Assembly (NCBI GenBank): GCA_029248755.1
Contig: JAQWIR010000024.1
Location: 1 to 49,556 of the forward strand
Direction of reading: 5' to 3'
Origin: Porticoccaceae bacterium
Lineage (GTDB): Bacteria > Pseudomonadota > Gammaproteobacteria > Pseudomonadales > Porticoccaceae
Length of the DNA: 49,556 nt
Part shown: piece after piece, positions 1 to 49,556 of the stretch
Layout: each line of letters starts with the position of its first letter
Position numbering within the stretch: position 1 is the stretch's first letter
Program-made: the position numbers and the translations under genes
Notes under the pieces: model-generated
Told to the model about the DNA's origin: nothing
Databases searched by the model: none
What the model saw: only the letters and a program-made list of their open reading frames with translations

Positions 1-19
1 ACCAACTGAGCTATTCCCC
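1..19 (-). tRNA. 5' fragment of a second tRNA-Gly-like gene, cut by the window edge
   Basis: Read on the minus strand, bases 1-18 (GGGAATAGCTCAGTTGGT) are identical to the acceptor stem, D-stem and D-loop start of the complete tRNA-Gly at 1549-1624. The identity stops at the first two acceptor bases (TG here, GC in the intact gene). The rest of the molecule would lie to the left of the window, so it could be a complete second copy, a diverged copy or a remnant. The sequence alone cannot decide. Confidence 0.4.
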
Positions 20-365
20 AATGTGCTAAATCGTCAAAATGGAGTGATTGGAGTCAATATAGAGAAACCTGTCGCAACAAAGGCACACAATCAAAGATAC
101 GCAAATGTACTACCCAAAATTCTCTTCAGTGTAACGATTTGGATAAAGATGAACAGAAATATGAAAGCCCCTATAAACAAACGGTCTGCCTAAAAAATTC
201 CACTCAATCTACCCTTAAATATTCACTCCAAAAATTGCAAAGCTATTGGTTAATGATTTAATATCATCTGAAATTAAATTCGATAGCCTTTTTGTAAATG
301 GGATTCAGCTTTAGCCCAACATTTGTAGGCTATTTTCATATAAATCAATAATAAAAAAGTTTAAA
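1..365. other. AT-rich non-coding stretch at the window edge
   Basis: No convincing coding frame is visible. The first 18 bases on the minus strand read as the 5' end of a tRNA-Gly-like gene (separate entry). The rest is AT-rich sequence leading to the secreted-protein gene that starts at 366. No IS ends, terminator or clear promoter could be identified. Confidence 0.5.
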
Positions 366-1538
366 ATGAAAATATTATTTTTGACATTAACACTATTTAC
401 AACCAACTTTGCCCTCGCAAGCATAGACACTCCCCTTTTTATTTCGCACCCTAGCAATATTGCGCCTACTATTGATATCGATGGTAACAGTGAATTTGAT
501 TCCTTGACAGATGGGTTGATTATACTTAGAAGTCTTTTTGGATTAACTGGGGACCCCTTAACATCAAATGTTATTGGTGAGTCAGCAATATATACTAGCG
601 CTGAAGATATTAATGCTCAAATTGTTCAACTTGGTGAACAATTAGATATTGATGGTAATAGTGATATCGGTCCCCTGAGTGATGGCTTACTTATAATGCG
701 ATATCTATTCGGATTTAGGGGTAGTGACTTAATACATGGAGTAGTTGCCTTTAATGGACAACGATCTACTGGATCTGAAATAGAAACTTATTTGGCTAAA
801 TTAAGCTCATATATGCCTACAATGACATCTTCGCCGAGCTTTGATACTTCAGAAAATCAACTATCTATCGGGCAAATTACTGTTCATGATAGCGATGGTG
901 ACACTATAGAGTATGCAATCTCAGAGGCTGATTCTAATATATTTAGCATTGATGACAGTTCAGGGGTCTTATCTTTTATAGAGGAGCCCGATATATCAAA
1001 TATAAGAAATTACACTCCCACCGTTCATATAAGTGATGGCATTCATTCAATTAGCCAATTACTTGGCATTAATATAATTCCGGAAAATTGTAACAATAAT
1101 GACTGTGTTGTCGAACCACTTATAAATAGTCAAGGCTGTGGCTATAATCTAGCAGTGAGAGATAGCGGGGCTAATTTAATAATTCTTAATGAACCTAACT
1201 CAGCTTGGAATTTTCTTATCATGAATTATCCTGGGATTGATAGTGCATGCGTAAACTATTATTCCACACTTAACCTTTTTATTGATGATATGAATACAAC
1301 CCCCCTATTTACCCCTACACCGGAAAACTTAAAACAACAAATAGGTTTTGAACTTTTTCAATCAGGCTGTGCTATTAGTCAAAATGATGTCAATTTAGAA
1401 GAATTTTTCAGCGCTATGGAAAACATTTATCAAGAGCGGGAAGTGGGTATTTGGCAATCTGATTATTACTCCTCTTTAAACAGAGGTGTTGATGATGTCC
1501 TTGTTTCCTGTCTTGTGAACTACCAGAAAGAAATATAG
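366..1538 (+). CDS. Secreted protein with two dockerin-like calcium repeats and a cadherin-like domain
   Basis: Function is not recognised. A signal peptide covers about residues 1-18 (hydrophobic stretch ending ALA before Ser19), so the product is probably exported. Two EF-hand-like repeats follow, at about 37-63 (DIDGNSEFDSLTDGL) and 94-120 (DIDGNSDIGPLSDGL). Each has the Asp/Asn loop of dockerin type I repeats followed by an Ile/Leu-Arg-x-Leu-Phe-Gly helix. Residues 155-237 resemble a cadherin-like beta domain (DSDGDTIEYAI and a later HISDG). The C-terminal 150 residues contain several Cys and match nothing I know. The gene is more AT-rich than the housekeeping genes nearby and stands alone between tRNA-like sequence and tRNA-Gly, which suggests acquisition. 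There is no strong ribosome binding site before the ATG. Calcium-dependent surface binding is a guess from the repeats. Confidence 0.75.
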   Translation: MKILFLTLTLFTTNFALASIDTPLFISHPSNIAPTIDIDGNSEFDSLTDGLIILRSLFGLTGDPLTSNVIGESAIYTSAEDINAQIVQLGEQLDIDGNSDIGPLSDGLLIMRYLFGFRGSDLIHGVVAFNGQRSTGSEIETYLAKLSSYMPTMTSSPSFDTSENQLSIGQITVHDSDGDTIEYAISEADSNIFSIDDSSGVLSFIEEPDISNIRNYTPTVHISDGIHSISQLLGINIIPENCNNNDCVVEPLINSQGCGYNLAVRDSGANLIILNEPNSAWNFLIMNYPGIDSACVNYYSTLNLFIDDMNTTPLFTPTPENLKQQIGFELFQSGCAISQNDVNLEEFFSAMENIYQEREVGIWQSDYYSSLNRGVDDVLVSCLVNYQKEI

Positions 1539-1548
1539 TGATTAAAAT

Positions 1549-1624
1549 TGGAGCGGGAAACCGGGTTCGAACCGGCGACCTCAACCTTGGCAAGGTTGCG
1601 CTCTACCAACTGAGCTATTCCCGC
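1549..1624 (-). tRNA. tRNA-Gly (GCC)
   Basis: On the minus strand the sequence starts GCGGGAATAGCTCAG and folds as a normal 76-nt cloverleaf. The anticodon loop is CTTGCCAAG (anticodon GCC), the T-loop is GGTTCGAACC, and the acceptor end TTCCCGC-T is followed by an encoded CCA. It lies 26 bases downstream of tRNA-Glu and probably shares its promoter. Confidence 0.97.
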
Positions 1625-1650
1625 ATACACCAAATATTGGCGAAAACCAA

Positions 1651-1726
1651 TGGCGTCCCGTAGGGGGTTCGAACCCCTGTTACCGCCGTGAAAGGGCGGT
1701 GTCCTAGGCCTCTAGACGAACGGGAC
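1651..1726 (-). tRNA. tRNA-Glu (TTC)
   Basis: The minus strand starts GTCCCGTTCGTCTAGAGG, typical of bacterial tRNA-Glu. The anticodon loop is CCTTTCACG (anticodon TTC), the T-arm is GGGGTTCGAACCCC, and CCA is encoded. It is the first gene of a two-tRNA unit with tRNA-Gly. Confidence 0.97.
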
Positions 1727-1747
1727 ATGTTTGGCTAAGAGGCGGGC

Positions 1748-1776
1748 ATTCTAAGTAGCCTCAGGGGTACTGTCAA
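1748..1776 (-). promoter_or_regulatory. Promoter of the tRNA-Glu/tRNA-Gly unit
   Basis: The minus strand has a perfect -35 TTGACA (1771-1776), a 17-base spacer and a -10 TAGAAT (1748-1753). A very GC-rich discriminator (GCCCGCC) follows directly. Such discriminators are typical of stable-RNA promoters under stringent (ppGpp) control. That regulation is inferred. Confidence 0.85.
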
Positions 1777-1957
1777 GGGCTTATCTGCCCTATTGGGATA
1801 TTTTTCTTTTAACTTTGAAGTGGATGTTATTCACCCCGCACTTTCTCTGGTTTATTAATAATAATCTGGGTTTGTACGTAATTATTATTATTTTCATTTT
1901 TCTGCTTATTTTTTTGCTAAAATGGACAGATGATCTATTTATGGACATTAATATCCA

Positions 1958-3172
1958 ATGACTAAGTTTGTAAAATCTGACAAATTAGATGGCGTTTGCT
2001 ACGACATTCGCGGCCCCGTTCTCGATCATGCTAACTGGCTTGAAGAACAGGGCCAGAGCATTATTAAGCTGAATATAGGCAACCCTGGTGCCTTTGGCTT
2101 TGACGCGCCCGATGAAATTATGCACGACGTAGTGCAGAATTTACGACAGGCTCAGGGCTATTGTCACAGCAAAGGGCTTTTCCCTGCGCGCAAGGCGGTT
2201 ATGCAGCGCTACCAAGCTCAGGGTATTGAAGGTATTACCGTTGACGACATTATTATGGGCAATGGGGTTAGCGAGCTGATTGTGATGGCTATGCAAGCTT
2301 TGCTTAATAGCGATGATGAGATTCTTATCCCCGCCCCTGACTATCCTCTATGGACCGCTGCCGTGACAATTTCTGGTGGTGCGCCGGTGCATTATCGTTG
2401 CGATGAAGATAATGACTGGCAACCGGATCTTAAAGATATTGAATCTAAGATTAATAATAAAACCAAAGGTATTGTGATTATTAATCCCAATAATCCTACG
2501 GGTGCTGTTTATTCAGAAGAGACCCTAAAGGCGTTGGTTGCTCTTGCTGAAAAACACAATCTTGTGGTGTTTGCCGACGAAATATACGACCGTATTATTT
2601 ATGATGATGCCGTGCATATTCCCCTTGCTAGCCTTGTAGAAAACACTCTGTGTTTGACTTTTAACGGTTTATCTAAAACCTACCGTTTGGCAGGGTTTAG
2701 ATCGGGCTGGATGATGATGACCGGCACAAAAAAGCAGGCACAAAGTTATTGTGAAGGCTTAGAAATGCTGGCTTCTATGCGTCTGTGTGCTAATGCACCG
2801 GCTATGTTAGCCGTTCAAACCGCTTTGGGTGGCAGACAGAGTATTGACGATTTGATTTTGCCCGGTGGGCGCTTATTAGAACAGCGCGATTTAGCTTACG
2901 GCATGTTGACCAGTATTCCTGGGGTTAGCTGTGTTAAACCTAAATCGGCAATGTATTTGTTCCCTAAATTGGATCCAGAAATGTATCCCATTGCGGACGA
3001 TCAACAGCTTGTTTTGGATCTATTAAAACAACAACGGGTTCTTCTGGTTCAAGGGTCGGCCTTTAACCTAGATGATACTCAGCATCTGCGCATTGTGTTT
3101 TTGCCTGATAAGGCTCAGTTGGTGGAGTCTTTAACACGATTAGCGGACTTTTTAGCGACTATTAGGCAATAA
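1958..3172 (+). CDS. alaA: Alanine aminotransferase AlaA (glutamate-pyruvate)
   Basis: A class I/II PLP aminotransferase that moves the amino group from glutamate to pyruvate to make alanine. Its 404 residues nearly match E. coli AlaA (405). Visible motifs are the N-terminal IKLNIGNPGAFGFDAP, the cofactor and substrate stretch IINPNNPTGA (175-183), FADEIYD with the PLP-contacting Asp (205-211), and the Schiff-base lysine K240 in LSKTYRLAGFRSGW. It is a single gene, facing the convergent pdxB with only about 20 bases between them. The Shine-Dalgarno before the ATG is weak. Assignment to AlaA rather than another family member rests on overall similarity. Confidence 0.9.
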   Translation: MTKFVKSDKLDGVCYDIRGPVLDHANWLEEQGQSIIKLNIGNPGAFGFDAPDEIMHDVVQNLRQAQGYCHSKGLFPARKAVMQRYQAQGIEGITVDDIIMGNGVSELIVMAMQALLNSDDEILIPAPDYPLWTAAVTISGGAPVHYRCDEDNDWQPDLKDIESKINNKTKGIVIINPNNPTGAVYSEETLKALVALAEKHNLVVFADEIYDRIIYDDAVHIPLASLVENTLCLTFNGLSKTYRLAGFRSGWMMMTGTKKQAQSYCEGLEMLASMRLCANAPAMLAVQTALGGRQSIDDLILPGGRLLEQRDLAYGMLTSIPGVSCVKPKSAMYLFPKLDPEMYPIADDQQLVLDLLKQQRVLLVQGSAFNLDDTQHLRIVFLPDKAQLVESLTRLADFLATIRQ

Positions 3173-3193
3173 ACGTCTAAGCAATAAACCCCA

Positions 3194-4300
3194 CTAGTCA
3201 GTTGAATATCCCAGTATTTTTAATTGACGGCTCAGCGTTGTATCGGCAGACACTCTAAAATGACTGTATTCTCTGCGCTGTGGATAGGTTTTGCGCAATT
3301 GATCAAACCCCTGCCCTATATCGCCCTGTTTTAACCTGTTACGCATACGCTGATCATCTTCGACAACGTTATAGCTCTCAAGTAAAAGTTGATTTAAAGC
3401 CTTTTCTGTGCCGTTTATGGCAACTTTATTACTGTTCGCTACATTACTGGGTTGTTGTATCGCCTTATGGTCTAAATAAAAGCCACAAACAGCCTCATAG
3501 AGCATACGAGTACCGCGTATTTTGCCCTCATCGCTATACCCTGCAATATGCGGTGTGGCTAGGGACACTAGGTCTAATAGCTCAGTATTAATCTGTGGCT
3601 CTGATTCCCATACATCCAATGCCACCTGAATACCATCGTTCTGTTTAAGTCTGTTTATAAGCGCTAAATTATCAATAACACCACCCCTACCAGCATTAAT
3701 AAGCAAATCGTTCGGCTTAAGTTGATCTAGTACCTGCTGATCAAATAGATGATGGGTGGGGAATTCACCCTCGGTGGTTAATGGTGTATGTAGGGAAATA
3801 ATATCGCAGTCTAAAACCTGTTCAAATGAAACCAAATCAGGGATTTGAGTTTGCGTTAAAAAGGGGTCATAAACACGACAGTCAACGCCTAAATTACACA
3901 GCTTTTGATACAGTTTTCCACCCACATTGCCACAGCCAACAATACCTACCCTACTCTGTTGCCATTTTGGTTTTAAGCAAGCAAAGACGGACAAAGCATA
4001 TTGCACTACGGCCTCTGCATTACAGCCGGGGGCATAGGCAAATTGAATATTATTGGCTTTTAGGTAATCAAGATCGATATGGTCAGTACCGGCAGTGGCT
4101 GAACCCACAAAGCGTATGGAGCTGCCCTGCAATAATGTCTGATCCACCTGAGTGACCGAGCGCACCAATAGGATTTCAGCGCCCTCAATACTGTGACGAT
4201 CAATCGCTCGCCCAGCCATAAGTTTTACTTTACCTAAATGGCCAAAGTAATCTTCTACTAGGGACATATTCTGATCGGCAATAATGCGCGGATTATTCAT
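3194..4300 (-). CDS. pdxB: Erythronate-4-phosphate dehydrogenase PdxB
   Basis: Oxidises 4-phospho-erythronate in the DXP-dependent pyridoxal 5'-phosphate pathway. It is a D-2-hydroxyacid dehydrogenase of 368 residues, close to the usual 380. The NAD-binding GxGxxG is at 122-127 (VGCGNVGGKL). The catalytic Arg lies in NAGRGG (R205), the acidic residues in DVWESEP (229-235), and the general-acid His in TPHIAGYS (H251). An N-terminal VGSATAGTDHID motif is also typical of the family. It is the last gene of a minus-strand run epmC-xni-pdxB, 30 bases after xni. Confidence 0.95.
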   Translation of the reverse strand: MNNPRIIADQNMSLVEDYFGHLGKVKLMAGRAIDRHSIEGAEILLVRSVTQVDQTLLQGSSIRFVGSATAGTDHIDLDYLKANNIQFAYAPGCNAEAVVQYALSVFACLKPKWQQSRVGIVGCGNVGGKLYQKLCNLGVDCRVYDPFLTQTQIPDLVSFEQVLDCDIISLHTPLTTEGEFPTHHLFDQQVLDQLKPNDLLINAGRGGVIDNLALINRLKQNDGIQVALDVWESEPQINTELLDLVSLATPHIAGYSDEGKIRGTRMLYEAVCGFYLDHKAIQQPSNVANSNKVAINGTEKALNQLLLESYNVVEDDQRMRNRLKQGDIGQGFDQLRKTYPQRREYSHFRVSADTTLSRQLKILGYSTD

Positions 4301-4330
4301 TGATACCTTTTTATAATTTTTATCATCTAT

Positions 4331-5242
4331 TTAGCTACCCATTACGGGCTGAAACTGTCTTTGTCTCAATTGGGATGAGCGACTATTAAATACTTCACCA
4401 AACCCCATTTCATCGGCAAACAGGGTAAATGCATCCTGATAGACCCCCTGCCACTGTAACTTATCGCAACTGGGTACTTCCTCTATATCTGTCACTATGG
4501 TGGCAAGCTTACGGGATAACAATAGCTGATCTTGATTGTCTGCTATCTTATCACTGAGTTTGGCCGCACCGCGAATAGGCAAATCACTCAGCTGATCCCT
4601 GTTTTTAATAATATGATCCACCGAGGGCATCCAAGCCAGTAATTCTCGAGCAGTTTTAGGGCCAACTCCGGGAACCCCAGCAATACTATCGCTAGTGTCA
4701 CCTACCAGCGCTAAATAATCCGCCATCTGGTGACAGCCAACCCCTAAGTCTTGTTCCAGCTGTTTATAATCTTTGGGTTGTGACTTGCCAATATCCCAGT
4801 ATAAATCGCCCTGTTGAATAATTTGCGTCAGATCTTTATCTCGCGTCATAATTACCGGCTGCATACCTGCGCCTCTAACCTGTTTGGCCATTGCCCCCAA
4901 AAGATCATCGGCTTCATATTGATGGGATGCCATTTCAGTAATACCCAATACGCGACAGAGTTGACGACAGGCATTGAGCTGAAATGCCAAAGCCTGATCA
5001 GGCAATTCTCGATTAATTTTATAGTTGGGGCAAAGCTGGTGGCGAAACCCTGTTTGTAAGCTTTCATCAAAGGCACAGTAAATATAATCGGGCTGTTGTT
5101 TTTTGAGTAAATCGAGCAAGAAATGAGTAAAGCCATATACCGCCTGTGTAGGGTATTGGTTTTCTTGAGCATGCCATTTTTCTGGCAGAGAAAAGTAACT
5201 TTTAAAGATATAAATTGATGAATCTATTAGTAGCGCTTGCAT
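4331..5242 (-). CDS. xni: Flap endonuclease-like 5'-3' exonuclease (Xni/ExoIX family)
   Basis: A stand-alone relative of the 5'-3' nuclease domain of DNA polymerase I. The 303 residues carry the metal-binding acidic residues of the FEN superfamily: D7 in LIDSS, D59 in AFDES, the YEADDLL cluster (109-115), TRDKDL (133-138) and GDTSD (181-185). A helix-hairpin-helix, SIAGVPGVGPKTA, follows. The full acidic set suggests an active nuclease, unlike strict E. coli Xni, which has lost part of the second metal site. It may therefore be closer to the active exonucleases of this family. It sits 10 bases after epmC and 30 before pdxB. Confidence 0.85.
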   Translation of the reverse strand: MQALLIDSSIYIFKSYFSLPEKWHAQENQYPTQAVYGFTHFLLDLLKKQQPDYIYCAFDESLQTGFRHQLCPNYKINRELPDQALAFQLNACRQLCRVLGITEMASHQYEADDLLGAMAKQVRGAGMQPVIMTRDKDLTQIIQQGDLYWDIGKSQPKDYKQLEQDLGVGCHQMADYLALVGDTSDSIAGVPGVGPKTARELLAWMPSVDHIIKNRDQLSDLPIRGAAKLSDKIADNQDQLLLSRKLATIVTDIEEVPSCDKLQWQGVYQDAFTLFADEMGFGEVFNSRSSQLRQRQFQPVMGS

Positions 5243-5252
5243 GATTGATTGC

Positions 5253-5834
5253 TTAATCCAAATAACTGAGTTGATAATACTCTAGATTAAAAGGATCTGC
5301 GCTATCAAATTGTTTTTTTAGCCCATCGATAAATAGCTTTGCTCTGGGTGGCAATTGTTGCGTTTGACACCAGTGGGTTGCCTGCTTCACCAATGCCTGA
5401 TTAAAGACTTTATCAACAGCTTTAGGGTCTTGTGCTGAAGCATTTAAATTATCTGCGCTCAAATTATCAGAGCTGGGAGTAAATTTTTGCCCACAGGCAT
5501 TAGAAAAAAGCCACTCAAGGGCCTGAGGTTTTACCTCTACCGATTCAAAATGCGCTTGCTGAACAACGGTTCGCCCATCGGGCTCATACCAGTAACCAAA
5601 ATCCTGCTGTAATCGTCTTTTTTTGCCGGCGATACACCAATGGGCTATTTCATGCAGGGCACTGGATAAAAAGTTTTCCCTAAAAAGTAATTGATGGGGC
5701 TTATTTTTTGATATTGAAGGTATATAAAGAGGCTCATCTGCACCACCGATTAATTGGGTGTTTTCACCGTCTAAAAATAGACTGTGAAATAATTGAATAA
5801 TCATTTGCAGACGATACTGTTCAGAATTAGTCAT
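5253..5834 (-). CDS. epmC: Elongation factor P hydroxylase EpmC
   Basis: A YfcM-family protein that hydroxylates the beta-lysyl-modified lysine of elongation factor P, the last step of EF-P maturation. The 193 residues contain the metal-binding HEIAHWC (61-67), the conserved FGYWYEPDGR (79-88) and FESVEVKPQALEW (96-108), all hallmarks of the family. A less conserved Ser/Asn-rich insert lies near residues 117-135. The partner genes epmA and epmB are not in this window. It is first in the epmC-xni-pdxB run. Confidence 0.88.
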   Translation of the reverse strand: MTNSEQYRLQMIIQLFHSLFLDGENTQLIGGADEPLYIPSISKNKPHQLLFRENFLSSALHEIAHWCIAGKKRRLQQDFGYWYEPDGRTVVQQAHFESVEVKPQALEWLFSNACGQKFTPSSDNLSADNLNASAQDPKAVDKVFNQALVKQATHWCQTQQLPPRAKLFIDGLKKQFDSADPFNLEYYQLSYLD

Positions 5835-5925
5835 ATTGATGATTTAACAGGATCTCAGAGGTTTAAAATAAGTTTATTTTAACTGCAAAATTATTGTTTG
5901 TTATAAAAATTTACAAATAAGTTTA

Positions 5926-5957
5926 TTAATAAAGCACAAACTGTTGTGCTTTATTAA
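5926..5957. promoter_or_regulatory. Perfect 14-bp inverted repeat with a 4-base loop upstream of the 6022 gene
   Basis: The arms TTAATAAAGCACAA (5926-5939) and TTGTGCTTTATTAA (5944-5957) are exact reverse complements around ACTG. The repeat lies between divergent genes (epmC leftward, the unknown gene rightward), so it has no terminator job for either. It could be an operator, a hairpin in the 5' leader of the unknown gene, or an antiterminator. The GCAC-N8-GTGC spacing is one base too long for an NtrC site. Confidence 0.6.
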
Positions 5958-6021
5958 ATTCTGGAGTACCTTATATGGTGTTAGCTGTTTCGACCATCGA
6001 CTACTAGAAGGAGATGTATCC

Positions 6022-6717
6022 ATGCCTAACCACGCCATTGATCACCCGATGGACAATGTAATTGATATTTTCACTCGCAAGCCAATTTCTGAACTTTCTG
6101 ACAATAAAATAATTCGTATCGCGCCGGAACTTGACGGCTTAGAAATGCTTTATAGCAATGCTCAAAACCCCGAAAAACTATTTTCCGTAAGAGTCCTCGC
6201 TTGGGGTCTTAGAACCAATGGTGAGGTTGTCGGCTTAGTGCCTTGGCTGGATAACTTAATTGCCTGTGATGAAATAAATGATCCGTTAAATGGTCAGTGG
6301 CAGGGTTATTTTGATCAGGGGGTTGAGGAGTTATTTTTTACCGCGCCTCTGCATAAGGTAGTGGAGCTTGAAACTGCCGCTGATTATTATGATTATCAAT
6401 GTGATTCTGAACAAGATGTTATCCAAGAGGTACCTGATACCATTGGCACCCATGCGGTATTATCTGATGATGGCTTTTCTAGTATTACACTTAAAGAAGT
6501 CATCAGCTGGCGGCTTTTAAATAATGGCTCTATTGAAGCTATGATTGCCAATGAGTCTGAAATGGTGAATACCCCTGTGTTACCGGGTGATGATTGCCTA
6601 TATGCCGCCGATAAGAACAAGGATTTTCATTATTTCTTTCAACACCATATCGCCAACAAGCTAAAGTCTAATGACCCTGAAGCTCTGGCGGCGATATCAA
6701 TGTTAAAAGATGGTTAA
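6022..6717 (+). CDS. Protein of unknown function, 231 aa
   Basis: I do not recognise this family. The ATG at 6022 is preceded by an excellent ribosome binding site (AGAAGGAGATG), so this start is preferred over a TTG frame opening at 5944. The protein is soluble and strongly acidic, with no signal peptide or membrane segment. It has two similar halves by eye: FSVRVLAWGLRTNGEVVGLVPWLDN (in part) near 55-78 and LKEVISWRLLNNGSIEAMI near 160-178. Both are a short 'W-x-L-x-x-NG' beta unit followed by a Pro-rich 'vpW/lpGDD' stretch, so it may contain an internal repeat. It lies between epmC and accA, where many relatives have tilS after accA. A 14-bp hairpin lies 65 bases upstream. Confidence 0.8.
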   Translation: MPNHAIDHPMDNVIDIFTRKPISELSDNKIIRIAPELDGLEMLYSNAQNPEKLFSVRVLAWGLRTNGEVVGLVPWLDNLIACDEINDPLNGQWQGYFDQGVEELFFTAPLHKVVELETAADYYDYQCDSEQDVIQEVPDTIGTHAVLSDDGFSSITLKEVISWRLLNNGSIEAMIANESEMVNTPVLPGDDCLYAADKNKDFHYFFQHHIANKLKSNDPEALAAISMLKDG

Positions 6718-6735
6718 AACGGGCTAACTGCTGGA

Positions 6736-7683
6736 TTAGTTACCGTAGGACATAACACGCTGATAACGCTGTTCTAACAGCTGATCAGTGGGTATTTTCT
6801 GCAACTGTTCTAGTTGCTGTGATAAATGTTGCTTAAGATTTTCACTCATGGTGTCTATATCACGATGGGCACCACCCAATGGCTCTGGGATGGTTTCATC
6901 AACAATACCTAATTGCTCAAGATTATCCGAGGTTACACCCATAGCTTCTGCCGCTTGGGGGGCTTTTTCACTGGTTTTCCAGATAATATTGGCACAGCCC
7001 TCAGGAGAAATCACAAAATAGGTGCTGTACTGCAACATATTCAGCCTATCACCTACTCCAATGGCCAGTGCGCCACCTGAACTACCCTCACCGATAACAG
7101 TGCAGATAATAGGGGTTTTTAAACGCGACATAACCGCTAGGTTTTGGGCAATAGATTCTGAGATGTTACGCTCTTCTGAGTCGATCCCTGGGTAAGCCCC
7201 TGGGGTATCAATTAGGGTAATAACCGGCAAGTTAAACCGCTCAGCCAATTCCATTAGACGCAAGGCTTTACGATAGCCCTCTGCCTTGGGCATACCAAAG
7301 TTACGCATGACTTTTTCGTTAACGCCTCGACCTTTTTCTTCGCCAATAACCATTACTGGCTTGCCGTCTAAGCGAGCAACACCACCGACAATAGCGTTAT
7401 CATCACCAAAGTGGCGATCACCGTGCATTTCTTCCCAGTCGGTAAAAATACGCTGAATATAATCTAGGGCATAGGGTCGTTGCGGGTGTCTTGCCACCTG
7501 AACCACATCCCAAGGAGTAAGTTTTGAGTAGATGCTTTCGGTTAGCTTACGTGACTTTTCACGCAGCTTGGCTATTTCTTCGGCTATATTGATATCGCTA
7601 TCGTTGCCAACTAGCTGTAGCTCTTCAATTTTTCCTTCTAGGTCAGCAATGGGCTGCTCAAAAGATAAATAATTTAAATTCAT
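6736..7683 (-). CDS. accA: Acetyl-CoA carboxylase carboxyltransferase subunit alpha
   Basis: With AccD it moves the carboxyl group from carboxybiotin to acetyl-CoA, giving malonyl-CoA for fatty acid synthesis. The 315 residues fit the usual 315-320. Visible are the N-terminal coiled helix region with [22 protein letters not shown], the crotonase-fold core [28 protein letters not shown], and the oxyanion region [15 protein letters not shown]. It ends the minus-strand lipid and DNA replication gene run, 132 bases after dnaE. That gap may contain its own promoter. Confidence 0.97.
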
Positions 7684-7815
7684 ACTGTTTTCAGTCTCTG
7701 TTGGCTTAGGGCAGTAATGTTTGCAATGGGCTATTTTAAACGTCTAGTGCAATTATCGCCAGCCCCGTTTTCTAAATTTAAGCTTTGATAATAACCTAGG
7801 GGGCAAATAATAATA

Positions 7816-10800
7816 TTATCTAAAGTCTAAATTGACATTTTTACTGCCAAATTGTTCTTTTAATCGGCTAATTAGTTCATCTTTGGGGTGAACTTGCCAT
7901 TGCTTACCCAGGTTAAATTGCCCCGACGCAGTTGGATGAGCATAGTCCAATACCACGGGGCATGATCCATCTTTATAGTCATTGAGTGAACTCTGAAAAT
8001 CCCCTACCCAGCCATTACCTATATCTGCTTTAGTCACTGATATTCTGAGCTTTTCGAGTTTACTGCATCGGGCTTCATAGATTGACTGTATTGATTCGGC
8101 AACCATTTTTAAACCACCAGTATAGCTGTCCTCAGATACTTCACCTTTGACCACTAATAGCGCGTCTTTATTAAGAATATTTCTGTATATATCGAATTGC
8201 TCGGCCCAAACCGACAGTTCAAGCCGGCCACTTTTATCATCTAGGGTAATAAAGGCAAAACTATCGCCGCGCTTGTTCTTAAGCACTCGCATACCCACAA
8301 CCATTCCGTAGACGGTGGATTTTTCTTTGTCTGAACGAAGATCAACAATACGCTGAGGCAACATATGTTTTAGTTCATCTTCGTACTCATCGATTGGATG
8401 GCCGGTTAAGTACAAACCAAGGGTATCTTTTTCGCCGCCCAACCGCTCTTTTACCGAAAAGGATTTAGTATTTAGAAAACTTTTATAAGGATTTTGTTGT
8501 TTGCTTTCGACCATAGCACCACCGAACAAATCAGTCATACCACTACTGGCATCTCGCGCCTGTTGTTCTGCCATTTTTAAGGCTTGATCCATGCCCGCTA
8601 GCATAACTGCTCGGCGATAGCCTATTTCACCTTCTGGGCCAATTTCATCCAGTGCGCCACTGCGAATCAATGCATCTAGCGCTCTTTTATTGAGTTTTCT
8701 GCCATCGACTCGGGCGCAAAAATCAAATAAATCGGTAAAGGCGCCGCCCTGTTCTCGGCATTCAATAATATTTTCAATCGGGCCTTCACCCAGTCCTTTA
8801 ATAGCACCTAGCCCATAGATAACCTGACCCTCGTCGCCCACACTGAATTGGTACCTACCTCTGTTTACATCTGGCGGCAACAGATTTAAATCCATCGCTC
8901 GACATTCATCAATAAAGGTCACTACCTTATCGGTTTTATCCATATCCGAGGAAATAGTAGCCGCCATAAACTCTGCTGGATAATGGGTTTTTAACCAGCC
9001 AGTTTGATAAGCCACTAAGGCATAGGCCGCCGAATGGGATTTGTTAAATCCGTATCCAGCAAATTTTTCCATAAGATCAAAAATATTGGAGGCCAGTGAT
9101 TCGCTGTGGCCTTTTTCAATGGCACCCGAAACAAATAGCTCTCTCTGCTTGGCCATTTCATCGGCTTTCTTTTTACCCATAGCTCGACGTAACAAATCTG
9201 CACCGCCGAGGGTATAACCGCCCATCACCTGAGCAATCTGCATCACCTGTTCTTGGTAAAGAATAATGCCATAGGTAGGCTCTAGCGAAGGCTTTAGGCA
9301 TTCATGCTGATATTGAGAATGGGGGTAACTAACCTCGGCACGGCCTTTTTTACGATTGATGAAATCATCGACCATACCGGACTGCAATGGACCCGGTCTA
9401 AATAGTGCCACCAGTGCCACAATATCTTCAAAGCGGTCTGGACCTAACTTTTTAATCAGTTCTTTCATACCACGGGATTCAAGCTGGAATACCGCAGTTG
9501 TTTCCGCCCGCTGCATCAACTGGAAGGTTGGCGCATCATCCAGTGGAATATGGTCAATATTGAGCAATTCTTCACTATTGGCCGTTCGATCTTTATTGAT
9601 CATCTGTACCGCCCAATCAATAATGGTCAGGGTACGCAAACCAAGAAAGTCGAACTTAATTAACCCTGCCTCTTCTACATCATTTTTATCAAACTGCGTT
9701 ACCATCCCTGAGCCGGTATCATCACAGTAAATCGGTGAAAAATCGGTGATTTCTGTGGGTGCTATAACAACACCACCGGCGTGCTTACCACAGTTTCTTG
9801 ATATACCTTCTAGCTGCAGGGCCATGGACCAAATTTCTGAGGCCTCATCATCCTGCTTTAAAAATTCTTGTAATGTATCCTCTTCTTCTACGGCTTTTTC
9901 TAGCGTCATGCCTACTTCAAAGGGGATCATTTTCGATAGCTTGTCGGCTAGGCCATAGGATTTACCCTGTACTCGGGCAACATCACGCACAACAGCCTTA
10001 GCCGCCATGGTGCCGAAAGTCACAATCTGGGATACCGCATTACGGCCATAACGCTCTGCTACATAGGCAATGACTTTATCGCGCCCATCCATACAGAAAT
10101 CCACATCAAAATCCGGCAGAGATACTCGCTCTGGATTTAGAAATCGCTCAAATAGCAGATCGTATTCTATAGGGTCTAAGTCGGTAATTTTTAGTGCATA
10201 GGCGACCAATGACCCCGCACCAGAACCGCGGCCGGGGCCAACGGGTATTTTGTTGTCTTTAGCCCAGCGAATAAAGTCCATCACAATTAGGAAATAGCCG
10301 GGGAAACCCATCTGGATAATAATATCTAATTCAAATTTAAGTCGTTGATAATAGGTTTCACGAGTTTGTTGGAAATCGTCTGATTTAGTATCAAATAAAC
10401 TAACTAAACGTTTCTCTAGCCCTTCCTCAGAAACCTGAATTAGAAATTCTTCAATTGTCATACCCTCTGGAATCGGGTAATCAGGCAAGGAATATTCGCC
10501 AAAGGTTAAATCCACATTGCAGCGCTTGGCAATTTCTACTGTGTTTTCAATAGCCTCAGGGATATCACTAAATAACTCAGCCATTTCTTCAGGGCTTTTA
10601 AGGTACTGATTATCAGAATAACGACGCTCTCGGCGAGGATCGTCTAAGGCACGCCCCTCATAGATACATACTCTGGCCTCATGGGCTTCAAATTCACTGG
10701 ATTCGATAAAGCGAACATCATTAGTGGCAACAACTGGACATTCACAGCGTTGCGCCAGGGCGACCGCACTGTGAATATAGTCTTCTTCGTCTGCTCTATG

Positions 10801-11313
10801 GGTGCGCTGTAATTCCAGATAAAAACGATCGGGGAAAAGAGCCATCATTTGGCGCAGTGCTTTTTCAGCATCAGCATCACGCCCAGAAACTAAAGCTACG
10901 CCAACCTCGCCACCACGCCCACCCGATAGTGCGATTAGACCCTCGCCATGAGTTGATAACCATGATTTATCAATAATCGGAACTGCCTGACGCTGACCTT
11001 CAAGATAGGCACGAGAAATAAGCTGTGTTAGGTTTTTATAGCCCTTTAAATCGGCGGCCAACAGAACCAACTGGGTTGCAGTGCCCTCGTCTTGATCAGA
11101 GAGTAAAACATCAGCACCCAAAATAGGCTTAACACCCGCGCCTTGAACTGCCTTGTAAAACTTAATTAAGCCAAAAAAGTTATTAAAATCAGTGATTGCC
11201 ACTGCCGGCATACCCATATCAGCTACTTTCGCCGCTAGGGGTTTAATACGCACCAGACCATCAACCAAGGAGTACTCGGAGTGCAGGCGAAGATGGACAA
11301 ATTCAGTGGTCAT
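7816..11313 (-). CDS. dnaE: DNA polymerase III alpha subunit DnaE
   Basis: The replicative polymerase subunit. The chosen ATG at 11313 gives 1165 residues (E. coli 1160); a TTG three codons upstream is less likely. Domain order is the N-terminal PHP domain (FVHLRLHSEYSLVDG at the start), then the palm with the catalytic aspartates in LPDFDVDFCMDGRD near 400, and VGPGRGSGAGSLVAYAL just before it. A third catalytic Asp lies in KFDFLGLRTLT, followed by fingers, the HhH region and a C-terminal OB domain (VYGMVVGMRVLKNKRGDSFAF). It is complete, downstream of rnhB by about 100 bases and upstream of accA. Confidence 0.97.
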   Translation of the reverse strand: MTTEFVHLRLHSEYSLVDGLVRIKPLAAKVADMGMPAVAITDFNNFFGLIKFYKAVQGAGVKPILGADVLLSDQDEGTATQLVLLAADLKGYKNLTQLISRAYLEGQRQAVPIIDKSWLSTHGEGLIALSGGRGGEVGVALVSGRDADAEKALRQMMALFPDRFYLELQRTHRADEEDYIHSAVALAQRCECPVVATNDVRFIESSEFEAHEARVCIYEGRALDDPRRERRYSDNQYLKSPEEMAELFSDIPEAIENTVEIAKRCNVDLTFGEYSLPDYPIPEGMTIEEFLIQVSEEGLEKRLVSLFDTKSDDFQQTRETYYQRLKFELDIIIQMGFPGYFLIVMDFIRWAKDNKIPVGPGRGSGAGSLVAYALKITDLDPIEYDLLFERFLNPERVSLPDFDVDFCMDGRDKVIAYVAERYGRNAVSQIVTFGTMAAKAVVRDVARVQGKSYGLADKLSKMIPFEVGMTLEKAVEEEDTLQEFLKQDDEASEIWSMALQLEGISRNCGKHAGGVVIAPTEITDFSPIYCDDTGSGMVTQFDKNDVEEAGLIKFDFLGLRTLTIIDWAVQMINKDRTANSEELLNIDHIPLDDAPTFQLMQRAETTAVFQLESRGMKELIKKLGPDRFEDIVALVALFRPGPLQSGMVDDFINRKKGRAEVSYPHSQYQHECLKPSLEPTYGIILYQEQVMQIAQVMGGYTLGGADLLRRAMGKKKADEMAKQRELFVSGAIEKGHSESLASNIFDLMEKFAGYGFNKSHSAAYALVAYQTGWLKTHYPAEFMAATISSDMDKTDKVVTFIDECRAMDLNLLPPDVNRGRYQFSVGDEGQVIYGLGAIKGLGEGPIENIIECREQGGAFTDLFDFCARVDGRKLNKRALDALIRSGALDEIGPEGEIGYRRAVMLAGMDQALKMAEQQARDASSGMTDLFGGAMVESKQQNPYKSFLNTKSFSVKERLGGEKDTLGLYLTGHPIDEYEDELKHMLPQRIVDLRSDKEKSTVYGMVVGMRVLKNKRGDSFAFITLDDKSGRLELSVWAEQFDIYRNILNKDALLVVKGEVSEDSYTGGLKMVAESIQSIYEARCSKLEKLRISVTKADIGNGWVGDFQSSLNDYKDGSCPVVLDYAHPTASGQFNLGKQWQVHPKDELISRLKEQFGSKNVNLDFR

Positions 11314-11414
11314 AATGGTCAACTTACAATCGCTTTATAATGAAAAGTAATCAAAGATTTAATGTATAGCTTCAACTGAATTAACTCAAGCCAAAGCGTT
11401 TAAAATTATAGTTT

Positions 11415-12029
11415 TTATAGTAATGATTGTTGTTCTGGCAGCAAGTTTTCACTGACCGGTGCAAATGATCGCCGATGAATGGGTGTTGCTCCTAAACGCT
11501 TAAGCGCTTCCATATGTTGCGCGGTACCATAGCCTTTGTTCTTGGCAAATCCATAGCCAGGGTATTTAGTATCAAAAGCGACCATTTCCGCATCGCGCAC
11601 CACCTTGGCAATAATCGATGCCGCACTAATCACTTCAACCCGTCCATCGCCCTTTACTACTGCTTCGGCTTTGTATTCCCATGTAGGCAAACGATTACCG
11701 TCAACAGCCACGAAGTCTGGCTGTGTTTTTAAACCTATAACCGCACGGCGCATGGCCATCATGGTCGATTGCAGAATATTGTATTGATCAATTTCAGCGA
11801 CCGATGCTCTTGCCACACAGTAGGCTATAGCCTGCTCTGTGATTTCTTTATACAGCACTTCTCTCTGATGAGCTGTCAGGGCTTTAGAGTCGGCTAAACC
11901 TTGAATACTGTGGTTGGCGGGCAAAATAACGGCAGCGGTGACTACATCGCCTGCTAGAGGCCCTCTGCCTACTTCATCCACGCCCGCGAGTAGTTTTATG
12001 TTTTGAGGGGGTTGCCATTGATCAACCAC
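11415..12029 (-). CDS. rnhB: Ribonuclease HII
   Basis: Cleaves RNA of RNA-DNA hybrids and at single ribonucleotides in DNA. The 204 residues carry the four metal-binding acids in the same order and spacing as E. coli: D18 and E19 in [13 protein letters not shown]110 in VDGNRLP and D128 in [14 protein letters not shown]. The start is GTG, two bases after the lpxB stop, so the genes are probably translationally coupled. It is the usual neighbour between lpxB and dnaE. Confidence 0.96.
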
Positions 12030-12031
12030 CC

Positions 12032-13198
12032 CTACTCACCCGCTATAAGTTGTGAAATGGCAGTGGTTGCCAAACTAGCTGAATCTAGGGATAACTGCTG
12101 GTGTATTTCATCGAATTTTTCAACCAATCCAGATCTATTTTGCTGGAAAAGTTTAACCACCTCTGCCGATAAATTTTCAACCGTTGCCTTATCTTGAATT
12201 AATTCTGCGACTAAAGGCTGATTGGCTAATAAATTAGGCAGTGAAACATAGGGGGTTTTAATTAACCCAGACATTAATTTAAAGGATAGTGAATTCATGC
12301 GGTAGCCAACCACCATGGGCTTTTTAAGTAACATGGCTTCAAGGGCTGTGGTACCAGAGGTCAGCAACACCACATCTGCGGCTTCCATTGCCTGATGGGA
12401 CTGCTGTTTTAGTAATCTTACCTTGTCTGATCTTGGGTCAAGAATTTTCTGCAATTGATCAAATCTTGATTGATTAGCCGCTGGCATTATTAGTTGTAAT
12501 TCGCTGCCTATTTGTTGACCAGCTTTAGTGGCAGCTTCTACTAAAAGCTCTGCCATTAATTCTACTTCTGAACTGCGACTGCCCGGCATTATACAAAGGG
12601 TTGGCTTGTTAGGGTCTAGACCTAATGCTTGCCTTGCTTTGACAGTATTTGGCTGTTTGGGAAATTGTTTTGCCAAAGGATGACCGACATAGGTAACAGG
12701 CACCTGATGACGCTGATAAAATTCTGCTTCAAAGGGAAACAATGTCAGCATCAAATCCACTGAGCGTTTAATATTTTTGATTCGTCCCTGACGCCATGCC
12801 CAAACCGAAGGACTGACATAATGAACAGATTTGATGCCATTAGTCCGAAGCTTTTGCTCAATTTTTCCGTTAAAGTCGGGAGAATCTATGCCGATAAAGA
12901 CCACAGGTTTGTTTGCTGAATAACGCTTGATAATTGAACGACGTATAGATAAAAGTTCGGGTAGCCTTTTTAACGGCTCCCAGAGACCCATCACTGAAAG
13001 CCTTTCCATGTCAAACAGGGAGTTGAAACCTTGAGCTATCATTTTTGGCCCGCCAATACCTTCAAAAACAGCATTGGGGTATTGCTTCTTTAATCCCTGT
13101 ATTAGATCTGCACCTAGTAAGTCACCAGATGTTTCACCTGCGACAATGGCAAAAACAGGAGCTTCCACCACTTTTACCACTTCCACCACTTCAGCCAT
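12032..13198 (-). CDS. lpxB: Lipid-A-disaccharide synthase LpxB
   Basis: A GT19 glycosyltransferase that joins UDP-2,3-diacylglucosamine and lipid X to form the lipid A disaccharide at the inner membrane. It has 388 residues (E. coli 382). Motifs: [18 protein letters not shown] near the N-terminus, [44 protein letters not shown], and [23 protein letters not shown] near the C-terminus. The first dozen residues ([14 protein letters not shown]) come from a short imperfect DNA repeat and look like a small non-conserved extension. It lies 3 bases after lpxA. Confidence 0.96.
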
Positions 13199-13201
13199 AG
13201 C

Positions 13202-13969
13202 CTAGCGAATAATACCGCGGGTAGAGGCTTTTAATGATTCGAGAAACACTGTAATTACAGCATCATCACCCAGTTTAGCAATGGCTTCTATGGCTTCCTC
13301 TAATGATAGACCTCGGCGATAGAGTAGCTTATAGGCTTTATTGGCCAGAGCAATTTGATCGGCGCTAAATCCACGACGCTTTAGGCCTTCTTTATTAATA
13401 GTTCTTGGTTCTGCGGGGCTACCAAAAGCGGTCACAAAAGCGGGGATATCATGGTAACTAAAGGCAGCAGGACCGACAAAACTATGAGCACCAATAGAAA
13501 CATATTGATGAATGAGCGCATACCCAGAAAGTATGGCCCAATCGCCCACAATTACATGACCGGCAAGGCTAGAATTATTGACCATAATTACATGATCACC
13601 GATTACTGAGTCATGCCCGACATGGGCATAGGCCATCAGTAAATTATGGTTACCAATTACCGTTTCACCCTTATCTTGAACCGTGCCGCGATGGATAGTA
13701 ACGCCCTCACGAATCACATTATCATTACCAATAATAAGTTTCGTGGGCTCGCCTTTATATTTTAGATCAGGGGTATCATCGCCAATCGTTGAAAACTGGT
13801 AAATCTTGTTATTGGCACCAATAATTGAGGGTCCACGAATCACGACATGGGAGGCAATAGAACAGTTGTCGCCAATTTCAACATCGGGACCTATCACTGT
13901 CCAAGGACCAATACTAACGTTTTCGCCAATTTTCGCCTTGGGATCTATGATTGCAGTAGAGTCAATCAC
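13202..13969 (-). CDS. lpxA: UDP-N-acetylglucosamine acyltransferase LpxA
   Basis: First step of lipid A synthesis: it moves 3-hydroxyacyl from ACP to UDP-GlcNAc. The 255 residues form a left-handed beta helix of hexapeptide repeats (for example IGENVSIGPWTVIG) with a helical C-terminal domain. The catalytic His is H119 in AYAHVGHDSVIG, matching E. coli H125. The start is GTG and overlaps the fabZ stop by four bases (GTGA), indicating coupled translation. Confidence 0.97.
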   Translation of the reverse strand: MIDSTAIIDPKAKIGENVSIGPWTVIGPDVEIGDNCSIASHVVIRGPSIIGANNKIYQFSTIGDDTPDLKYKGEPTKLIIGNDNVIREGVTIHRGTVQDKGETVIGNHNLLMAYAHVGHDSVIGDHVIMVNNSSLAGHVIVGDWAILSGYALIHQYVSIGAHSFVGPAAFSYHDIPAFVTAFGSPAEPRTINKEGLKRRGFSADQIALANKAYKLLYRRGLSLEEAIEAIAKLGDDAVITVFLESLKASTRGIIR

Positions 13970-14412
13970 ACTACTTTGTCTCTATCCTGAAAAGCGCAAA
14001 GTAAGGTAGCTTCACAGCAGACTTTACCATCCACAGAGGCACTGGTGTTAAAACGCCACATATGGCGTTTTACGGTATCTACTTCTGATGTTAGGACCAA
14101 CTTATCACCAGGTACTACGGGCTTTTTAAACCGCGCTTTATCAACACCGGCAAATAAGAACAATTTACCGTCATCTGCAGTTATTCCCGAGGAGTGAAAA
14201 CCTAATATTCCCGATGCCTGAGCCAAAGCTTCAACAATCATAACGCCCGGAAAAATGGGGGCTCCTGGGAAGTGGCCGTTAAAAACATCCTCATTAAAAC
14301 TAATATTTTTATAGGCAACAATTCGCTTATTGGCTTCGATCTCTTCCACTCTATCAACCAATAAAAACGGGTATCTATGAGGTAGAAGCTTCATTATTTC
14401 ATTTACGTTCAT
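13966..14412 (-). CDS. fabZ: 3-hydroxyacyl-ACP dehydratase FabZ
   Basis: Dehydrates 3-hydroxyacyl-ACP in fatty acid elongation and competes with LpxA/LpxD for 3-hydroxymyristoyl-ACP. The 148-residue hot-dog protein has the catalytic pair H47 ([12 protein letters not shown]) and E61 (VEALAQASG), and opens with [17 protein letters not shown]. It lies between lpxD and lpxA as in most gammaproteobacteria, with a 4-base overlap with lpxA. Confidence 0.97.
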
Positions 14413-14454
14413 TAGTTATGTCCATTCGTAAGAATATAATTGCTATCTAAAATA

Positions 14455-15477
14455 TTAATCTTTTTTTTCTAATTTTTTTAATCGCTGTGAAATGGAGTTC
14501 AACTGACTCATACGCACTGAATTTTTTGACCATTCGGCGGTTGTCATTAAAGGCATTGCCCCATTTGAATAGGAGTCAGGTTGTTTAATATTTTTAAACA
14601 CCAAGCTGTGCGCCATTACCTGTACATTGTCACATAAACTTGCATGCCCCACTACATGGGCACCGGCAGCAAGCAAACAATTTTTACCTAAAACTGTACT
14701 ACCTGCAACACCAGAATAAGCCGCCATTGCAGTGTTATCGCCAATTTCAGCGTTATGGGCTATTTGCACATGGTTATCTAATATTACGCTATTGCCAATA
14801 ACCGTGTCATTGATTGCACCTCTATCAATGGTTGTGCAGGCGCCAATCTCAACATCATCACCAATCACTACGCCGCCAATTTGACTGATTTTTTGCCAAC
14901 CCAGTTTGCCTTTAGATGCAAACCCAAAGCCATCAGCACCAATGACCGCACCACTGTGAATTTTTACCCTAGAGCCAATACGAACATTATGATAGATCGA
15001 AACATTGGCCGCTACACTACTTCCCTCACCTATTTCAGACCCAGAACCAATAAAGGTATTAGCTTTAATATCTGTTCCTGATCCAATTCGAACATTAGAC
15101 TCAATCACCACATTGGGGCCAACAGAAACTTCATCACCGATAATAGCTGATGGATCTATAACAGCACTTTTATGAATTTCTTTTGGTACTGTAGGGGCGC
15201 TGTCAAACCATGCACTAATTTTGGCATAGCTGAGATAGGCGTCTTTTACAATTAAACAGTTACCCTTAAAACAATCCGACTGAGCTTGCTCTAGGATAAC
15301 CGCCCCAGCACGACAGTTAGCTAACTGCTTTTTAAACTTAGGGCTTCCTAAAAAGGCTATATCAGTAGGCTCGGCAGATTCTAGCGCTCCCAGCCCAGTA
15401 ATCGTAAAATCCTCATCTCCCTTGACCTTAGCATCAAGGAATGATGCTATTTGCTTTAAGGTATAGGAGGTCATCAT
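14455..15477 (-). CDS. lpxD: UDP-3-O-acylglucosamine N-acyltransferase LpxD
   Basis: Third step of lipid A synthesis, adding the N-linked 3-hydroxyacyl chain. I choose the ATG at 15477 (340 residues, E. coli 341), with TTGGAT about 6 bases upstream. A TTG four codons further out is the alternative. An N-terminal uridine-binding domain (ITGLGALESAEPTDIAFL) precedes a left-handed beta helix. The catalytic His is near residue 241 in VQIAHNAEIG. The C-terminal helix is RMSQLNSISQRLKKLEKK. It is between skp and fabZ. Confidence 0.94.
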   Translation of the reverse strand: MMTSYTLKQIASFLDAKVKGDEDFTITGLGALESAEPTDIAFLGSPKFKKQLANCRAGAVILEQAQSDCFKGNCLIVKDAYLSYAKISAWFDSAPTVPKEIHKSAVIDPSAIIGDEVSVGPNVVIESNVRIGSGTDIKANTFIGSGSEIGEGSSVAANVSIYHNVRIGSRVKIHSGAVIGADGFGFASKGKLGWQKISQIGGVVIGDDVEIGACTTIDRGAINDTVIGNSVILDNHVQIAHNAEIGDNTAMAAYSGVAGSTVLGKNCLLAAGAHVVGHASLCDNVQVMAHSLVFKNIKQPDSYSNGAMPLMTTAEWSKNSVRMSQLNSISQRLKKLEKKD

Positions 15478-15498
15478 CGAATTATCCAATGAGTAATA

Positions 15499-16056
15499 TT
15501 ACTCAGAATCTGCTTTAGGTTTGGTTTTAGCGTCAATACGAGCTGCTACCTTGCCTGTAATCGACGTCTCTGGAGTAGCAAGCAGTACTGATTCTGCTCT
15601 TAATAAAATCGAGATACCTTCCTCTTTGACAATTTCCTGAAGTGCTTGTTCAACAAAGGGGGCTAGATCTTGCAGGATTCGCTGCTCTAATTGCTTTTGC
15701 TCCGCTGTAATTTTTTGAATGGCTAATTCAGCATCAGCTTTAACATAGCTCATTTTCTTTTGATGTTCGGCCAGCTCTTCTTGCGACCAAGTAAGACGCT
15801 TGGTTTCAGCTTCTTTCGCCATAGCTTGGAAATCAGCAGAAGAACTCTCATATTTGGCTTTTAAACTAATAAAATCAGCACTTTCTTCGAATACTTTGAG
15901 TGCATTTTGTGCCGCATTAGAGCTAAAAATAGCAACTCTAGCATCAACCACTGCCAATTTTTCTGACTGAGGATCTGCTGCTTTGACAAATGATACAGAG
16001 AAGACAAAGGCAACAATTGCCATCAATCCAAAAATTTTAAATGTGTTAGTTTTCAT
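15499..16056 (-). CDS. skp: Periplasmic chaperone Skp/OmpH
   Basis: A periplasmic chaperone for outer membrane proteins. The 185 residues start with a signal peptide cleaved near A26 (VKA-ADP). A short beta core (KLAVVDARVAIFSSN) follows, then long charged coiled-coil helices (about 60-130) typical of the jellyfish-like Skp trimer, then SILLRAESVLLATPETSITGKV (in part), which completes the core. It is directly after bamA, its functional partner. Confidence 0.93.
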   Translation of the reverse strand: MKTNTFKIFGLMAIVAFVFSVSFVKAADPQSEKLAVVDARVAIFSSNAAQNALKVFEESADFISLKAKYESSSADFQAMAKEAETKRLTWSQEELAEHQKKMSYVKADAELAIQKITAEQKQLEQRILQDLAPFVEQALQEIVKEEGISILLRAESVLLATPETSITGKVAARIDAKTKPKADSE

Positions 16057-16079
16057 ATTTTTTAACCTTATCTTGAAAA

Positions 16080-18431
16080 TTAGAACTGATTACCTAACGA
16101 AAATTGAAACATTTCCGTTTCATCATAATCACTAGCATTTAATGGCTTTGCAAAACTAAACGTTAGCGGCCCCATTGCACTCAACCAAGTTGCACCTATG
16201 CCTACAGAGTATCTTAACTCACCTACATCTGGTTTAAAGCAGTTTATTTGTGTCTCACCGCATTTGGTATTAAAAATATTCCCTACATCAAGAAAAAACG
16301 CTGATTGCATTGATCGATTATCCTTAATAAAGGGCATTGGAAAAATAATCTCAGCACCAAATTCTATTTGAACATTTCCACCAATTGGATCAGGAGTACT
16401 GTATATCGAGGAAGTAGAACATGATTCATCATCACCAGAGCATGGAGTATCCTGTGGCCCCAGTGAATTTCTCTCAAAACCTCTTACTGAGCCGAAACCA
16501 CCACCATAGAAATTTTTGAAAAATGGTAGTTGAGTAGTATCACCATAACTTTCGCCCAAGCCCAGATCTGCGCGAAGTTTCAGGGTCAGCGAGCGAGTTA
16601 GACCACGCAAGTACTGGCCCTTGTAGGTCATCTTATAATACTCTAATCCAGAGCCTGGTAATGCAAAATTCAAAGCGACTCTTTGTGAAGCACCTCTGGT
16701 GGCAAACATACCGCGATTGAGGGTTGATTTTGACCAATTAAGGTTTAAATTAAACACATCAAAATTACTACCATTGGCATTAATGAAATTCCTTATTTCG
16801 CTTGAGGAATAATTGCCTGATCGAATTTCAAGATTTTCAAAGCCCACTCCAAAACCTACACGCTCTACTTCAGAAATTGGATAACCCCAGTTAACATTGG
16901 CGCCTTTTGAGTTTGTTGAAAAGCTGGATACATTAATCTGATCGTAATCAGTGTCTCGCGAGAAAATACTGTAGCCAACATTAACGCCATCAACAGTGAA
17001 ATACGGCTCAGAAAAACTTAGGTTTAGTGAATCCTGATAGGTGCTTCGGTTTATTGCTACAGTCACTTTTTTACCGGTACCTAAAAAATTATTTTCGCTT
17101 AAATTAGCGCCTAACACCATGCCATAACCTTGGGCATAACCAATACTTGCTCCAACCGACCCAGAGGGTTGCTCCTCTACGGTATAAATTACGTCAATTT
17201 GGTCATTTACACTTGGAACCGGAATAGTTTCTACTTCGACACCCTTAAAATAACCCAAACGCTCTAAACGAACCTTTGATAAATCAATCAACGAATTATT
17301 AGCTGAAGATCCTTCCATTTGACGCATCTCGCGACGAAGAACATCGTCCTGAGTTTTTGTATTACCTCTAAACTCAATCCGACGTACATAGGCTCGCATC
17401 CCAGGAATAATTACAAAGGTGACTTTAGCAGTATTATCTTCTTTATTTAAATCAGGGTAAGCATCAACTTTTGCGAAGGTATAACCCTCGTTGCCAAGAC
17501 GACGTGTAATTAGCTCGGTTGATGCGGTCATTAAGGCCTGGGAAAATCTCATTCCCTTTCGCATCAATATCATTGCGCGAATATCGGATTCCGGCAATTT
17601 AAGTTCACCAGACAATTCAATATCACTTATAGAATAGGTTTCACCCTCGTCAAGGGTAATCGTAATATAAACTGATTCTTTATCTGCGCTTACGGATACC
17701 TGAGTATTTTTTATTTCGAAAGCCAAATAACCACGATCCAGATACCAGGTCTCAAGATTTTCAATATCACCTGTTAGCTTTTCACGTGAATATTTATCAT
17801 TACTTGTTAACCAAGACCAAAAACCGGTTTCATTTAGCTCAAAATCCTCACGCAGGTCTTTTTCACTAAAACTTTTATTACCAATAATATTAATATGTCT
17901 TATTTTAGCGACACTACCCTCATCTACATCAATGTTAATTACCACACGATTTCTAGGCAACTCTTCCACTTTACTAGTAACCACTGCACCATAGCGGCCT
18001 TGAGAGACATATTGTCGCTGAAGCTCCTGAGACATTCCGTCAAGAATAGATTGGCGAAATATTTGTCCCTCAGATAAACCATTATCAGTCAGCGCATCAA
18101 ACAACTGTTCCGATTCAATGACTTTATTGCCTTCAAGATTAATCTCACTAATGGCTGGTCTTTCTTTCAAAACAATCACTAGGACGCCATTTTCCTGAGC
18201 CATGGCGACATCAGCAAAAAAACCAGTACCAAAAATAGATCTAGAAGCCTCTCTTATAGATGACTGATCTACTTGATCACCTACATTTATTGGCAATGCT
18301 GAAAAAACTGTACCAGCAGAAACTCGCTGTAATCCTTCAATACGAATATCTGATACTTGAAACAGCGTATCAGTTGCCAGTGATATATGGCCAAATAGAG
18401 CAAGGCAGAGGCCTAAAAATAGTCGTTTCAT
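16080..18431 (-). CDS. bamA: Outer membrane protein assembly factor BamA
   Basis: The central beta-barrel insertase of the BAM complex. It has 783 residues: a signal peptide ending about A19 (SLA-TDT), five POTRA domains (about 25-420), and a C-terminal 16-strand barrel. The conserved loop-6 motif VRGFERNSLGP is present and the protein ends in Phe (FSLGNQF), the outer-membrane C-terminal signature. An extracellular loop next to VRGF holds two Cys (TPCSGDDESC) that could form a disulfide. It lies between rseP and skp as usual. Confidence 0.97.
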   Translation of the reverse strand: MKRLFLGLCLALFGHISLATDTLFQVSDIRIEGLQRVSAGTVFSALPINVGDQVDQSSIREASRSIFGTGFFADVAMAQENGVLVIVLKERPAISEINLEGNKVIESEQLFDALTDNGLSEGQIFRQSILDGMSQELQRQYVSQGRYGAVVTSKVEELPRNRVVINIDVDEGSVAKIRHINIIGNKSFSEKDLREDFELNETGFWSWLTSNDKYSREKLTGDIENLETWYLDRGYLAFEIKNTQVSVSADKESVYITITLDEGETYSISDIELSGELKLPESDIRAMILMRKGMRFSQALMTASTELITRRLGNEGYTFAKVDAYPDLNKEDNTAKVTFVIIPGMRAYVRRIEFRGNTKTQDDVLRREMRQMEGSSANNSLIDLSKVRLERLGYFKGVEVETIPVPSVNDQIDVIYTVEEQPSGSVGASIGYAQGYGMVLGANLSENNFLGTGKKVTVAINRSTYQDSLNLSFSEPYFTVDGVNVGYSIFSRDTDYDQINVSSFSTNSKGANVNWGYPISEVERVGFGVGFENLEIRSGNYSSSEIRNFINANGSNFDVFNLNLNWSKSTLNRGMFATRGASQRVALNFALPGSGLEYYKMTYKGQYLRGLTRSLTLKLRADLGLGESYGDTTQLPFFKNFYGGGFGSVRGFERNSLGPQDTPCSGDDESCSTSSIYSTPDPIGGNVQIEFGAEIIFPMPFIKDNRSMQSAFFLDVGNIFNTKCGETQINCFKPDVGELRYSVGIGATWLSAMGPLTFSFAKPLNASDYDETEMFQFSLGNQF

Positions 18432-18482
18432 GTATTTAAATTCTGCCTATTTGTAATTTTATTTTAAGGGTTTAATTGCAAT

Positions 18483-18517
18483 GGTCTAAAAAGGTCTAAA
18501 AAGGTCTCATAAGGTCA
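18483..18517. repeat. Short 10-bp tandem repeat at the end of rseP
   Basis: Three and a half copies of GGTCTAAAAA (18483-18492, 18493-18502, degenerate 18503-18512, partial 18513 on) run across the rseP stop codon into the gap before bamA. They look like simple slippage. No function is apparent. Confidence 0.7.
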
Positions 18518-19872
18518 TTAAACGTCGCAAAAATCATCAGACTAATTAATAAAAAGAAGCCAATTTTATAACCGATTATTTGCACCTGGTCAGAGACAGG
18601 CGAACCTTTAATCCATTCGACTACACAATAAACCAAATGCCCGCCATCAAGCACTGGTATTGGCAGTAAATTCATAACGCCTAGCATTATACTTAGAATG
18701 GCTATAAAGCGAATAAAATTATCTATGCCGGCTTTTGCTGTATCACCTGCCATTTTAGCGATAGTAATTGGACCGCTAAGATTTTTGGCTGACAGATCAC
18801 CTACAATAAGCTTTCCAAGAGAAGAAAGAATAAACCCAGCAGTAGTTACTGTTTCCTCAACCCCTCGGGCTAACGCACTGAGTAGATCATGATCAATATG
18901 TCGAATAAGTTGCTCTGGATAATTACCTTTAACCGCAAGCTGAACCCCTAACTGCCCAACAAATTCGCCATTTTTTAAGACACGCTCAGGCATTACTTCG
19001 ATGGTTAATGTTTCAGTATTGCCAGTATTTATAGCAGGTCTCTCAAGATCAATAAATAACACTTTATCAATGGAGGCTGAAACCTGTTCTATAAAACCGT
19101 CAGCACTGGTTATATCCTCACCGTTGACTGCTAATAAGATGTCACCTTGGAGTAAGCCAGCTCTGAAACCAGCGCCAGATTCTAAGATAGGACCTAAAAC
19201 AAGTGCTTCAAATTCAAATGGGGGCTGTAACCCCAGCTCTCTTGATGGTGACGGATTATCAGCATCTCTAAGCCAAGAGTCTACTGGGATCAGTACTTGC
19301 AACTGTGAAATAGAATCTGCATAGCGCACAGTAAGAGGAATATCGCCTGTAGTACCAATAAAATCAAAAAGTTGACGATTTACCGCACCCCAGGTGGTGG
19401 TTGTAACTTGGCCAACTGCCGTAATTTCCATACCGACCTGAAGCCCAGCCTGACTGGCCAGGGACAACTCACTAATATCGCCTATAACCGGCGCAAGTCC
19501 TTTTTCTCCACCTAGAAAAAGAAACCAATAAACAATAATAGCTAGCAAGAAATTTGCTAAAGGACCTGCACTAATAATAGCTATTCTCTGTAAAACAGTT
19601 TTTTGAGTAAATGCATAGATGCGATCTTCAGTCGCTATATCGCCCTCTCTTTCATCTAGCATTTTTACATAGCCACCCAAAGGCAGTGCTGCCAGTACAA
19701 ATTCTGTATTGTGCTTATCACGCCATGAAAATAATTTTTTGCCAAAACCAATTGAGAATTTCTCAACCCTGACATTACACCTTCGAGCCACCCAAAAGTG
19801 ACCGAATTCATGAAAAGTCACCAAAACCCCAAAGGCTATAAAGGTATAAAATAATGTTTCAATTAATGCCAT
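18496..19872 (-). CDS. rseP: Site-2 intramembrane protease RseP
   Basis: A zinc protease that cuts the anti-sigma factor RseA (and signal-peptide remnants) within the inner membrane. It has 458 residues (E. coli 450). The zinc site HEFGH is at 21-25 in the first membrane helix, with the third ligand Asp in NLLPIPVLDGGHL in the C-terminal helix. Two PDZ domains lie between (for example around AGLQVGMEITAVG and AGFRAGLLQGDILLAVNG). Four membrane segments are apparent. It starts 4 bases downstream of dxr. Confidence 0.96.
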   Translation of the reverse strand: MALIETLFYTFIAFGVLVTFHEFGHFWVARRCNVRVEKFSIGFGKKLFSWRDKHNTEFVLAALPLGGYVKMLDEREGDIATEDRIYAFTQKTVLQRIAIISAGPLANFLLAIIVYWFLFLGGEKGLAPVIGDISELSLASQAGLQVGMEITAVGQVTTTTWGAVNRQLFDFIGTTGDIPLTVRYADSISQLQVLIPVDSWLRDADNPSPSRELGLQPPFEFEALVLGPILESGAGFRAGLLQGDILLAVNGEDITSADGFIEQVSASIDKVLFIDLERPAINTGNTETLTIEVMPERVLKNGEFVGQLGVQLAVKGNYPEQLIRHIDHDLLSALARGVEETVTTAGFILSSLGKLIVGDLSAKNLSGPITIAKMAGDTAKAGIDNFIRFIAILSIMLGVMNLLPIPVLDGGHLVYCVVEWIKGSPVSDQVQIIGYKIGFFLLISLMIFATFNDLMRPF

Positions 19873-19875
19873 ATA

Positions 19876-21054
19876 TTAAAACTCTAAACGTTTAATCAAA
19901 GATCTAGCCGCGGCCCTTGCTCGGCTGTCTGAGTCTTGGACAGCTGCAAGTGATTGTGGTTCATAAAAATCAAATGAATCGAGGGTCTTTTCAACGACTT
20001 TAGGTATTGCTGTAAACCCAATTCTGCCATCAAGAAATGCTTCTACCGCAATTTCATTAGCCGCATTTAAAATGGCTGGCGCGTCACCACCCTCTTTTGC
20101 CGCATCATAGGCTATCTGCAGACAAGGGAATTTTTCGATATCTGGTGGCTCAAAGGATAATTGCGCGATCTCACTCAGATTTAAATCCGCAACACCTGAG
20201 GGTAACCTTTTTGGCCATGCCAGCCCGTAGGCTATTGGCGTGCGCATATCTGGATTACCAAGCTGAGCCATTACCGAGCCATCAACATATTGAACTAACG
20301 AGTGAACTATACTCTGAGGATGGATAAGTACATCTATTCTATCCATACTAGTATCAAACAACCATTTCGCCTCTATACACTCTAGGCCTTTATTCATCAT
20401 GGATGCTGAATCCACTGATATTTTATTACCCATACTCCAGTTGGGATGAGCACAGGCTTGAGCTGGGGTTGCCATCGCTATCTTTGCAGTATCCCATGTT
20501 CTAAATGGACCACCTGAGGCTGATAAAATAAGCTTCTTTATAGATGATCGATCACCATCACTATAGTCTTGAGGTAAACATTGAAAAATTGCATTATGCT
20601 CGCTATCAATGGGCAATAATGTGGCGCCATTTTGTTTTACCGCAGCCATAAATATTGAGCCCGCCATCACCAAGGATTCTTTATTAGCTAATAGGACTTT
20701 TTTTCCTGACTCTACAGCAGAGAGGGTTGGTAATAGTCCTTCAGCTCCAACAATGGCAGCCATGACAATATCAACTTGGTTGCTTCGCGCCACTTCTGAG
20801 AGAGCATCTTTACCAAAAATAACTTCTGTAGATCCCTTTAACTCTTGAATCAAAATACTAAGTTTCTTGGCTGAAAGTTCATCAGTAACAACAGCAAATT
20901 TTGCGCTATGCTGAACTGACTGCTGCGCCAGCTTCTCAAGCTGTCGACAACCAGTTAAGGCAAAAATTGAATATTTTTCAGGGTGCTGCGAAATCACATC
21001 CAGTGTACTTACACCTATGGAACCCGTTGCACCTAATATAGTAACTGAGTGCAT
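19876..21054 (-). CDS. dxr: 1-deoxy-D-xylulose 5-phosphate reductoisomerase
   Basis: Converts DXP to MEP in the non-mevalonate isoprenoid pathway, using NADPH. The 392 residues include the nucleotide-binding GATGSIGVSTLDVI (8-21), LLANKESLVMAG, the metal and substrate region PIDSEHNAIFQ, and SASGGPFR. SMMNKGLECIEAKWLF and HPQSIVHSLVQYVDGS follow. It is in the conserved cdsA-dxr-rseP order, 3 bases after cdsA. Confidence 0.97.
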   Translation of the reverse strand: MHSVTILGATGSIGVSTLDVISQHPEKYSIFALTGCRQLEKLAQQSVQHSAKFAVVTDELSAKKLSILIQELKGSTEVIFGKDALSEVARSNQVDIVMAAIVGAEGLLPTLSAVESGKKVLLANKESLVMAGSIFMAAVKQNGATLLPIDSEHNAIFQCLPQDYSDGDRSSIKKLILSASGGPFRTWDTAKIAMATPAQACAHPNWSMGNKISVDSASMMNKGLECIEAKWLFDTSMDRIDVLIHPQSIVHSLVQYVDGSVMAQLGNPDMRTPIAYGLAWPKRLPSGVADLNLSEIAQLSFEPPDIEKFPCLQIAYDAAKEGGDAPAILNAANEIAVEAFLDGRIGFTAIPKVVEKTLDSFDFYEPQSLAAVQDSDSRARAAARSLIKRLEF

Positions 21055-21057
21055 AAT

Positions 21058-21885
21058 CTAGAATGGGCTGGCTTTGAATATGATAATAAAAAACAGGGGT
21101 AAAGCAGCCATAACCCCGTCCAAACGATCTAGAAATCCACCATGACCTGGTAAAAGATTACTACTATCTTTAATGCCTCTTTGTCGCTTTAACATGCTTT
21201 CAAATAAATCACCCATTACGGTGCAAAGTGCCACTGGAAAGACCAGTAAACAAAGATTTAATAGCTTTACATCTGCAAAAAATAAGGTCAGGAGCAATAC
21301 TAAAAAAAACTGTAGAAACATTCCACCAAGAAGACCTTCCCATGTTTTTCCTGGGCTGATAGTAGGTGCCAACTTATGGCGACCGAATGTTTTTCCCGCT
21401 ATGTAGCCACCCACATCTGCCAAAACAATAATAGCCACAGCCAATAAAAGCAGAAAACGGCCGTTATCAAGGGAAATTATTGATGCTAAAGCGACCCATG
21501 TTACAGAAAGCAGCACAAGACCAAGCGCTATCATAACTGGTCGTGGTGACCATAAAATGGCACTGGAGGGATAACCCTGAAGCCATAGAAAAATTACTGC
21601 CCAGAGAACCATCGTAGCAAGACAGATATTATAGCCAATTAATGGATCAAACTGAGTAAATATACCCACATAATCAGCGGAAAAAATCATAGTAGTGAAT
21701 AGTCCAACGAGGAAAAGAAGTTTTCCGACTTTCGATTTAATACGCGAAAGATCACTCCATTCCCACCCAGCAACTAATACGGTCAGCATAATAAAAATTA
21801 CAAAGGTATGAATTGAAAAAAACACTAAGGCGACAGCGAAAAGAAGAGCTAATACTGAAGCCGTTGCAAAACGTTGTTTAAACAT
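21058..21885 (-). CDS. cdsA: Phosphatidate cytidylyltransferase CdsA
   Basis: Makes CDP-diacylglycerol from phosphatidic acid and CTP in the inner membrane. The 275 residues show about eight hydrophobic membrane segments. The family signature near the C-terminus is complete: SMLKRQRGIKDSSNLLPGHG followed by GFLDRLDG. SPGKTWEGLLGG precedes it. It lies between uppS and dxr. Confidence 0.96.
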   Translation of the reverse strand: MFKQRFATASVLALLFAVALVFFSIHTFVIFIMLTVLVAGWEWSDLSRIKSKVGKLLFLVGLFTTMIFSADYVGIFTQFDPLIGYNICLATMVLWAVIFLWLQGYPSSAILWSPRPVMIALGLVLLSVTWVALASIISLDNGRFLLLLAVAIIVLADVGGYIAGKTFGRHKLAPTISPGKTWEGLLGGMFLQFFLVLLLTLFFADVKLLNLCLLVFPVALCTVMGDLFESMLKRQRGIKDSSNLLPGHGGFLDRLDGVMAALPLFFIIIFKASPF

Positions 21886-21914
21886 AAACTCCCCTATCCG
21901 GCTCTATTAATTGG

Positions 21915-22655
21915 CTAATTATTCTCTTGACCAGAGGATCTAGTGCCAAATCTTCTTTGTCTAGAATAATAGGCTTCTACCGCATGCTCAAATGCATTTT
22001 TGTCAAAATCTGGCCAAAAACAGTCGGTAAAATATAACTCAGCATATGCCATTTGCCATAACATAAAATTACTAATTCGTTGCTCACCCGCTGTTCGAAT
22101 ACATAAGTCCGGAGCACTTAAACTTTTGTCTACAAAATAACTATCTATGTTATCTGCCGAAATATCATTGGATGATAGACTGCCCTTTTCGATATGTTCT
22201 GCCATTTTCTTTGCGGCTTGAGCAATTTCCCAGCGACCACCGTAATCTACGTAAAGGTGTAAGTTAAGCTCTCCTGATTCGGTGAGGCGCTCAGCATCTT
22301 TAATTTGTCGATTAAGACGATCGCTAAATCTATCCTTACTACCAATAACACGTAGCTTAATACCATCATCCCGCAGTAATTTAGCTTCTTTTTTAAGATA
22401 AGTGGAAAACAACGACATCAAACCACGAACTTCCATCGGCGGTCTAAGCCAATTTTCGCTGCTAAAGGCAAATAAACTTACAGTTTGAACGCCCAAATTT
22501 CGGGCTGAAGGGAGCAGATCACGAATGCGCTCAGCACCCGCTCTATGCCCCGCTATACCTGATAGACCACGTTGTTTAGCCCAACGATTATTACCATCCA
22601 TAATAATCGCAACATGCTTTAACGGATGTAACGAAGTCTTTGCTTTGCTATTCAT
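21915..22655 (-). CDS. uppS: Undecaprenyl diphosphate synthase UppS
   Basis: A cis-prenyltransferase that makes the C55 carrier lipid precursor for peptidoglycan and LPS. It has 246 residues. The pyrophosphate-binding motif is IIMDGNNRWAKQRG (17-30, catalytic D20). Further hallmarks are AGAERIRDL, LFAFSSENWLRP, and the C-terminal DLCIRTAGEQRISNFMLWQ with AYAELYFTD. It is 13 bases after frr. Confidence 0.97.
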   Translation of the reverse strand: MNSKAKTSLHPLKHVAIIMDGNNRWAKQRGLSGIAGHRAGAERIRDLLPSARNLGVQTVSLFAFSSENWLRPPMEVRGLMSLFSTYLKKEAKLLRDDGIKLRVIGSKDRFSDRLNRQIKDAERLTESGELNLHLYVDYGGRWEIAQAAKKMAEHIEKGSLSSNDISADNIDSYFVDKSLSAPDLCIRTAGEQRISNFMLWQMAYAELYFTDCFWPDFDKNAFEHAVEAYYSRQRRFGTRSSGQENN

Positions 22656-22668
22656 TTTAACTACAGCA

Positions 22669-23226
22669 TTAGATCTCTAATAAGTCCTTCTCTTTGGCCG
22701 CTAGTGCGTCTTCAACCTTAGCGATAAATCGATCAGTTATCTTTTGGACATCATCTTGTCCTTTGCGTTCCTCATCCTCACTGATTTCTTTTTCTTTTAA
22801 AAGATCTTTGATATCAGACAAGACATCACGACGAATATTTCTAATTGAAACACGAGAGTTTTCAGCCTCTTGGCGTGCTTGCTTACCATAGCTTCGTCTA
22901 GTTTCTTCAGTAAGGGGTGGTAGAGGGATACGAATTACAGTCCCAGCCGTGCTTGGGTTTAGCCCTAACTCAGATCTCATGACGGCTTTTTCAATTGCTG
23001 GCACCAACGATTTTTCGAAAGGGGTAACAGAAAGTGTTCTAGAGTCTTCAACCGTTACTGATGCCGCCTGATTTAGAGGGGTATCCACTCCATAATAATC
23101 AACCGACAGACCATTGAGTAAGCTAGGATGAGCTCTTCCGGTTCTAATTTTGTTAAAAGCTCCACCAAGTGCCTCTAATGACTTAGCCATACGCTGTTCT
23201 GCATCTTTTTTATAATCTTCAATCAC
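22669..23226 (-). CDS. frr: Ribosome recycling factor
   Basis: Splits post-termination ribosomes together with EF-G. The 185 residues match the family length exactly. The N-terminal helix holds [12 protein letters not shown], the middle has [14 protein letters not shown], and a C-terminal helix carries [20 protein letters not shown]. It is 13 bases after pyrH in the standard rpsB-tsf-pyrH-frr order. Confidence 0.98.
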
Positions 23227-23239
23227 CTAACTTCCTCAC

Positions 23240-23971
23240 TTATTCTTCATCAATTAAGGTGCCTTCATCGCCACCCACAATCAAATTAAGTAAAGCGCCA
23301 GATTTTGACATCCGGAACACTCTGAGCGGCATTTTATGTTCACGACAAAGGCAGATAGCCGTCATATCCATAACACCAAGTTGTTTGTTTAAAACTTCAT
23401 CATAAGTCAATCTTTGATAAAGTGTTGCCGAGGGATCTTTCATAGGATCTGCAGAATAAACGCCATCGACCTTAGTTGCCTTTAGAACCACGTTTGCATT
23501 GATTTCAATGCCACGAAGACAGGCGGCAGAGTCGGTAGTAAAAAAGGGATTTCCTGTACCTGCGGCAAAAATAACCACATCACCATCTTTGAGATAGCGG
23601 ATAGCTCGGCGACGATCATAGTGCTCTACAACACCACTCATAGGGATTGATGACATTACATGGGTAGATATATTGGTTCGCTCAAGTGCGTCTCGCATCG
23701 CCAGAGCGTTCATTACTGTAGCCAACATTCCCATATGATCGCCAGTCACACGATCCATACCTGCCGCGTTAAGTGCGGCGCCACGAAATAAATTGCCGCC
23801 GCCAATAACCAAACCTACTTGAACACCAATACCGACTAACTGACCTATTTCAAGGGCCATACGATCAAGAACCTTTGGGTCAATTCCAAAACCCTCTGTT
23901 CCCATCAACTCTTCGCCACTTAGCTTGAGTAAAATTCGTTTGTACTGTTTCTCTTTGATCGTTATCGGCAT
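23240..23971 (-). CDS. pyrH: Uridylate kinase PyrH
   Basis: Phosphorylates UMP to UDP. It is an amino-acid-kinase-fold hexamer of 243 residues (E. coli 241). Motifs: [13 protein letters not shown] with the P-loop-like start, [24 protein letters not shown], and [19 protein letters not shown]. The C-terminal GDEGTLI is also typical. It is 15 bases downstream of tsf. Confidence 0.98.
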
Positions 23972-23986
23972 TGCTCTTCCTCTATT

Positions 23987-24850
23987 TTAGCTGCTTGCAC
24001 CCTGAACCTGAGCGGCCACTTCAGCTGCAAAATCAACTTCCTCGACTTCGATTCCTTCACCTACTTCAAATCGAACGAAGGATAGTACGTCTGCACCTTC
24101 TGCTTTAACCAATTTACCCACTGTAGTATCTGGGTCTTTTACAAATGGTTGATCAATAAGACTACTTTCTTTCAAGAATTTAGCAACGCGACCAACAATC
24201 ATTTTTTCAATAATTTCTTCTGGCTTACCACTTTCTCTTGCCTGAGCTGCAAAAATTTCTTTTTCTGCCGCAACCAAATCCGCTGGCATATCATCTGAGT
24301 TTACAACGGTAGGATTAACTGCAGCAACATGCATTGCAACATCTTTTGCCAACTCTTCAGTACCGCCACTTAAACCGACCAATACCGCAATGCGACTATT
24401 GCTGTGAACATAACCACCAACTACTGGAGCCTCTACACTACTTACTCTTCGCGGTGAAATATTTTCGCCTATCTTTTGAACCAGTTCTTGTCTATTAGTT
24501 TCAAGATCACCCGCCATTAAAGCTGCAATATCGGTTTGCTTAGAACTAAATGCAGTATCTAAAACAGTGTTAACAAAGCCTTGAAAACCCTCATCTCTGG
24601 CGACAAAGTCGGTTTCACTATTAACTTCTAATAATAGACCATAACCACCCTCTGCGCGAAAGGCAACGACACCATCAGCTGCTGTTCTGCCTGCTTTTTT
24701 AGCCGCTTTCATACCGCTAGATTTGCGTAAATCTTCAATCGCTTTATCGATATCTCCTTCTGATTGAGTAAGTGCACGCTTGCACTCCATCATTCCTAGA
24801 CCCGTTCTATCTCGCAGCTCTTTAACTAGGGACGCTGTTACCTGTGACAT
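23987..24850 (-). CDS. tsf: Elongation factor Ts
   Basis: Nucleotide exchange factor for EF-Tu. The 287 residues (E. coli 283) have the N-terminal UBA-like domain with [16 protein letters not shown] and the core motifs [14 protein letters not shown] and MHVAAVNP. The C-terminal part has [20 protein letters not shown]. It is separated from rpsB by a strong terminator hairpin, so part of its expression depends on read-through or on its own promoter. Confidence 0.97.
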
Positions 24851-24882
24851 TGTATTCCTCTCTAAAACATATAATCAGTTAG

Positions 24883-24905
24883 AAAAAAGGGGGCAAATGG
24901 CCCCC
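24883..24905 (-). terminator. Intrinsic terminator between rpsB and tsf
   Basis: On the minus strand GGGGGC (24900-24905) and GCCCCC (24889-24894) form a six-pair GC stem with loop CATTT, followed directly by TTTTTT (24883-24888). It lies in the 97-base gap after rpsB and before tsf. It would attenuate tsf-pyrH-frr relative to rpsB, as reported for the rpsB-tsf gap in E. coli. Confidence 0.85.
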
Positions 24906-24947
24906 GTAATTTTTGTTACATAATCGGCCCGTGGGTCGATATTAGAA

Positions 24948-25922
24948 TTACTCTGCTTCTTTTTTAGCTGATGGCTTCTTAGCAGGTGCTTTTTTAGCCG
25001 CTGGCTTCTTAGCCGGTGCTTTTTTAGCCGCTGGCTTCTTAGCCGGTGCTTTTTTAGCCGCTGGCTTCTTAGCCGGTGCTTTTTTAGCCGGTGCTTTTTT
25101 AGCTGTAGCTTCAGCAACAGGCTCTGCAACAACTTCAGCAACAGACTCTGCAACAACTTCAGCAACAGGCTCTGAGGTTACTTTCGCAGCCGCCTTTTCA
25201 TCAACTTCAACAAACTCATCTTTACTGGTAACAGATGCAGCCTGTGCCTTGCCTTCTAAGATACTGTCAGCAACTGAAGCAGCATATAACTTAATAGCTC
25301 GTATTGAATCATCATTACCAGGAATAATATGATCGACACCGTCTGGGTCACTGTTTGTATCTACAATGCCGACAACACGGATACCTAGCTTATTAGCCTC
25401 ATTAATAGCAATACGCTCATGATCAACGTCTACCACGAACAATATATCGGGCAAGCCGTTCATGTCCTTGATACCGCCAATTGAATTCTCTAATTTGTCT
25501 TTCATGCGAGTACGCATCAAGACTTCTTTTTTGGTGATTTTGTCAAACGTACCATCATTCTGCTGAGTTTCAAGATCGCGAAAGCGACGTATTGATGCTC
25601 TGATAGTTTTGTAGTTTGTTAGCATTCCACCCAACCAGCGATGACTAACATAGGGCATTCCACAACGCTCTGCTTGCTCTTTAATAATCTTGTTCGCTGC
25701 ACGCTTGGTGCCAACAAAAAGAACCTGGTTACCTTTTGCAGCTTCCACTCGAAGTACTTCGAGGGCTTCATTGAAAGCAGGTACAGTATTTTCAAGATTA
25801 ATAACGTGAACTTTATTGCGTGAGCCGAATATAAACTGGCTCATTTTTGGATTCCAGAAACGGGTTTGGTGACCGAAATGGACACCTGCTTGTAACATAT
25901 CTCGCATGCTAACTTTAGACAT
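24948..25922 (-). CDS. rpsB: Ribosomal protein S2 with an unusual repetitive C-terminal tail
   Basis: Small-subunit protein uS2, needed to bind S1 and the mRNA. Residues 1-230 are a complete normal S2 ([47 protein letters not shown]). E. coli S2 has 241 residues but this protein has 324. The extra part is about 251-272, acidic/hydrophobic repeats ([24 protein letters not shown]), then 273-324, a basic array of [10 protein letters not shown] units ending KKEAE. The tail resembles histone H1-like low-complexity tails. An autoregulatory leader and promoter lie upstream. The core function is certain; the role of the tail is unknown. Confidence 0.96.
24961..25110 (-). repeat. 30-bp tandem repeat encoding the basic S2 tail
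   Basis: Units start at 24961, 24991, 25021 and 25051, with a shortened unit at 25081-25110. The three central units are identical; the outer ones differ at a few bases. Each encodes ten residues, [10 protein letters not shown]. Identity at the DNA level points to recent slippage or recombination, so copy number may vary between strains. Confidence 0.9.
25111..25174 (-). repeat. 24-bp tandem repeat encoding the acidic part of the S2 tail
   Basis: Two full units (25111-25134 and 25135-25158, one base different) and a partial third (from 25159) each encode eight residues of the type EPVAEVVA. This is independent in sequence and period from the adjacent 30-bp array. Confidence 0.85.
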
Positions 25923-25929
25923 AATATTT

Positions 25930-26010
25930 TCCTTTTAGGGGTTAGGCCTCCACATATCCCAATAACCAACCCTTTGGCAAAACTGCTGTTAGGCACCCAG
26001 GTTATTGTGT
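25930..26010 (-). promoter_or_regulatory. rpsB leader (S2 autoregulatory RNA element)
   Basis: The minus strand upstream of rpsB contains the segment GGGATATGTGGAGGC followed by CTAACCCC, with GGGTTGGTTATTG before it. This matches my memory of the conserved core of the gammaproteobacterial rpsB leader, a structured RNA at which free S2 represses rpsB-tsf. GGGTT and AACCC can pair around the core. A Shine-Dalgarno AAAGGA follows, 7 bases before the ATG. Confidence 0.75.
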
Positions 26011-26078
26011 CGACATGTGTGTGTCGTTAAGTATCAATAATTTAATTAAGTCGATAGGCTTATTGCTTATCGGCGCGC

Positions 26079-26107
26079 TTTATACCATAAACGCCTTTTC
26101 ATATAAA
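26079..26107 (-). promoter_or_regulatory. Probable rpsB promoter
   Basis: Minus strand: -35 TTTATA (26102-26107, 4 of 6), a 17-base spacer ending TATGG with an extended -10 TG, then -10 TATAAA (26079-26084) and a GC-rich discriminator GCGCGCC. The discriminator type fits stringent control of ribosomal genes. Transcripts would start about 150 bases before the rpsB ATG, covering the leader. Confidence 0.6.
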
Positions 26108-26266
26108 GAAAAAAGCACTAAATTTGCAGTTTTCAAGATGTTATTTTGCAAAAAGAGAGTAATCTTGTTTTTTTGGCTATTTCTAATGGATTATTTTTGA
26201 ATATTGACTCCCGCAATTGCTTCTAGATTGGTTACAATAGTCACCATCTAATAATAGAGAATTGTA

Positions 26267-27037
26267 ATGTCTATAAATCTTAGAACCCCAGAGCAAATTG
26301 CCAAAATGCGTGTAGCAGGAAAGCTGGCAGCTGAAGTACTTGAGCTAATTGGTGAATATGTAGTGCCGGGAGCATCTACTGAAGATTTAGACCGTATATG
26401 CCACGATCATATAGTTCAGACACAAAAGGCCATTCCTGCCTGTTTAGGCTACAGAGGCTTTCCAAAATCAATATGCACTTCAGTTAATCAGGTTGTGTGT
26501 CACGGCATACCTTCTGAGAAAAAAATATTAAAGAAAGGCGACATTGTCAACATTGATGTTACTGTCATTAAAGACGGCTGGTACGGTGATACTAGCAAAA
26601 TGTATATTGTTGGTGATGCCCCTGAACATGCAAAAAAACTCATCAAAGTATCCCAAGAGTGTTTGTACAAGGGCATAGAAATGGTTAAACCTGGTGTGAG
26701 ACTTGGGGATATTGGTCATGCTATCCAAACACATGCGGAGGCTAACTATTACTCCGTTGTTCGTGACTATTGTGGACATGGTATAGGTGATGAGTTTCAT
26801 CAGGAACCGCAAATCCTGCATTACGGCAAACCAGGCACTGGATTAGAACTAAAAGAAGGTATGACCTTTACCATTGAGCCTATGGTCAATGCCGGTAGAT
26901 ATCAAACCAAGCTTAAAAGAGACGGTTGGACGGTTGAAACAAAAGATGGACGCCTCTCCTCCCAGTGGGAACACACCATGCTTGTGACTGAAAATGGTGT
27001 TGAAGTCTTTACCGCGAGACAAGAAGAAAATTTTTAG
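26267..27037 (+). CDS. map: Methionine aminopeptidase, type I
   Basis: Removes the initiator Met from new proteins. The 256 residues show the five metal ligands at the same positions as E. coli: D97 (VNIDVTV), D108 (WYGDTSK), H171 (CGHGIGDEFH), E204 (TIEPM) and E235 (SQWEHTM). It faces away from rpsB, as in most gammaproteobacteria. The 344-base gap between the two holds the rpsB promoter and leader and the unassigned map promoter. Confidence 0.97.
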   Translation: MSINLRTPEQIAKMRVAGKLAAEVLELIGEYVVPGASTEDLDRICHDHIVQTQKAIPACLGYRGFPKSICTSVNQVVCHGIPSEKKILKKGDIVNIDVTVIKDGWYGDTSKMYIVGDAPEHAKKLIKVSQECLYKGIEMVKPGVRLGDIGHAIQTHAEANYYSVVRDYCGHGIGDEFHQEPQILHYGKPGTGLELKEGMTFTIEPMVNAGRYQTKLKRDGWTVETKDGRLSSQWEHTMLVTENGVEVFTARQEENF

Positions 27038-27092
27038 TCTGTCCGATAATTTTAATTTAACTCATTCAACTGCGCAGCCATAGTGATCTTTT

Positions 27093-29828
27093 ATGCCAAT
27101 TATTCCCTCTGACAAGCCGCTGCAACCTACTAATCGGGCACCCATTTTTTTTGATCAAAAACGTTTTATTGTCGACCTTGAATCTAAAAACCCTATCAAT
27201 GTTTTCAAAGATGCGTTGAGCGCCGCTAAAAATCACTTTGATAACCGTTTTTTGGAGGGTGAAGATGCTCGAGCTCTCGTTAATGAAGCATCCCAATTTG
27301 CCGATGTTCTTTTGTGGTACGCCTGGCATCAATACGACTGGGACGAGGATATTAGCTTGATTGCTGTGGGCGGCTATGGGCGAGGTGAATTACACCCCCA
27401 CTCTGATATTGATCTTCTTATTTTAATGCGCAAAGACTTTTCAAAAAAATATCGAGAGCGCATTGAAATGTTCATCACATTTCTATGGGATATCCAGCTT
27501 AAAATTGGTCATAGTGTTCGTTCTATTTCCCAATGTATTGATGAGGCGAAATCTGATATATCAGTGGCTACCAATATTATGGAAACGCGTTTAGTTTGTG
27601 GAAATAGCGACCTTTTACAACTAATACTTAAGAAAACCGGGCCGAAAAAAATATGGCGTTCAGCCAAATTTTATAAGGGTAAAATTGATGAGCAGATTGC
27701 TCGCCATCACAAGCATCAGGATACAGAATATAACCTAGAGCCCAATTTAAAAGAGGCCCCGGGTGGACTTAGGGATATCCAACTTATTGATTGGACTGCA
27801 AAACGTCACTTTGACCTTCACCGCCGCTCCCAACTAGTTTACCAAGGGTTTCTGTCAGAGGAAGAGTATTTAACGCTTCGTAAAGATGAAGAGTTTCTAT
27901 GGAAAGTAAGATATGGACTTCACTATTTGGCCGAGCGCCCAGAAGAACGTCTTCTATTTGATCATCAACGTAAACTAGCCACCATGCTCGGCTATTCTGA
28001 TAGCAAGGATAAGCTAGCTGTTGAAAAATTCATGCAACGTTATTATCAGACCGTTTTATCCATAAGAGAGCTTACCGATGTACTTCAGCAATATTTAGAT
28101 GAAGCTATTTACCGTAAAAACAAAATAAAGGTGGTTACACAGGTTAATGAGCGGTTTGTTATAAAAGATGATTATCTAGATACCATAGATGATGATTTAT
28201 TTACCAAGCATCCCTCTGCCCTTTTGGAGTTGTTTGTTATTCTCGGTGAAACTGAAAGCTTAAAAGGCATTCGAGCCTCAGCTATACGTCAGCTGCGCTT
28301 ACACAGAAACCTAATCAATAAAGGATTTAGAGAAGATCCGGTTAATCGTGAACTATTTATGCGGTTTTTGCGTTCACCCTTCAAGCTGTCTATTCATTTA
28401 AAACTTATGAATCGCTATGGCATTCTAGGCAGTTATTTGCCTGAATTTGGTAAAATTGTCGGGCAAACACAGCATGACTTGTTCCACATCTATCCAGTGG
28501 ACGTCCATACTCTAGAATTAATTACTAATATTCGTCGTCTCGTTCAGCCAGAAGAGGCTGCAAAGTTTCCGGTCTCTGCCCATATATTCAATAACTTACC
28601 CAAACCTGAGCTTATTATTATTGCCGCTCTTTATCATGATATTGCTAAGGGCCGTGGTGGAGATCATTCTATTTTGGGCGCGGTTGATGTAGCTGAGTTT
28701 GGAGAGCGTCATGGGCTTCAGGCACAGGAAATCTTGCTACTGCAGTGGTTAATTGAAAATCATCTCTTGATGTCGACTATCTCTCAGCGAGAAGACACTT
28801 CTGATCCAGATGTGATCTATAAATTTGCTAAACATGTTCGCGATCAAAGACATCTAGATCACCTCTGGGTATTAACCGTTGCTGACATCAATGCTACCAA
28901 CCCGAGACTTTGGACCGAGTGGAAAGGCGCTCTGATGAGCAACCTATACTTCGAAACAAAGCAAGTACTTCAGTCAGGTCTGGATCAACCGACAAATAGA
29001 GAAGCTTGGGTAAATGATGCGAAGAATTCAGTGTTAAAAATACTGCAACATCAGTCTGTTAATGAAGCAGAGGCAAATAAGGTCTGGGGCGATGTCGATG
29101 ATCAATTCTTTTTGCGTGAGCGGGCTGTAGATATTGCTTTTTTCACTAAAGGCATTATTGATGGAGTCGACAACCGACCCGTTATTCAAGTTCGTGATGT
29201 GGGCGCTGAAGTTCCTGTTGCCACACAGATTTTTTTACACACAAAAAGTACTAAAGATTTATTTGCCATGATTGCTGCTGTTTTGGATAAGTCAGGCTTA
29301 ACTATTCAAGACGCGCGACTACAAACTACCAGTGACAACCGTACCTTTGATGTATTTTATGTGTTAGATGATCATGGCCTTCCCGTGGGTAATAATAAAA
29401 AATTCTGTAAGAATATTATCGATAATCTAACTGCCGCCATACAATCGCCAGAAAAAATAAATCTCAATGTTTCTCGCCGCACCTCAAGGCAGTTAAAAAA
29501 CTTTACTATGAAAACCAAGGTAACACTGAGAAATGACAGCGAAACGGATACCAGTGTATTGCAAGTAATAACACCCGACAGACCGGGGTTGTTGGCTCAT
29601 ATAGCTAATATCTTTTCGCGCTTTGATCTAGTTCTATACAATGCCAAGATATCAACCTTGGGTGAACGGGTTGAGGATACTTTTTATCTAATGACTCAAA
29701 ATAATCAACCCATTGAGGATGAAGCTTTAGGTGAAAAAATTAAGCAAACCATCCGTAACGAACTAGACTCACGTAATAAAGAATCCGAACAAGAGCCAAA
29801 TTTTCAATCCATCAAAATTGCGCGGTAA
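27093..29828 (+). CDS. glnD: Bifunctional PII uridylyltransferase / uridylyl-removing enzyme GlnD
   Basis: The primary nitrogen sensor: it uridylylates PII at low glutamine and removes UMP at high glutamine. PII then steers NtrB/NtrC and glutamine synthetase adenylylation. It has 911 residues (E. coli 890). The nucleotidyltransferase motif GGYGRGELHPHSDIDL is at 93-108 (D105, D107). The HD hydrolase motif YHDIAKGRGGDHS is near 514, with two C-terminal ACT domains, the last starting around VLQVITPDRPGLLAHIANIF (about 828). All active motifs are intact. It is relevant to the predicted NtrC-controlled operon at 36.5 kb. dapC follows after 5 bases. Confidence 0.97.
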   Translation: MPIIPSDKPLQPTNRAPIFFDQKRFIVDLESKNPINVFKDALSAAKNHFDNRFLEGEDARALVNEASQFADVLLWYAWHQYDWDEDISLIAVGGYGRGELHPHSDIDLLILMRKDFSKKYRERIEMFITFLWDIQLKIGHSVRSISQCIDEAKSDISVATNIMETRLVCGNSDLLQLILKKTGPKKIWRSAKFYKGKIDEQIARHHKHQDTEYNLEPNLKEAPGGLRDIQLIDWTAKRHFDLHRRSQLVYQGFLSEEEYLTLRKDEEFLWKVRYGLHYLAERPEERLLFDHQRKLATMLGYSDSKDKLAVEKFMQRYYQTVLSIRELTDVLQQYLDEAIYRKNKIKVVTQVNERFVIKDDYLDTIDDDLFTKHPSALLELFVILGETESLKGIRASAIRQLRLHRNLINKGFREDPVNRELFMRFLRSPFKLSIHLKLMNRYGILGSYLPEFGKIVGQTQHDLFHIYPVDVHTLELITNIRRLVQPEEAAKFPVSAHIFNNLPKPELIIIAALYHDIAKGRGGDHSILGAVDVAEFGERHGLQAQEILLLQWLIENHLLMSTISQREDTSDPDVIYKFAKHVRDQRHLDHLWVLTVADINATNPRLWTEWKGALMSNLYFETKQVLQSGLDQPTNREAWVNDAKNSVLKILQHQSVNEAEANKVWGDVDDQFFLRERAVDIAFFTKGIIDGVDNRPVIQVRDVGAEVPVATQIFLHTKSTKDLFAMIAAVLDKSGLTIQDARLQTTSDNRTFDVFYVLDDHGLPVGNNKKFCKNIIDNLTAAIQSPEKINLNVSRRTSRQLKNFTMKTKVTLRNDSETDTSVLQVITPDRPGLLAHIANIFSRFDLVLYNAKISTLGERVEDTFYLMTQNNQPIEDEALGEKIKQTIRNELDSRNKESEQEPNFQSIKIAR

Positions 29829-29833
29829 CTATT

Positions 29834-31039
29834 ATGAATCCGTATTTCAAGGACCTTCAACCCTACCCTTTTGAAAAGCTTAAAGACTTAAAAGCTGGGG
29901 TAACACCTAATCTCGACCTTGATCCAATCATGTTATCCGTGGGCGAACCCAAGCATCCTGCGCCTGACTTTGTTAAACAAACTCTGTGCAATGCCATTGA
30001 TGGGCTTGGTAATTACCCTTCCACAAAAGGTATTTCAGAATTAAGAGAAGTTATAGCCTATTGGGCCATTAAGCGGTTTAACTTATCGAAAACATCCCTT
30101 GATGCAGAATCTAACGTACTTCCAGTGGCTGGAACGCGAGAAGCTTTATTTGCCTTTACACAGGCCGTAGTAGACAAAAACAAAACGGCCAAACCGTTGG
30201 TTGTTTGTCCAAATCCCTGCTATCAAATCTATGAGGGTGCAGCTCTGCTGGCTGGCGCGGATACTCACTACTTGAACTGTAACAATGAAGATGACTTTAT
30301 CCCTAACTTAGACAGAGTACCGGAAGCAGTCTGGCAACGCTGTCAACTATTACAACTTTGCGCTCCGGGTAATCCAACCGGTGCAACCCTCTCGCTGGCC
30401 TATTACAAAAGAGCTTTAGAACTTGCAGATCAATATGATTTTATAGTTTCCAATGATGAATGCTATTCAGAACTTTACAGAGATGAAAAAAATCCACCAC
30501 TTGGACTCCTTGATGCCTGCCAACAACTGGGTAGAGAGAAATTTGATCGCTGTATTGTTTTTCATAGTCTTTCCAAACGCTCGAACCTACCCGGATTGCG
30601 CTCTGGCTTTGTCGCCGGTAATGCCCGGCTATTGGACTTCTTTTTTCGCTACCGAACCTATCATGGTTGCGCCCTTTCACTCCCGGTTCAGCAAGCCTCT
30701 ATTGCTGCTTGGCGTGATGAGCGCCATGTCCAAGAAAATCGAGACTTATATCGAGAAAAATTTGATGCGGTAGGCAAAATTCTAGAGGGTATCCTTGAGT
30801 TTAATATGCCACCCGCAGGTTTTTATTTGTGGCCAAAGACACCCATCGATGATGTAACCTTTGCCAGAAATCTCTATGCGCAGGAGAACCTTACTGTATT
30901 ACCGGGAAGCTTTATATCTAGAAAAACTGAAATGGGTAACCCTGGACAAAATCGTATCAGATTAGCCTTGGTGCCGGATCTAAACGATTGTATCGAAGCC
31001 GCTGAGCGCATAGCGCGTTTTACACAAAGCATTAAATAA
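29834..31039 (+). CDS. dapC: Succinyldiaminopimelate aminotransferase DapC
   Basis: A PLP aminotransferase of the lysine/diaminopimelate pathway, making N-succinyl-L,L-DAP. Its 401 residues are of the Bordetella/Pseudomonas DapC type. It starts MNPYFKDLQPYPFEKL and has PIMLSVGEPKHPAPDFV, CAPGNPTGATLS, SNDECYSELY and the PLP lysine in HSLSKRSNLPGLRSGF near 245. Position between glnD and dapD supports the assignment over a generic aminotransferase. Confidence 0.93.
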   Translation: MNPYFKDLQPYPFEKLKDLKAGVTPNLDLDPIMLSVGEPKHPAPDFVKQTLCNAIDGLGNYPSTKGISELREVIAYWAIKRFNLSKTSLDAESNVLPVAGTREALFAFTQAVVDKNKTAKPLVVCPNPCYQIYEGAALLAGADTHYLNCNNEDDFIPNLDRVPEAVWQRCQLLQLCAPGNPTGATLSLAYYKRALELADQYDFIVSNDECYSELYRDEKNPPLGLLDACQQLGREKFDRCIVFHSLSKRSNLPGLRSGFVAGNARLLDFFFRYRTYHGCALSLPVQQASIAAWRDERHVQENRDLYREKFDAVGKILEGILEFNMPPAGFYLWPKTPIDDVTFARNLYAQENLTVLPGSFISRKTEMGNPGQNRIRLALVPDLNDCIEAAERIARFTQSIK

Positions 31040-31052
31040 AGAGTCGCCGATT

Positions 31053-31706
31053 ATGCTAAAGAAAGAGCGCGCACAATTAGTATTGAAACGATTAACGGAA
31101 CTCTATCCTGAAACCCCTGTGCCCTTAGATCACAATAATCACTTCGAATTATTGGTCGCCGTTCTTTTAAGCGCCCAGTGCACTGATGAGCGCGTCAATC
31201 AGGTCACACCTGCACTTTTTAAGCTCGGTAATAGCGCCGAAACCATGCAGCATGTTGATGTAGATGAAATTTATAAAATCGTCAGACCCTGTGGACTGGC
31301 ACCGCAGAAATCTAAAGCGATTTCAAATCTTTCAAAAATTCTGGTCGAACACTACCAGGGGCAAGTACCCGAGGACATGGATGCCCTAGAAACACTCCCC
31401 GGTGTAGGCCACAAAACCGCTAGTGTTGTTATGTCTCAGGGCTTTGGGCACCCTGCCTTTCCGGTGGACACCCATATTCATCGTTTAGCCCAGCGTTGGG
31501 GGTTGACGAAGGGTAAAAACGTAAGCCAAACAGAAAGAGATTTAAAAAAACTATTCCCCAAAGAGTACTGGAACAAACTACACTTACAAATTATTTTTTA
31601 TGGGCGAGAGTTTTGCAGTGCTCGTGGCTGTGATGGAAGAGTTTGCGACATCTGCACTAGCTGCTACCCCAATCGCAAAAACCCGTTTAAAGCCAATAAA
31701 GCCTAG
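31053..31706 (+). CDS. nth: Endonuclease III with atypical cluster cysteines
   Basis: A bifunctional DNA glycosylase/AP lyase for oxidised pyrimidines. The 217 residues have the helix-hairpin-helix LPGVGHKTA with catalytic K121 and the catalytic Asp D139 in PVDTHIHRLAQRWG, matching E. coli K120 and D138. The C-terminal iron-sulfur site is odd. Cysteines are at 188, 193, 198, 201 and 204 (FCSARGCDGRVCDICTSC), not the classical C-X6-C-X2-C-X5-C. The cluster may be bound with different spacing or from another subset of these five. It sits in the dapC-nth-yffB-dapD run. Confidence 0.92.
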   Translation: MLKKERAQLVLKRLTELYPETPVPLDHNNHFELLVAVLLSAQCTDERVNQVTPALFKLGNSAETMQHVDVDEIYKIVRPCGLAPQKSKAISNLSKILVEHYQGQVPEDMDALETLPGVGHKTASVVMSQGFGHPAFPVDTHIHRLAQRWGLTKGKNVSQTERDLKKLFPKEYWNKLHLQIIFYGREFCSARGCDGRVCDICTSCYPNRKNPFKANKA

Positions 31707-31726
31707 TAACTAAATAAGGATATATT

Positions 31727-32068
31727 ATGATTCTCTACGGCATTAGTAATTGCGATACAGTAAAGAAAGCCAAAAACTGGCTAGAAACGCACAATATTGA
31801 CTATAGCTTCCACGATTTTCGCAAACAGGGTCTAGAGACTGAAACGATTAACGATTGGTTGAAAACTGTTGCATGGGATAAGATTCTCAATAAACGCAGC
31901 ACTAGCTGGCGCAATTTAGAACCCGAAGCACAGCAATCGGTAAATTCTGAGAACATTGTTGCTCTGTTGGTAAAAAATCCAACCTTGATTAAGCGACCTG
32001 TACTGGTTGTAAATGATACAATCACTATTGGATTTAATTCGGATATCTACCAAGGTATCTTTAACTAA
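31727..32068 (+). CDS. ArsC/Spx-family thioredoxin-fold protein (YffB-like)
   Basis: A small 113-residue protein of the arsenate reductase-like family. It has a thioredoxin-fold start (MILYGISNCDTVKKAKNWL) with a single Cys (C9) and no CxxC. The family marks NKRSTSWRNL and LIKRPVLVVND follow, where the Arg-Pro is typical. Similar genes (yffB) lie beside dap genes in many gammaproteobacteria. A true arsenate reductase role is not supported by context. A glutathione-linked thiol function is the usual guess. Confidence 0.85.
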   Translation: MILYGISNCDTVKKAKNWLETHNIDYSFHDFRKQGLETETINDWLKTVAWDKILNKRSTSWRNLEPEAQQSVNSENIVALLVKNPTLIKRPVLVVNDTITIGFNSDIYQGIFN

Positions 32069-32095
32069 GATAATTTTAAGATAAAGAGTCACATT

Positions 32096-33121
32096 ATGAG
32101 TAACCTTTACAGCTTCGCCATTGGCGCAGGCACCAAAAATAGTCGCGGTGAGTGGCTTGAAGTTTTCTATCCTTGCCCCGTGCTTAATCCAGAGCCCAAA
32201 CTGGCAAATTTAGTCACTGGGATTTTTGGTGAAACCACAGATATTGATCCGACTAAGGATCAACTAACCGCGCTTCAGACTGCATTAGAAGAAAACGGTT
32301 ATAGCGATCTTGCGGCAACGATTAATAGCCTTAAAAGCGGTAATCGTCCTCTGGCTGTGGTTATATTAAAGCAGGACAGTGCGCCTACGTCTGTTCCTCA
32401 AGGCTACCTCAAACTTCATCTTTTAAGCCATCGCTTAGTAAAACCCCACGGCACTGACTTAACCGGAATTTTTGGCGCACTTAAGAATGTGGCTTGGACC
32501 AACGAGGGCGCAATCGATATAGATGATTTGCCCGCTAGAATGCTTGAAGCCAGAGCCTCTGGTAATTCTCTTAGTGTAAATTGCGTTGATAAATTCCCTA
32601 AACTGGTCGACTACGTTGTACCTTCAGGGGTGCGTATTGCTGACACCTCAAGAGTTCGCTTAGGCGCCTATGTGGGTGAAGGCACTACGGTTATGCATGA
32701 GGGCTTTATTAACTTCAATGCAGGCACTGAGGGCCCCAATATGATCGAGGGTCGTGTGTCTGCTGGCGTATTCTGTGGTGCTGGCACCGATGTGGGTGGC
32801 GGTGCTTCAGTTATGGGCACCCTATCAGGTGGCGGCAATATGGTGATTGCTATGGGTGAAAAATGCCTATTGGGCGCTAACTCAGGTCTGGGTATTCCAC
32901 TGGGTGATCGCTGCACTTTAGAAGCAGGCCTTTATATTACCGCTGGCACTATTGTCACCATGCTAGATGACAATAAGCAGCCTACTGGAAAAGTTAAAGC
33001 AAGAGATCTAGCGGGCAAAAGTGATCTGCTATTTAGACGCAATTCAGTGACGGGTACAGTGGAATGTTTAACCAATAAATCCGCTGTTGAGCTTAACCAC
33101 GAACTTCACGCATCTAACTAA
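32096..33121 (+). CDS. dapD: Tetrahydrodipicolinate N-succinyltransferase DapD
   Basis: Succinylates tetrahydrodipicolinate in lysine and peptidoglycan DAP synthesis. The 341 residues are the longer Pseudomonas-type form, not the 274-residue E. coli form. A hexapeptide left-handed beta helix runs from about 185 to 285 (RVRLGAYVGEGTTVMHEGFI, GVFCGAGTDVGGGASVMG, LGANSGLGIPLGD). It is the substrate supplier for DapC and closes the plus-strand run. Confidence 0.95.
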   Translation: MSNLYSFAIGAGTKNSRGEWLEVFYPCPVLNPEPKLANLVTGIFGETTDIDPTKDQLTALQTALEENGYSDLAATINSLKSGNRPLAVVILKQDSAPTSVPQGYLKLHLLSHRLVKPHGTDLTGIFGALKNVAWTNEGAIDIDDLPARMLEARASGNSLSVNCVDKFPKLVDYVVPSGVRIADTSRVRLGAYVGEGTTVMHEGFINFNAGTEGPNMIEGRVSAGVFCGAGTDVGGGASVMGTLSGGGNMVIAMGEKCLLGANSGLGIPLGDRCTLEAGLYITAGTIVTMLDDNKQPTGKVKARDLAGKSDLLFRRNSVTGTVECLTNKSAVELNHELHASN

Positions 33122-33131
33122 TGGCTGGCAT

Positions 33132-33162
33132 ATTGTGGGCGTTATTGTTAAGCGCCCATAAT
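33132..33162 (+). terminator. Hairpin after dapD
   Basis: ATTGTGGGCG (33132-33141) pairs with CGCCCATAAT (33153-33162) with one G-T pair and an 11-base loop, followed by ATTTTGG. It lies between convergent dapD and the FabG-type gene and overlaps the latter's last codons. The T-run is short, so it is a moderate terminator at best. Confidence 0.5.
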
Positions 33163-34488
33163 ATTTTGGCCACATACGCGCACTATATTGCCATTAATAC
33201 CTGATGCCTGAGGGCTAAGGTAAAAAGCAACAACCTCAGCTACATCTTGTGGCAATCCTCCCTGACTTAAAGAACACAGACGTCGACCAAATTGGCGTGT
33301 AGCAAATGGAATTGCCGCTGTCATCTTAGTTTCTATAAATCCAGGGGCAACCGCATTAATAGTTATTCCCCGTTCTGCACAGGACGGCGCCATACTTTCC
33401 ACCATGCCAATCACTGCTGACTTTGAATAGGCATAATTACTTTGGCCGAGGTTGCCGGCAATACCGCTGATTGAGGCTACGCCCACAATTCTTCCACCTT
33501 GATCTAGCATTTTTGTGGAGAGTAAAGCTTGATTAATTTTTTGAATACTTCCTATATTAATATCAACTAATAACTGCCACTGTTGTTGGGTCATTCGCGA
33601 CAACATCTTATCGCGAGTAATTCCAGCGTTATGTACCACAGCCTGTAACTTTTCGCCCTGCTGTGCACAACAATCAATCAATAGTTGAGGCGCGTCATCA
33701 GCAGTAATATCCAACGCCAAGGCTATACCGTCTAGCTCGGACATCGCCTTTTCGAGCTGATCTTGCGCTTGAGGCACATCAACCCCTATAACTTTGGCGC
33801 CATCACGAGCCAATACCTGACTCATAGCCAAACCAATTCCTCGAGCGGCCCCTGTCACCACAACTGACTTTCCCTTTAGAGGCTGTTGCCAATTGTGTTC
33901 GGACAGTATTTCAGTGACCGGCGTGGACAGACTGATAACCTGACCATTAGTGAAGGCACAGCCAGCAGATAGTAAAAATCTTAGGGGCGCGGCCAAACCC
34001 TTATGTCCAAAACCATTGAGATAAATTAAATTAGCAGTTGCACCTTTACGCCCTATTTCTTTGGCCACTGATTTTACAAAACCCACTAAACCTCTTTGAG
34101 CAATGGCATGCTCAACATTGTCAATGTGACTGGGTTGCTGACCAATAATAACTACTCGTCCGCAACGAGGTAATTTTGAAATATTATTATGGAAAAATTG
34201 ATAAAGTTTTATTGCCTGATCCGTGTTCCTTAAACCGCTAGCATCGAATACTAGGTCGCAAGACTGGGTTTCTTCACCGACTAAAATTAAGTCTGTTGCC
34301 TCAAGAGATTGTTTTATTTGAGTACCATAAAGAGCACCATCGGTGGACCCGCAGATTAGATTTCCAGATAAATAATGGGAATTATTGGCATCTTCTCTTA
34401 TCAATCTTGGCGGCTTAGGCAACCCAAGTATCGACACAATTGATTTACCCATCTTGGAATTAGCAAATTCCAAATATTTATCACCCAT
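33148..34488 (-). CDS. FabG4-type (long) 3-oxoacyl reductase
   Basis: A two-domain short-chain dehydrogenase of 446 residues, like mycobacterial FabG4 (Rv0242c), which reduces 3-oxoacyl-CoA/ACP. Residues 1-200 are a degenerate flavodoxin-like domain. From 205 a complete ketoreductase domain follows: cofactor motif TGAARGIG (212-219), HNAG (286-289), catalytic S339, Y352 and K356 (SNYAYSK), and VAPGFIETKM. It is transcribed divergently from a thiolase, the same arrangement as fabG4/fadA2 in Mycobacterium. The acyl chain handled here is unknown. Confidence 0.88.
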   Translation of the reverse strand: MGDKYLEFANSKMGKSIVSILGLPKPPRLIREDANNSHYLSGNLICGSTDGALYGTQIKQSLEATDLILVGEETQSCDLVFDASGLRNTDQAIKLYQFFHNNISKLPRCGRVVIIGQQPSHIDNVEHAIAQRGLVGFVKSVAKEIGRKGATANLIYLNGFGHKGLAAPLRFLLSAGCAFTNGQVISLSTPVTEILSEHNWQQPLKGKSVVVTGAARGIGLAMSQVLARDGAKVIGVDVPQAQDQLEKAMSELDGIALALDITADDAPQLLIDCCAQQGEKLQAVVHNAGITRDKMLSRMTQQQWQLLVDINIGSIQKINQALLSTKMLDQGGRIVGVASISGIAGNLGQSNYAYSKSAVIGMVESMAPSCAERGITINAVAPGFIETKMTAAIPFATRQFGRRLCSLSQGGLPQDVAEVVAFYLSPQASGINGNIVRVCGQNIMGA

Positions 34489-34682
34489 TATTATATCCTT
34501 AATTAAAACTCTGCATGCTGAGTAGTTATCATATCTACTTTAGCAAAGATTACTTAATATGAATTGACCCAAATGCCACATTAATTTTTTGAAGTACCAA
34601 TGAATTCGTCATTTTATTTATCTAATGTTAGTGTAGTGTTTAGTTACAATGTTTAATAATCGATTAAGGATGAGTAAAACTT

Positions 34683-35963
34683 ATGGAAAGCACCCGCAGA
34701 GTAGCCATTATTGGTGGCAATAGGATTCCCTTTGTTCGTAGTCATACGTCATACAAAGACGCGTCTAACTTTGATATGTTAAGCGCTTCATTACAGGGCT
34801 TAGTTAAGCGATTTGATCTTGAGGGCGAACGCTTAGGTGAAGTGGCTGCTGGCGCGGTAATGAAACACACCAGAGATTTTAATTTGGCGCGAGAAGCCAC
34901 TTTAAGCTGTGGTTTATCGCCACGTACGCCAGCTTATGATGTTCAGCAGGCCTGTGGTACTGGTCTAGAAGCCGCTATCTTAGCAGCCAACAAAATCGCT
35001 CTAGGACAAATTGATTGCGCTATAGCCGGCGGCGCTGATACCGCAAGTGATGTTCCGATTGGGGTTAATGAATCCTACAGACAGATGTTGCTCGATCTAA
35101 ATCGCGCCAAAACATTGGGTCAAAAACTTAAAATTTTGACCCGATTTAGACCGCGTTTTATTCTCCCTGAAATTCCTGCCAATGTTGAGCCCAGAACCGG
35201 ACTTTCTATGGGACAACATTGCGAGTTGATGGCAAAACATTGGAAAGTCACTAGAGAAGAACAAGACCAGCTGACCTTTGATAGCCATCAAAATTTAATT
35301 GCGGCCTATGATAATGGCTTTTTTAACGATCTTATGTCACCGTTTAACAGTGTGGAGCGGGACGGCATTATGCGCAACACACCCCTGGAAAAATTAGCTC
35401 AGTTAAGGCCCGCTTTTGATCGCAAATCAGGCACCCTAACCGCGGCTAATTCTACGACACTGACTGATGGTGCGGCCTGTGTTTTACTGGCAAGTGAAGA
35501 TTGGGCTGATCAGCGTAACCTTCCTGTTCAAGCCTATTTAACTCACAGCGAAGTTGCTGCAGTCGATTTTTACTCTCAGGGAGAAAATAGCGAGGGTTTA
35601 TTGATGGCCCCCGCCTACGCTGTCCCAAGATTACTTGAGCGCGCCGGTTTAACGCTACAAGATTTTGACTTCTATGAAATACATGAAGCTTTTGCTGCGC
35701 AAGTATTATGTACTCTCAAGGCATGGGAAAGTGATGATTTTTGTAAGACAACGCTTGGCTTATCACAATCCTTGGGGAGCATAGATCGCTCTAAGCTTAA
35801 TGTTAAAGGCTCAAGTGTGGCTACCGGTCACCCATTTGCGGCAACTGGTGCTAGAATTTTAGCTACATTGGCCAAAATTATTCAGCAAAATGGTGGTGGC
35901 CGCGGTTTAATCTCTATTTGTGCAGCCGGTGGTCAGGGTGTTACTGCTATAGTTGAAGCTTAA
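34683..35963 (+). CDS. Acetyl-CoA acetyltransferase / 3-ketoacyl-CoA thiolase
   Basis: A type II thiolase of 426 residues that cleaves or forms 3-oxoacyl-CoA. The nucleophile is C91 (VQQACGTGLEAA). The His of EIHEAFAAQ and the GHPFAATGARI motif are near 340 and 385, and the second catalytic Cys is in SICAAGGQG near the C-terminus. It is closest to FadI/FadA2-like enzymes. The 194-base divergent gap to the FabG4-type gene should hold both promoters. A small SCP2 gene follows 26 bases downstream. A role in beta-oxidation of an uncommon substrate is inferred. Confidence 0.88.
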   Translation: MESTRRVAIIGGNRIPFVRSHTSYKDASNFDMLSASLQGLVKRFDLEGERLGEVAAGAVMKHTRDFNLAREATLSCGLSPRTPAYDVQQACGTGLEAAILAANKIALGQIDCAIAGGADTASDVPIGVNESYRQMLLDLNRAKTLGQKLKILTRFRPRFILPEIPANVEPRTGLSMGQHCELMAKHWKVTREEQDQLTFDSHQNLIAAYDNGFFNDLMSPFNSVERDGIMRNTPLEKLAQLRPAFDRKSGTLTAANSTTLTDGAACVLLASEDWADQRNLPVQAYLTHSEVAAVDFYSQGENSEGLLMAPAYAVPRLLERAGLTLQDFDFYEIHEAFAAQVLCTLKAWESDDFCKTTLGLSQSLGSIDRSKLNVKGSSVATGHPFAATGARILATLAKIIQQNGGGRGLISICAAGGQGVTAIVEA

Positions 35964-35989
35964 GGGTTTTCAAATTTTAAGGAGTTGTT

Positions 35990-36289
35990 GTGACTATACA
36001 AACCATTATTGATGGTCTAAAAGAAAAAATCGGCGAAGATTGCGGCCTCGGCTCAGTGGTTAAGTTTGATTTTGGTGACCAGGGAAGTGTTATTTTAGAT
36101 GCTACCCAGGTTCCTAATACAGTTTCTACTGAAGGTGCAGATCCAGATTGCACTATGATAATTAGTATTGAAAACTTTATGGCCATGGCTGAAGGTAGTT
36201 TAGATGGTGTTGCCGCATTTATGACGGGTCGACTTAAGATTGAGGGCGAGATGGGTATTGCTATGAAATTGAGCGCTATCTTAACCTAA
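35990..36289 (+). CDS. Stand-alone SCP2 sterol-transfer domain protein
   Basis: The 99 residues match the SCP2 fold, with a FDFGDQGSVILDA strand pair, DPDCTMIISIENFMAMAEG and AAFMTGRLKIEGEMGIAMKL, the canonical end of the domain. Such proteins bind acyl-CoA or other lipids in a hydrophobic tunnel. The start is GTG with a good ribosome binding site (AAGGAG). It is 26 bases after the thiolase and likely co-transcribed, suggesting a lipid-handling accessory role. Confidence 0.88.
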   Translation: MTIQTIIDGLKEKIGEDCGLGSVVKFDFGDQGSVILDATQVPNTVSTEGADPDCTMIISIENFMAMAEGSLDGVAAFMTGRLKIEGEMGIAMKLSAILT

Positions 36290-36383
36290 TTATTAACGAT
36301 TTTTACCCTATTTTTAGAATCATTCACAAACTAACCATATTAAGAACTTTTCATTTTAATTAAAAAATTTAAATTTTCAAAAG

Positions 36384-36400
36384 TGGCATGATTTCTGCTT
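36384..36400 (+). promoter_or_regulatory. Sigma-54 promoter of the glucosylglycerate operon
   Basis: TGGCATGATTTCTGCTT fits the RpoN consensus TGGCACG-N4-TTGCW. GG is at 36385-36386 and GC at 36397-36398, exactly the required 12-base offset, and the site is very similar to enterobacterial glnAp2. It lies about 135 bases before the mpgP ATG, with a start site expected near 36410. Confidence 0.75.
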
Positions 36401-36425
36401 TAAAGCCAGATATAGAGATAATTTA

Positions 36426-36442
36426 ACGTTGATATTCAACGT
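36426..36442. promoter_or_regulatory. 7+7 perfect palindrome in the operon leader
   Basis: ACGTTGA-TAT-TCAACGT, just downstream of the predicted sigma-54 start. It is nested inside a second inverted pair, AAAGCC (36402-36407) and GGCTTT (36447-36452). This could be a repressor operator or an RNA stem-loop in the leader. The binding factor is not known. Confidence 0.5.
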
Positions 36443-36497
36443 ATAGGGCTTTGATGCTAACAACTGCTACCCGCTGGTTATACAGGGCAACTACTTT

Positions 36498-36516
36498 CCG
36501 CACCAAGATGGTGCGG
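36498..36516. promoter_or_regulatory. NtrC-like binding site
   Basis: CCGCACC-AAGAT-GGTGCGG is a perfect 7+7 dyad. Its core GCACCAAGATGGTGC matches the NtrC consensus (GCAC-N7-GTGC) and differs by one base from the strong enterobacterial glnA site as I remember it. It lies 17 bases before the mpgP ATG, downstream of the sigma-54 promoter. That is an unusual but workable place for an enhancer. It would also form a hairpin in mRNA. Confidence 0.65.
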
Positions 36517-36533
36517 GCTGGCGGGCTTGTCTA

Positions 36534-37385
36534 ATGTCTTTAAACCCAATTAGCCCAGCACTTATTTTTACCGATCTCGATGGTAGTTTACTAGATCACG
36601 ATTGCTATAGCTTTGAGCCGGTGATACCTCTATTAGAGACTTTAGAATCTAAACTAATTCCTGTCATCCCCATAACCAGTAAAACCTTTGCTGAAGTTGA
36701 ACAGTTACGCATCAGTTTAAATAATCATCACCCCTTTATTATTGAAAATGGTGCGGCCATTGCTATCCCTAAAGATTACTTTTCATCTATGCCTGAGGAT
36801 TGCTGTGACAAATCTGGTTTTTGGGTGATTTCCAATGGTCGTTCACGACAACATTGGGATCAGTTACTAGAAGAAAATGCACAAGACTTTATAGGTGAAT
36901 TTGAAACCTTTACCCAAATTGTATCCACTAGGGGAATTAAAGGGATTCAGGATATTACTGGCTTAGGTTTTGAACAGGCTGAACTGAGTCATCAAAGGGA
37001 TTTTAGTGAGCCGGTTCATTGGCTGGGTACCCAGCAACGCAAACAAGAATTTATACACAAATTATCGGCGGCAGGTGCAACCCTTCTTCAGGGAGGTCGC
37101 TTTCTTTCTGTTGGGGATAAGGTTGATAAAGGCAGTGCACTTGTTCAACTGACTAAATTCTATCAGCAGCACCAATCACTCTGCAATATCCATACACTGG
37201 CTATTGGGGATAGTGGCAATGATATTAACATGTTGGAAGTAGCTTCTAGCGCAATCATTATTCGTTCAAAAACACATCCGGCTCCGACCTTAACCCGAAA
37301 AAGCAATCTACTATCTAGCAATGCTTATGGGCCTGAGGGATGGACTGAGACTGTATCTTTGTGGCTTAAAAATTTTCATGAATAG
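36534..37385 (+). CDS. Mannosyl/glucosyl-3-phosphoglycerate phosphatase (MpgP family)
   Basis: A HAD-superfamily phosphatase of 283 residues. Motif I is DLDGSLL with D14 and D16, then motif II ITSKTFAE and IIENGAAI. The Cof/MpgP-type cap follows, and motif IV GDSGNDINML lies near 225. It is related to MpgP and YedP. Next to a GT81 synthase it should remove the phosphate from glucosyl-3-phosphoglycerate to yield glucosylglycerate. The order phosphatase-synthase-phosphorylase with gaps of 12 and 19 bases indicates one operon, preceded by the sigma-54/NtrC-type region. Confidence 0.87.
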   Translation: MSLNPISPALIFTDLDGSLLDHDCYSFEPVIPLLETLESKLIPVIPITSKTFAEVEQLRISLNNHHPFIIENGAAIAIPKDYFSSMPEDCCDKSGFWVISNGRSRQHWDQLLEENAQDFIGEFETFTQIVSTRGIKGIQDITGLGFEQAELSHQRDFSEPVHWLGTQQRKQEFIHKLSAAGATLLQGGRFLSVGDKVDKGSALVQLTKFYQQHQSLCNIHTLAIGDSGNDINMLEVASSAIIIRSKTHPAPTLTRKSNLLSSNAYGPEGWTETVSLWLKNFHE

Positions 37386-37397
37386 GTAGTAAAAATT

Positions 37398-38624
37398 ATG
37401 GGTGATTTTCATCAAAATGGCATTATTACAACTTTACACAATTTATCTAGACGACCACTGGAGGCAATGGAATCTGAACTGGTTGAATTCTCTAAGAAAA
37501 GACCTCTGGGGTTAATCCTGCCCTCTCTTTATTCTGAACTTGAGGGTGAGGCAATGCCTTTGATTATTTCAGAGCTTACAAAGGTGCCGTATTTAAATCA
37601 GATTGTAATCGGCTTAGACCGTGCCGATGAAAATCAGTACCGAGATGCGCTCAAGTTCTTTTCTGGATTACCCCAAGATTTTAGAGTGCTTTGGAATGAC
37701 GGGCCGAGGCTTAAGGCTTTAGATAAAAAACTTCAGGATCTAGATTTAGCGCCCAAAGAGCTAGGCAAGGGGCGCAATGTTTGGTATTGCATGGGCTATA
37801 TCTTAGCCTCTAATAAATCTGAATCTGTGGCTTTACATGACTGCGACATTGTTACTTATAATCGCGAATTACTCGCACGGCTAATTTACCCTGTCGCTAA
37901 TCCTTTGTTTAATTATGAGTTCTGTAAGGGTTATTACGCTCGGGTCGCTGATGGCAAAATTAATGGTCGCGTATCCCGCCTTTTGGTTTCACCCCTGCTA
38001 AGAGCCCTTAAAAAGACAGTAGGACATACCGATTATTTAAACTATATGGATAGTTATCGCTACCCATTAGCGGGGGAATTTTCGTTCCGTCGCGATGTGT
38101 TAAATGATATCCGCATTCCAAGTGACTGGGGTTTGGAAATTGGTGTCCTTTCAGAAATGTACCGCAATTACGCTAATAATCGACTTTGTCAGGTAGATAT
38201 TGCAGATACTTATGATCATAAGCATCAAAAACTTTCTCTCAATAACGATACCGATGGTCTTTCTAAGATGTCGATTGATATTGCTAAGGCGCTGTATAGA
38301 AAATTAGCGACTCAGGGTGAGGTATTTAGCCAAGAAGCCTTTAGATCGTTAAAAGCAACCTACTACCGTATGGCTTTGGATGTGATTGAGACCTGTCATA
38401 ACGACGCCATTATGAACGGTCTTACCTTGGATGTTCACCAAGAGGAACAGGCAGTGGAAATGTTCGCTGAAAATATTATGAAAGCCGGCGAATTGTTTTT
38501 TACCTGCCCCATGGAGCGACCATTTATTCCTAGCTGGAACCGAGTAGTCAGCGCGGTTCCAGATATATTTGAACAGCTAGTTCAGGCAGTAGAAGAAGAC
38601 CACAAAGAATTTAGCAATAGTTAA
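37398..38624 (+). CDS. gpgS: Glucosyl-3-phosphoglycerate synthase (GT81)
   Basis: Transfers glucose from a nucleotide sugar to 3-phosphoglycerate, the committed step to the compatible solute glucosylglycerate. The 408 residues have a GT-A fold. Visible are [31 protein letters not shown] (123-134), the metal-binding [10 protein letters not shown] with D148 and D150, and [28 protein letters not shown] follows. Mannosyl-3-phosphoglycerate synthase is the alternative, but the sequence type and the phosphorylase partner favour glucose. Confidence 0.88.
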
Positions 38625-38643
38625 GATTATTAGAGAATCTATC

Positions 38644-40383
38644 ATGGCAGCTTTATTGAACCCACAAATCGAGCATCATCTTGCGACCATTTACAAAGGC
38701 ACTGAGGTTGCTGATTTAACGACTTTAACTAGTGATTTAATGGCACTTATGCGATTGGATAATGTAGAGCCTATTAAAAACCGTTATATTAATCACTGGG
38801 ACGAAAAGGACAGTGTTCTTATCTGCTATGGGGATAGTGTTTTACAACCACAACAAAAGCCATTAGCAACTTTAAAATCCTTTTTGGATACTTATAGCAA
38901 AGATATGATTGATGGCGTTCATATTCTGCCTTTCTACCCGTTTACCACTGATGATGGATTCTCTGTTCTTGATTATTCTAGCGTCAACCCTAGTTTAGGT
39001 GAGTGGGAAGATATTGTTGCTATAGCTGAGGATTATTCTTTAATGGCAGACTTGGTGATTAACCATTGTTCTGCTAGAAGCCTATGGTTCGATAACTTCA
39101 TTACAGATCGTGAACCTGGTCGAAATTTCTTTTTTACCGCAAGTCCGGAAGATGATTTAAGCGCGGTGGTTCGCCCTCGAACAAATGCCCTACTGCGTGA
39201 AGTTGAAACGGCTAAGGGGACTCAACATGTGTGGTGTACTTTTAGTCATGATCAGGTCGATTTGAATTTTAAAAATCCACAGGTACTCAAAGAATTTGTG
39301 GGTATTATCAGGCAATATCTAGATCATGGGGTTCGTACCTTTCGACTAGATGCCGTTGCTTTTTTATGGAAGGAAGTTGGAACTAACTGTCTAAACTTAG
39401 AGCAAACCCATGAGGTGGTTAGACTTTTACGGTCGTTGATTGAACAGGCTCGTCCCGATGCGATTATTATCACTGAAACTAATATTCCCAACCGCGAAAA
39501 CCTAGCCTACTTTGGTAATGCCAATGAAGCTCATTGCATCTATAACTTTTCACTACCACCCTTGTTAGTAAATACCCTTATTACAGGAAGTTGTGATCAT
39601 TTAAAACAGTGGATGATGAGTATGCCACCGGCTCGCAATGGTACGGCTTATTTTAATTTTATTGCATCTCATGATGGTATTGGTTTGCGCCCCGCTGAAG
39701 GTCTTTTAGAAGAACAAGAAATTGATAATTTAGTATCCACCATGCAACAGTTTGGCGGGCTAATTTCTTGGCGTACTGGTGAAAATGGTGATCGCAAAGC
39801 CTATGAGATCAATATTTCTTTATTTGATGCACTTCAAGGAACCAAGGATGGTGCTGATGAAAATGGGCTTCAGCGCTTTATATGCGCCCATGCCATTATG
39901 CTTGCTCTAGAGGGTATTCCTGGAATTTATATCCACAGTCTTATTGGCACTAGAAATGATTATCAGCGGGCTGAGAATAGTGGACATAATCGTGCTATCA
40001 ATCGTCATCAGTGGGATTATAAAGCCTTACAGCAAGTATTGGCGGATAAATCCAGCACTCACTATCAGATTTATAGTCGCTTAAAATCACTGATTAATAT
40101 TCGCTGTAATCAGTCGGCATTTCATCCTAACGCTACTCAATTTACCCTTCACTTGGGCTCTCAACTATTTGGCTTTTGGCGTCAGAGTATGGATCGCGTC
40201 CAGAGTATTTTTTGCATTAGTAATATCAGCAATCAAATTCAATGGTTAGAAATGTCTGATTTAAACTTAATTGACACAGAAGATTGGTTTGATTTAATTT
40301 CTGGTAATCAATATGGTGAAACAAGCCAAGTTATTGAGCTAAATCCTTATCAAACAGTATGGATTACCAATCTGCAAGCATAA
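38644..40383 (+). CDS. GH13 subfamily 18 phosphorylase, probably glucosylglycerate phosphorylase
   Basis: A sucrose-phosphorylase-like enzyme of 579 residues. Catalytic residues of GH13 are visible: the nucleophile D236 ([12 protein letters not shown]), the acid/base E278 (ITETNIPN) and the transition-state Asp D344 ([10 protein letters not shown]). [19 protein letters not shown], near the N-terminus, is typical of the sucrose/glucosylglycerate phosphorylase group. Context (GpgS and MpgP in the same operon) suggests it splits glucosylglycerate with phosphate to glucose 1-phosphate and glycerate, reversing the pathway. Sucrose phosphorylase or glucosylglycerol phosphorylase remain possible. 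Confidence 0.82.
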
Positions 40384-40405
40384 GTCGAGGGATAATTGCC
40401 CTTTT

Positions 40406-40426
40406 AGATTGATATAGAGTCAATCT
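40406..40426. promoter_or_regulatory. Inverted repeat upstream of metY
   Basis: AGATTGA and TCAATCT are exact complements around a 7-base spacer, in the 94-base gap between the phosphorylase gene and metY. A weak GGG...CCCTTTT stem lies just before it. It could be an operator for metY or a weak terminator complex. No SAM riboswitch or MetJ box was seen. Confidence 0.35.
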
Positions 40427-40477
40427 TATAGGAGACTATGCACCCTCTTTTTAAATATAAGCAGATAGGATTAAATA

Positions 40478-41746
40478 ATGAAGATTGAAACTCAGGCCAT
40501 TCATGGCGGATTTGATGACGATCCAACCACTAGAGCGGTAGCCGTACCTATTTATCAAACGACTTCATTTAGTTTTCGTGATACCCAACATGGCGCTGAT
40601 CTATTTAACCTTGCCGAAGCAGGCAATATCTATTCTCGAATAATGAATCCAACTTGCGATGTTCTTGAACAGCGTATCGCAGCGATGGAAGGTGGCGCGG
40701 CGGCTTTATGCGTTGCCTCTGGTATGGCAGCAATTACTGCGGCTATGCAAACACTTTGCGCCGCTGGTGATAATTTTGTCAGTGTTAGTCAGCTTTATGG
40801 TGGCACTTACAATCTATTTGCACATACATTCCCCCAACAGGGTATTGAAGTGCGCATGGCCTCTGGAGATGATGTACCTGCTCTTGAAGCATTGATTGAT
40901 GAAAATACTAAGGCTATTTTTTGTGAATCCATTGGCAACCCAGCGGGTAATATTATTGATCTTGCTGCGGTTTCTGAAATGGCCCATAAGCATCAGATAC
41001 CGGTGGTAGTTGATAATACGGTGGCAACACCTTACCTATGCCGACCTTTTGAGCATGGTGCAGATATTGTGATTCACTCTCTGACTAAATATATTGGCGG
41101 TCATGGAACAACTATTGGCGGTATTATCGTTGATTCGGGAACATTCCCGTTCAAAGATAACCCACGTTTCCCACAGTTTAATACCCCAGATCCTTCTTAC
41201 CATGGTGTGATTTATGCTGAAGCGCTAGAAGCACCCTTTATTGGCCGTGCTCGCGTGGTTCCACTGCGAAACATGGGCGCTGCCCTATCGCCATTTAACG
41301 CGTTCTTAATTCTTCAAGGCCTTGAAACATTAGCGCTAAGAATGGATCGTCACGTTGAAAATGCTATGGTTGTGGCTAATCATTTAAAAAATAATGCTCA
41401 GATTTCGTGGGTTAACTATGCTGGTTTAGAATCTGACAAATATCACGATCTTGCTAAGCGTATGGCTGCAGGAAAACCTTCCTCAATTATTAGTTTTGGT
41501 ATCAAAGGTGGCGAAGAAGCAGGCGCTAAGTTTATTGATGCCTTGCTAATGATTAAGCGATTGGTGAATATTGGTGACGCAAAATCACTAGCTTGCCATC
41601 CAGCCAGTACAACTCACCGTCAATTAAATGAAGATGAGTTAAAAACTGCCGGCGTTAGTGCTGATCTTGTTCGTATTTCAGTGGGTATCGAGAATGTTGA
41701 AGATATTATCGCTGACATTGATCAGGCATTAGCTGCTTCTAAATAA
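40478..41746 (+). CDS. metY: O-acetylhomoserine aminocarboxypropyltransferase (MetY)
   Basis: A PLP enzyme that makes homocysteine directly from O-acetylhomoserine and sulfide. It has 422 residues, including the insertion typical of MetY compared with MetB. The N-terminus is TQAIHGGFDDDPTTRAVAVP, PLP contacts are YSRIMNPTCDVLE and SGMAAITAAM, and the Schiff-base lysine K204 is in HSLTKYIGGHG. The C-terminal SLACHPASTTHRQL is also typical. It stands alone before a bidirectional terminator. Confidence 0.94.
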   Translation: MKIETQAIHGGFDDDPTTRAVAVPIYQTTSFSFRDTQHGADLFNLAEAGNIYSRIMNPTCDVLEQRIAAMEGGAAALCVASGMAAITAAMQTLCAAGDNFVSVSQLYGGTYNLFAHTFPQQGIEVRMASGDDVPALEALIDENTKAIFCESIGNPAGNIIDLAAVSEMAHKHQIPVVVDNTVATPYLCRPFEHGADIVIHSLTKYIGGHGTTIGGIIVDSGTFPFKDNPRFPQFNTPDPSYHGVIYAEALEAPFIGRARVVPLRNMGAALSPFNAFLILQGLETLALRMDRHVENAMVVANHLKNNAQISWVNYAGLESDKYHDLAKRMAAGKPSSIISFGIKGGEEAGAKFIDALLMIKRLVNIGDAKSLACHPASTTHRQLNEDELKTAGVSADLVRISVGIENVEDIIADIDQALAASK

Positions 41747-41765
41747 AAGTAGCTTAGGCTAATAC

Positions 41766-41796
41766 AAAAAAAGCGACCCTAGGGTCGCTTTTTTTT
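41766..41796. terminator. Bidirectional terminator between metY and sucD
   Basis: A perfect palindrome with the stem GCGACCCT/AGGGTCGC centred at 41780/41781, flanked by A7 on the left and T8 on the right. It serves metY on the plus strand and sucD on the minus strand. Confidence 0.95.
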
Positions 41797-41812
41797 GGCT
41801 TATTGGTTTAGC

Positions 41813-42685
41813 TTACCAACCCGTAAGGTCTTTAAGCGCTTCACCAATATCAGCCAAACTTCTAACGGTTTTAACACCGGCATCTTGAAGAGCAGCAAAC
41901 TTTTCATCCGCCGTCCCCTTACCACCAGAGATAATCGCACCAGCATGGCCCATACGCTTACCTGCAGGTGCAGTAACACCGGCAATGTAAGAAACTACTG
42001 GCTTACTGACGTTAGCTTTAATATAAGCTGCGGCCTCTTCTTCAGCGGTACCGCCAATTTCACCAATCATTACAATGGCTTCAGTAGCAGGATCTTTCTC
42101 AAACATTTCTAAGATATCAATAAATTTTTATCCTGGAATAGGATCGCCACCGATACCCACACAAGTTGATTGACCAAAACCGTAATCTGTAGTTTGTTTA
42201 ACCGCTTCATAGGTTAATGTACCTGAGCGAGACACAATACCCACCTTACCCGGCAAGTGAATATGACCTGGCATGATACCAATCTTGCATTCACCCGGAG
42301 TAATAACACCTGGGCAGTTAGGGCCAATTAACTGAACGCCTAACTCATCGCATTTAACTTTACACTGCAGCATATCAAGCGTTGGGATGCCCTCAGTGAT
42401 GCATACAATAAGCTTAATACCGGCATTGGCCGCTTCTAGAATTGAATCTTTACAAAATGGCGCTGGCACATAGATAACAGAAGCCTCTGCATCGGTTTGT
42501 GCTATGGCCTCGGCTACCGTATTAAATACCGGAAGACCTAAATGAACTGTACCACCTTTACCTGGGGTTACACCGCCAACCATTTTTGTGCCGTATTCGA
42601 TAGCTTGCTCTGAGTGAAAAGTACCCTGACCACCGGTAAAGCCCTGACAAATAACTTTAGTGTCACTATTGATTAAGATAGACAT
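41813..42685 (-). pseudogene. sucD: Succinyl-CoA synthetase alpha subunit with an in-frame TAA
   Basis: Succinyl-CoA synthetase alpha subunit of the TCA cycle. The whole coding length (290 codons, E. coli 289) is in one frame and well conserved, but codon 186 is TAA (42128-42130). It falls in the motif GGDPIPG[17 protein letters not shown], where E. coli has Ser (GSNFID). A single C-to-A change from TCA would create it. The first 185 residues hold the CoA-binding domain. The part after the stop holds the phosphorylated His (about residue 247, [10 protein letters not shown]), so the truncated product should be inactive. An ATG at 42106 could restart but has no good ribosome binding site. It may be a sequencing error, a true mutation, or read-through. 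The start overlaps the sucC stop by one base. Confidence 0.9.
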
Positions 42686-43851
42686 TATTTAGCCTCCACT
42701 GCAGCTACCGCTTGTTGAGCCGCATCCGTCAAACTGGTTGCAGCAATAATTGAAAGTCCAGATTCAGCCAGTTTTTTAGCACCCAATTCAGCGTTATTGC
42801 CCTCTAAACGAACAACAACAGGAATAGTAACGCCTACTTCTTCTACGGCACCAATCACCCCATCGGCAATCAAGTCACAGCGAACAATTCCACCAAATAT
42901 ATTGATTAAAACTGCTTTTACGTTTTCATCAGAAAGGATAATTTTAAATGCCTCTACCACGCGTTCTTTGGTTGCACCGCCCCCTACATCGAGGAAGTTA
43001 GCCGGTGAACCACCGTGCAACTGAACAATATCCATAGTACCCATAGCGAGACCGGCACCATTAACCATACAGCCAATACTGCCATCGAGGGCAACATAGT
43101 TAAGATCCCATGATGCGGCATGAGCTTCTCTTGCGTCTTCTTGAGATGGGTCATGCATTTCTTTGAGTGCCGGCTGTCGATACATAGCATTGCTATCAAT
43201 CACAAGCTTGGCATCTAGGCAGTGAAGATTACCCTCATCGGTAATCACCAATGGGTTGATCTCTAAAAGCGCTAAGTCACGCTCTTCAAATAGCTTGGCA
43301 AGACCTAAAAAGATCTGTACAAATTGCTTAACTTGTACGCCCTTTAGACCTAATTTAAAAGCCAGTTCACGACCCTGATAGGGCTGAGCACCTGTCATTG
43401 GATCGACAATTGCCTTAAGAATTTTTTCTGGGGTTTCTTCGGCAACTTTTTCAATTTCCACGCCGCCCTCAGTCGATGCCATAAATACAATACGTCGTGT
43501 GGAGCGATCGACAACAGCGCCTAAGTAAAGCTCTTGATCGATGTCAGTACAGGTTTCAACCAGAATTTTAGTGACTGGCTGACCATTGGCATCGGTTTGA
43601 TAAGTAACTAGGTTTTTACCCAACCATTGATTGGCAAAGTCTTCAATTTCTGACTTTGAGCTCACCAGTTTTACACCGCCGGCCTTACCTCGACCACCAG
43701 CATGTACCTGTGCTTTTACCACCCAATTATCACCGCCAATTTTGTCGGCAGCAGCCACGGCTTCTGCTGCTGTAGCAGCGGCTATACCTTTGGAAACAGG
43801 TAGTCCGTATTCAGCAAAAAGTTGTTTACCCTGATATTCATGCAGGTTCAT
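42685..43851 (-). CDS. sucC: Succinyl-CoA synthetase beta subunit
   Basis: Partner of SucD for succinyl-CoA to succinate with ATP/GTP formation. The 388 residues equal the E. coli length. The N-terminus is [20 protein letters not shown]; the ATP-grasp part has [19 protein letters not shown] and [12 protein letters not shown]. The C-terminal domain has [18 protein letters not shown] and [10 protein letters not shown]. It is fully intact, which makes the interrupted sucD more striking. Confidence 0.97.
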
Positions 43852-43883
43852 AGTTTATTCCTGTAACGTCTTTAATGTATTAA

Positions 43884-43906
43884 CGCCCTGAAGATTATTC
43901 AGGGCG
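43884..43906 (-). terminator. Intercistronic hairpin between lpdA and sucC
   Basis: CGCCCTGAA (43884-43892) and TTCAGGGCG (43898-43906) form a perfect 9-bp stem with a 5-base loop in the 81-base gap. On the minus strand it is followed only by TTAATAC, a poor T-run. It is therefore more likely a partial terminator or an mRNA-stabilising or processing hairpin that tunes sucCD relative to sucAB-lpdA. Confidence 0.5.
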
Positions 43907-43932
43907 CAATGGGTTGCGAAAATTACTCGATA

Positions 43933-45372
<1,440 letters not shown>

Positions 45373-45398
45373 TTAATTACCTATATGAAACTTAAAGA

Positions 45399-46607
45399 TT
45401 AAATTTCTAACAAAATTTTTGCTGGATCTTCGATTAACTGCTTAATCGCTACCAAGAAGCGTACCGCATCCTTACCGTCAATAAGACGATGATCGTAGGA
45501 AAGCGCTAAATTCATAATGGGGCGAATAACAATTTCGCCATCCACAACAACGGGACGCTGCTGAATACTGTGCATACCTAATATGGCGGTTTGCGGAGGA
45601 TTAATAATTGGTGTTGAAAGCAACGAACCATATACACCACCATTGGTAATAGTGAATGTTCCGCCTGTCATTTCATCAATGGTTAGCTTTCCATCCCGAG
45701 CTTTGCCCGCATAGTCACCAATAGAGTTTTCAATAGTTGCGATACTCATGTTCTCGGCATTGCGCAGCACAGGAACCACTAGGCCTCTTTCCGTTGATAC
45801 CGCAACACCTATATCCTGATAGCCATGATAAATAATATCAGTACCATCGATTGATGCGTTAACTAATGGGAAACGCTTGAGCGCTTCAACTGAAGCTTTA
45901 ACAAAAAAGCCCATAAATCCGAGCCGAGTTCCATTGTGTGTTTTTACAAACTCATCTTGATAGCTCTTACGCAAACCCATAACCGCGGACATATCCACTT
46001 CATTAAATGTGGTTAGCGATGCCGTAGTTTGTGTTACCTCAAGTAAACGCTCAGCAATTCTACTGCGCATTCTGGTCATTGCTACACGGCGTTCTACTCG
46101 CTCACCCGCTTCCATAATTTGTTGCTCAGCGGATTCTTGTGACTCTTCCACTGCGCTCGATGATGAAGCGGCTGATACGGGTGTAAAATTAACCACATCT
46201 TCTTTGGTAATTCGTCCACCTTTGCCTGAAGCCTGCACTTGAGATAAATCAATGCCGCGCTCTTCGGCTAATTTTTTGGCCGCTGGGTTGACTAGGGGGT
46301 CGGTATCGAGCGAAGTCGATTGCACCTGAGATGTTTCAATAGATGGCGCTGGTGAAGGGGCTACTTCAGAGCCCTCTTCGATTCGGGCTATAACTTCATT
46401 GCTTAAAACAATATCGCCTTCATTTTTAAGCACCTCTGTAATAGTACCGCTAGCAGAAGCAACCACTTCGAGAACCACCTTGTCGGTCTCGATATCAACC
46501 ACAAGCTCATCGCGAGCAACGGTATCGCCAGCTTTTTTGTGCCAAGTGGCAATACTGCCTTCTTGAACTGATTCTGGATAAGTTGGTGCCTTAATTTCAA
46601 TGGCCAT
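45399..46607 (-). CDS. sucB: 2-oxoglutarate dehydrogenase E2, dihydrolipoyl succinyltransferase
   Basis: Core of the 2-oxoglutarate dehydrogenase complex. The 402 residues hold one lipoyl domain (K43 in [11 protein letters not shown]), a Pro/Ala/Ser linker, and a peripheral subunit-binding domain around 105-140 ([30 protein letters not shown]). The catalytic domain ends with [16 protein letters not shown], which contains the active His. It lies 18 bases after sucA. Confidence 0.97.
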
Positions 46608-46625
46608 TAATCTATTCCTAATATT

Positions 46626-49460
46626 TTAATTATCTAAAGTTAGAGCTTCATTAATAAATGCTTTCTGCTCTTCTAAGTGCACCGACATGTAGCCACTAGC
46701 CGGAGCCGCTAAGCTTTTACGCCCTACATAGTTCAGAGTTATCTCTGGCTTTAGAGCATGAATGACGCGTTTCATATGGTGCTGACTACTATACCAAGCA
46801 CCTTGATTAATTGGCTCTTCCTGACACCAAACAACTGATTCCATATTGGTGTAAGCACCCAAAATTTCTTCTAGCTCATCGTCCGGGAATGGATATAGCT
46901 GTTCAAGACGAACTAAGGCTATATTATCAATTCCTCGGGCAATACGCTCTTCTAATAAGTGGTAGTAAACCTTACCAGAACAAAGAATAACGCGCTTAAC
47001 ACCTTTAGGTTTAATAGTATCACCGATAGCATTTTGGAATTCACCATTTGCCAATTCCTCAAGAGAAGATGTGGCTAATTTATGCCGTAAAATCCATTTT
47101 GGACTTAAAATAATCAGCGGTCGACGCATAGGCCTTATTGCTTGGCGGCGCAACAAGTGAAAAACTTGTGCTGGCGTTGTAGGAATAGATATTTGCATAT
47201 TGTGCTGTGCACAAAGCTGTAAAAATCTTTCCAAGCGAGCAGATGAATGCTCTGGGCCCTGCCCTTCAAAACCATGGGGCAACATCATAGTTAATCCTGA
47301 TAGGCGACCCCATTTATGCTCACCACTGGCAATAAACTGATCAATCACTACCTGAGCGCCATTGGCGAAGTCACCAAACTGTGCTTCCCAAATAATTAAA
47401 CCTTTAGGCGCCGTTGTTGCATAACCATACTCAAAGGCTAGAACGGCTTCTTCGGATAGAATCGAATCATAGATATCAAAGCGCGGCTGATCTTTGGATA
47501 AAGATTTTAGCGGTAGATGAGTTTTTCCATCTTTTTGATTAAATACTACGGCATGACGATGGGAGAAAGTGCCACGACCTACATCCTGACCCGTCAAGCG
47601 AATTGGGTAACCCTCTTCAAGCAGTGTGCCATAGGCCAATAGTTCCGCCATACCCCAATTAAGAGGCAGTGCGCCACCGGCCATTTTATGACGATCGTCA
47701 TAAATTTTAGCTACCTGCCGCTGAACCTTAATACCATCAGGAATAGTAGAAATTTTATGCGCAACTGCCTGCAGCGTTTCTAATTTAACGCCTGTTTTGG
47801 CTGGTGTTCTCCAGCCATGATCTAAATAGGGAGACCAGTTTACAAATAAACTAGTATCGGGCTCACTGACTAGATTGTGAACCACATATTCACCGCGATC
47901 TAAACTGGCGCGATAATCATTTGTCATCTGATCGGCCTGAGCCTGACTCACAACATTTTCTTTAACCAGCTTTTCTGCATACAGAGTTCGTACTGTAGGA
48001 TGCTTGCGAATCACATCGTACATTAGTGGCTGGGTAGCCGATGGCTCGTCAGTCTCGTTATGACCGCGACGGCGGTAGCATACCAAATCAATAACTACGT
48101 CTTTACCAAACTCATAGCGATAGTCCATAGCCAACATGGCCGCAAACATCACCTCATCGGGATTATCGGCATTAACATGCAAGATTGGCGCTTGAACCAT
48201 CTTCGCAATATCAGTGCAATATTCTGTAGAACGCGCATCTTCTTGACGGCTAGTAGTAAAGCCAATCTGGTTGTTAATCACAATATGAATAGAGCCGCCA
48301 GTTTTATAGGCTCGGGTCTGGGATAACTGGAAAGTTTCCATTACCACGCCCTGACCGGCAAAGGCAGCGTCACCGTGTAACAAAATTGGCACAACCTGCT
48401 GGCCTTCTGAATCGTTGCGACGATCCTGGCGCGCGCGACCAGAACCAATAACTACGGGACATGAAATTTCTAAATGGGAGGGGTTAAAGCCAAGGGCTAA
48501 ATGTAGCTCACCGCCCGGCGTCATCACATTGGATGAAAAACCTTGGTGATATTTAACATCGCCGGAGGTATCCACCATGCGCTTACCCTCAAACTCTTCG
48601 AAAAGTTCATTTGGGTTTTTTCCTAAGACATTAACCAGAACATTCAATCTACCTCGGTGAGCCATAGCCATAACAATTTCTTTACAGCCATATTCGCCTG
48701 AACGGTGAACGAGACAATCAAGTAAAGGAATAAGACTCTCACCCCCCTCAAGACCAAAACGTTTAGTTCCGGGGTATTTGGAATCTAGGTGTCTCTCAAG
48801 CCCTTCAGCGGCGGTTAGACGGCTTAGAACGTCAATACGAGCAGCATCGCCATAAGTCGGCTTGGAGCGAACTGATTCAAAACGTTGGGCCAACCACTGC
48901 TTTTCAGCAAAAGAGGTAATGTGCATAAACTCTGCACCCAGACTCTGGCAGTAGGTTTCTTCAAGAGTTTCTACAATTTCGCGAAGAGTTGCTTCAACCT
49001 TGCCCATATAAAGGGGGCCTGATTGGAATGTTGTATCTAAATCTGCGTCGGTAAGACCATGAAAATGTAAGTCTAAATCGGGAACCTGCTCTCGTTTCAT
49101 AATACTAAGCGGGTCAAGATTAGCTTTTTGATGGCCTCGAAAACGATAAGAACTTATTAGCTGAACAACTTTAACCTTCTTGCGCTCATGTTCAATATGA
49201 ATGCCACCTGAACCTGGCGCCGGCGTTGGGCGAGCCTGTCTTCGACCAAGCAACTCAAAATGCTTAACCACAGTATCATGAGAGATATCTGGCGTGACCG
49301 ACCCATTTGTACGCGGCAGAGAGTCAAAAAAGCTACTCCACTCCTCCGGCACGTTATTAGGTTCATGCAGATAGGTTTCGTAGAGTTCTTCTATGTAGGC
49401 GGCATTTCCACCAGAAAAGTGGGAGGAGTTTAAAAAACGCTCCATTAAGCCATCTGCCAT
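46626..49460 (-). CDS. sucA: 2-oxoglutarate dehydrogenase E1
   Basis: The TPP-dependent decarboxylase of the complex. I choose the ATG at 49460 (944 residues, E. coli 933), because GAGGAA lies 8 bases upstream and the product begins MADGLMERFLNSSHFSGGNA. An upstream in-frame ATG at 49490 adds ten odd residues and is unlikely. Motifs: YIEELYETYLHEPNNVPEEW, the KRFGLEGGESLIPLLD substrate region, AMAHRGRLNVLVNVLGK, the TPP motif GDAAFAGQG with NNQIGFTTS, and GQDVGRGTFSHRHAV in the second half. It is first in the sucAB-lpdA-sucCD run. Confidence 0.97.
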   Translation of the reverse strand: MADGLMERFLNSSHFSGGNAAYIEELYETYLHEPNNVPEEWSSFFDSLPRTNGSVTPDISHDTVVKHFELLGRRQARPTPAPGSGGIHIEHERKKVKVVQLISSYRFRGHQKANLDPLSIMKREQVPDLDLHFHGLTDADLDTTFQSGPLYMGKVEATLREIVETLEETYCQSLGAEFMHITSFAEKQWLAQRFESVRSKPTYGDAARIDVLSRLTAAEGLERHLDSKYPGTKRFGLEGGESLIPLLDCLVHRSGEYGCKEIVMAMAHRGRLNVLVNVLGKNPNELFEEFEGKRMVDTSGDVKYHQGFSSNVMTPGGELHLALGFNPSHLEISCPVVIGSGRARQDRRNDSEGQQVVPILLHGDAAFAGQGVVMETFQLSQTRAYKTGGSIHIVINNQIGFTTSRQEDARSTEYCTDIAKMVQAPILHVNADNPDEVMFAAMLAMDYRYEFGKDVVIDLVCYRRRGHNETDEPSATQPLMYDVIRKHPTVRTLYAEKLVKENVVSQAQADQMTNDYRASLDRGEYVVHNLVSEPDTSLFVNWSPYLDHGWRTPAKTGVKLETLQAVAHKISTIPDGIKVQRQVAKIYDDRHKMAGGALPLNWGMAELLAYGTLLEEGYPIRLTGQDVGRGTFSHRHAVVFNQKDGKTHLPLKSLSKDQPRFDIYDSILSEEAVLAFEYGYATTAPKGLIIWEAQFGDFANGAQVVIDQFIASGEHKWGRLSGLTMMLPHGFEGQGPEHSSARLERFLQLCAQHNMQISIPTTPAQVFHLLRRQAIRPMRRPLIILSPKWILRHKLATSSLEELANGEFQNAIGDTIKPKGVKRVILCSGKVYYHLLEERIARGIDNIALVRLEQLYPFPDDELEEILGAYTNMESVVWCQEEPINQGAWYSSQHHMKRVIHALKPEITLNYVGRKSLAAPASGYMSVHLEEQKAFINEALTLDN

Positions 49461-49556
49461 TGCTAATTTCCTCGGTGGGTTACACGGCATCCAGTAAATT
49501 TAACGCGCACATTTTAGACCTTTATTCAACAAACAACCAGTATTAACTAGCGAATA

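Follow-up and report, generated by a model that had tools for sequence, protein, structure and literature searches.

A predicted NtrC/sigma-54 control region, with a candidate downstream enhancer, at a glucosylglycerate operon of marine Gammaproteobacteria

Promoters recognized by sigma-54 (RpoN) RNA polymerase share the consensus TGGCAYR-N4-TTGCW and require an activator. In the FlbD/ftr system of Caulobacter, and at similar flagellar enhancers, a sigma-54 activator acts about 100 bp downstream of the transcription start; we know of no natural case in which NtrC works from a downstream enhancer. Activators of sigma-54 promoters are described as usually binding about 100–150 bp upstream (PMC7057263), and the glnAp2 promoter of E. 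coli joins a -24/-12 element to an NtrC palindrome of the 17-bp type, with the consensus TGCACCAnnnTGGTGCA (PMC8743547). The operon considered here, from a 49,556-nucleotide stretch of DNA of a Porticoccaceae bacterium that was analysed as a whole (hereafter the window), resembles glnAp2 in possessing the same kinds of promoter and palindrome. Whereas the enhancer of glnAp2 lies upstream, the site in the window is a single clear one, lies downstream of the predicted start, and belongs to an osmolyte operon. The downstream position is shared with the Caulobacter system, although the activator, motif, and function all differ.

The osmolyte in question, glucosylglycerate, is tied to nitrogen limitation by physiology, and no regulator for it in Gammaproteobacteria was found in the literature searched. 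One group in which the tie is seen is the mycobacteria, which to our knowledge lack an NtrC/RpoN system. Glucosylglycerate accumulates in nitrogen-starved mycobacteria, and the available portion of the report names no regulator of its synthesis (PMC6608630). What increases on nitrogen limitation there is the solute considered here; mycobacteria degrade it with a hydrolase. Glucosylglycerate is also described as able to replace glutamate under nitrogen limitation, with low-nitrogen media seeming favourable, and such a replacement is recorded for marine cyanobacteria (Klahn et al. 2010, cited in PMC11009771); the logic of a nitrogen-free anion standing in for glutamate is the same, in a different phylum. 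The link between this solute and nitrogen limitation, as drawn in an earlier note on the window, agrees with both sources (PMC11009771 and PMC6608630, as far as their available text goes). The note had also stated that no example of direct NtrC/RpoN control was known, and this stands: no report of NtrC, RpoN, or sigma-54 control of glucosylglycerate genes was found among the open-licence papers listed, and a term search of the accessible text of two sigma-54 regulon papers (PMC12316311 and PMC3162934) gave nothing on such control. The parts are of known kinds; what is new is the target, the wide conservation, and a movable, partly intragenic downstream NtrC site.

The operon, its promoter element, and its palindrome

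The source genome (G000) is 1.65 Mb in size and 89% complete, and three of its genes run together on the same (+) strand as one operon. The first encodes a HAD phosphatase of the mannosyl/glucosyl-3-phosphoglycerate phosphatase family (36534..37385), the adjoining gene a glucosyl-3-phosphoglycerate synthase (GpgS; 37398..38624), and the third a GH13 phosphorylase of the sucrose/glucosylglycerol phosphorylase group (38644..40383). These enzyme names are family-level, with GpgS and the phosphorylase below curated cut-offs, and the families of the first two are right by best match. The phosphatase, for which a GpgP role is presumed, scores 190.5 bits with TIGR01486 (cut-off 164.75), while equivalog models score under their own cut-offs and the nearest solved relatives are mannosyl-3-phosphoglycerate phosphatases. 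The best NCBIfam match of GpgS is NF040724 (GpgS_Meth, E 8.6e-112), at 374 bits and so under the equivalog cut-off of 700, with no Pfam match and a weak match to a solved GpgS (E 2e-5). The GH13 enzyme is matched best by the sucrose phosphorylase model TIGR03852, under its cut-off, and has glucosylglycerol and sucrose phosphorylases as its best solved relatives; judged from the operon context, it is probably a glucosylglycerate phosphorylase. Relatives of the operon with 83–98% identical GpgS include the cultured HTCC2207, along with members of the Porticoccaceae/Cellvibrionales, and the source bacterium is placed in the SAR92 group because of this identity.

Upstream of the first gene, a sigma-54 (-24/-12) promoter element, TGGCATGATTTCTGCTT, is predicted on the + strand at about 36384–36399 (feature coordinates 36383..36400) from its sequence, its conservation, and a spacing control, and the -12 C at 36398, taken as the reference, puts the predicted transcription start near 36410. 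The element had been said to have the exact -24/-12 geometry, which is true of its GG-N10-GC spacing; one core base departs from the consensus (CTGC for TTGC). On a matrix trained on 18 glnA/ntrB/glnK promoters it scores 6.7 bits vs 18.7–26.2 for the training promoters themselves, a value reached about 275 times per Mb per strand, and it falls outside the top eight in the window. It does not closely resemble the genus's own nitrogen promoters, most of which have T where the window promoter has the C of CTGC. This low score is the main sequence argument against the control, and promoter strength may be reduced by the CTGC form. The promoter claim draws its strength instead from the presence of the element before the first gene in all 23 SAR92-clade loci, described below. 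A sigma-70 scan of 36250–36560 found two sites, one of them on the + strand, which is no more than in shuffled sequence.

Between the predicted start and the first gene lies a putative NtrC-type enhancer palindrome, CGCACCAAGATGGTGCG (17-bp form, 36499..36515), with the core dyad GCACCAAGATGGTGC at 36500–36514. Its centre falls at about +98, downstream of the predicted start as had been noted, and 18 bases separate it from the first ATG (36534). The earlier reading of the dyad as a fit to the NtrC consensus with correct spacing was likewise borne out, since CGCACCAAGATGGTGCG equals TGCACCAnnnTGGTGCA at 12 of the 14 specified bases, with two mismatches. On an NtrC matrix built from 20 glnA/ntrB sites of nine genomes, with the target operon excluded, the dyad scores 20.9 bits, a level reached once in 2 Mb of random sequence, and the runner-up in the 49.5-kb window scores 9.3.

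Genome-wide rates rest on fixed patterns, and matrix rates on random sequence. TGGCAYGN5TGCW occurs four times in the whole 1.65-Mb genome (control pattern, 0) and GCACCN5GGTGC in three places (control pattern, 1), and by our own arithmetic about 0.003 pairs of promoter and dyad within 200 bp would be expected by chance. The window contains one exact match to the promoter pattern, or three with one mismatch allowed (mean of shuffles, 3.65), and three matches to the consensus dyad with up to three mismatches (mean of shuffles, 2.12); because the counts with mismatches are like those of shuffles, relaxed patterns by themselves prove nothing.

The same motif is found upstream of glnA, ntrB, and glnK. 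At the glnA/ntrB promoters, the palindromes lie about 90–150 bp upstream, which is the classical layout, and glnA was confirmed by family in the source genome. All four genomes checked have held-out sites of 15.3–18.7 bits some 100 bp ahead of the glnK promoter; in each of the four a PII gene follows this promoter, and in the source genome it was confirmed by Pfam. That the target operon has a single clear NtrC site and no pair speaks against the control, although the ntrB promoters here likewise have one.

The dyad also falls inside a possible 26-codon leader ORF (36454..36534, + strand), which ends in a TAA that overlaps the first gene's ATG (TAATG). By our count, a small ORF that stops at the first-gene start or just past it is present in 17 of the 23 SAR92-clade leaders, which suggests translational coupling or a leader peptide.

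Regulators and conservation within the SAR92 clade

The regulators that such a region would need are encoded in the source genome. RpoN was found in 54 of the 56 genomes searched, the source genome included (PF04552, E 1.4e-66). The source genome also has adjacent genes for NtrB (NF008293, 337.4 bits, cut-off 240) and NtrC (TIGR01818, 726.8 bits, cut-off 558.6). Two close relatives, G008 (92% complete) and G014 (84%), each possess one strong PF00158 protein, which is NtrC by family, their other PF00158 matches being weak (E 2e-7 or worse), and both retain the operon promoter and the downstream NtrC-like site.

For conservation, 35 genomes of the same genus were searched and gpgS was found in 21, of which 20 were examined; together with three further named SAR92-like loci these make up 23, a set that leaves out G013, where gpgS is in two fragments. 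The promoter stretches of the 23 loci include no two that are identical. The form TGGCAYG-N4-CTGC is nonetheless present in every one, always with CTGC and no more than 330 bases ahead of the first gene, and a looser scan, in which GG-N10-GC was sought and then scored, picked the same element in 20 of the 23. Column conservation is 1.90 bits over the ten element columns vs 0.28 in the flanks, a figure that is partly circular in that the alignment pattern itself fixes those columns. Among the columns left free, the C of CTGC has 2.0 bits, the preceding base 1.6, the four spacer bases 0.8–1.6, and the following base 1.1.

In all 23 loci the best NtrC-like site is downstream of the promoter, centred at +87 to +163 and scoring 11.9–24.8 bits. 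Eight of these sites are weak, at 11.9–15.9 bits (L013–L017, L019, L020, and L023), and one half-site is degenerate in L012–L019. Within the 250 bp upstream of the promoter, no NtrC-like site above 2.5 bits was found in any of the 23, and the classical enhancer position 100–150 bp upstream is accordingly vacant throughout. The loss of element and dyad in close relatives, which the earlier note had named as grounds for rejecting its reading, was not seen: the promoter is kept in 23/23, each with a downstream NtrC-like site.

Some leaders contain further repeats. Just before the first gene, L012–L019 have an opposite repeat (GGTGC, 4–6 bases, GCACC) beside the NtrC-like site and overlapping the leader ORF, and L024–L026 have extra GCACCA/TGGTGC half-sites, at a spacing that is not that of NtrC, between the promoter and the main NtrC site.

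Distribution across Gammaproteobacteria

The wider survey covered the best 80 loci of 580 GpgS relatives, found by protein alone, with lineage labels that are our own. Counts over the 80 overstate independence, as the loci are related, were chosen by similarity, and come mostly from draft genomes. The threshold for an NtrC site was set at 16 bits and the promoter zone at -2100 to -700 of gpgS. A site of at least 16 bits is present in the promoter zone of 48 of the 80 loci, while six other zones have 0–1 of 72–80. Of 200 column-permuted matrices, six exceed one locus, one of them, the highest, with 48 and one with 16; the permuted matrix that gives 48 swaps two equivalent C columns and is therefore nearly the real one. 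For the promoter, TGGCAY-N5-YTGH was found in this zone at 54 of the 80 loci (53 once one coding match is removed), compared with 0–9 at seven other spacings; two control zones gave 3 and 1 at N5, and up to 9 at other spacings.

Several candidates were discarded as products of coding sequence. Three Hahella matches near the P-loop of a kinase were dropped as a coding coincidence, which reduces the 48 to 45, and the L186 promoter match, inside the DGTLLD codons of the phosphatase, was dropped as well, which takes the promoter count from 54 to 53 and the count of loci with both elements from 33 to 32. Alteromonas matches of 13–15 bits at TGCACAAAAATGGTTCA correspond to AQKWF codons and are below the 16-bit threshold.

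Of the best 80 loci, then, the NtrC site is present in 45, the promoter in 53, and the two together in 32, with the site downstream in 28 and upstream in 4; 35 are without a site of 16 bits, and 27 without a non-coding promoter match. Both elements with the site downstream were found in SAR92 (7/8), Haliea-like loci (4/5), Alteromonadaceae (13/26), unplaced loci (2/8), and Vibrio (2/2). The site is upstream in Shewanella (3/3) and in one of six Colwelliaceae loci (Thalassotalea), about 150–180 bp before the promoter. No counted pair was found in Oleispira (two loci), Oceanospirillaceae-like loci (six), Methylophaga (five), Hahella (four), or the single loci of Pseudoalteromonas, Reinekea, Pseudomaricurvus, Oleiphilaceae, and Psychromonas, although several pair-less lineages among the best 80 loci carry one element. 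The order's other families contributed 13 loci, of which only three have a site of at least 16 bits: upstream of a TGGTAC promoter in G040, downstream in G037, and upstream of a weak candidate in G039. Judged by these motifs, the predicted NtrC/sigma-54 control of the operon is widespread, but not universal.

In the 26 Alteromonadaceae loci (L138–L180), the operon promoter lies about 1750–1950 bp before gpgS, with TTGT or TTGA as the -12 box in 25 and CTGA in the remaining one, a consistent departure from the sigma-54 consensus across the 26.

In the Alteromonadaceae, Haliea, Methylophaga, and others, the operon starts with a kinase, and the dyad lies in its codons before the P-loop. The nearest solved relative of this kinase is D-glycerate 3-kinase (E 2e-21, for one Alteromonas protein), and no NCBIfam model passes. 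Such a position raises the question of coding coincidence, in which the dyad would arise by chance or merely mirror the codons of the leader ORF or the glycerate kinase. The dyad does overlap a small ORF in the window and the kinase codons of Alteromonas, and some weaker matches, TGCACAAAAATGGTTCA (Alteromonas) and GCACCAATATGGGGC (Hahella), do resemble coincidences of this kind. Codon choice, however, follows the DNA motif. The His within the dyad codons is CAC in 32 of 35 picks, against 183 CAC and 215 CAT in the same frames overall, and the three CAT cases (L137, L140, and L205) are ones in which the wrong histidine was picked. Where Ser precedes Ala, it is encoded by AGT in all 11 cases, compared with 155 of the 715 Ser codons of these frames; the residue before Ala varies (Gly, Ser, Asn, Arg, Asp), with the final T mostly kept. 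Moreover, glycerate kinases that lie off the operon are without the dyad in all seven genomes checked: in six SAR92 genomes the 700 bp upstream of the P-loop contain neither a promoter match nor a site scoring over 8.6 bits, and in G051 dyad and promoter are likewise absent. The dyad thus tracks the operon promoter rather than the protein. In the SAR92 leaders, too, the encoded peptide varies while the NtrC-like site stays, and we consider a chance or coding origin of the dyad extremely improbable. As a matter of gene order, all six SAR92 genomes checked have their glycerate kinase gene unlinked from the operon (G000:C13:5948-6802, L211, in the source genome).

A model of nitrogen control and its alternatives

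On the strength of these motifs, the operon is very probably a direct NtrC/RpoN target with a downstream enhancer. In the mechanism proposed, sigma-54 RNA polymerase would wait at 36384–36399 until, under nitrogen limitation, phosphorylated NtrC binds 36499–36515, about 98 bp downstream of the start, and loops back to open the promoter. The cell would then use a glucose nucleotide and 3-phosphoglycerate to make glucosylglycerate, an anionic osmolyte that contains no nitrogen, and the phosphorylase of the operon could recover it. The enhancer would in this case act from inside the transcribed region and be a real downstream enhancer. We infer NtrC binding, activation, the nitrogen response, and the exact substrates of the enzymes. 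An enhancer able to act through looping from either side is the simplest reading because an activator is required, the sole NtrC-like site seen is downstream, and some related operons have theirs upstream.

The earlier note had left the choice between a downstream enhancer and a roadblock, and the enhancer is the alternative now favoured, given the upstream site in Shewanella and Thalassotalea. Sites in transcribed DNA can block polymerase, so that NtrC might act as a roadblock or governor limiting transcription, with some other activator or an unseen upstream site providing the activation. Low-affinity sites at glnAp2 of E. coli have indeed been proposed as transcription-limiting in the part of that study available (PMC3870243). 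A roadblock would nevertheless leave activation unexplained, as an activator is needed and the 250 bp upstream show no site for one; the NtrC site is upstream in other lineages, and NtrC is the only strong activator found in G008 and G014. We regard this reading as unlikely, although it is conceivable that NtrC also has a limiting role besides activation. The palindrome might otherwise function as RNA rather than as a protein site, in the form of a leader hairpin controlling translation or termination. Located 18 bases ahead of the start codon, it can fold into a hairpin of 8 bp, and the leader is slightly stabler than its shuffles (z -2.05; 5 of 200 as stable). Yet the stem is disrupted in L008, a close relative (GCACC...GGGGC), no terminator-like site was found in 36250–36560, and Shewanella has the same motif ahead of the promoter, as do glnA, ntrB, and glnK, all of which makes a hairpin function distinctly improbable. 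The upstream location of the site in 4 of the 32 paired loci favours the enhancer over hairpin and roadblock alike.

It might also be asked whether a different enhancer-binding protein recognizes the dyad and activates the operon, for example on salt. The source genome does encode a second strong PF00158 sigma-54 activator, which has no receiver domain (C31:56707-57204, L073). In G008 (92% complete) and G014 (84% complete), no match to such a second activator was found, an absence that is not certain at that completeness, and both keep the promoter and the site; the dyad motif is, moreover, that of glnA and ntrB. A different protein in place of NtrC seems very unlikely. The L073 activator has similar-scoring matches in G005 and G010, and its gene adjoins one for a small secreted-looking protein.

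For marine Gammaproteobacteria more broadly, glucosylglycerate synthesis probably belongs to the NtrC/RpoN regulon, with an enhancer that, where the pair is seen, would be mostly downstream, would lie within the first gene in the Alteromonadaceae, and would have switched sides of the promoter in evolution. An enhancer on different sides by lineage offers a natural test of position dependence in NtrC activation, and the proposal provides a concrete and cheaply testable regulator and site in ocean bacteria, some of them cultured (HTCC2207, Alteromonas, and Shewanella). If it is true, the regulator of nitrogen starvation would also help to set the cell's choice of osmolyte.
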